A stretch of DNA of 33,945 nucleotides from Phyllobacterium phragmitis (lineage in GTDB: Bacteria > Pseudomonadota > Alphaproteobacteria > Rhizobiales > Rhizobiaceae): contig NZ_PVBR01000033.1 of the NCBI RefSeq assembly GCF_002980495.1, forward strand, positions 1 to 33,945, written 5' to 3'. Shown here piece by piece: positions 1-33,945 of the stretch (position 1 is its first letter; each line of letters opens with the position of its first letter). The notes beneath the pieces were generated by a model, which was not told the origin of the DNA, did no database searches, and worked only from the letters and a program-made list of their open reading frames with translations. The position numbers and the translations under genes were made by a program.

Positions 1-72
1 AAGCAGTTGGACCAGATGCAACTCAAGCTCTCGTCCTCCTGAAGTCCCATCTCTTGTCCCAAAATCCTTCAT

Positions 73-120
73 AACCGCCTATGGCGGTTCCCCGTCAAAC
101 CCCCAGCTCTGCTGGGGGTT
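73..120 (+). terminator. Two tandem hairpins, probable terminator region
   Basis: Two perfect hairpins sit back to back: AACCGCC-TAT-GGCGGTT at 73-89 and AACCCCCAG-CTCTG-CTGGGGGTT at 98-120. Neither has a long T tract, so intrinsic termination is inferred from stem strength and position. They lie before the promoter of the small gene at 260. A short open frame running from base 1 to a TGA at 40-42 could be the tail of a gene entering from the left, which these hairpins would terminate, but 13 residues are too few to identify it. Confidence 0.5.
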
Positions 121-191
121 ATTGGCTTATGTATTAAATACTGTTAACTATAGCTATATAAATCTCCATCATAATTCTTAATATTTAATGT

Positions 192-220
192 TTGATATTG
201 ATTAAAACAATATTTACAAT
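192..220 (+). promoter_or_regulatory. Sigma-70-like promoter of the small island gene
   Basis: TTGATA at 192-197 and TACAAT at 215-220 are separated by exactly 17 bases, each one mismatch from the sigma-70 consensus. They lie 40 bases before the best start codon of the next gene. The surrounding 120-240 stretch is very AT-rich, which raises the chance of a fortuitous match, but the spacing and placement are good. Confidence 0.5.
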
Positions 221-259
221 TTTAATTACCTACGTTGAAACTTGTTAATGGGGGCAAAT

Positions 260-481
260 ATGATGACGAAAGCAGCGAGGGAGTCTCGAATAGAATACAT
301 ACGCGATATGCTAAGGGAGTTACATAAAATATCAGAGAGCGACAGGTTTGGAATTCTCCCCTACTTCATCTCTATGGCAATCATCGAAGCAGATCACACA
401 TACCGCTTCGAGCTAATCAAAAAAGACGTAAACGGCCCAACTGGTGTTGGATACAGGGCTGACTTTCATGCGCCGTACTGA
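260..481 (+). CDS. Small protein of unknown function (73 aa)
   Basis: I do not recognise this protein. The reading frame opens with a TTG at 242 and an ATG at 248, but the ATG at 260 (or 263) is preferred because a GGGGGC purine tract lies about 5 bases upstream and a promoter-like sequence lies at 192-220. The product is charged and soluble, with an N-terminal amphipathic stretch (residues 1-30, rich in K, R and E) and no signal peptide or membrane segment. Codon use and base composition are clearly more AT-rich than in the operon to the right, which fits acquired DNA. It sits 216 bases before the tRNA-Thr scar at 697, so it is probably cargo at the end of an integrated element. Its function cannot be inferred. 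Confidence 0.65.
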   Translation: MMTKAARESRIEYIRDMLRELHKISESDRFGILPYFISMAIIEADHTYRFELIKKDVNGPTGVGYRADFHAPY

Positions 482-491
482 TCTGGTCCAG

Positions 492-513
492 GTGTCGCCG
501 AGAATGGCGACAC
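492..513 (+). terminator. Hairpin after the small gene
   Basis: GTGTCGCC and GGCGACAC form a perfect 8-bp stem around a 6-base loop, starting 11 bases after the stop codon of the preceding gene. Only a broken pyrimidine run follows, so this is a weak terminator candidate. The GTCGCC start resembles a CRISPR repeat start, but the rest does not. Confidence 0.4.
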
Positions 514-559
514 CGATCACCTTTCTTGATGACCATCCTCCCGATGCTCGCTGCAATAT

Positions 560-591
560 GTCGCCCCTCTCGCGGGGGCGTGGATCGAAAC
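560..591 (+). CRISPR. Solitary type I-C-like CRISPR repeat
   Basis: This 32-base unit begins GTCGCCCCTCTCGCGGGGGC and ends GTGGATCGAAAC. It has the internal GCCCC/GGGGC palindrome and GAAAC 3' end typical of type I-C repeats. It matches the repeat at 32005-32036 on the opposite strand at 30 of 32 bases. No second repeat follows within spacer distance on either side, and no cas gene is adjacent. It is therefore an orphan or terminal repeat, not an array. Confidence 0.8.
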
Positions 592-696
592 CGTTTACAT
601 TCCGATCTGGTCGATACTGATTTTATTGGGGTTTTTCGAGTACCCGTTTACAGGTGTTTTGACCTAACGTGTTGAAAACAAACAATTACCATCGGC

Positions 697-741
697 TTTG
701 TAATCAGGGGGTCGGGAGTTCGAGTCTCTCCGGGGGCACCA
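697..741 (+). other. 3' half of a tRNA-Thr(TGT) gene: probable attachment site
   Basis: The 45 bases run from the anticodon loop (TTTGTAA, anticodon TGT) through the 3' anticodon stem, variable loop, an intact T arm (GGGAG-TTCGAGT-CTCTC), the 3' acceptor strand CGGGGGC and CACCA. The upstream bases cannot form the 5' anticodon stem, D arm or acceptor strand, so this is a half gene. Such 3' tRNA fragments are the standard distal att site left by tyrosine-integrase elements. By the usual geometry the element lies to the left and the complete tRNA-Thr lies at its other end, outside the window. No integrase is visible here. Confidence 0.75.
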
Positions 742-1167
742 ATGATTTCAAAGACTTAGCAGAAATTTTTTGGAACACAAAGAGAACGTGCGGCTTTCGT
801 GCGGCTTTTTAAGTCGCACAGGGCCTTCTGCCGCGTCATGGCCGGTCAAAACGCCCGGCACTGTCTGACGATCATTCCGCTGCTTTCGGTCTTCCCGATG
901 ATTTGCCTTCTGGTTGCCATGCGGCATGGCGCACCCGAAAACCCGGAGCTTGCCGGTGCTGCTGCGGCTCTGGTCTCGGCAGGCGATGGTAGCGGACCGA
1001 GGCTTTGCGGCTCCCGCCGACATAATGATTTGACGCCCTGATCACCGCGGCCCTTGTGCCGGCTGGGTCTTTTCTGCCGTCCGGCACACTCCTTCCGGAC
1101 GGTTTCTTCAGTGTTTCCTCCATTGAAAATCTTGCTTCCGAGGGCAGGTCGAAGGGCCTGCCTCCTG
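742..1167. other. Intergenic region with no supportable gene
   Basis: The open frames here lack ribosome binding sites, recognisable motifs and consistent codon use, and I support none of them. The region contains a GAAC-N7-GAAC motif at 773-787, which is the form of an alphaproteobacterial LexA box but is expected about once per 30 kb by chance. It also contains the hairpin at 1077-1108. It may be the original chromosomal sequence downstream of tRNA-Thr. Confidence 0.5.
1077..1108 (+). terminator. Hairpin with T-rich tail
   Basis: CCGTCCGG (1077-1084) pairs perfectly with CCGGACGG (1095-1102) across a 10-base loop and is followed by TTTCTT. This has the form of an intrinsic terminator on the plus strand. 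It lies 60 bases before the promoter-like sequence of the catabolic operon and would insulate it from upstream transcription. Confidence 0.45.
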
Positions 1168-1196
1168 TTGACACGCGCTCTGGCTTCTGGTTACCT
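1168..1196 (+). promoter_or_regulatory. Candidate promoter of the catabolic operon
   Basis: A perfect TTGACA lies at 1168-1173. The hexamer 17 bases downstream is TTACCT at 1191-1196, which is a poor -10. The -35 and its location just before the inverted repeat at 1202 argue for a regulated promoter; the exact -10 is uncertain. Confidence 0.35.
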
Positions 1197-1201
1197 GAAT
1201 T

Positions 1202-1230
1202 AACAAATGAGCAATCTTTGCACTTTTGTT
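1202..1230 (+). promoter_or_regulatory. 29-bp inverted repeat, candidate SorC-family operator
   Basis: AACAAATGAGCAA (1202-1214), TCT, then TTGCACTTTTGTT (1218-1230) form 13-bp arms matching at 11 of 13 positions. The repeat lies just after the promoter-like sequence and 32 bases before the first start codon, where a bound repressor would block transcription. The operon encodes its own SorC-family regulator at 4911-5906. The assignment to that protein is inference. Confidence 0.5.
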
Positions 1231-1262
1231 GTTCACCAAAGTGAGTTCTGGGGAGGAAAACC

Positions 1263-2258
1263 ATGCTCAACCGTCGCCGTTTTCTGTCGAAATCCGCTAT
1301 TGCCGTCTCTGCGCTTACGTTTGCGCTGGGTATGGGCATGCCTTTGTCGTCCGCTTATGCGGAGGGGTTGAAGATCGGCTTCAGCCAGGTGACCTTGCAG
1401 TCGCCCTTCTATGTCCAGTTGAAAACCGGCGCCGAAGCTGCCGCGAAAGCGGGCGGCGATACGCTTGTGTTTCTCGACGCCAATGGCGATGTCAGCAAGC
1501 AGAACAATGATATCCAGGATTTGATCACCCAGGGCGTCAATGCGCTGATCATCAATCCGGTCAATCCCGACGCTGTCGTTCCGTCGCTCGAAGCCGCCGT
1601 TGCTGCCGGTATTCCGGTGATCACCGTTGACCGCAGTGTCAATGGTGCGGGCGTAACGGCACATGTTGGCCGCGACAACAAGAAGATGGGCCAGCTCGTC
1701 GGTGAAGCCGTGGTCGCCCGCCTGAAGGCGGACGGCGTCGAAAAAGCCAAGATCATCGAAATTCAGGGCGATGCCGGTGGTGCTGTCATGATGGATCGCC
1801 GCGATGGCTTCCATGCGGCGCTCGAAGGCTCGGGCCACACCATCGTCGAGGGTCCATATGCGGAATATATCCGTGCCAATGCGGTGACCGCCATGCAGGA
1901 TTTGCTTCAGGCAAATCCCGATGTGAAAGTGGTCTATGCCCACAATGACGACATGGCTCTCGGCGCGCTTCAGGTACTGAAGGAAAACAATCGCAACGAC
2001 GTTCTGGTCGCCGGTGTCGACGGTCTGTCGGAAGCGCTGGGTATCATTGCCGATGGCGGCAACTATATCGGTTCCGCGCTCAACGATCCCAAATATCTTG
2101 GGGACGTGACGATTCAGGTGGCGCGCGAGGCCGCAGCGAAGAAGGAAGTACCAAAATTCGTCGATGCAGGTTCGACGCTGGTTACCTCCAAAAATGTTGC
2201 CGATTTCCCGCGCGAAGGACTTTTCGCCGAATACCGTCCGAAAATTCTCGGCCAATAA
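1263..2258 (+). CDS. Sugar ABC transporter substrate-binding protein (RbsB-like)
   Basis: This periplasmic binding protein of the ribose/pentose type (Peripla_BP_4) captures a sugar or polyol and delivers it to the permease and ATPase encoded at 7379 and 5896. The 331-residue length is usual. The N terminus has a twin-arginine pattern (NRRRFLSK, residues 3-10), a hydrophobic stretch and an AYA cleavage site near residue 33, suggesting Tat rather than Sec export. The binding domain starts at about residue 36 (LKIGFSQ) and contains motifs such as DANGD, NPVNPDAVVP and VYAHNDDMALGAL seen in the family. The ATG at 1263 follows a strong GGGGAGGAAAA ribosome site. It is the first gene of an eight-gene operon, behind a candidate promoter and operator. 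Substrate specificity cannot be read from the sequence. Confidence 0.9.
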   Translation: MLNRRRFLSKSAIAVSALTFALGMGMPLSSAYAEGLKIGFSQVTLQSPFYVQLKTGAEAAAKAGGDTLVFLDANGDVSKQNNDIQDLITQGVNALIINPVNPDAVVPSLEAAVAAGIPVITVDRSVNGAGVTAHVGRDNKKMGQLVGEAVVARLKADGVEKAKIIEIQGDAGGAVMMDRRDGFHAALEGSGHTIVEGPYAEYIRANAVTAMQDLLQANPDVKVVYAHNDDMALGALQVLKENNRNDVLVAGVDGLSEALGIIADGGNYIGSALNDPKYLGDVTIQVAREAAAKKEVPKFVDAGSTLVTSKNVADFPREGLFAEYRPKILGQ

Positions 2259-2343
2259 ATCGTCTCTCTCAAGATCTGCGGGGCAGGGCACATCCTGCCC
2301 CGCATTTCAATCTATAAAGACCAAATCTTTCCAAGGATCAGTC

Positions 2344-3366
2344 ATGCGCGCTGCAGTACTTTACGCCCCCGGTGATATTCGTCTTGAAGATGTTCCGGTT
2401 CCGCAATTGACACCCGGCCACGTGAAAATCCGGGTTGCGGCGGTGGGCGTTTGCGGTTCGGACATGCCGCGCATGTTGATCAAGGGTGCGCACAAGATGC
2501 CGCTGATCTGCGGCCATGAGTTTTCCGGCCACATCACCGAAATCGGCGAAGGCGTCGAGGGTTTCGACATTGGCGAGTTGGTCGCCATTCCGCCCATGCT
2601 GCCATGCTATGAATGCGACCAGTGCCAGCAAGGCCAGTTTTCGCGCTGCCGCAACTATGATTATTTCGGTTCGCGCCGCGATGGCGCCTATGCGGAATAT
2701 GTCTGCGTTCCGGTTTCCAATCTGCTGAAAACGCCTGGGGGTATCGACCCGCGCGCGGTCGCGATGACCGATCCGGCTTCGATTGCGCTCCACGCAATCT
2801 GGAAGGCCGGCGGCATGACGATGGGCCAGCGCGGCGGCGTCATCGGCTGCGGCCCGATCGGCTTGTTCGCGATCCAGTGGATGCGGCTGATGGGTGCCAG
2901 CGAAGTCGTGGCAATCGATATTTCCGAAGAGAAACTGGCGATGGCACGGCGTGCCGGTGCCAAGCACACGTTCCTTGTCGGCTCGGATATTCCCGCGGAT
3001 CTGCTTTGCGATACGATCGTCGAGGCTGCGGGACATCCTTCGTCCGTCAATCTGGCTGTGAAGATGGCGGCGCCGAGCGGCCATGTGGTCTTCATCGGCA
3101 TACCGGTTGCCGAGGTGCCGCTGGACAACAAGACGTTCCAGCATTTCCTGCGCCAGGAAATCTCCCTGCATGGCTCGTGGAACTCCTTTGGAGCGCCTTA
3201 TCCTGGACGCCAATGGACCGTAACGCTGGAGAAGCTGGGTTCGGGCGAACTCGAATGGGAGTTCATGATTACCCATGATCTGGATCTGGCTGAACTGCCG
3301 GGCATGTTTGAAAAATTCCGCACCGACAGGTCCATGTTCTTCTCGAAAGTGATGTTCCGTCCTTAG
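2344..3366 (+). CDS. Zinc-dependent alcohol/polyol dehydrogenase (MDR family)
   Basis: This medium-chain dehydrogenase should oxidise a secondary alcohol of a sugar or polyol with NAD(P). It has the catalytic zinc Cys37 (VCGSD) and GHE at 57-59, and a complete structural zinc set (Cys88, 91, 94 and 102 in CYECDQC...C). It also has a Rossmann GCGPIG at 168-173. Its 340 residues match sorbitol and galactitol dehydrogenases. The frame is open from 2164, but the ATG at 2344 is chosen because it starts the conserved MRAAVLY sequence and follows AAGGA. It is the second gene of the operon, 85 bases after the binding protein. It probably catalyses an early oxidation step of the imported compound; the substrate is unknown. 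Confidence 0.88.
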   Translation: MRAAVLYAPGDIRLEDVPVPQLTPGHVKIRVAAVGVCGSDMPRMLIKGAHKMPLICGHEFSGHITEIGEGVEGFDIGELVAIPPMLPCYECDQCQQGQFSRCRNYDYFGSRRDGAYAEYVCVPVSNLLKTPGGIDPRAVAMTDPASIALHAIWKAGGMTMGQRGGVIGCGPIGLFAIQWMRLMGASEVVAIDISEEKLAMARRAGAKHTFLVGSDIPADLLCDTIVEAAGHPSSVNLAVKMAAPSGHVVFIGIPVAEVPLDNKTFQHFLRQEISLHGSWNSFGAPYPGRQWTVTLEKLGSGELEWEFMITHDLDLAELPGMFEKFRTDRSMFFSKVMFRP

Positions 3367-3393
3367 GATGCGTCGAATGGGAGGGAGCGAGGA

Positions 3394-4914
3394 GTGACAC
3401 TAGTACTGAACTTCGATCTTGGCACGGGAGGTGTCAGGGCTGGGGTCTACGACGTGGAGCGCAGGACAATGCTCTCCCTGTCGGAGGCCAGTTATGCAAC
3501 GACCTATCCACGCGCCGGTTGGGCCGAACAGCAGGCGGAAGAGTGGTGGAGTGCGGTACTGACTGCCGGGCGGGATGCCGTTTCACGCTGCGGTTCGAGT
3601 GAAATCGCCGCCGTCTGCGTGGCGACGACGGCATCTTCGGTGGTGATCTGCGACAAGGACAGCAAGCCGCTCTATCCCGCAATCCTGTGGATGGACTGCC
3701 GCGCCGCCGATGAGGCACGCGCTACCGAAAGCATCGATCATCCGGTCATGGATTATAGCGGCGGCGGTGACGCAGCCGAATGGCTCGTACCCAAGGCGAT
3801 GTGGCTTGCCGCCAATGAACCCAGGATTTACACAGCGGCGGATATCATCTGCGAGGCGCTGGATTTCATCAATTTCCGGCTTTGCGGCGTCTGGGCGGGT
3901 TCGCGGATGAACGCCGCCTGCAAATGGAATTACGATTCGAAGAATGCCAGCTTTGTGCCGGAAATCTATGCAGCACTCGGTATCCCCGAATTGCAGCATA
4001 AATTGCCGCAGCGCATTGTTCCGGTCGGCGATGCGGTTGGAAATCTGCAGCCGGAAATTGCCAAGGCGCTGGGTATCAGCACGCAGGCAATCGTCGCTCA
4101 GGGCGGTATCGATGCGCATATCGGCGTTCTCGGTGCGGGAACAGTTGCAGCGGGCGGCATGCTGATTATCGGCGGCACCTCGGTCGTTTATCTGACGCAT
4201 CTGAAGCAACAGGGCGATGTCAACGGCTTTTGGGGACCTTATCCCAATGCGCTGGTGGATGGCCTGTGGCTGGTGGAGGCGGGACAGGTCTCGGCAGGCT
4301 CGATCCTCAATTGGTTCAGCCAGAAGCTTTTCGGGCTCGACGAGCAAGGCCATGCCGACCTGATCAAACAGGCATCGAGCGCCTCGGCGCGCAATTCCGG
4401 CTTGCTGACGCTCGATTACTGGATGGGCAATCGAACACCCTACCGGGATGCGGATTTGCGCGGGGCTGTCCTCGGACTTTCACTTGGTCATGACCGCGCC
4501 GATGTTTACGCCTCGGCAGTGGATTCGATCGCGCTGGGCTCGGCCAATGTGGTTGCAGTGCTTGAAGAGCGCGGGGTCATGGTCGATCGCATTGTCGTTG
4601 CCGGGGGCATCTGCAAGAATTCGCTGTGGCTGCAGGCGACTGTCGATGCGCTGCAACGGCCAGTCCATGTGGCCCATGGCGACAATCTTTCGCTTATCGG
4701 CACCGCGGTCTGCTCGGCCCATGCGCTTGGCCTGTTCCCGGATCTGATCACCGCGTCGGAAGCCTGTGCTGCTCCGACAAAAGAGATGCAGCCCGATGCG
4801 GAGCGGGCAAAGCGCTACCGCGACACGATGGAACTTTATAGAAATGCAACGGAATCATTGACGCCGGTGCTTCACCAGTTGAGCGCGCGGCAAAGGGCAG
4901 GAGCCGAACGATGA
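3394..4914 (+). CDS. FGGY-family carbohydrate kinase
   Basis: This cytoplasmic kinase transfers phosphate from ATP to a sugar, ketose or polyol. The 506 residues match the FGGY family (xylulokinase, glycerol kinase, ribulokinase). Visible motifs are the N-terminal phosphate-binding NFDLGTGGVRAGVYD (residues 6-20), WMDCRAADEA, AQGGIDAHIGVLGAG with the likely catalytic Asp240, and the C-terminal signature VVAGGICKN around residue 403-409. The start is a GTG at 3394 behind a purine-rich GGGAGGGAGCGAGGA. The stop overlaps the regulator start as ATGA, so the two are translationally coupled. FGGY kinases usually phosphorylate a terminal hydroxyl, which would prepare the substrate for the aldolase encoded downstream. 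The true substrate is unknown; 2-deoxyribose kinases described so far belong to the PfkB family instead. Confidence 0.88.
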   Translation: MTLVLNFDLGTGGVRAGVYDVERRTMLSLSEASYATTYPRAGWAEQQAEEWWSAVLTAGRDAVSRCGSSEIAAVCVATTASSVVICDKDSKPLYPAILWMDCRAADEARATESIDHPVMDYSGGGDAAEWLVPKAMWLAANEPRIYTAADIICEALDFINFRLCGVWAGSRMNAACKWNYDSKNASFVPEIYAALGIPELQHKLPQRIVPVGDAVGNLQPEIAKALGISTQAIVAQGGIDAHIGVLGAGTVAAGGMLIIGGTSVVYLTHLKQQGDVNGFWGPYPNALVDGLWLVEAGQVSAGSILNWFSQKLFGLDEQGHADLIKQASSASARNSGLLTLDYWMGNRTPYRDADLRGAVLGLSLGHDRADVYASAVDSIALGSANVVAVLEERGVMVDRIVVAGGICKNSLWLQATVDALQRPVHVAHGDNLSLIGTAVCSAHALGLFPDLITASEACAAPTKEMQPDAERAKRYRDTMELYRNATESLTPVLHQLSARQRAGAER

Positions 4915-5906
4915 ACGATGCACGTCTGACCCCATCCGTACGGTTGCCTTCCGACGAGCAGCGCGAGCATTTGATGGTGCGGGTCGCCAAGCTCTATTAC
5001 GATCTCGACAAGACGCAGAGCGAAATCGCCAAGGAACTCGGTCTCACCCGCTGGCAGGTGGGCCGGTTGATGACGGAAGCCAAGGAACTCGGCGTCGTGC
5101 GTATCGAAATAACGCCACGCGCCTACCGCAAAACGGAACTGGAAGTCCGGCTGCAGCAGGCATTCGGCCTGCGGGATGCGATCGTCGTGCCTTCGGGCGG
5201 CACGACGGATTCCGCGCTTCTCATGGAGAGCGTCGCACAGGCTGCCGCCAGATATCTGACGGGGCTCAACCCCAAGGTCGATCTCATCGGTGTGTCCTGG
5301 GGTCGGACGATGTCGGCCGTGGCGCGGTTCCTGCCGAACAACTGGAACCCCGGCGTTCATGTGGTGCTGGTCAATGGTGCTGCCAATCTGCGGTCGACCG
5401 TAACGCATACGAGCGCGGTGGCGGAGGAATTCGCCAAGGCCGGGAATGGCACCGCGACGCTGCTGCCGGTTCCCGCGATTGTCGGCAAGAAGAGCACGCG
5501 CGAGGTGCTCGAAGAGGATCCGATTATCGAGCGTGTGCTGATGCTGGCGAGGCAGGCCGATGTCGTATGCTTCGGCATGGGCGGCATCACGCACGAATCT
5601 GTTCTGTTAAGCTCGGGCTATCTCGACGAAGCCGACATAGACCGGCTGAAGGATGCCGGTGCCGTCGGTGATATCCTCGGGCGCTTCGTCGATCAGGACG
5701 GCAAGATCGTCGACACCGCCATCGATGACCGGACTGTCGGCATGCGGCTTGAACTCCTGAAAAACAAGCAGTGGTCTATCGGTGTGGTTGCCGGCGCGGA
5801 GAAATTCAAAATCGCCGCCTCGGCTCTGAAAGCCGGCTATGTCTCGGTGATCGTCACTGACGAAGCCACGGCGCGATATGCGTTGGAGATCGCCGATGTC
5901 GAATGA
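4911..5906 (+). CDS. SorC-family transcriptional regulator
   Basis: This is probably the regulator of its own operon, responding to a phosphorylated sugar. The 331 residues show the SorC/DeoR-like plan: an N-terminal helix-turn-helix (KTQSEIAKELGLTRWQVGRL, about residues 34-53) followed by a large sugar-binding domain from about residue 70. That domain contains GVSWGRTMSAV, resembling the phospho-sugar pocket of the family, and GMGGITHESVLL. Its ATG overlaps the kinase stop, and its own stop lies inside the ATPase gene, so it is embedded in the operon. The inverted repeat at 1202-1230 is the best candidate binding site in the window. Whether it activates or represses cannot be told. Confidence 0.87.
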   Translation: MNDARLTPSVRLPSDEQREHLMVRVAKLYYDLDKTQSEIAKELGLTRWQVGRLMTEAKELGVVRIEITPRAYRKTELEVRLQQAFGLRDAIVVPSGGTTDSALLMESVAQAAARYLTGLNPKVDLIGVSWGRTMSAVARFLPNNWNPGVHVVLVNGAANLRSTVTHTSAVAEEFAKAGNGTATLLPVPAIVGKKSTREVLEEDPIIERVLMLARQADVVCFGMGGITHESVLLSSGYLDEADIDRLKDAGAVGDILGRFVDQDGKIVDTAIDDRTVGMRLELLKNKQWSIGVVAGAEKFKIAASALKAGYVSVIVTDEATARYALEIADVE

Positions 5907-7386
5907 TGTCCTGACCGTTCAAAACGTCTCCAAGACCTTTCTGCCGACTATAATCGCGCTGGAATCGGCGTCGCTGGGCGTCAAGGCCGGGGAGGTTCAT
6001 TGCCTTCTGGGAGCCAATGGGGCCGGCAAATCGACCTTGCTGAAGATTATCGCGGGAGCGTTCCGACCGACCGAGGGCCGACTGGTTCTGGAGGGAAGGC
6101 CGGTCGAATTGCGTAACCCGGCAGAAGCCTCGCGGCTTGGCATCTCCATGATCTATCAGGAACTCGATCTGGTTCCGCAATTGACCGTCGAGCAGAACCT
6201 CTTTCTCGGCCATGCGCCCGGGAAATTCGGACTGATAAACCGCAAGGACCGGCGCAAGCGTGCCAGCGAAGCGCTGAAGCGGGTCGGTGCGAATTTCACG
6301 CCGGATGTGCGGGTTGAAACCCTGTCCGTCGCCAATCAGCAACTGACGGCGATTGCGCGCTCGCTGACCATGGATGCGAAGATCATCATCATGGACGAGC
6401 CTTCGGCGTCGCTCAACGAGACGGAGCTGAAAAGCGTATTCGAGGTTATCCGTGATCTCGTAAAACACGGCGTTGCCATCGTCTATGTCAGCCACCGGCT
6501 CGGTGAACTGCGCGAGATCGGTGACCGGGTCACCGTGTTGCGCGGGGGCAGGACGATCGGGACCTACGAGATTGCAGACACGAGCGATGAGGCGCTGGTC
6601 ACAGCCATTATCGGCAAGGAGCGGTCGCTGGTCGAACGCAAGGAGCGCAAGCCCGTCACGGGCGAGGTGGCCCTGCACGTCAACCGGCTGCGCGGCGCGG
6701 AGGGACTGGATATCACCGGGCTGGAGGTGCGCTGGGGCGAGGTGGTCGGCCTGACGGGACTGAATGGCTCCGGGCGCACTTCATTCCTGAAGGCACTTTT
6801 CGGGGCGCATCATTTCGAAGGCGAAATCATGCTGGACGACGAGCGCTTCCATCCCCGTCATTCGGCAGACGCGATACGGCGCGGCCTCGGTCTTGTGCCG
6901 GAAAACCGCAAGACCGAGGGGCTTATCCTGCATGCGCCGATCTACAAGAATGCAACTTTACCCTCGATGCGGGAAAGCTGGCTGACACGGCATTCGTTCC
7001 AGAAACAGCGCACGATACCGGTCCTGAAAAGCCTCTCGACCAAATATGGAAAGCCGGAGCAGGCCGTGGTCCAACTTTCCGGTGGCAATCAGCAAAAGGT
7101 CGTCCTGGCAAAATGGATCATCAACGGGGCGCGCGTACTGCTGCTCGACGAGCCAAGCCGCGGTCTCGATATCGGTGCCAAGGCCGATCTCTATGATCTC
7201 GTCGACAAGCTGGCGGAAGACGGCGCGGCGGTGATTGTCGCCAGCAGCGAGCTTGAAGAACTCTATGCTGCCTGCGACGCGATCTGGGTTTTCCACGAGG
7301 GTCGCAACATCGGCAGATACGATCCTTTCGTCACCGATCGCGACACCATTCTGCGGGCTACAATTCTGGGTGAACATCATGTCTAA
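5896..7386 (+). CDS. Sugar ABC transporter ATP-binding protein (RbsA-like, two NBDs)
   Basis: This ATPase powers import through the permease encoded next to it. The 496 residues contain two nucleotide-binding domains in tandem, as in RbsA, XylG and MglA. The first has Walker A GANGAGKST (39-47), the signature variant LSVANQQ (about 143) and Walker B IIIMDEPSASL. The second has the degenerate Walker A GLNGSGRTS (about 288-296) usual for the second half, LSGGNQQ (about 394) and VLLLDEPSRGL (about 414). The ATG at 5896 is chosen over an in-frame ATG at 5878 because TTGGAGATC precedes it; it overlaps the end of the regulator by 11 bases. The gene overlaps the permease start by 8 bases. Confidence 0.92.
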   Translation: MSNDVLTVQNVSKTFLPTIIALESASLGVKAGEVHCLLGANGAGKSTLLKIIAGAFRPTEGRLVLEGRPVELRNPAEASRLGISMIYQELDLVPQLTVEQNLFLGHAPGKFGLINRKDRRKRASEALKRVGANFTPDVRVETLSVANQQLTAIARSLTMDAKIIIMDEPSASLNETELKSVFEVIRDLVKHGVAIVYVSHRLGELREIGDRVTVLRGGRTIGTYEIADTSDEALVTAIIGKERSLVERKERKPVTGEVALHVNRLRGAEGLDITGLEVRWGEVVGLTGLNGSGRTSFLKALFGAHHFEGEIMLDDERFHPRHSADAIRRGLGLVPENRKTEGLILHAPIYKNATLPSMRESWLTRHSFQKQRTIPVLKSLSTKYGKPEQAVVQLSGGNQQKVVLAKWIINGARVLLLDEPSRGLDIGAKADLYDLVDKLAEDGAAVIVASSELEELYAACDAIWVFHEGRNIGRYDPFVTDRDTILRATILGEHHV

Positions 7387-8386
7387 AGCAGCAGTCCCAA
7401 CCATTCAAACGCCGCCACCGGCGATGGGGCGACGGCTCGTCGACCTCGGGATCGAATACAACTTCATCGTCATATTCCTTGCGGTCGTGGTTATCGCAAC
7501 CACGCTGTCGGACAATTTTCTGACCTTTACAAACATCGCCAATCTGTTCCAGCAGGCAGCGGTGGTCGGAGTGGTTGCGGTCGGCATGACCTTCGTCATC
7601 CTGACCGGCAATATCGACCTGTCGGTGGGCAGCATCGTGGCGTTGTGCGGGATGCTGGTGGCTGTCCTCATGTCCAACGGTTTCGATCCTTTCGTTGCCG
7701 TAGCGATAACGGTGGTGGCCGGCACAGCCTGCGGCGCTGCGATGGGTGCCATAAGCGCGCTGGCGCAGGTGCCAAGCTTCATCGTGACGCTGGCCGGCCT
7801 CGTCTCGTTCCGCGGCGTCACCTATCTCATGACGGACGGGGTGCCTGTAAGCGGATTGCCGCAGGGTTTTGCTGCCATCGGCTCGACCATGGTGCCGATC
7901 CTTCCAGGATTCGCCATCTCGTCCATGGGGCTGATCTTCATCGGCCTGTGCGTTGTGGCCGGACTCGTACTGCGCCTGACGGTCTTCGGCGAATATGTAT
8001 TTGCCACGGGCGGCAATCCCGAAGCGGCGCGGCTTTCGGGCCTGCCCACTCGCTTCATCGTTACGGCAGTGTTTGCCGTTTCCGGCTTCATGGCGGCGCT
8101 CGGTGGTATTCTTTTGACATCGCGCCTGCGCATCGGCCAGCCAACGGCGGCGCAAGGACTGGAACTCGACGCCATTGCTGCGGTGGTTCTCGGCGGCACC
8201 AGTCTTTTTGGCGGGCGTGGCGGTGTTCTCGGCACATTCTTTGCCGTGATGTTGCTTCAGGTCCTTCGGAACATATTCAACCTATTGGGATTGGGCTCCT
8301 TCTATCAGATGACTGTCACGGGGATCATCATCATCGCAGCCATTTTGCTCAACCGCTTCATAGATCACAGGAAGGGTCGTGGATGA
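7379..8386 (+). CDS. Sugar ABC transporter permease (RbsC-like)
   Basis: This inner-membrane channel subunit belongs to the BPD_transp_2 family of ribose/xylose/galactose importers. The 335 residues are mostly hydrophobic with several predicted membrane helices. The family motif GMTFVILTGNIDLSVGS is at about 69-85, and GGTSLFGGRGGVLGT in the C-terminal third is also typical. The frame is open further upstream, but the ATG at 7379 overlaps the ATPase stop in the standard coupled arrangement and starts a plausible cytoplasmic N terminus. Its stop overlaps the aldolase start as ATGA. Together with the binding protein at 1263 and the ATPase it makes a complete importer. Confidence 0.92.
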   Translation: MSKAAVPTIQTPPPAMGRRLVDLGIEYNFIVIFLAVVVIATTLSDNFLTFTNIANLFQQAAVVGVVAVGMTFVILTGNIDLSVGSIVALCGMLVAVLMSNGFDPFVAVAITVVAGTACGAAMGAISALAQVPSFIVTLAGLVSFRGVTYLMTDGVPVSGLPQGFAAIGSTMVPILPGFAISSMGLIFIGLCVVAGLVLRLTVFGEYVFATGGNPEAARLSGLPTRFIVTAVFAVSGFMAALGGILLTSRLRIGQPTAAQGLELDAIAAVVLGGTSLFGGRGGVLGTFFAVMLLQVLRNIFNLLGLGSFYQMTVTGIIIIAAILLNRFIDHRKGRG

Positions 8387-9387
8387 ACACGCAAAAATTA
8401 TCGGCTGCCAAGGGCACGCACCTGCTGGTGCAGAACGCCCATGCCCGCAACACCGGTACGCAACTCAAACCCGAATGGTTCGAGGACATTGCCGTCAACC
8501 GTTCGGCGGCGGAACGCCGCGCCGCCACCTTGACCACACGCCGGACCGTGAAAAAGGAATATCAGGCAGCCTGGCTGGTCAAGGCGATCACTTGCATCGA
8601 CCTGACGACGCTGGCCGGTGACGACACGGCCGGACGCGTGCAGCGACTCTGCGCCAAGGCAAGGCGTCCCATACGCGCCGATATTCTCGAAGCACTGGAT
8701 CTCTGCGATGCCAACATCACGACCGGGGCCGTCTGCGTTTATCCGACAATGGTTCCGCACGCGGTCAAGGCCTTGCAGGGCACGAATATTCCCGTTGCTT
8801 CGGTCGCGACCGGCTTTCCCGCGGGGTTGACGCCGCTGCCGCAGCGCCTGGCGGAAATCAGATATGCGGTGGGCGAGGGCGCCAGGGAAATCGATATCGT
8901 CATCAATCGCGAACAAGTGCTGACGCAGAACTGGTCCGCACTCTATGACGAAATCGTCCAGATGCGGGAAGCAGCCGGCGCGGCGCATTTGAAAGCGATT
9001 CTGGCGACCGGCGACCTCAACACGTTGCGCAATGTCTATCGCGCTTCGATGGTGGCGATGCAGGCCGGCGCCGATTTCATCAAGACGTCGACCGGCAAGG
9101 AAGATGTGAATGCAACGCTTCCCGTGAGCCTGATCATGCTGCGGGCCCTGCGTGATTTTGGCGAATATTCCGGTCAGATCGTCGGGTTCAAGCCGGCCGG
9201 CGGCATGAAGACCGCCAAGGACGCCATGAACTGGATGATCCTGATGAAAGAAGAGCTTGGTCTGCCCTGGTTGCAGCCGGATCTTTTCCGTCTTGGTGCA
9301 AGTTCGATGCTCGGCGATATCGAACGGCAGCTCGAACATTATGTGACGGGCCGCTATGCCGCGTCTTCGCGCCACGCGCTCGCTTAA
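8383..9387 (+). CDS. deoC: Deoxyribose-phosphate aldolase-type class I aldolase (DeoC)
   Basis: Family members cleave 2-deoxy-D-ribose 5-phosphate to glyceraldehyde 3-phosphate and acetaldehyde through a lysine Schiff base. The TIM-barrel motifs are visible: the Schiff-base Lys234 in FIKTSTGK, the second active-site lysine Lys270 in GFKPAGGMK, and ATGDLN. The protein has 334 residues, about 70 more than E. coli DeoC, mainly an N-terminal extension; this long form resembles the eukaryote-like DERA branch. The ATG at 8383 overlaps the permease stop. The next gene encodes an aldehyde dehydrogenase that could remove the released aldehyde. Because the operon carries an FGGY kinase and a polyol dehydrogenase, the physiological substrate may be a different phosphorylated sugar from deoxyribose 5-phosphate. 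Confidence 0.9.
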   Translation: MNTQKLSAAKGTHLLVQNAHARNTGTQLKPEWFEDIAVNRSAAERRAATLTTRRTVKKEYQAAWLVKAITCIDLTTLAGDDTAGRVQRLCAKARRPIRADILEALDLCDANITTGAVCVYPTMVPHAVKALQGTNIPVASVATGFPAGLTPLPQRLAEIRYAVGEGAREIDIVINREQVLTQNWSALYDEIVQMREAAGAAHLKAILATGDLNTLRNVYRASMVAMQAGADFIKTSTGKEDVNATLPVSLIMLRALRDFGEYSGQIVGFKPAGGMKTAKDAMNWMILMKEELGLPWLQPDLFRLGASSMLGDIERQLEHYVTGRYAASSRHALA

Positions 9388-9400
9388 GGAAATAAGACTC

Positions 9401-11797
9401 ATGGGACAGATCAAGGATATTCTTCGCACCATGGAATATGGCCCGGCACCGGAAAGCAATACGGACGTTCAAGCCTGGCTCGATGCCAACAAGGATGGTT
9501 TCGGTCACTTCATCAATGGCAAGTTCACCGGCACCGAGGGCCGCGATACGATTGCCGTGACCAATCCGGCCAATGGATTGGTGCTGGCGAACGTTGCCCA
9601 TGGTACGCAAGCCGATGTCGATGCCGCCGTGAAAGCAGCGCGCGCTGCTTTCGGCACGTGGTCGGCATTGCCCGGTCACGAGCGCGCCAAATATCTCTAT
9701 GCCATCGCCCGCCACATCCAGAAGCGCGAACGCTTCTTTTCCGTGCTCGAGACGATGGACAATGGCAAGCCGATCCGCGAGACGCGCGATATCGACATTC
9801 CGCTCGTTGCCCGCCATTTCTACCACCACGCCGGCTGGGCCGAGATGGTGGAGACCGAATTCGAAGGCTTCTCTCCCGTCGGAGTTTGCGGTCAGGTAAT
9901 TCCGTGGAATTTCCCGCTGCTGATGCTGGCATGGAAGATCGCGCCCGCTCTGGCCGCTGGCAACACGGTTGTATTGAAGCCCGCCGAACTGACGCCGTTG
10001 ACGGCCGTCGCCTTTGCCGAGATTTGCCATGAGGTCGGACTGCCCGCAGGCGTGGTCAATATCGTTCATGGTGATGGTGCGACCGGGGCTGCAATCTGCG
10101 GCCATGAGGATGTCGACAAGGTGGCCTTTACCGGTTCGACCGAGGTCGGCCGCATCATCCGCGAGCAAATCGCCGGATCGGAAAAGAAGCTGTCGCTGGA
10201 ACTTGGCGGCAAATCGCCGTTCATCGTGTTCGAAGATGCGGATATCGATGGCGCGGTCGAAGGTGTCGTCGACGCGATCTGGTTCAACCAGGGCGAAGTC
10301 TGCTGTGCCGGATCGCGCATCCTCGTGCAGGAAGGCATTGCGGCGCGCTTCTACGACAAGCTGCGCAAGCGTATGGAAACGCTGCGCGTCGGCGATCCGC
10401 TGGACAAGACCATCGATATCGGCGCGCTGGTTTCCGCCGGGCAGTTGGAACGCGTGACCTCGCTGGTCGAACAGGGCAAGGCCGAGGGCGGCACGCTGTG
10501 GCAGGCTCCGGTGAAGTTGCCGACCAAGGGCAATTTCTTCGCACCAGGTTTCTTCACCGATGTCGATCCCGTATCGACCGTTTGCGAGGTCGAGATATTC
10601 GGTCCTGTGGCGACGGCAACGACTTTCCGCACGCCGGATGAAGCAATTGCCCTTGCCAACAACACCAAATACGGCCTTGCCGCATCGGTCTGGTCGGAAA
10701 ACATCAATCTTGCACTCGATGCCGCTGCGCGGGTCAAGGCCGGTGTCGTCTGGATCAATTCGACCAATCTTCTCGATGCAGGTGCAGGCTTCGGCGGCTA
10801 TCGCGAAAGCGGCTTTGGCCGTGAAGGCGGCCGCGAAGGCCTCTACGAATATCTGGCTGCCGACTGGGAAAAGCGCCTGCCATTGGCCAGGGACGAACAG
10901 CCGTTGAAACTTTCCGCAGCACCGCAACGCGATGCCAGGATCGCGCTCGGCGGATCGATCGACCGCACCGTGAAAAACTATATCGGCGGCAAGCAGGCGC
11001 GGCCCGATGGCGGATATTCCTATTCGGTCATGGGCAAGGACGGGCAGGTGATCGGTCAAGCCGGTATCGGCAATCGCAAGGATATTCGCAACGCCGTCGA
11101 AGCAGCGGCAAAGGCTGGTTCCTGGGGTGGCGCGACGGCGCATAATCGCGCGCAGGTGCTCTATTATCTCGGTGAGAACCTCGATGCCCGGCGGGCGGAA
11201 TTCGAAGCTTTGCTTGTGGAAAGCACGGGCGCTTCCGCCAAAGCCGCGGCCGAGGAATTCGCTGTCGCTTTGCGGCGCATATTCTACTACGCCGCGCAGG
11301 CCGATAAGTATGATGGCGCTGTACACGCAACCAAGTCACGCCATGTGACGCTGGCGATGAACGAACCATTCGGTATTGTCGGCATCGTTTGTCCGGATGA
11401 GAACCCGCTGCTGTCGTTCATTTCACTGGTGCTTCCGGCAATTGCCATGGGGAACCGCGTCGTGGCGGCGCCTTCGACACGCCATCCCTTGCTTGCTGCC
11501 AATCTCTATCAGGTGCTGGATACGTCCGATGTGCCTGGCGGCGTGGTCAATATCGTCACCGGCGAGCGCGATGTGCTCGCCAAGACATTGGCCGAACACG
11601 ATGAGGTCGACGCGATCTGGTACATCGGATCGAAGGAAGGCAGTGCCATGGTCGAGAAGGCATCATGCGGCAATCTCAAGCCGACATGGGTCAGCAATGG
11701 CCGCCAGCTCGACTGGCTAGGCAGTCAGGGGCAGGGCAGGGATTATCTGCGCCGTGCTGTGCAGGTGAAAAACATCTGGGTTCCGTATGGTGAATGA
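9401..11797 (+). CDS. Two-domain aldehyde dehydrogenase, ALDH16-like
   Basis: This protein oxidises an aldehyde to the acid with NAD(P), probably the aldehyde released by the adjacent aldolase. It has 798 residues, against about 500 for an ordinary ALDH. The first domain (about 30-500) is complete, with IPWNFPLLM, general base Glu267 (LELGGKSPF) and nucleophile Cys301 (GEVCCAGSR). The second domain (about 525-798) resembles an ALDH coenzyme-domain half (PFGIVGIVCPDENPL, GGVVNIVTGERD) but lacks a GQxC nucleophile motif, so it is probably structural. This architecture is that of the ALDH16 family. The ATG at 9401 follows AAGGAAATAAG, 13 bases after deoC. It is the last gene of the operon. Confidence 0.88.
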   Translation: MGQIKDILRTMEYGPAPESNTDVQAWLDANKDGFGHFINGKFTGTEGRDTIAVTNPANGLVLANVAHGTQADVDAAVKAARAAFGTWSALPGHERAKYLYAIARHIQKRERFFSVLETMDNGKPIRETRDIDIPLVARHFYHHAGWAEMVETEFEGFSPVGVCGQVIPWNFPLLMLAWKIAPALAAGNTVVLKPAELTPLTAVAFAEICHEVGLPAGVVNIVHGDGATGAAICGHEDVDKVAFTGSTEVGRIIREQIAGSEKKLSLELGGKSPFIVFEDADIDGAVEGVVDAIWFNQGEVCCAGSRILVQEGIAARFYDKLRKRMETLRVGDPLDKTIDIGALVSAGQLERVTSLVEQGKAEGGTLWQAPVKLPTKGNFFAPGFFTDVDPVSTVCEVEIFGPVATATTFRTPDEAIALANNTKYGLAASVWSENINLALDAAARVKAGVVWINSTNLLDAGAGFGGYRESGFGREGGREGLYEYLAADWEKRLPLARDEQPLKLSAAPQRDARIALGGSIDRTVKNYIGGKQARPDGGYSYSVMGKDGQVIGQAGIGNRKDIRNAVEAAAKAGSWGGATAHNRAQVLYYLGENLDARRAEFEALLVESTGASAKAAAEEFAVALRRIFYYAAQADKYDGAVHATKSRHVTLAMNEPFGIVGIVCPDENPLLSFISLVLPAIAMGNRVVAAPSTRHPLLAANLYQVLDTSDVPGGVVNIVTGERDVLAKTLAEHDEVDAIWYIGSKEGSAMVEKASCGNLKPTWVSNGRQLDWLGSQGQGRDYLRRAVQVKNIWVPYGE

Positions 11798-11817
11798 TGC
11801 ACCCATAAATTGCAGAA

Positions 11818-11858
11818 CCATTATGCGTGGTTCGACAAGCCCACCATGAGTGGGGCGA
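11818..11858. repeat. Fragment of a Brucella-type intergenic palindromic repeat
   Basis: The stretch around GTGGTTCGACAAGCCCACCA resembles the GTGGTTCGACAAGCTCACCATGAG core of dispersed palindromic repeats known from Brucella and relatives (Bru-RS-like). Only part of the element is present. The identification is by recollection of the motif and needs a self-comparison of the genome. Confidence 0.4.
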
Positions 11859-11985
11859 GCCGTGTAGCGGGCAAACGGTTGCCGGCCAGCATGCTCTTGC
11901 ATCCGATGAGATCCGGCTGACGTTTGACGCCAAAGACCTTCAACTGTTCGATGAAGAGGGGTTGCGGCCTTCCGGAGTCTGGCCA
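11859..11985 (+). pseudogene. Possible remnant of a sugar ABC ATPase C-terminus
   Basis: The plus-strand frame reads ASDEIRLTFDAKDLQLFD, which resembles the C-terminal TOBE segment of MalK/UgpC-type ATPases (pattern G-D-x-V-x-L-x-F-x-x-x-D-x-x-L-F-D). Nothing upstream encodes the rest of such a protein. It may be a gene fossil between the catabolic operon and fhuC, or a chance resemblance. The 292-base gap 11798-12089 contains no complete gene I can support. Confidence 0.28.
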
Positions 11986-12089
11986 GCCGGTCATCGTCGA
12001 ACTGGACAACCGCAGGGTTATCTATCTGCCGGAGTGACCCCACAATGGTCGCTTGGGATAGCCCGGGACAGCACCCGGCCGCCGTAACT

Positions 12090-12926
12090 CTATCTGACGA
12101 AGCTGACGGGAACTCCAGAAACCGGGTGCGGGATCACATCCATGGCGACACCGTATATACGTTGGAGCTCTTCGGGAGCCATGATCTCCTGAGGCGTTCC
12201 CCGCGCAATCAGCTTGCCGGAATGAAGCGCCAGCAATTCGTCGCAGAAGCGCGCGGCCATATTGACGTCATGCAGCACCACCAGGACGCCGATGCCCTTG
12301 GTCTGGCTCAGGCGATGCACGAGGGAAAGCACTTCCATCTGATGGGCGACGTCGAGGGCCGAGATCGGCTCGTCCAGGAGCAGGCATTCGGCATCCTGCG
12401 CCACCAGCATCGCAAGCCAGACGCGCTGACGTTCGCCACCCGACAGGGTATCGACCAGCCGGTCGGCGAAGGGTGCGATATCGGTAAGCTCGATCGCCTC
12501 ATCGACCTTTTCGCGGTCGATCGTGGTGAAGCGTCCAAGCGCCCCGTGCCAGGGATAGCGCCCGAGCGCCACCAATTCCTTGACCAGCATGCCGGAAGCG
12601 GGTGGCGTCTGCTGCGGCAGGTAAGCGACCTTGCGGGCAAACTGCCGGTCGCCCCATTTGTCGAGCGGCATGCCTTCGAAGCGCATTTCGCCGGCTGTCG
12701 GCCGTTGCTGGCGGGCAAGAATCTTGATCAGGGTGGATTTTCCCGAGCCGTTGTGGCCGATCAACCCGATAACGCGACGCGCCGGCAAGGTCAGCGTCAG
12801 CGGATGCAGAAGCTGTCGCCCCGCAATGGCGAAGGAAACCGCATCGAGTTCATAAAGCGTGTCCTGGGCGATCCCCATGGACTGTTTCGCAAGTTCTGTG
12901 GTCGATCGCGGATTGAGAAAAGTCAT
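12090..12926 (-). CDS. fhuC: Ferric-hydroxamate ABC transporter ATP-binding protein (FhuC-like)
   Basis: This is the cytoplasmic ATPase for uptake of iron hydroxamate siderophores such as ferrichrome. The 278-residue protein resembles E. coli FhuC closely along its length: Walker A GHNGSGKST (57-65), the FhuC-like KVAYLPQQ and LVALGRYPWHGALGRF, signature LSGGERQR, Walker B LLLDEPISALD, the switch VLHDVNMAARFCDEL and a C-terminal PHPVSGVPVSFV. An internal ATG at 12878 starts just before the conserved region and is an alternative start. The partner genes fhuD and fhuB would be expected downstream (below 12090), but only repeat fragments and the convergent ALDH gene are there. It is an orphan that must work with subunits encoded elsewhere, or is a leftover of a broken operon. 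Confidence 0.88.
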   Translation of the reverse strand: MTFLNPRSTTELAKQSMGIAQDTLYELDAVSFAIAGRQLLHPLTLTLPARRVIGLIGHNGSGKSTLIKILARQQRPTAGEMRFEGMPLDKWGDRQFARKVAYLPQQTPPASGMLVKELVALGRYPWHGALGRFTTIDREKVDEAIELTDIAPFADRLVDTLSGGERQRVWLAMLVAQDAECLLLDEPISALDVAHQMEVLSLVHRLSQTKGIGVLVVLHDVNMAARFCDELLALHSGKLIARGTPQEIMAPEELQRIYGVAMDVIPHPVSGVPVSFVR

Positions 12927-13011
12927 GCGAGGCTCTGCTGTCGTTATGGGATATCGGATAAGGCGGCCGCCATCGTTAACACGATCATAAAGTTCATGTT
13001 AAGATAGATGG

Positions 13012-13026
13012 AGGAAGATTCTTCCT
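13012..13026. promoter_or_regulatory. 15-bp palindrome before the small membrane peptide
   Basis: AGGAAGA-T-TCTTCCT is a perfect palindrome 30 bases before the 13056 start codon. A second one, ATCGT-TAAC-ACGAT, lies at 12972-12985. Both lie in the divergent gap between fhuC and the small gene, where operators would be expected. No regulator is identified. Confidence 0.3.
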
Positions 13027-13055
13027 GAGCGTAGGCAAAATGAGGAAAGCTTGTG

Positions 13056-13214
13056 ATGGTAATCCGGCTTGCTGTCGTATGCCTGATATTTGCAGCTTTT
13101 GCGGCTGGGTTTGGCGCATTGGTCAGCAATGACCCGGAATTCACCAAATTCGTCTCCGCGACCGCGAACAATCGCTGCGCGTTCAATTTGCCGTGCAAAC
13201 CGCCGAAGCTTTGA
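13056..13214 (+). CDS. Small single-pass membrane or secreted peptide (52 aa)
   Basis: I do not recognise this 52-residue product. It starts MVIRLAVVCLIFAAFAAGFG, one hydrophobic helix with a positive residue near the N terminus (a signal peptide or membrane anchor). A short polar tail follows with two cysteines (NRCAFNLPCKPP) and ends in PPKL. The ATG at 13056 follows AGGAAAG at about 8 bases; an in-frame GTG at 13053 is directly adjacent. The gene lies between divergent fhuC and convergent radC, whose stop codon is at 13282. The hydrophobic pattern, ribosome site and cysteine pair make it a credible small gene. Confidence 0.55.
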   Translation: MVIRLAVVCLIFAAFAAGFGALVSNDPEFTKFVSATANNRCAFNLPCKPPKL

Positions 13215-13281
13215 AGCTTACGGCTGGTTTTATGCGCAATTGCGCAAGGGTTGCAGCGATCCCCAATCAAATCGGAACTAT

Positions 13282-14064
13282 TTAAATGAGGCCCAGACCT
13301 TTGAAGCTGGTGTGCCCGCTCTTTCCGATGATGATGTGATCGTGAACGGTGATGCCAAGCGCCTTGGCAACATCGATGATCGTCGCAGTCATGCTGATGT
13401 CGGCGCGCGAAGGGGTGGGATCGCCCGAGGGGTGGTTGTGGACCAGAATGATGGCCGAGGCCGAAAGTTCCAATGCACGGCGGACAATTTCACGGGGATA
13501 GACGGGCGTATGATCGACCGTACCGACCTGCTGCACCTCGTCGGCGATCACGCCGTTCTTCTTGTCGAGGAACAGAATGCGGAATTGCTCGCGTTCCTCA
13601 TAAGCCATGGCTGCGGTGCAATATTCGATGACCTTGCTCCAGGAGCCAAGCACCTCGCGGCCCTTGATCGTGCTCCGACCCATGCGCTGCGCGGCGGCGG
13701 CGATGAATTTCAGATCGGCCGCGATCGAGCGGCCACAGCCCGGCACTTCCATCAACAGCCGCTCCTGCGCGCCTAACACCTCGGCAAACGAGCCGAACCG
13801 CGCGAGCAGCGCCTTGGCAAGCGGCTTGGTATCGGCACGGGGAATGGTGCGAAAAAGCAGAAGCTCGAGCAGTTCGTAATCGGCAAGCGCATCGCCGCCA
13901 TTTTCGCGGAAGCGCTGCCGCAAACGCTCGCGGTGGCCCTCATAATGGGCGCGGGACGGCTTGATCGCAGCAATAGGAGAGGAAGATTCGATTGTGGTTT
14001 CTTCAAACTTGCTTGGCGTGTTTTGCTCCAGAAAGCCTTGCTCGCGATCTTTCTCGTCCGCCAT
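13282..14064 (-). CDS. radC: RadC/JAB-domain family protein
   Basis: This UPF0758 (RadC) protein is related to JAMM metalloproteases; its cellular role is not settled, and early links to DNA repair were withdrawn for E. coli. The 260 residues contain an N-terminal helix-hairpin-helix region (YELLELLLF to VPGCGRS) and a C-terminal JAB domain. The full metal motif is present: [14 protein letters not shown] at 209-222 supplies His209, His211 and Asp222. The N-terminal 35 residues are low-complexity and poorly conserved in the family, so the exact start is less certain. The gene follows map on the same strand with a 51-base gap, a usual Rhizobiales order (sfsA-map-radC). Confidence 0.9.
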
Positions 14065-14115
14065 TCCTTGCCGCCCCCGAATATGAATAGCTGGATTTGT
14101 CTTGGACTGCCCTTG

Positions 14116-14943
14116 TCAGGATGCCTGCTTCGGGCCGAATATGCCAGCCGGCGAGAGCGTGAAAATTTCGCACCCGTCCTTCGTCACGCCAATCGTATGC
14201 TCATATTGAGCGGAAAGCGAACGGTCGCGCGTAACCGCCGTCCAGCCATCCGCCAAAACTTTGACATGCGGCTTGCCGAGATTGATCATCGGCTCGATGG
14301 TGAAGATCATGCCTTCGCGCATTTCCACGCCCTCGTTCGGCGATCCATAGTGAAGAATGTTCGGCGCATCGTGGAAGAGCCGGCCGACGCCATGCCCGCA
14401 GAAATCGCGGACAACCGAACAGCGCTCCGATTCGGCATAGGTCTGGATGGCCGCGCCGATCGCGCCGGTGCGCGCGCCGGGCCTGACGGCGGCGATGCCG
14501 CGCAGGAGGGATTCATGCGTCACTTCGAGAAGGCGTTCTGCTGCGCGTTTGACTTCGCCGACCGCATACATGCGGCTCGAATCTCCATGCCAACCATCGA
14601 GAAGATAGGTCACATCGATATTGACGATATCGCCTTCGCGTAGCGGCTTTTCATTGGGGATGCCGTGGCAGACCACGTGATTGATCGAGGTGCAGACGGA
14701 TTTCGTATAGCCGCGATAGTTGAGCGTCGCGGGGATCGCGCCATGATCGGCGCCAAATTCGAAAACGAAGCGGTCGATCTCCTCGGTGGCCACACCGGGT
14801 TTGACGATCGACGCAAGCTCGTCGAGGCAGCGCGCCGTCAGATTGCACGCCTTGCGCATGCCCTCGAACGCCTCGGCATCGTAAAGGCGTATCTGGCCGG
14901 TGAATTTCATTGGTGCGCTTGCCGCGTCGAGATAGGTAACCAT
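14116..14943 (-). CDS. map: Methionine aminopeptidase, type I
   Basis: This essential cytosolic metallopeptidase removes the initiator methionine from nascent proteins. The 275 residues show the pita-bread fold motifs: HVVCHGIPNEKPL, the metal ligands of NIDVTYLLDGWHGDSS (two Asp), GHGVGRLFHDAP (His), FTIEPMI (Glu) and QYEHTIGVTKDG (Glu). The frame is open to 15012, but the ATG at 14943 is preferred because it lies 5 bases after the sfsA stop, giving the typical N terminus. It forms a probable operon with sfsA upstream and radC downstream. Confidence 0.95.
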   Translation of the reverse strand: MVTYLDAASAPMKFTGQIRLYDAEAFEGMRKACNLTARCLDELASIVKPGVATEEIDRFVFEFGADHGAIPATLNYRGYTKSVCTSINHVVCHGIPNEKPLREGDIVNIDVTYLLDGWHGDSSRMYAVGEVKRAAERLLEVTHESLLRGIAAVRPGARTGAIGAAIQTYAESERCSVVRDFCGHGVGRLFHDAPNILHYGSPNEGVEMREGMIFTIEPMINLGKPHVKVLADGWTAVTRDRSLSAQYEHTIGVTKDGCEIFTLSPAGIFGPKQAS

Positions 14944-14948
14944 CAGCT

Positions 14949-15665
14949 TTATATCCGTTCGTCGATCGGCACCGCACTTTCCGCGACAATGCCTTGGGGC
15001 GTTATGTGGCATCGAATTGCATAGGCCTCAACCCCGCGCAGCCGTGCTCGATCGAATGCACTGACATAGGTAGGATCGAGATCCTGGCAAAGACGAAAGC
15101 TGCCACAATCATTACGCTGTATGACGAACAGCATAACACCTCGATGTCCAGCTTCCACCATGTCGCCGAGTTCGTCCAGATGTTTTGCGCCACGGGCCGT
15201 CACCGTATCGGGAAATTCGGCGAGACCAGGCTGGCGCATGAAATGCACGTTCTTCACCTCGACATAGGCGGTGGGACGCGCGGGATCGGACAGCAGGATG
15301 TCGATACGGGAGTTGCGTCCGTATTTCTGCTCGCGCTTGAGGCCGGAATAGCCGGCAAGCGAGGGCAACATGCCTGCCAGGATCGCTTCTTCGGCTATAC
15401 GGTTGGGCAGGCCGGTGTTGACTCCGACGAGTGTTCCGTCCGCCTCGACGATCTGCAGCGTGTGGGCATATTTACGCTTCTGGCCGTCGGAAACGCTGAG
15501 CCAGACACGGGAACCGGGCGCACTGAGGCCGAGCATCGAACCGGTATTCGGCACAGACGCCGTTATGAAACGTCCGTCATCCAACGTGACATCTGCGAGA
15601 AAGCGCTTGTAGCGGCGTTCGAGCCGTCCGGAAAGCATCGGGAGGATAAATTGCATCAGATGCAA
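14949..15665 (-). CDS. sfsA: Sugar fermentation stimulation protein homolog SfsA
   Basis: SfsA family proteins are small nucleic-acid-binding, nuclease-like proteins of poorly known role, first linked to maltose metabolism in E. coli. The 238 residues are the usual length, and the conserved blocks are visible: RYKRFLADV near the N terminus, [38 protein letters not shown] and the C-terminal FVIQRNDC. The likely catalytic-type acidic residues lie in the SRIDILL and YVEVKNV strands. The start may be the ATG at 15665 or the one at 15656. It is the first gene of the sfsA-map-radC group. Confidence 0.92.
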
Positions 15666-15818
15666 TTAGTTGAGCGCGGCGTCTTTCGCAACTGATTGCT
15701 GATTTAGGGCCGGTCGACATAATGATGCTCGCGAAAAACTTGCGATCAGCAATCCCAATGTCCGTTTTCGATTTTTGATAATGGGTATGAACCTGCGGGC
15801 CTAAGCGCTTGAAATTGT

Positions 15819-15894
15819 TGGTACGCCCAAGGGGAATCGAACCCCTGTTTCCGCCGTGAAAGGGCGGCGTCCTAGACCGCTAGACGATGGGCGC
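15819..15894 (-). tRNA. tRNA-Glu (anticodon TTC)
   Basis: On the minus strand the gene starts GCGCCCATCGTCTAG and ends with TGGGCGT-A-CCA. The seven-base acceptor stem pairs fully with one G-T. The anticodon loop reads CTTTCAC, giving TTC, between GCCGCC-type stem strands. The T arm GGTTCGAATCC is intact and CCA is encoded. The length is 76 bases. Confidence 0.95.
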
Positions 15895-15973
15895 CCGCAG
15901 GTGAGTGGCTTATAGTGAGGAAGTTTTTTCCCCGCAACCGTTAAAATGACTTTTTCGAAAAAAATCCAAGGGA

Positions 15974-17206
15974 TTATTTTCGGCGCACGCAACGCCAGTT
16001 CCAGTCGCGCTCCGGGCCGATATCCAGATGGACGGATTTCGTGTGGCAATAGGTGCCGACGCCACCACGCCCCGGCATGCTGCGGACATAACGGGCGATT
16101 TCCCGTTTGGAGACGCCGTCGATCTGGATATCGGCGGCGGCGCACATCATGTGCAATGACCTTCTCGCCCCGTTCACGGCGCGATTGCGCGAAGGGCTGC
16201 GATAGCCTGATGTGACCATGACGGAGCGCCCGAAGTGGCGCTCGACAGTCTTGAGGAGGGCCACAAGCTGCGGTTTGAGGCAGGCGACGTCGACTGTCTC
16301 ACGCTGAACTTTCAGACCGTTCGGGGCCAAACGGGCGAGACCGCCGGCCGACGCGAGCTGGACGGGAAACGAATCATCTTCCTCATGCGCATCGATGTCG
16401 CTGTCATCATCGAGCTTGGCACGGCGCTTGATTTCGAAACCGGCATTTTCACGCACGCCGGGCAGGGCATCATTATATTGGCGCGAGATGGCGCCGCTCG
16501 TTTTCGGTATCGCAGATGCCACGACAGCTTTCTTCTCCACCGACTTGTCCAATACCTTTATCGATTCGTTCTTCTTCGAACGGTTGTCAGAGAAAAGGCG
16601 CATGATCGTGCCGCCCGATTGTGACGAACGGTTGGCTGGCGGCTTCGGTGCTGCAAATGCAACCTGGCGCGGCGAGGTCGAAAAAGAGGCGGTCTGGACG
16701 CCATTTGCCGGTGCCTGCTTCTCGGCCTGAGCCTGGGATTCCGTCACCTCTGTGGGTTCGCTCCGTCCGGCGTCATGTGCGGCCGTTTGTGACGTATCAG
16801 CCGTGTTCGCCGTTGTCTGTGAGGGGGATGTCGCCTCTGCTGCGGTGGTTTCACCTGGAGCCATTGCCGTTTTTGCTTTTTCAGCGGCCTCCTTGGCGAG
16901 GCTTTGTTCGGCTGGTGTGGCGGTTTTGGTTTCCGCCAGGGCAAGAACGGCGTCGCCCGCGTCCGTCGCTTTGGCGGAGGACGTTTCTTCGGAAGGTGTG
17001 GATGACGATTCTGCGGCGCTGGCCAGGGTGTCGGTGAGAAGAGACGAGTCCTCGCCCTGCGCATCCGTCTGCAATTGCGGCGTTACTCCGGAACCTGTGC
17101 CAGAACCTGTGGACGTGCAGGAGGCGATCGTCATTGAAAGCAGGGCGACCATGCATACAAAAGACCGGCTTGTCCCGGTCCGCGTATGATTTGTCAGTCC
17201 GCTCAA
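15974..17206 (-). CDS. Lipoprotein with C-terminal M15-like peptidase domain
   Basis: The last about 100 residues match the peptidase M15_3/DUF882 family of peptidoglycan-linked enzymes: VMVTSGYRSPSRNRAVNG, SLHMMCAAADIQI and SVHLDIGPERDW carry the His/Asp/His metal pattern. The N terminus has a lipobox (LLSMTIASC). Between them lie about 250 residues rich in A, T, E, S and P, probably a flexible linker from the outer membrane to the wall. The frame opens with an ATG at 17398, but that would put 82 residues before the lipobox. A TTG at 17206 behind GGGGGA, or the ATG at 17152, gives a proper lipoprotein signal. The start is therefore uncertain. It lies downstream of phaC on the same strand. 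Confidence 0.75.
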   Translation of the reverse strand: MSGLTNHTRTGTSRSFVCMVALLSMTIASCTSTGSGTGSGVTPQLQTDAQGEDSSLLTDTLASAAESSSTPSEETSSAKATDAGDAVLALAETKTATPAEQSLAKEAAEKAKTAMAPGETTAAEATSPSQTTANTADTSQTAAHDAGRSEPTEVTESQAQAEKQAPANGVQTASFSTSPRQVAFAAPKPPANRSSQSGGTIMRLFSDNRSKKNESIKVLDKSVEKKAVVASAIPKTSGAISRQYNDALPGVRENAGFEIKRRAKLDDDSDIDAHEEDDSFPVQLASAGGLARLAPNGLKVQRETVDVACLKPQLVALLKTVERHFGRSVMVTSGYRSPSRNRAVNGARRSLHMMCAAADIQIDGVSKREIARYVRSMPGRGGVGTYCHTKSVHLDIGPERDWNWRCVRRK

Positions 17207-17476
17207 TGCATCCCCCGGGGCTTTTATTCCGGACTGCAGAACGGGTCCGGACGGGTTGTCTTTTGTGGGCAAAACCCTTGCGAAAGTCTGGTTCGACGTT
17301 TCCCGGAAGCCGGAATATTCCACTTCGGGACAGCACTTGCGGAGGCTTTTCAGGATGCAAGCGCCAAGACTGATATTACTTTTCCTAATGAATCGCAATC
17401 ACTTCGGGTAAGGTCGGAATATGGCGAAAAGATACCTTGCCACAAAAACGACATAAGCAGCCGATCACGAATAGTT

Positions 17477-19309
17477 TCAGATACGTATTCTTACGTAATA
17501 TCCCGGCGCGTCGCCAAGCACCTCCGAATCATTGTCTTCGAGGTAACGGGGCGATGCTTTTTTGGCGCCTTGCGCTTCTATCCATTCCTGCCAGTGCGGC
17601 CACCATGACCCGGGATGTTCTTCCGCATTGTCGAGCCAGGCGCTGAAATTTCCTTCCGCTGGCCCACCGGTCCAATATTGGTATTTCTGTTTTTCGGGCG
17701 GATTGATAATGCCGGCGATGTGACCGGAGCCCGAAAGCACATAGGTGACGTCGCCGCCGAAACATCGGCTCCCGACGAAAACCGAAAGCGCCGGTGCGAT
17801 GTGGTCTTCCTTGGCGGCCAGACTGTAGACCGGAATCCTGATGTCGGCGAGCGAGATCCTGTGCCGCGCCAGCACCATCTTTCCACGGGAAAGCCTGTTT
17901 TCGAGATAGCAATTGCGCAGATAAAAGGAATGATTGGCGGCGCTCACGCGTGTGGCGTCGGCATTCCAATAAAGAAGATCGAAGGGGACGGGGCCTTTCC
18001 CCTTCATATAGTTGTTGATCACATAAGGCCAGATGAGATCGCCTGAGCGCAACATATTGAAAGCGCCCATCATTTTCGTGCCCTCGAGATAGCCCTCCCT
18101 GAGCATGGCCTCTTCGAGCGCGCTGACCTGCTCTTCGTCGACGAAGACTTTCAGATCTCCGGCATGTTCGAAATCGACCTGGGTGGTGAAGAATGTCGCT
18201 GACTTGACGCGGTCGTCGCCTTCCCTGGCCATCAAGGCGAGGGCGGCCGAAAGCAGGGTGCCGCCAACGCAATAGCCGGCGACATTGACCTTTCGCTCGC
18301 CGGTTCGCCGCTCAATCGTGTCGAGCGCGAACTGTATGCCTTCGCGGATGTAGGCTTCCCAATCCTTGTGCGCATGGCGTATGTCGGGATTGATCCAGGA
18401 GATCACGAATACAGTGTGCCCCTGATCGACCAGCCAGCGTATGAAGGATTTCTCCGGGCTAAGATCGAGGATGTAGAATTTGTTGATCCATGGCGGACAG
18501 ATGAGAAGCGGCCGTTTGAAAACCTTCTTCGTTCTGGGCGCATATTGAATGATCTCAGCCAGGTCATTGCGGGCCACGACCTTGCCCGGCGTCGTCGCCA
18601 AATTCTCGCCCAGCCGGAAATATGTGTGATCGGCCTGACGCAGCCGCAGATCTCCTTTGCCCGCGATGATGTCCTCCGTCAGCATCTGCATTCCATTGAC
18701 GAGGTTCATGCCGTTCGAAGCGACGGTCTCCTTGAAGAGTTCCGGGTTGGTCAGGATGAAGTTGGTGGGAGAGGCCGCGTTGACGAGCTGGCGCACATAA
18801 AAGACGGCCTTGTGGCGGGTATGCTCGTCGAGCCCGTCGGCCTTTTCTACGAGATCGAGCCCCCATTTCGCGGTGACCAGATAAACCTGCTTGAGGAAAT
18901 GAAAAAAGGGGTTCTTCGTCCAGTCCTCGTCCTGGAAACGCTTATCCTTTGGATCGGGCACGGCGATGTCTTCGGTGGGCTCGCCCGCCATGCTGCGTAT
19001 GGAATTCGTCCAGATCGCAAGATAGCTGGAAAAAAGAAGGGATTGTGCCTCAAGCGCACGCGACGGATCGGAAAGCCAATATTCCGTAAGTTTGGAAAGC
19101 GTTTTGACCATATCGGCCAGAGGTTCGGCGGTAACGTCGCTTTTCAGCCCCTGCTCGCGGGGCTCGATCCAGGCAGCAGCAGCCTTTCCCGCCTGCTCGA
19201 TCATGCGGGCGAGGTTCAATGCGAAACTGTTGGCATCCTTGATAAGGTAATCATCAAGGGAAGGCTCGCCAGTCGGATTCTTGCCGCTGCGATCCCTGGT
19301 ATCAGACAT
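17477..19309 (-). CDS. phaC: Class I poly(3-hydroxyalkanoate) synthase
   Basis: The enzyme polymerises (R)-3-hydroxyacyl-CoA into polyhydroxyalkanoate storage granules. The 610 residues fit class I synthases. The alpha/beta-hydrolase fold carries the lipase-like box GYCVGG with catalytic Cys347, an AKEDHIAP segment with the likely catalytic Asp, and SGSGHIAG with the catalytic His. The N-terminal PhaC domain includes the conserved FFHFLKQVYLV. The ATG at 19309 begins MSDTRDRSGK. The gene diverges from a small lipoprotein gene, and a short inverted repeat (TAGCAT/ATGCTA, 19346-19363) lies between them. No phaZ or phasin gene is next to it. Confidence 0.93.
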   Translation of the reverse strand: MSDTRDRSGKNPTGEPSLDDYLIKDANSFALNLARMIEQAGKAAAAWIEPREQGLKSDVTAEPLADMVKTLSKLTEYWLSDPSRALEAQSLLFSSYLAIWTNSIRSMAGEPTEDIAVPDPKDKRFQDEDWTKNPFFHFLKQVYLVTAKWGLDLVEKADGLDEHTRHKAVFYVRQLVNAASPTNFILTNPELFKETVASNGMNLVNGMQMLTEDIIAGKGDLRLRQADHTYFRLGENLATTPGKVVARNDLAEIIQYAPRTKKVFKRPLLICPPWINKFYILDLSPEKSFIRWLVDQGHTVFVISWINPDIRHAHKDWEAYIREGIQFALDTIERRTGERKVNVAGYCVGGTLLSAALALMAREGDDRVKSATFFTTQVDFEHAGDLKVFVDEEQVSALEEAMLREGYLEGTKMMGAFNMLRSGDLIWPYVINNYMKGKGPVPFDLLYWNADATRVSAANHSFYLRNCYLENRLSRGKMVLARHRISLADIRIPVYSLAAKEDHIAPALSVFVGSRCFGGDVTYVLSGSGHIAGIINPPEKQKYQYWTGGPAEGNFSAWLDNAEEHPGSWWPHWQEWIEAQGAKKASPRYLEDNDSEVLGDAPGYYVRIRI

Positions 19310-19345
19310 GATATACTATTCCTCCGACACCACTTATTGACATAG

Positions 19346-19363
19346 TAGCATGAGTTGATGCTA
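19346..19363. promoter_or_regulatory. Inverted repeat between phaC and the small lipoprotein gene
   Basis: TAGCAT and ATGCTA form a perfect 6-bp inverted repeat with a 6-base centre. It lies in the divergent intergenic gap just after a TTGACA at 19337-19342. It could be an operator acting on either gene; a six-base arm is short enough to occur by chance. Confidence 0.3.
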
Positions 19364-19420
19364 TCGGTTCAACACTCAAAATGGTTTGGGACCGCCGTTT
19401 CCTGCAGAGGTTTAGATTTT

Positions 19421-19765
19421 ATGTCACAGCATATGAGGCTGCCCCTTCGTTTCATATTGATGCCGTTCGTGTTGGCCGGCCTTTCCGCCTGCGGGAGCAG
19501 TGCCGATTTTCAAGGCGTGCCGCAGGAAGGCGCCTCGCGGACCGGCGCCTTTCCGACATTCGCCCGCACACCGAAGGGCGAAACCAAGCAGTTGACGGCG
19601 CAGGATACCACACGCGTCACGTCCGAACTCGATGCCGCCGCGGCCCGCCAACAGGCCATTCCCACGCTGCCGCCGACGACGCAGGCGCAACTGCTGAAGC
19701 AGCGTCGGCAGGCAGAGAAAGAGGCCGCCGACACGCTGAAAGAGATCGAGACAGAGAGCAACTGA
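19421..19765 (+). CDS. Small predicted lipoprotein (114 aa)
   Basis: The product has an N-terminal signal with lipobox LSAC (Cys24) followed by GSS, so it should be lipidated and membrane-anchored. The remainder is hydrophilic, and the last 40 residues are rich in Q, K, E and A, with a coiled-coil look (QAQLLKQRRQAEKEAADTL). I recognise no family with certainty; similar short lipoproteins occur next to phaC/aminotransferase genes in Rhizobiales. The ATG at 19421 is chosen because it gives the shortest plausible signal peptide; an ATG at 19433 is also possible and the frame opens at 19355. It lies 90 bases before the aminotransferase gene. Confidence 0.7.
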   Translation: MSQHMRLPLRFILMPFVLAGLSACGSSADFQGVPQEGASRTGAFPTFARTPKGETKQLTAQDTTRVTSELDAAAARQQAIPTLPPTTQAQLLKQRRQAEKEAADTLKEIETESN

Positions 19766-19855
19766 AACGATCTACCTTACCTCGACCCATCTCGACCCCG
19801 GGCACGAACAGGTGTATAGCCAATCGCATTTTCAACCCGCACCGGAACTGGGACA

Positions 19856-21076
19856 ATGTCTGAAGAGTTTCATAAAGTTCGCCGCCTGCCGCCTTACGTC
19901 TTCGAACAGGTCAATCGCCTGAAGGCCAGCGCGCGCGCCGCGGGTGCGGATATCATCGATCTCGGCATGGGCAACCCTGATCTGCCGACACCGAAGGGCA
20001 TTGTCGACAAGCTATGCGAGGCGGTGCAGGATCCACGGACGCACCGCTATTCCGCCTCCAAAGGCATTCCCGGTCTGCGCCGTGCCCAGGCGCAGTATTA
20101 TGCGCGCCGCTTCGGCGTCAAACTCAATCCCGAAACGCAGGTCGTCGCCACGCTCGGCTCCAAGGAGGGCTTCGCCAACATGGCGCAGGCGATCACCGCG
20201 CCGGGCGATGTCGTGCTTTGCCCCGATCCGACCTACCCGATCCATGCTTTCGGCTTCATCATGTCCGGCGGCGTCATCCGCTCGATCCAGGCCAGACCGG
20301 ATGACAGCTTCATTCCGGCGTTGGAGCGCGCCGTGCGCCATTCGATCCCCAAGCCGCTGGCGCTGATTCTCAATTATCCGTCCAATCCGACCGCGCATGT
20401 CGCGACGCTCGATTTCTACCGGGATATCGTGGCTTTCGCGCGCAAGCACGAGATCATCGTCCTTTCCGATCTCGCCTATTCGGAAATCTATTTCGACGAA
20501 ACGCCACCGCCATCGGTGCTTCAGGTGCCCGGCGCCATGGACGTCGCCGTCGAATTCACCTCGATGTCGAAAACCTTCTCAATGCCGGGCTGGCGCATCG
20601 GCTTCGCCGTCGGCAATGAGCGGCTGATCGCGGCGCTGACGCGGGTGAAATCCTATCTCGATTACGGTGCTTTCACGCCGATCCAGGTGGCGGCGACCGC
20701 AGCCCTCAACGGCGACGGCTCGGATATCACCGAAGTGCGTTCGATCTACAAACGCCGCCGCGACGTGCTGGTGGACAGTTTTGCGCGGGCAGGGTGGGAT
20801 ATTCCGTCTCCGGCCGCAACGATGTTCGCATGGGCGCCGATACCGGAACGTTTCCGGATGCTCGGCTCGCTGGAGTTCTCCAAGCTTCTGATCGAGATGG
20901 CGGATGTCGCCGTCGCACCGGGCATCGGCTTTGGCGAGCATGGCGACGATTACGTTCGTATCGCGCTCGTCGAGAACGAACATCGCATCCGCCAGGCCGC
21001 GCGCAGCATCAAGCGCTTCCTTGCAACCAAGGAAGAAAACCTGCACAACGTCATTCCGCTCAATGTGCATCGCTGA
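19856..21076 (+). CDS. Class I/II PLP-dependent aminotransferase (AlaC-like)
   Basis: This fold-type I aminotransferase interconverts an amino acid and a 2-oxo acid. The 406 residues carry the PLP lysine Lys239 in SMSKTFSMPGWRIGF, the NYPSNPTA motif, and the substrate-binding LVENEHRIRQAAR near the C terminus. It is most like the AlaC/LL-diaminopimelate-aminotransferase-like group that acts on alanine or related amino acids; the exact substrate cannot be assigned. The start ATG at 19856 gives the conserved FHKVRRLPPYVF beginning. It precedes hom by 45 bases on the same strand, suggesting co-transcription with amino acid biosynthesis. Confidence 0.88.
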   Translation: MSEEFHKVRRLPPYVFEQVNRLKASARAAGADIIDLGMGNPDLPTPKGIVDKLCEAVQDPRTHRYSASKGIPGLRRAQAQYYARRFGVKLNPETQVVATLGSKEGFANMAQAITAPGDVVLCPDPTYPIHAFGFIMSGGVIRSIQARPDDSFIPALERAVRHSIPKPLALILNYPSNPTAHVATLDFYRDIVAFARKHEIIVLSDLAYSEIYFDETPPPSVLQVPGAMDVAVEFTSMSKTFSMPGWRIGFAVGNERLIAALTRVKSYLDYGAFTPIQVAATAALNGDGSDITEVRSIYKRRRDVLVDSFARAGWDIPSPAATMFAWAPIPERFRMLGSLEFSKLLIEMADVAVAPGIGFGEHGDDYVRIALVENEHRIRQAARSIKRFLATKEENLHNVIPLNVHR

Positions 21077-21121
21077 TCCAGCGGTTCAAGCTGATATTCG
21101 GATAATCTCAGAGGCAAGATC

Positions 21122-22438
21122 ATGACTGAAGCATTACGGATCGGCGTTGCCGGGCTCGGCACCGTGGGCGGTTCGGTTCTGCGCATTTTGCGCGACATGG
21201 CCGAAATGCTGAACCGTCAATGCGGCAAGGAACTGGTCGTCACCGCCGTTTCGGCCCGCGACCGCTCCCGCGACCGTGGGGTGGATATTTCCGCCATGCA
21301 GTGGTTCGACGATCCCATCGCGCTCGCCAAATCGGCCGATATCGATGTCTTCGTCGAGTTGATCGGCGGCGATGACGGGCCTGCGAAGGCGGCAGTCGAG
21401 GCAGCGCTGAAGGCCGGACATCACGTCGTGACGGCCAACAAGGCGCTGCTTGCCAAACATGGTGTAACGCTCGCCAAGATCGCCGAGGACAAGGGCGTGC
21501 TTCTCAATTTCGAAGCAGCGGTCGCCGGCGGCATTCCCGTCATCAAGGCGATGCGCGAATCCTTGACCGGCAACACGGTCTCGCGCGTCTATGGCATCAT
21601 GAACGGCACCTGTAATTATATCCTGACGCGGATGTGGGATGAGGGGATATCGTTCGAGGACTGCCTGAAGGATGCACAGCGCCTGGGCTATGCCGAGGCC
21701 GATCCGACATTCGATATCGAGGGCAATGACACGGCGCACAAGCTGGCGTTGCTGACGAGCCTGGCCTTCGGCACGCAGATCGCCGCCGATGATATCTATC
21801 TCGAAGGCATCAGCAATATCTCGCTCGCCGATATCCATGCCGCCGACGAACTCGGCTATCGGATCAAGCTGCTCGGCGTCGCGCAAAAGACCGATACCGG
21901 CATCGAACAGCGCGTCCATCCGACCATGGTGCCGACATCCTCTGTCATCGCGCAGGTGCATGGCGTGACCAATGCCGTAGCGATCGAAACCGATCTCCTG
22001 GGCGAATTGCTGCTTTCAGGCCCCGGCGCCGGCGGCAATGCCACGGCCTCCGCCGTGCTCGGCGACATAGCCGACATTGCCAAGAGCCGCCCGGGCTTCC
22101 AGCATGGGCCTGTGTTCAGCACGCCGGCCAAGGCGCTGAAACCCTATAAACGGGCGAGGATGCGCTCGCATGCGGGTGGTTATTTCATCCGGCTGACCGT
22201 AGAGGACCGTACCGGTGTCTTCGCGGCGATAGCCAAGCGCATGGCCGACAACGATATTTCGCTCGAATCCATCGTGCAGCGTCCGCCCATGGATCCGGCC
22301 GGCGACGTCAGCAAGACCGTAATTCTGGTGACGCACGAGACCACGGAAGCGGCGGTGAAAAAGGCCATCGACGCCATCCTGCGGGATGGCCATCTGGTCG
22401 ACAAGCCGCAGATGATCCGTATCGAGCGTGCGGGCTGA
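21122..22438 (+). CDS. hom: Homoserine dehydrogenase
   Basis: The enzyme reduces aspartate semialdehyde to homoserine with NAD(P)H, the branch to threonine and methionine. The 438 residues hold an N-terminal Rossmann domain (GVAGLGTVGGSVL, residues 8-20), the catalytic segment with TANKALLAKHG and EAAVAGGIPVIK, MNGTCNYILTRM, and DPTFDIEGNDTAHKLA. A C-terminal ACT domain (about 355-430, FIRLTVEDRTGVFAAIA) indicates feedback regulation, usually by threonine. The ATG at 21122 follows AGAGGCAAG. It lies between the aminotransferase and glpX genes. Confidence 0.95.
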   Translation: MTEALRIGVAGLGTVGGSVLRILRDMAEMLNRQCGKELVVTAVSARDRSRDRGVDISAMQWFDDPIALAKSADIDVFVELIGGDDGPAKAAVEAALKAGHHVVTANKALLAKHGVTLAKIAEDKGVLLNFEAAVAGGIPVIKAMRESLTGNTVSRVYGIMNGTCNYILTRMWDEGISFEDCLKDAQRLGYAEADPTFDIEGNDTAHKLALLTSLAFGTQIAADDIYLEGISNISLADIHAADELGYRIKLLGVAQKTDTGIEQRVHPTMVPTSSVIAQVHGVTNAVAIETDLLGELLLSGPGAGGNATASAVLGDIADIAKSRPGFQHGPVFSTPAKALKPYKRARMRSHAGGYFIRLTVEDRTGVFAAIAKRMADNDISLESIVQRPPMDPAGDVSKTVILVTHETTEAAVKKAIDAILRDGHLVDKPQMIRIERAG

Positions 22439-22532
22439 TCTAGGCTCATCTCACTCTAACCCCTTTTAATCGATTAACATTTTGGTGGTGCCGGAATTCT
22501 GCTTGTCCAGCCCTTGCGGCACGTTTGCGACT

Positions 22533-22561
22533 TTGACAAAAGGTTTGCATAGCACTGTTAT
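22533..22561 (+). promoter_or_regulatory. Sigma-70-like promoter before glpX
   Basis: A perfect TTGACA at 22533-22538 and TGTTAT at 22556-22561 are 17 bases apart. They lie 54 bases before the glpX start codon in the 176-base gap after hom, suggesting that glpX and probably recJ have their own promoter. Confidence 0.5.
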
Positions 22562-22614
22562 GGTCCGTTTTTCAGTGCAGGTGCAGCAACGAATCTCGAG
22601 TAGGACATCCCCAT

Positions 22615-23601
22615 ATGGCAAAAACCGCAGAGCAGACTTCGCATGGTCTCGATCGTATCCTGACGCTTGAACTCGTCCGCGTGACGGAGCGCGCGGCGGT
22701 TGCCGCGGCGCGGTTGCGCGGCAGGGGAGACGAGAAGGCTGCGGATCAGGTCGCGGTCGATGCCATGCGTCAGGAACTGAACCGTTTGCCGATCAACGGA
22801 ACCGTGGTGATCGGCGAGGGCGAGCGCGACGAGGCGCCGATGCTCTATATCGGCGAGGAAGTCGGCACCCGGCAGGGACCCGCAGTGGATATCGCGCTCG
22901 ATCCGCTCGAGGGAACGACGATCTGCGCCAAGAACCTGCCCAATTCGATTGCGGTCATTGCCATCGCCGAAAAGGGAAATCTGCTCTACGCGCCTGACGT
23001 CTATATGGAAAAGATCGCCGTCGGCCCCGGCTATCCCTCAGGCGTGGTCGATCTCGATGCCTCTCCGACCGATAATATCCATACCATCGCCAAGGCCAAG
23101 GGCGTTGCCGTTCATGAAATCACCGCCTGCATCATGGACCGTCCGCGCCATGCGCGCCTGATCGAGGAAGTCCGCGCCACGGGTGCGGCGATCCGCCTGA
23201 TCGGCGATGGCGATGTGGCTGGCATCATTCATACGACCGATCCCGATGAAACCGGCATCGACATCTATCTGGGCATCGGCGGCGCGCCGGAAGGCGTGCT
23301 TGCGGCAGCGGCACTTCGTTGCATCGGTGGCCAGATGCAGGGCCGTCTCCAGCTCAACACCGACGAAAAGGTGGCGCGTGCCGCGAAGATGGGCATCGCC
23401 GATCCGAACAAGGTTTATACGATGGAGGAAATGGCCAAGGGCGACGTGCTGTTTGCCGCGACCGGCGTGACCGACGGCAATATGCTGTCCGGCGTGAAAT
23501 TCGCCCGCGATTATATCCAGACCCACACCATCGTCATGCGCGCGCATTCGCAGACGGTGCGCGAGATCAAGGCGCGCCACCAGGACATGACGAAATTCTA
23601 G
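22615..23601 (+). CDS. glpX: Fructose-1,6-bisphosphatase, class II
   Basis: This gluconeogenic enzyme hydrolyses fructose 1,6-bisphosphate to fructose 6-phosphate. The 328 residues match GlpX. Metal and substrate motifs are visible: VVIGEGERDEAPMLYIGEEVG (near residue 63), DIALDPLEGTT (the Asp/Glu metal ligands), GDGDVAGI and GIGGAPEGVL. The start ATG at 22615 lies behind AGTAGGACA, and a promoter-like sequence is at 22533-22561. The order hom-glpX-recJ is typical of Brucella and relatives. Confidence 0.95.
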   Translation: MAKTAEQTSHGLDRILTLELVRVTERAAVAAARLRGRGDEKAADQVAVDAMRQELNRLPINGTVVIGEGERDEAPMLYIGEEVGTRQGPAVDIALDPLEGTTICAKNLPNSIAVIAIAEKGNLLYAPDVYMEKIAVGPGYPSGVVDLDASPTDNIHTIAKAKGVAVHEITACIMDRPRHARLIEEVRATGAAIRLIGDGDVAGIIHTTDPDETGIDIYLGIGGAPEGVLAAAALRCIGGQMQGRLQLNTDEKVARAAKMGIADPNKVYTMEEMAKGDVLFAATGVTDGNMLSGVKFARDYIQTHTIVMRAHSQTVREIKARHQDMTKF

Positions 23602-23655
23602 TATAGGCCGGGCGAGGCCATTGCGCAGACGCCGTTTCCCGTGTTTGAACGGAAC

Positions 23656-25467
23656 ATGACAAGTTCCGCTACGACCATCTCCGAACGTCTGTTTCTCGGC
23701 GTCAACCAATCGGCCACCGGGTTCAAATGGATCGATCGCCTCGGTCTGCGCGAGGCCAATATAGCGTTGGCAATCGCGCAGAACCATGGAATGCCTGACC
23801 TCGTGGCGCGGGTTCTGGCGGGGCGTGGCGTTTCTCTGGATAACGCGCCGCTGTTCGTCGAGCCGACGATCAAATCGCTGATGCCCGATCCGGCATCGTT
23901 GACCGATATGGAACGGGCGGCGGGGCGCATCGCCGATGCCATCGCCAATCGCAAAAAGGTGGCGATCTTCGGTGATTACGATGTCGACGGCGCCTGTTCG
24001 TCGGCGCTTCTGTCGCGCTTTCTCACCCATTACGGTGTCGCCAACGCCATTTATATTCCCGACCGCATCTTCGAAGGCTACGGGCCGAACCCGCAGGCGA
24101 TGCGCGAGCTTGCGGCACAAGGCGCGTCCCTGATCGTCACCGTCGATTGCGGGACCAATAGCGCGGCGGCCATCGAAGCGGCGCGGGAGGCGGGCAGCGA
24201 CGTCGTCGTCCTCGACCACCATCAGGTCGGCGAAGCCTTGCCGCAGGCGGCCTTTGCCGTCGTCAATCCGAACCGTGAGGATGATATTTCGGGACAGGGG
24301 CATCTCTGTGCAGCCGGCGTTGTCTTCCTGACGCTGGTGCAGGTGCTGCGGACTTTACGCGAACGGCGGATCGCGAGCGACATCAGCGCCCCCGATCTCC
24401 TCAGCATGCTCGATCTGGTGGCGCTTGCGACGATCTGCGATGTGGTGCCGCTTAGGGGCGTCAATCGAGCGTTCGTCGTCAAGGGCCTCCTGGTCGCGCG
24501 TGCGCAGCAGAACGCCGGGCTTGCGGCGCTGGCGCGTGTATCGCGGATCGGCGAACCGTTGAACAGTTTTCATCTGGGGTTTATCATCGGTCCGCGCATC
24601 AATGCCGGCGGGCGCATCGGCGATGCCGGGCTCGGCGCACGCCTGCTGACGCTCGACGATCCGGTCGCGGCTGAAGGCATCGCGCAGGAGCTCGACAGGC
24701 TCAACCAGGAACGCCAGGCGATGGAAGTGCAAATGCTGGCCGAAGCCGAGACGGAAGCCGCCGTCGAGATCGGCGGCGGGCAGGGGCCGGCGATCATCGT
24801 CACCGCCAGCGAGACCTGGCATCCGGGCATTGTCGGTCTCTTGGCCGCGCGCTTGAAGGAGCGGGCGCGGCGTCCGGCTTTCGCTATCGCCTTCAACCAG
24901 AATGGCATCGGCACCGGTTCGGGCCGCTCGATAACCGGCTTCGATCTGGGGCGGATCGTGCGGGGCGCCGTGGAAAAGGGTCTGCTCGTGAAGGGTGGCG
25001 GTCATGCCATGGCGGCTGGCATCACCGTGGAGCGCGACAAGCTTGGCGCCTTGCGTGCCTATTTCGAGGAGGTCGCCAGCATAGCCGTTGCCAAGCTGCG
25101 CGATAATCAGAGTCTCGCCGTCGATGGCGCGCTCTCTGCCTCCGGCGCGACGCTCGCCTTGCATGATGCGCTGGAAAAGGCCGGCCCCTACGGCTCAGGT
25201 CACCCGCAGCCGGTGCTGGTGCTGCCGCATCACCGCCTTATCGGCGCAAGCGTCGTCGGCAAGGATCACATTCGCGCGTCGCTCGCCGGGGCAGATGGAA
25301 AGCGCGTCAACGCCATAGCGTTTCGTGCCGGGGGAAGCGCGCTTGGCGATTTCCTTTTGAAACAGCAGGGCCAATCGACCCACATCGCAGGCAATCTTTC
25401 GATCAATCATTGGAATGGATCATCGACGACGCAGATACGGATTATCGATGCGGCGCTTGCGGTTTGA
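23656..25467 (+). CDS. recJ: Single-stranded-DNA-specific exonuclease RecJ
   Basis: RecJ degrades single-stranded DNA 5' to 3' in recombination and mismatch repair. The DHH-superfamily motifs are present: FGDYDVDGACSSALL (motif I), TVDCGTNS, VVLDHHQVGE (the DHH), GPRINAGGRIGDA, and in the DHHA1 domain KGGGHAMAAGIT. The length of about 603 residues is usual. The start may be the GTG at 23641 or the ATG at 23656; the ATG gives MTSSATTI. It lies 54 bases after glpX and converges with parE across a palindromic repeat. Confidence 0.94.
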   Translation: MTSSATTISERLFLGVNQSATGFKWIDRLGLREANIALAIAQNHGMPDLVARVLAGRGVSLDNAPLFVEPTIKSLMPDPASLTDMERAAGRIADAIANRKKVAIFGDYDVDGACSSALLSRFLTHYGVANAIYIPDRIFEGYGPNPQAMRELAAQGASLIVTVDCGTNSAAAIEAAREAGSDVVVLDHHQVGEALPQAAFAVVNPNREDDISGQGHLCAAGVVFLTLVQVLRTLRERRIASDISAPDLLSMLDLVALATICDVVPLRGVNRAFVVKGLLVARAQQNAGLAALARVSRIGEPLNSFHLGFIIGPRINAGGRIGDAGLGARLLTLDDPVAAEGIAQELDRLNQERQAMEVQMLAEAETEAAVEIGGGQGPAIIVTASETWHPGIVGLLAARLKERARRPAFAIAFNQNGIGTGSGRSITGFDLGRIVRGAVEKGLLVKGGGHAMAAGITVERDKLGALRAYFEEVASIAVAKLRDNQSLAVDGALSASGATLALHDALEKAGPYGSGHPQPVLVLPHHRLIGASVVGKDHIRASLAGADGKRVNAIAFRAGGSALGDFLLKQQGQSTHIAGNLSINHWNGSSTTQIRIIDAALAV

Positions 25468-25495
25468 ACTGCCTAACGCAGTGATTGGCTTCTTA

Positions 25496-25651
25496 CCCCC
25501 CTCTGCCCTGCCGGGCATCTCCCCCACAAGGGTGGAGATTAGGCTAGGATTTCCGCTTTCGCCAATCGCCAACGTGGCAAGTGATGTGCCGCCCTCAATG
25601 ACAGCTAATCTCCCTCCTTGTGGGGGAGATGCCCGGCAGGGCAGAGGGGGG
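25496..25651. repeat. 156-bp element with 47-bp near-perfect terminal inverted repeats
   Basis: The left arm 25496-25542 begins CCCCCCTCTGCCCTGCCGGG, and the right arm 25605-25651 is its reverse complement at 45 of 47 positions. A 62-base centre separates them. The element fills most of the 227-base gap between the convergent genes recJ and parE and could act as a bidirectional terminator. The CCCTGCCGGGCATCTCCCCC core is a dispersed repeat I associate with Rhizobiales genomes; that is recollection. It contains no gene. The form is that of a non-autonomous, MITE-like or REP-derived element. No clear target-site duplication is seen. Confidence 0.85.
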
Positions 25652-25694
25652 AATAGCGGGACGGTTCCGTATCGGAAAAGCCTTTCCACTTGCT

Positions 25695-27803
25695 CTAAAT
25701 ATCCAGTTCCTCGACGAATGCCGCGCGGTCCTGGATGAAGCGGAAGCGGGCGTCCGGCTTGGTGCCCATGAGATCGTCGACGGCGTTTTTTGTCTCGGAT
25801 GCCGTTTCCTCGGTGAGTGCGACGCGGAGCAGCATGCGTTTGCGCGGATCCATCGTCGTTTCCTTCAACTGCTCGGCGCGCATTTCGCCGAGGCCCTTGA
25901 AACGCCCGATCTCGATCTTCCCCTTGCCGGTGAACATGGTGTTCAGCAATTCGTCCTTATGCGCATCGTCGCGGGCATAGGCTATCTTGCCGCCTTGGCT
26001 GAGGCGGTAGAGCGGCGGTACGGCCAGATAGAGATGACCGTCGCGGATCAGGTCCGGCATCTCCTGGTAGAAGAAGGTGATCAGCAGCGAGGCGATATGC
26101 GCGCCGTCGACATCGGCGTCGGTCATGACGATGATGCGGTCGTAGCGCAGATCTTCCACGCGATATTTGGACCGCGTGCCGCAGCCGAGCGCCTGGATGA
26201 GATCGGCGAGCTGCTGGTTGGCGGTAAGCTTGTCGCGTCCCGCACTTGCCACGTTGAGGATCTTGCCGCGCAACGGCAAAATAGCCTGGTTTGCGCGGTT
26301 GCGCGCCTGTTTGGCGGAGCCACCGGCCGAATCACCCTCGACGATGAAGAGTTCCGCACCGGCGGCAGCATTCTGCGTGCAATCGGCGAGCTTGCCGGGC
26401 AGGCGCAGCTTGCGCACCGCGCTCTTGCGGGTGACTTCCTTTTCCTGGCGCCGGCGCACGCGCTCCTCGGCACGCTCGACCACCCAGTCGAGCAGCTTGG
26501 AGGCTTCCTGCGGCGAGGCGGCGAGCCAATGATCGAACGGGTCGCGAATGGCGTTCTCGACGATGCGCTGGGCTTCCGTCGTCGCCAGCCTGTCCTTGGT
26601 CTGGCCGACGAATTCCGGCTCGCGGATGAAGACAGACATCATGGCGGCGGCCGAGATCATCACGTCGTCGGTGGTGATGATCGAGGCGCGCTTGTTGTTG
26701 GTCAGCTCCGCATAGGCCTTCAAGCCACGAGTCACCGCGATGCGCAAGCCCGCCTCGTGCGTGCCGCCTTCCGCCGTCGGAATGGTATTGCAGTAGGAAT
26801 TGACGAAGCCGTCGCCGCCATGCCAGGTGATGGCCCATTCGACAGCGCCGTGGCCGCCCTGCTTTTCGGTCTTGCCGGCGAATATTTCGCGCGTGACCTG
26901 ATATTCCTTGCCGAGCGACGCGGCAAGATAATCCTTCAGGCCGCCGGGGAAATGGAAAATCGCCTTTTCCGGCGTGTCCTTCCTGGGGTCGAGCAGCGTG
27001 GGATCGCAGCTCCAGCGGATTTCAACGCCGCCGAACAGATAGGCTTTGGAGCGCGCCATGCGGCAGAGCCGAACCGGATCGAATTTGGCGTGTCTGCCGA
27101 AAATATCCGGATCAGGATGAAAGCGCACGCGCGTGCCGCGGCGGTTATGAACCTCACCCAACTCTTCCAGGCCGCCTTGCGGAATGCCGCGCGAGAAGCG
27201 CTGGCGGTAAAGCTTGCGGTTGCGCGCCACCTCCACTTCCAGAAGATCGGAAAGCGCGTTGACGACGGAAACACCGACACCGTGCAGGCCGCCCGATGTC
27301 TCATAGGCCTTGCCGTCGAATTTACCGCCGGCATGAAGCTTGGTCATGATGACTTCAAGCGTCGATTTGCCCGGCACCTGGGGATGGTTCTCGACGGGAA
27401 TGCCGCGTCCATTGTCGGTGACGGTCAGGAAGCCCTCGGCATCGAGATGGACCTCGATGAAATTGGCATGGCCGGCCACCGCCTCGTCCATGCAATTGTC
27501 GATGACTTCCGCGAACAGATGATGCAGCGCCTTTTCGTCGGTGCCGCCGATATACATGCCCGGGCGCAGGCGCACCGGCTCGAGGCCTTCGAGAACACGG
27601 ATGGCGGAGGCGTTGTATTCGTTATTGTCGATGCGCAGCGCCGCGCGCTGCGGAGCAGGCGGCGTGGCGACCGGCAGAACGGGCGAAGGCGCCTTGCCCG
27701 TGGTCAGCGGAACGGCGACATCAGGCGCCGCAGTCTCCTGCACCGCCTGGCGTTCCCGCGCGTTGTTCACAACCCTTGTGAAGAGATCGTTACTGTCATC
27801 CAT
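25695..27803 (-). CDS. parE: DNA topoisomerase IV subunit B
   Basis: ParE is the ATPase subunit of topoisomerase IV, which unlinks daughter chromosomes. The 702 residues fit ParE rather than GyrB, which is about 100 residues longer. The GHKL ATPase shows VIDNCMDEAVAGH, VTDNGRGIPV and SGGLHGVGVSVVNALS. The TOPRIM domain shows EGDSAGGSAKQARNR and DADVDGAHI. The QKDRLAT-type region and the C-terminal RMLLRV follow. The N-terminal 50 residues are variable and proline/alanine-rich. The gene converges with recJ and diverges from the EamA transporter gene. Confidence 0.93.
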   Translation of the reverse strand: MDDSNDLFTRVVNNARERQAVQETAAPDVAVPLTTGKAPSPVLPVATPPAPQRAALRIDNNEYNASAIRVLEGLEPVRLRPGMYIGGTDEKALHHLFAEVIDNCMDEAVAGHANFIEVHLDAEGFLTVTDNGRGIPVENHPQVPGKSTLEVIMTKLHAGGKFDGKAYETSGGLHGVGVSVVNALSDLLEVEVARNRKLYRQRFSRGIPQGGLEELGEVHNRRGTRVRFHPDPDIFGRHAKFDPVRLCRMARSKAYLFGGVEIRWSCDPTLLDPRKDTPEKAIFHFPGGLKDYLAASLGKEYQVTREIFAGKTEKQGGHGAVEWAITWHGGDGFVNSYCNTIPTAEGGTHEAGLRIAVTRGLKAYAELTNNKRASIITTDDVMISAAAMMSVFIREPEFVGQTKDRLATTEAQRIVENAIRDPFDHWLAASPQEASKLLDWVVERAEERVRRRQEKEVTRKSAVRKLRLPGKLADCTQNAAAGAELFIVEGDSAGGSAKQARNRANQAILPLRGKILNVASAGRDKLTANQQLADLIQALGCGTRSKYRVEDLRYDRIIVMTDADVDGAHIASLLITFFYQEMPDLIRDGHLYLAVPPLYRLSQGGKIAYARDDAHKDELLNTMFTGKGKIEIGRFKGLGEMRAEQLKETTMDPRKRMLLRVALTEETASETKNAVDDLMGTKPDARFRFIQDRAAFVEELDI

Positions 27804-28102
27804 ATGGTCGGATCGGTCCCGTTTTCAGTCGTTCACTCGAATCACCCGGATATTGCCATGCTTCATCACCAAAGGCGACAAAGGTTCGCTTTCCGTTCCC
27901 GTCATGCATCATGATATCCGGGGATTGTTTTTCAATTCTTAACCACGGTTTGCGGCAAGAAGACGAGAAAAGTCAAATGGCTGGTCGTCGCAGGACGATA
28001 AACGACCATGGTGCGGCGTGCCGCCATGGCTTAAGGGGACGTATTGGGCGTATTGATCGTTCGACAGTTCTTTGCCCTATCAGCTGATTTGCAGGTTCAA
28101 CG
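27804..28102. other. Divergent intergenic region between parE and the transporter
   Basis: This 299-base gap must hold promoters for both genes, but I see no convincing -35/-10 pair. It contains a palindrome at 28006-28029, CCATGGTGCGGC next to GCCGCCATGG, suggestive of a hairpin or operator. No gene is supported. Confidence 0.4.
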
Positions 28103-29026
28103 ATGCCGGAAAAGATGCAGCCTCATGTAAAGGGCATGGTCGTCATGATGGGGGCGATGCTCATCCTGCCGATGATGGATGCGGTCGGGAAATGGCTTGC
28201 CGTGGCGGACAATCTGCCGCCGGCCACGGTCAGCTTCGCCCGCTTCCTCATTCAGACGCTGCTGACGCTGACCATCCTTTGGGCTGCGGGCGGCCTCAAA
28301 GTGCTCAAAAGCCGCAATCTCGGCGGAAACCTGATCCGTGGCGTGCTGATGGGCGTCGCCAGCCTCTGCTTCTTCACCGCGATCAAATATATGCCGCTTG
28401 CCGATGCGATGGCGATCTTCTTCGTCGAGCCGCTGATGCTGACGCTCCTGTCGGCGCTCATCCTGAAAGAGAAAGTCGGCTGGCGCCGCCTTACCGCTGT
28501 CTCGGTCGGTTTCATCGGCACGCTGATCGTCATCCAGCCGAGCTGGGAACTCTTCGGCTGGATTTCGCTGCTGCCACTCGGCACTGCCGTGCTTTTTGCG
28601 GTCTATCTCATCATGAACCGGAAATATGCGGTCGATGACAGCGCAATGGTCATGCAGCTCTATGCCGGCGTCGGCGGCGCGGCGACAACGGCGCTGGTGA
28701 TGGTGGCCGGGGAATATCTGGATATAGCGGACATGCGGCTCGGTCTGCCCGTGACCTCCTCCCCATGGGCGCTGCTTTTCGCCATCGGCGCGCTTGCGAC
28801 GGTCGGCCATCTCCTGGTGGTGCAGGCCTTCCGTCTCGCGCCGGCCTCGGTGTTGGCGCCGTTCCAATATTTCGAGATCGTCATGGCGGTGCTGATCGGC
28901 CTGCTCGTCTTCAACGATTTCCCCACGCCGTCCAAATGGCTCGGCATTCTCATCATCGTCGGATCCGGCATCTATGTATTCATGCGCGAGCGCGGTAGGA
29001 CAGCCGAGGCGGAAGCGCTTGTCTGA
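28103..29026 (+). CDS. EamA-family (DMT superfamily) membrane transporter
   Basis: This inner-membrane permease of the drug/metabolite transporter superfamily probably exports or imports a small metabolite; the substrate is unknown. The 307 residues contain about ten hydrophobic segments arranged as two EamA repeats. The first repeat includes FARFLIQTLL and GVLMGVASLCFFTAIKYMPLADAM, and the second includes VGHLLVVQAFRLAPASVLAPFQYFEIV, both typical of the family. The C terminus is charged. The ATG at 28103 has only a weak ribosome site. The gene lies 78 bases before pccA on the same strand, but this proximity does not define its substrate. Confidence 0.85.
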   Translation: MPEKMQPHVKGMVVMMGAMLILPMMDAVGKWLAVADNLPPATVSFARFLIQTLLTLTILWAAGGLKVLKSRNLGGNLIRGVLMGVASLCFFTAIKYMPLADAMAIFFVEPLMLTLLSALILKEKVGWRRLTAVSVGFIGTLIVIQPSWELFGWISLLPLGTAVLFAVYLIMNRKYAVDDSAMVMQLYAGVGGAATTALVMVAGEYLDIADMRLGLPVTSSPWALLFAIGALATVGHLLVVQAFRLAPASVLAPFQYFEIVMAVLIGLLVFNDFPTPSKWLGILIIVGSGIYVFMRERGRTAEAEALV

Positions 29027-29104
29027 AGCTCTTCGTTGAAGATCTTCCGGCACAGCATGTTTTTGCTGTATGACGATGCGGCATTTGGAGGAGGAAATAG
29101 CCGG

Positions 29105-31114
29105 ATGTTCAAGAAGATACTGATCGCAAACCGCGGCGAAATCGCCTGCCGCGTCATCAAGACCGCGCGCAGGATGGGGATTGCGACAGTAGCCGTCTTT
29201 TCCGATGCCGACAGTGACGCATTGCATGTCGAAATGGCTGACGAGGCCGTGCATATCGGCCCTTCCGCCGCGGCCGAAAGCTATCTCGTCGCTGAAAAGA
29301 TCATCACTGCCTGTAAGGAAACCGGCGCTGAAGCCGTGCATCCGGGCTACGGCTTCCTTTCCGAGCGTGCCTCCTTTTGCGAAGCGCTGGAACGCGAGGG
29401 CATCGTCTTCATCGGGCCGAAGCCCGGAGCCATCGTGGCGATGGGTGACAAGATCGAATCGAAGAAGTTTGCCGAGGCGGCGAAGGTGAATACGGTTCCG
29501 GGGTCCCTCGATGTCATCCAGGACACGGTTCATGCAGAACGCATCGCCAGTGAGATCGGCTATCCCGTGATGATCAAAGCCTCGGCCGGTGGCGGTGGCA
29601 AGGGCATGCGCATTGCCTGGAATGCGGCTGAGGTCCGCGACGGGTTCGAACGAGCCCGTTCCGAGGCGCGCAATTCATTTGGCGATGATCGGGTGTTCAT
29701 AGAAAAGTTCATCGTCGAGCCGCGCCATATCGAAATCCAGGTCCTGGCCGACGCGCATGGCAATTGCCTTTATCTCGGTGAGCGCGAATGTTCGATCCAG
29801 CGGCGCAACCAGAAGATCGTCGAGGAAGCGCCGTCACCTTTCCTGGATGAGGCGACCAGGCGCGCCATGGGCGAACAGGCCGTCGCGCTGGCAAAGGCGG
29901 TCGATTATCAAAGCGCCGGCACGGTCGAGTTCATCGTCGACAAGGACCGCAATTTCTATTTCCTCGAAATGAACACGCGACTGCAGGTCGAGCATCCGGT
30001 GACCGAGATGATCACCGGCATCGATCTCGTGGAAGAGATGATCCGCATCGCCTGCGGCGAGAAGCTGGCGCTCGGCCAAGCCGATATCGAGCTCAAGGGC
30101 TGGGCGATCGAAAGCCGCCTCTACGCCGAAGATCCCTATCGCAATTTCCTGCCCTCGACGGGAAGACTGACGCGCTATCGCCCGCCTGCCGTGGGGCCTG
30201 TGGACAAGGCAATCATCCGCAACGATACGGGCGTGGTGGAGGGGGCGGAAATCTCGATGTTCTACGATCCCATGGTGGCCAAGCTCTGCACCTGGGCGCC
30301 GACGCGGGAAGAGGCGATCGATGCGATGGCCGATGCGCTCGACACCTTCGTCGTGGATGGTATCGCGCACAACATCCCGTTCCTCTCGGCGCTGATGCAG
30401 CATCCGCGCTGGCGCGAGGGACGGCTTTCGACAGGTTTCATCGCGGAAGAATTCCCCGATGGTTTTCAGCCTGTTATTCCTGATGAATCCGATCTGGACA
30501 TTCTGGCGGCGATAACGCTTGCGGCTGAACTGGTGCGCAAGCAGCGCCTCGATCATTTCGCGGACCGCCTGCGCCCGCATTCCGGCAAGATCAGCCCTCT
30601 ATGGGAAGTCAGGATCGGCCAACGCTATTTCGAGATCGTGCTTGAAGAGGCAAACGCCAAACCGCCGGCAACATTTGTCATGAATATCGGCGGGAAGAGC
30701 ATGACACTGCGCAGCGACGGGAAGCCGGGCGAAATGATCTGGAGCGGTCAGATCGGCGAGCGGCATATCAATGCCCAGATCAGGCCGGTGCTCAATGGCG
30801 TGCGCATCGATTGGAAAGGCATGTCGGTCGTATCGCGCGCCATGTCGCCGCGTGTCGCCGAACTCGACCGGCTGATGCCGATGAAAGCGCCGCCGGACAC
30901 ATCGAAACTGCTTCTTTGCCCGATGCCGGGACTGGTGGTCTCGATCAATGTCGAGGCGGGGCAGGAGGTGAAGGTCGGGGAGACGCTGGCTGTCGTAGAA
31001 GCGATGAAGATGGAAAACGTGCTGCGTGCCGAGCGCGACCTGATCATATCGGCGATCAACGCCGGGAAAGGCGACAGCCTCGCCGTCGATGCGGTGATCA
31101 TGGAGTTCGAATGA
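29105..31114 (+). CDS. pccA: Propionyl/acyl-CoA carboxylase alpha (biotin) subunit
   Basis: The subunit carboxylates its own biotin with ATP and bicarbonate for transfer to an acyl-CoA, most likely propionyl-CoA on the way to methylmalonyl-CoA. The 669 residues contain biotin carboxylase (FKKILIANRGEIACRVI, ATP-grasp loop KASAGGGGKGMR, EMNTRLQVEHPVTE), a central BT-type linker, and a C-terminal biotinyl domain with Lys635 in EAMKMEN. A methylcrotonyl-CoA carboxylase alpha subunit is an alternative, but overall size and sequence favour PccA. The ATG at 29105 follows GGAGGAGGAAATAG and is preferred to the upstream TTG at 29036. The beta subunit is not in the window. Its stop codon abuts the lipB stop. 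Confidence 0.9.
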   Translation: MFKKILIANRGEIACRVIKTARRMGIATVAVFSDADSDALHVEMADEAVHIGPSAAAESYLVAEKIITACKETGAEAVHPGYGFLSERASFCEALEREGIVFIGPKPGAIVAMGDKIESKKFAEAAKVNTVPGSLDVIQDTVHAERIASEIGYPVMIKASAGGGGKGMRIAWNAAEVRDGFERARSEARNSFGDDRVFIEKFIVEPRHIEIQVLADAHGNCLYLGERECSIQRRNQKIVEEAPSPFLDEATRRAMGEQAVALAKAVDYQSAGTVEFIVDKDRNFYFLEMNTRLQVEHPVTEMITGIDLVEEMIRIACGEKLALGQADIELKGWAIESRLYAEDPYRNFLPSTGRLTRYRPPAVGPVDKAIIRNDTGVVEGAEISMFYDPMVAKLCTWAPTREEAIDAMADALDTFVVDGIAHNIPFLSALMQHPRWREGRLSTGFIAEEFPDGFQPVIPDESDLDILAAITLAAELVRKQRLDHFADRLRPHSGKISPLWEVRIGQRYFEIVLEEANAKPPATFVMNIGGKSMTLRSDGKPGEMIWSGQIGERHINAQIRPVLNGVRIDWKGMSVVSRAMSPRVAELDRLMPMKAPPDTSKLLLCPMPGLVVSINVEAGQEVKVGETLAVVEAMKMENVLRAERDLIISAINAGKGDSLAVDAVIMEFE

Positions 31115-31897
31115 TCAGCGATTTGGCCTGATAGGGCCGAAGACGCCTTCAAACGCCCTGGCAAGTGCGAGATCGAGATCCTGCATCGTCAGCGGCAATC
31201 CGAGGTCGACAAGGCTGGTGACGCCGTGCTCGCTCACGCCGCAGGGCACGATGCCGCCGAAAGCGCCAAGCTCCGGTTCGACATTGATGGCGATGCCGTG
31301 AAAGCTCACCCAGCGGCGCAGCCTGATCCCGATGGCGGCGATCTTGTCTTCCGCGAGAGCGCCATCCGCAAGGCGCAGCTTTTCCGGCCGCGTCACCCAG
31401 ACACCGACACGATCCTCGCGCCGCTCGCCCCTGACGTTGAACGCGGCAAGTGTGCGGATGATCCATTCCTCGAGCGAGGTGACGAAGGCACGCACATCCT
31501 CGCGGCGGCGCTTGAGATCGAGCATGACATAGGCCACGCGCTGGCCTGGGCCGTGATAGGTATATTCGCCACCGCGCCCGGTCCGGAAGACCGGAAACCG
31601 GTCGGGCGTGAGCAGGTCGCTCGCTTTGGCGCTTGTGCCGGCCGTATAGAGCGGCGGGTGTTCGACGAGCCAGACGAGCTCCGGCGCGGCGCCGTCACGA
31701 ATCGCGGCAACCCGTGTCTCCATGAAAGCGAGTGCTGCGGGATAATCGGTCAGCCCATCTGCGATGAGCCATTCCACCGGCGGCGAGCCGTCTTCGGGAA
31801 GAAAGGTGGCGGGGAGGGCCGAACGCTCTCTGCGTTCACCTATCGCGGGGCTCTGCAGATCGTTTTGGGATGAAGCGGTGGAGTCGACTATGGTCAT
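31115..31897 (-). CDS. lipB: Octanoyltransferase (lipoate biosynthesis)
   Basis: LipB transfers octanoyl groups from acyl carrier protein to lipoyl domains of pyruvate dehydrogenase and related complexes. The 260 residues show [35 protein letters not shown] with the catalytic His environment, [22 protein letters not shown] with the family lysine, and [14 protein letters not shown] with the catalytic Cys. The ATG at 31897 is preferred to a TTG at 31927 that has no ribosome site. The first 62 bases overlap the aberrant 3' end of the cas3 remnant on the same strand. The stop codon abuts that of pccA on the other strand. Confidence 0.93.
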
Positions 31898-31949
31898 GAT
31901 TGTCCCATATGGACCCTTTGCCGCCAAACTTCCAGATGGAGCAAGTCAA

Positions 31950-31973
31950 GGAAAAGTGGGAACCGGTTTTTCC
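31950..31973. repeat. REP-like palindromic element upstream of lipB
   Basis: GGAAAAGTGGGAACC and GGTTTTTCC form a partial palindrome around AACCGGTT. This motif is one I recall as frequent in intergenic regions of Ochrobactrum and Brucella genomes. It lies between the lipB start and the terminal CRISPR repeat, marking the chromosomal side of the junction. Confidence 0.45.
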
Positions 31974-32004
31974 GTAGGCGTTCGGTGATAAGGGAGCATA
32001 GACG

Positions 32005-32092
32005 GTTTCGATCCACGCCCCTGCTAGAGGGGCGACCTGGATCGATCCAGTATCCACGATCGCTACGCAGTTTCGATCCACGCCCCCGCGCG
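32005..32092 (-). CRISPR. Relic CRISPR array: partial repeat, one spacer, one terminal repeat
   Basis: Read on the minus strand, a repeat end (32092-32070, about 23 bases ending GTGGATCGAAAC) is followed by a 33-base spacer (32069-32037) and a complete 32-base repeat (32036-32005). That last repeat has GCTAGAGGGG in place of the canonical stem centre, as terminal repeats often do. Repeat length, the GAAAC end and the 33-base spacer fit type I-C, and the orientation matches cas3. The missing 5' part of the first repeat is replaced by cas3 coding sequence. No leader remains, so new spacers could not be acquired here. The spacer contains the palindrome CTGGATCGATCCAG. Confidence 0.82.
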
Positions 32093-33837
32093 CAATCTGG
32101 TCAAGCCCGGCTTCCGCGCGCCAGACACGCGGGAAATCGACATCGACGCCCGCCTCGACCAGCGATGTCGCGATCAGGCGGCAGGGGCGCTTGTTCTTCA
32201 GCCTGTGGCGTACATCGGCCAGGATTTCGCGCCGATGCGTCGCATATTGGCGGGTCGTCAGGTGGGTCACTCCGTCAAGTTCGGCGGCTTTTGCGGCTTT
32301 GTAGAGGGCAAGCGCGTGCTTGCGGCTGTTGACGATCATGAGTCCTTGCCCATTGTCGCGGAGCGCTGTCACCAGATCGTCGTCGCTCATCTCGCCGGCG
32401 GATGCGATTTCGACGCGCTTCAGGGCGCGGGCCAGCGCCGGTGGATTGGGGGCCAGTTCCTGCTTCGGTCCAAGGACGAGTCCGCCCTCGAATTCCGGCG
32501 CGGCCAAGGCCGGCTGGGTGGCGGTGCACAAGACGATCGACGTGCCGTAATTGCGGGCGAGTTCGTCCAGCGCTGCCACGCAGGGACGAAGCAATGGCAA
32601 GGGGATGGTCTGCGCTTCGTCCAGAATGATGACGGTGCGCGCCAGATTGTGCAGCTTGCGGCAACGCGAGGGCCGATTGGCAAACAGGCTTTCGAAGAGT
32701 TGCACATTGGTGGTGACGATAATTGGCGCCGCCCAGTCCTCCATGGCGAGACGGAGCTTGTCCGCGCCTTCACGTTGTTTGAACGTTTCCTCCTCGATCG
32801 CCGAATGATGCTCCAGTATGAATTCGTCGCCCAGCACGTCCCGGAAAACGGCCACGGTCTGGTCAATCACCGATGTGAACGGGATGGCATAGATGATCCG
32901 GTCCAGCCCATGCTTCTTCGCATGGTCGAGCGCGAAGCCGAGGGAAGCCAGCGTCTTGCCGCCACCGGTCGGAACGGTGAGCGTGAAGAGGCCGGTCGCA
33001 TCGCTCGCCTTGGCGCGCACATGGTCAAGAATTTCGCCGCGCAGACGATTGACGGCTGTGCTGCTGGATCGTTTGCTGGCCATGTGCGCATCGAAACGGG
33101 CAATGAGCGGATCGATGACCGCACCGAGTGCTGGCCAGTCGCGGTCCTTCTTCTCTCTCTTGATCCCCTCGTAGAAAGCTTCCGTATCCCGGAAATCGGC
33201 ATCCACCAGGCATGAAAAGATCATGCGCCCAAGAAAACCGAGCTGAAACGCCGCTTTGTCCTTATCCCTGATCCAGTCGAAATCCGGCATAAGGCCGGTT
33301 GCATCCGGGGCGATTTCATTGCGCCATGCCGGATCGAGGGGCGGCAGTTGCTTGTTTCGCCGTTCCGCCAGCGATCCTTCGCCGATCCTGTCCGGCAAGC
33401 CCGCGTGATGCCCGGCGATCGCATAGGCGATCAGTTCCGCCATTGTGCGATCTGCAATCGTGCTCCCAAGGGCAAATGTTTCGATGGCGCCGGCGGTCGA
33501 GTGATCGACCTTTTCGGGCGCCCCAGTCAGCCTTGCCTGAAAGGCGGCTGTATATTTTCCAAGGTCATGCAAAAGCCCCGCAAGCCGCGCGGCCTTTTTC
33601 GCTCCGAACACGCCAGCGAACCGCGCCGCCAGTTCGGCAACATCATTCAGATGTCGATGCAACAGTTGCCAATCGGAGCACGATTCGTCCTCCGTCGAGT
33701 GCGCGAAGAACATGCCCGCTTCCCCCAATACCCCAATTCATCTTTGCTGGGGAACTGGGAAAGGTCAAGAGTGACAGGTGCCAGGGCAGGGCAATCGCTT
33801 GAAGAACAGCACTTCCAGCGGCGGAATTGTTATGATT

Positions 33838-33872
33838 CATAGGGAACCTCGATTTTATGGAGGTTTCCTATG
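33838..33872 (+). promoter_or_regulatory. Hairpin that includes the transposase start codon
   Basis: CATAGGGAACCTC and GAGGTTTCCTATG pair at 12 of 13 positions around a 9-base loop. The ATG of the transposase is the last three bases of the 3' arm. In mRNA this would bury the start codon, a known way insertion sequences limit transposase translation. The effect here is inferred. Confidence 0.5.
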
Positions 33873-33945
33873 TCCGGCAAAGCACTACTCGATCAGTTTG
33901 GCTCCCTTGAAGACCCGCGCCAGTCGTGGAAAGTGCTGTATCCTT
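33870..33945 (+). CDS. ISAs1-family transposase, N-terminal fragment
   Basis: Only 25 residues are in the window before it runs off the edge. They read MSGKALLDQFGSLEDPRQSW then KVLYP, which matches the N terminus of ISAs1-family (H-repeat-associated) transposases, where a D-P/Y-R-Q-x-W-K-V motif precedes the catalytic DDE domain. The gene points away from cas3 and begins 142 bases upstream of it. The insertion sequence probably separated cas3 from its original upstream flank. The left terminal inverted repeat of the element is not resolved. Confidence 0.72.
   Translation, partial: MSGKALLDQFGSLEDPRQSWKVLYP

Follow-up and report, generated by a model that had tools for sequence, protein, structure and literature searches.

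A cas3 fragment running into a CRISPR repeat in Phyllobacterium phragmitis, very probably the remnant of a type I-C locus removed by one deletion

CRISPR-Cas systems are frequently lost, and the physical route of the loss is seldom visible. According to the available portions of the papers cited here, degraded type I-E loci of Salmonella and Shigella retain only a cas3 pseudogene (PMC2886076), and defective type I-C variants, d1 to d4, occur in the Bacillus cereus group (PMC7242445). Under plasmid selection, S. epidermidis deletes its CRISPR-Cas locus at little or no cost, and losses of spacers were attributed there to repeat recombination (PMC3784566). Regarding chromosomal deletions driven by Cas proteins, short homologies of 1-9 nt have been considered (PMC3630108).

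Here, we describe a join that is readable to the base. The window, by which we mean the whole stretch of DNA analysed, is one entire contig of 33,945 nt from P. phragmitis (genome of 5.6 Mb in 139 contigs, 99% complete). As an earlier note on this DNA had read it, and as we verified on the sequence, cas3 runs into the end of a CRISPR repeat, a spacer and a terminal repeat, all on one strand (Table 1). We consider this, with a probability of about 0.88, to be what is left of a type I-C CRISPR-Cas locus after a single deletion.

Table 1. Features of the window with their coordinates and strands
Feature	Coordinates	Strand	Remark
cas3 5' part, type I-C, 541 codons	32091..33713	-	ends before QAAGR
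Motifs of HD nuclease and helicase retained as far as SLVEAGVD; QAAGR and C-terminal part gone	32091..33713	-	
Open frame of accidental fusion	31836..33713	-	cas3 followed by 84 aa encoded by repeat, spacer and flank
Deletion junction (very probable), overlap 1-2 nt	32089..32090	-	base comparison with 19 relatives
3' 20 nt of CRISPR repeat, GCGGGGGCGTGGATCGAAAC	32070..32089	-	
33-nt spacer, no protospacer found	32037..32069	-	
Complete 32-nt CRISPR repeat, taken as the array's distal end	32005..32036	-	
Flank between the last repeat and the point beside lipB where synteny within the genus stops	31937..32004	.	
Lone complete CRISPR repeat, same type, opposite orientation; possibly a second relic	560..591	+	

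The best PADLOC model for the protein was Cas3c (E 6.5e-183), which identifies it as a Cas3 of subtype I-C. On the minus strand the gene is undamaged through codon 541 (DQIA), and all of the remaining codons are without stop or frameshift. The motifs LLHDLGK, GHHAG, TGGGKT, DEAQ, TATQ and SLVEAGVD are kept. A complete Cas3, with HD domain, helicase including QAAGR and C-terminal part, was not found in the window. The earlier note had let the frame begin at 33728; the frame itself stands, and comparison with homologues makes the ATG at 33713 the more likely start, 33728 being a TTG upstream of it. Conservation was measured on an alignment of 15 intact relatives, from which L011 was dropped as incomplete and in which L012, L024 and L028 are absent. 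Of 148 positions invariant among these relatives the window keeps 144. In a leave-one-out control every intact relative retained 148 of 148-160 positions, and the level of the window lies within the range of the relatives. The loss of the I-C locus was probably recent. Beyond the junction the fused frame runs open for a further 84 aa, to 31836, and on that strand it overlaps the lipB frame at its 5' end; this fused open frame is a leftover.

In all 20 homologues that possess the region, cas3 reads on as QAAGR, and 19 of them were compared with the window base by base. This alignment across the junction, which had been proposed as a check, showed that the cas3 of the relatives departs precisely there: 19 of 19 agree with the window at 32090, and none of the 19 at 32089 or at 32088. 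Conservation had been claimed up to LDQIAR. It holds through DQIA, with the cas3 part ending at 32091/32090, but the final R belongs to the junction, where the relatives read Q. From 32090 onward the window has the sequence of its own lone repeat at 560-591. By hand comparison, the overlap between cas3 and repeat at the join is 1 nt with the repeat type of the window and 2 nt with that of G030, the genome with the closest intact locus. A proposed microhomology of GCGCG type fails because the homologues have CAG or CAA at the codon of the join in 20 of 20 cases.

Regarding the repeats, a 17-nt motif, GTTTCGATCCACGCCCC, occurs three times in the window with zero mismatches, at 32005, 32070 and 575-591 (minus strand); in a shuffled control that allowed up to 3 mismatches, the mean was 0.19 occurrences and the maximum 2. 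The repeat is of the kind found beside I-C operons (GTCGC...GTGGATYGAAAC) and is oriented like cas3. In 30 of 32 positions the last repeat (32036-32005) matches the lone one, with two changes, and both copies fold into the same 7-bp hairpin. Because of this identity and the common hairpin, the word degenerate, previously applied to the terminal repeat, is too strong; the repeat is complete. The lone repeat lies 31 kb from the main site, near a 3' fragment of a tRNA-Thr (697-742), and a full tRNA-Thr with that same 3' end is present on contig C14. As to a possible setting in a virus or provirus, the surroundings of this lone repeat are cut by the contig end, and the main site is fused to cas3.

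The spacer of 33 bases between the repeats was found as described (32069-32037). In 394 genomes of the family it matched, with up to 3 mismatches, itself alone, and neither the whole spacer nor two 19-mers from it had an exact match in viral contigs. Against phages and plasmids only weak partial matches appeared, with E values of 0.9 or more. In 12 sequence stretches the best match was 22 of 33 bases, in the array stretch of the congener G005, a value equalled by 1 of 200 shuffled spacers; this candidate was discounted, as the match ends within repeat sequence. Among the I-C cas loci, no convincing target of the spacer was found. The earlier note took this spacer for the oldest of the array, with which its position would fit.

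What an intact locus would have contained can be read from relatives. The order cas3-cas5-cas8c-cas7-cas4-cas1-cas2 followed by the array, given as typical for type I-C, is that annotated in Rhizobium sp. Q54, where the array lies beyond cas2 and where cas3 and cas8c are each annotated in two pieces. The locus of G030 contains cas3, cas5, cas8c, cas7, cas4 and cas1 in order and then an array of 42-43 repeat matches, of which the last repeat is a variant. From the equivalent point of its cas3 to its last but one repeat there are 9,058 nt, and the array ends about 9.1 kb away. In the genome of P. phragmitis, neither the I-C model of the adaptation protein Cas1 nor the Cas8c model found a match. 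The Cas7 and Cas3 C-terminus of G030 had no match there either, the same queries having matched in 4 of 7 genomes searched, and no functional I-C effector with cas8c and cas7 was found in the genome. The gene cas5, for crRNA processing, is absent from the window and from the stretches of contig C13 that were examined. Since there is neither effector nor spacer acquisition, the remnant is dead as immunity.

Altogether, the absence of cas1, cas8c, cas7 and the end of Cas3 from the genome supports the proposed deletion, in which cas3 became joined to a near-distal repeat and the interval was lost. One end would have lain in cas3 just before QAAGR, and the other within a repeat close to the array's distal end. 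If the locus resembled that of G030, its closest intact relative, about 9 kb would have been removed, namely the rest of cas3, cas5-cas8c-cas7-cas4-cas1-cas2, and with them the leader and almost every spacer. The single event, the accompanying loss of cas5, cas4, cas2 and leader, and the cause are what we infer from this arrangement; a two-step history would produce the same join.

Comparison with an intact I-C locus at the same site, another proposed check, yielded none among five congeners, and the ancestral state is therefore deduced from loci elsewhere. A cas3 match was found in one of the five congeners, G005, on a contig other than that of lipB. In these five congeners lipB is followed by tRNA-Leu(GAG) and then by a patatin-like gene, the family of which was assigned from sequence reading. 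Their synteny with the window stops at 31935-31939 in three cases and at 31834-31839 in two. In P. phragmitis the tRNA-Leu lies on contig C13, followed by unrelated genes, with lipB on the contig of the window; this side of lipB is therefore particular to the genome. At the right edge of the contig, 33871-33945 (+) may be the start of a transposase frame, presumably resembling the ISAs1 type; its 25 aa had no match in Pfam or among plasmids.

Similar joins were then found in relatives. In a family sample of 199 genomes, 20 had a cas3 match: 16 cas3 frames were at least 752 aa long, that of G032 was split at contig ends, and three were cut short (the window, G007 and G190). In the case of G007, cas3 passes after IPFT into a half repeat and an array, with 24 repeat matches including the half repeat. 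In the case of G190, cas3 meets a half repeat at the same bases, with no further repeat in the 16-kb stretch. On a plasmid of Allorhizobium pseudoryzae, from a record titled complete sequence, cas3 meets the first of three repeats at its first base. In the window and in these three cases the cas3 frame is undamaged up to the join, and a search for cas genes other than cas2 found no others in the 16-kb stretches of G007, G190 and A. pseudoryzae. The genome G117 carries an intact cas3 (L016) plus decayed copies, one of which breaks, like the window, at DQI and goes on with a half repeat, some 33 nt of spacer and a variant repeat; the two DQI breaks lie within about 2 nt of each other. This decayed copy is L087, about 6345-6250 (-), on G117:C22.

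The gene joined to the repeat is not always cas3. In the congener G005 a cas4 is cut, with about 35 residues recognisable and a repeat 9 nt later (L036, about 8081-7969 (-), on G005:C6). This locus keeps cas3, cas5, cas8c and cas7, with no cas1 match in the stretch examined, and a separate long array is present on contig C1 of the same genome. Counter-examples also exist: in Methylosinus trichosporium cas3 ends shortly past IPFT and continues into other sequence, not into a repeat, and a second G117 fragment (L088) has stops and no repeat nearby. Taken together, 5 of the 7 truncated I-C cas3 copies whose broken side is visible end in a repeat; this count leaves aside G032 with its contig-end split and the unseen parts of G007, G190 and others, and the cas4 of G005 was counted apart. 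With four further cas3-to-repeat joins and one cas4-to-repeat join, the window is still a legible case of loss, but an unusual one to a lesser degree than the earlier note had held.

Surveys beyond the family sample covered plasmids, where 16 of 57 records covered less than 80% of Cas3 and 4 of those 16 were examined, and phages, which gave 4 records. Five viral contigs that matched a degenerate cas3-repeat pattern turned out not to be cas3 fusions, and two of them look like plain repeats. Single repeats of I-C type stand in G004 (L066, 2801 (-)) and G016 (L067, 2392 (+)), two genomes with no match to cas3, Cas7 or the Cas3 C-terminus; these are possibly last traces of lost systems.

Two positions of cas3 were thus hit twice, IPFT in G007 and G190 and DQI in the window and G117, and the members of these pairs are not closest relatives. 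G007 and G190 share 51% identity and are not sister lineages. A single clade of the window, G007, G190 and A. pseudoryzae was rejected (p-AU 3.6e-5), and a forced clade of G007 and G190 was weakly disfavoured (p-AU 0.04), the latter group having been named after seeing the data. The G117 fragment was left out of the tree because its N-terminus is missing. It is 80% identical to the intact L016 of G117 and 54% identical to L012, the nearest relative of the window, the window itself lying outside this comparison. The two IPFT loci, L074 (9014 (-)) and L030 (2344 (+)), come from two genera and have identical cas3-repeat junction bases, the 51% identity being that of their Cas3 N-termini.

To judge chance, the repeat share of the locus span was determined as 10-15% in four loci with long arrays, a range that excludes G005, itself deleted, and in which the array of L040 reaches the edge of its stretch. 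If endpoints were spread evenly, with repeat fractions of 0.10-0.15, 5 of 7 would have P 0.0002-0.0013, a value that is post hoc and assumes independence. Likewise post hoc and under assumed independence, if five cas3 positions are drawn at random, two disjoint pairs lie within 2 nt with a probability of about 1e-4.

These observations led us to a more general explanation, which we put forward tentatively and regard as nearly as apt to be right as wrong: the I-C loci of this family may repeatedly die by deletion from a cas gene, usually cas3, to a repeat, with preferred breaks in cas3. Repeats could be preferred endpoints because a hairpin-forming sequence is present in an array in many identical copies; the repeats studied here form hairpins of 7 bp with a loop of 5 nt. 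On the other side of the deletion certain positions of cas3 would be preferred, so that a fixed cas3 position would be one partner and the many-copy, hairpin-forming repeat the other. By hand comparison, the break point within the repeat is at base 1 in A. pseudoryzae, about base 12 in the window and about bases 14-15 in G007 and G190.

Homology between the two partners was considered in several forms. A 7-bp microhomology in A. pseudoryzae was rejected, as 20 of 20 relatives listed, like the window, encode K at that codon (AAG or AAA), leaving about 1 nt. Repeat loops of the TTCACG type match the cas3 codons at IPFT, and such loops were seen in two viral contigs, in one G005 repeat and, at the join in G117, in its half repeat. 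Among the 24 repeat matches of G007 none has this loop except the join itself, and an ancestral repeat of the TTCACG type is for this reason an assumption for G007 and G190. Likeness of cas3 to six repeat types was not outstanding at IPFT, where 9-88% of cas3 stretches score as high, nor at DQI, where 1-72% of stretches are as repeat-like and 4 of 18 loci stand at about 2% or less. Because the twice-hit positions are not generally more repeat-like, the idea of preferred endpoints is left without an explanation by homology.

Regarding other explanations of the window, a rearrangement deserves mention, in which an inversion or translocation, for example with the 560-591 repeat, brought a piece of cas3 next to a repeat, and what remained of the locus was lost separately. 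The inverted repeat of the same type 31 kb from the array remnant would fit such a history, as would the distribution over different contigs of lipB and tRNA-Leu, neighbours in the congeners, with unrelated genes after the tRNA-Leu. The sequences that follow the two complete repeats agree in 8 of their first 12 nt, which also favours it, yet over 60 nt only 24 agree. Moreover, the join is collinear, inside cas3 and inside a repeat, as expected of a plain deletion, other genomes show this architecture again, and the searches for Cas1, Cas8c, Cas7 and the Cas3 C-terminus found no other cas piece. We consider a rearrangement unlikely, and prefer the single deletion.

Clearly less probable still is a retained function, with the truncated Cas3, an HD nuclease, and the mini-array serving as an anti-cas or CreTA-like guide or as a source of crRNA for an incoming system. 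Undamaged frames up to the join, in the window as in G007, G190 and A. pseudoryzae, could point in this direction, and orphan I-F arrays of E. coli can act against cas genes, according to the available part of PMC8616872. Against it, a guide would meet neither Cas8c nor Cas7 in this genome, and hence no Cascade of the kind that a CreTA-type system would need; QAAGR is lost, the spacer matches no I-C cas locus convincingly, the copy in G117 is decayed, and the array part varies from 24 matches in G007 to 3 in A. pseudoryzae and one half repeat in G190. Least probable of all, and hardly credible, is that the assembly joined cas3 to a repeat. The assembly is a draft, and the contig begins in a multi-copy element, since positions 1-127 include 126-127 nt common to three other contig ends and form the end of such an element. 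These very ends, however, suggest an assembly k-mer near 127, far above the 32-nt repeat, and assembly error is therefore unlikely; the join also lies well inside the contig, and the similar one in A. pseudoryzae stands in a record titled complete sequence. The deletion from cas3 into the array thus stays the preferred reading.

On its own, the window is an ordinary dead system. Partial CRISPR-Cas deletions that leave a cas3 pseudogene are already published; it is the recurrent joins at shared cas3 positions that are worth following. Parallel joins, with two pairs at shared positions, lead to the testable claim that repeats and certain sites in cas3 are deletion endpoints. If this is true, a long array would by its nature put the entire locus at risk of loss, a point relevant to the coming and going of these systems, and the very part that stores immunity would be where the system gives way.

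In comparison with known systems, the window resembles the I-E loci of Salmonella and Shigella in that cas genes were deleted and a cas3 remnant marks the locus; unlike the window, those belong to the Ecoli (I-E) subtype, and a join of cas3 into a repeat is not among the features described in the available text (PMC2886076). Open-licence PMC papers, within their accessible portions, likewise yielded no cas3-repeat join. As in the B. cereus group, a I-C system was inactivated by internal deletion, variant d3 there cutting into a cas gene, whereas none of the variants described in the accessible part of that paper is reduced to the 5' part of cas3 and the end of the array (PMC7242445). Loss of the locus by deletion is shared with S. 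epidermidis; of the large deletions in 16 mutants there, 13 were assigned to IS elements or transposon, 2 to homologous regions and 1 to cassette excision, and none, unlike in the window, to joining of a cas gene with a repeat, as far as the available part of that paper goes (PMC3784566). Viruses and proviruses carry solitary repeat units and mini-arrays, according to the accessible part of PMC8616872; there, as in the window, a single spacer is flanked by one full and one truncated repeat, and the solitary repeats also resemble the lone repeat at 560-591; unlike the viral mini-arrays, the array piece of the window is physically continuous with cas3.
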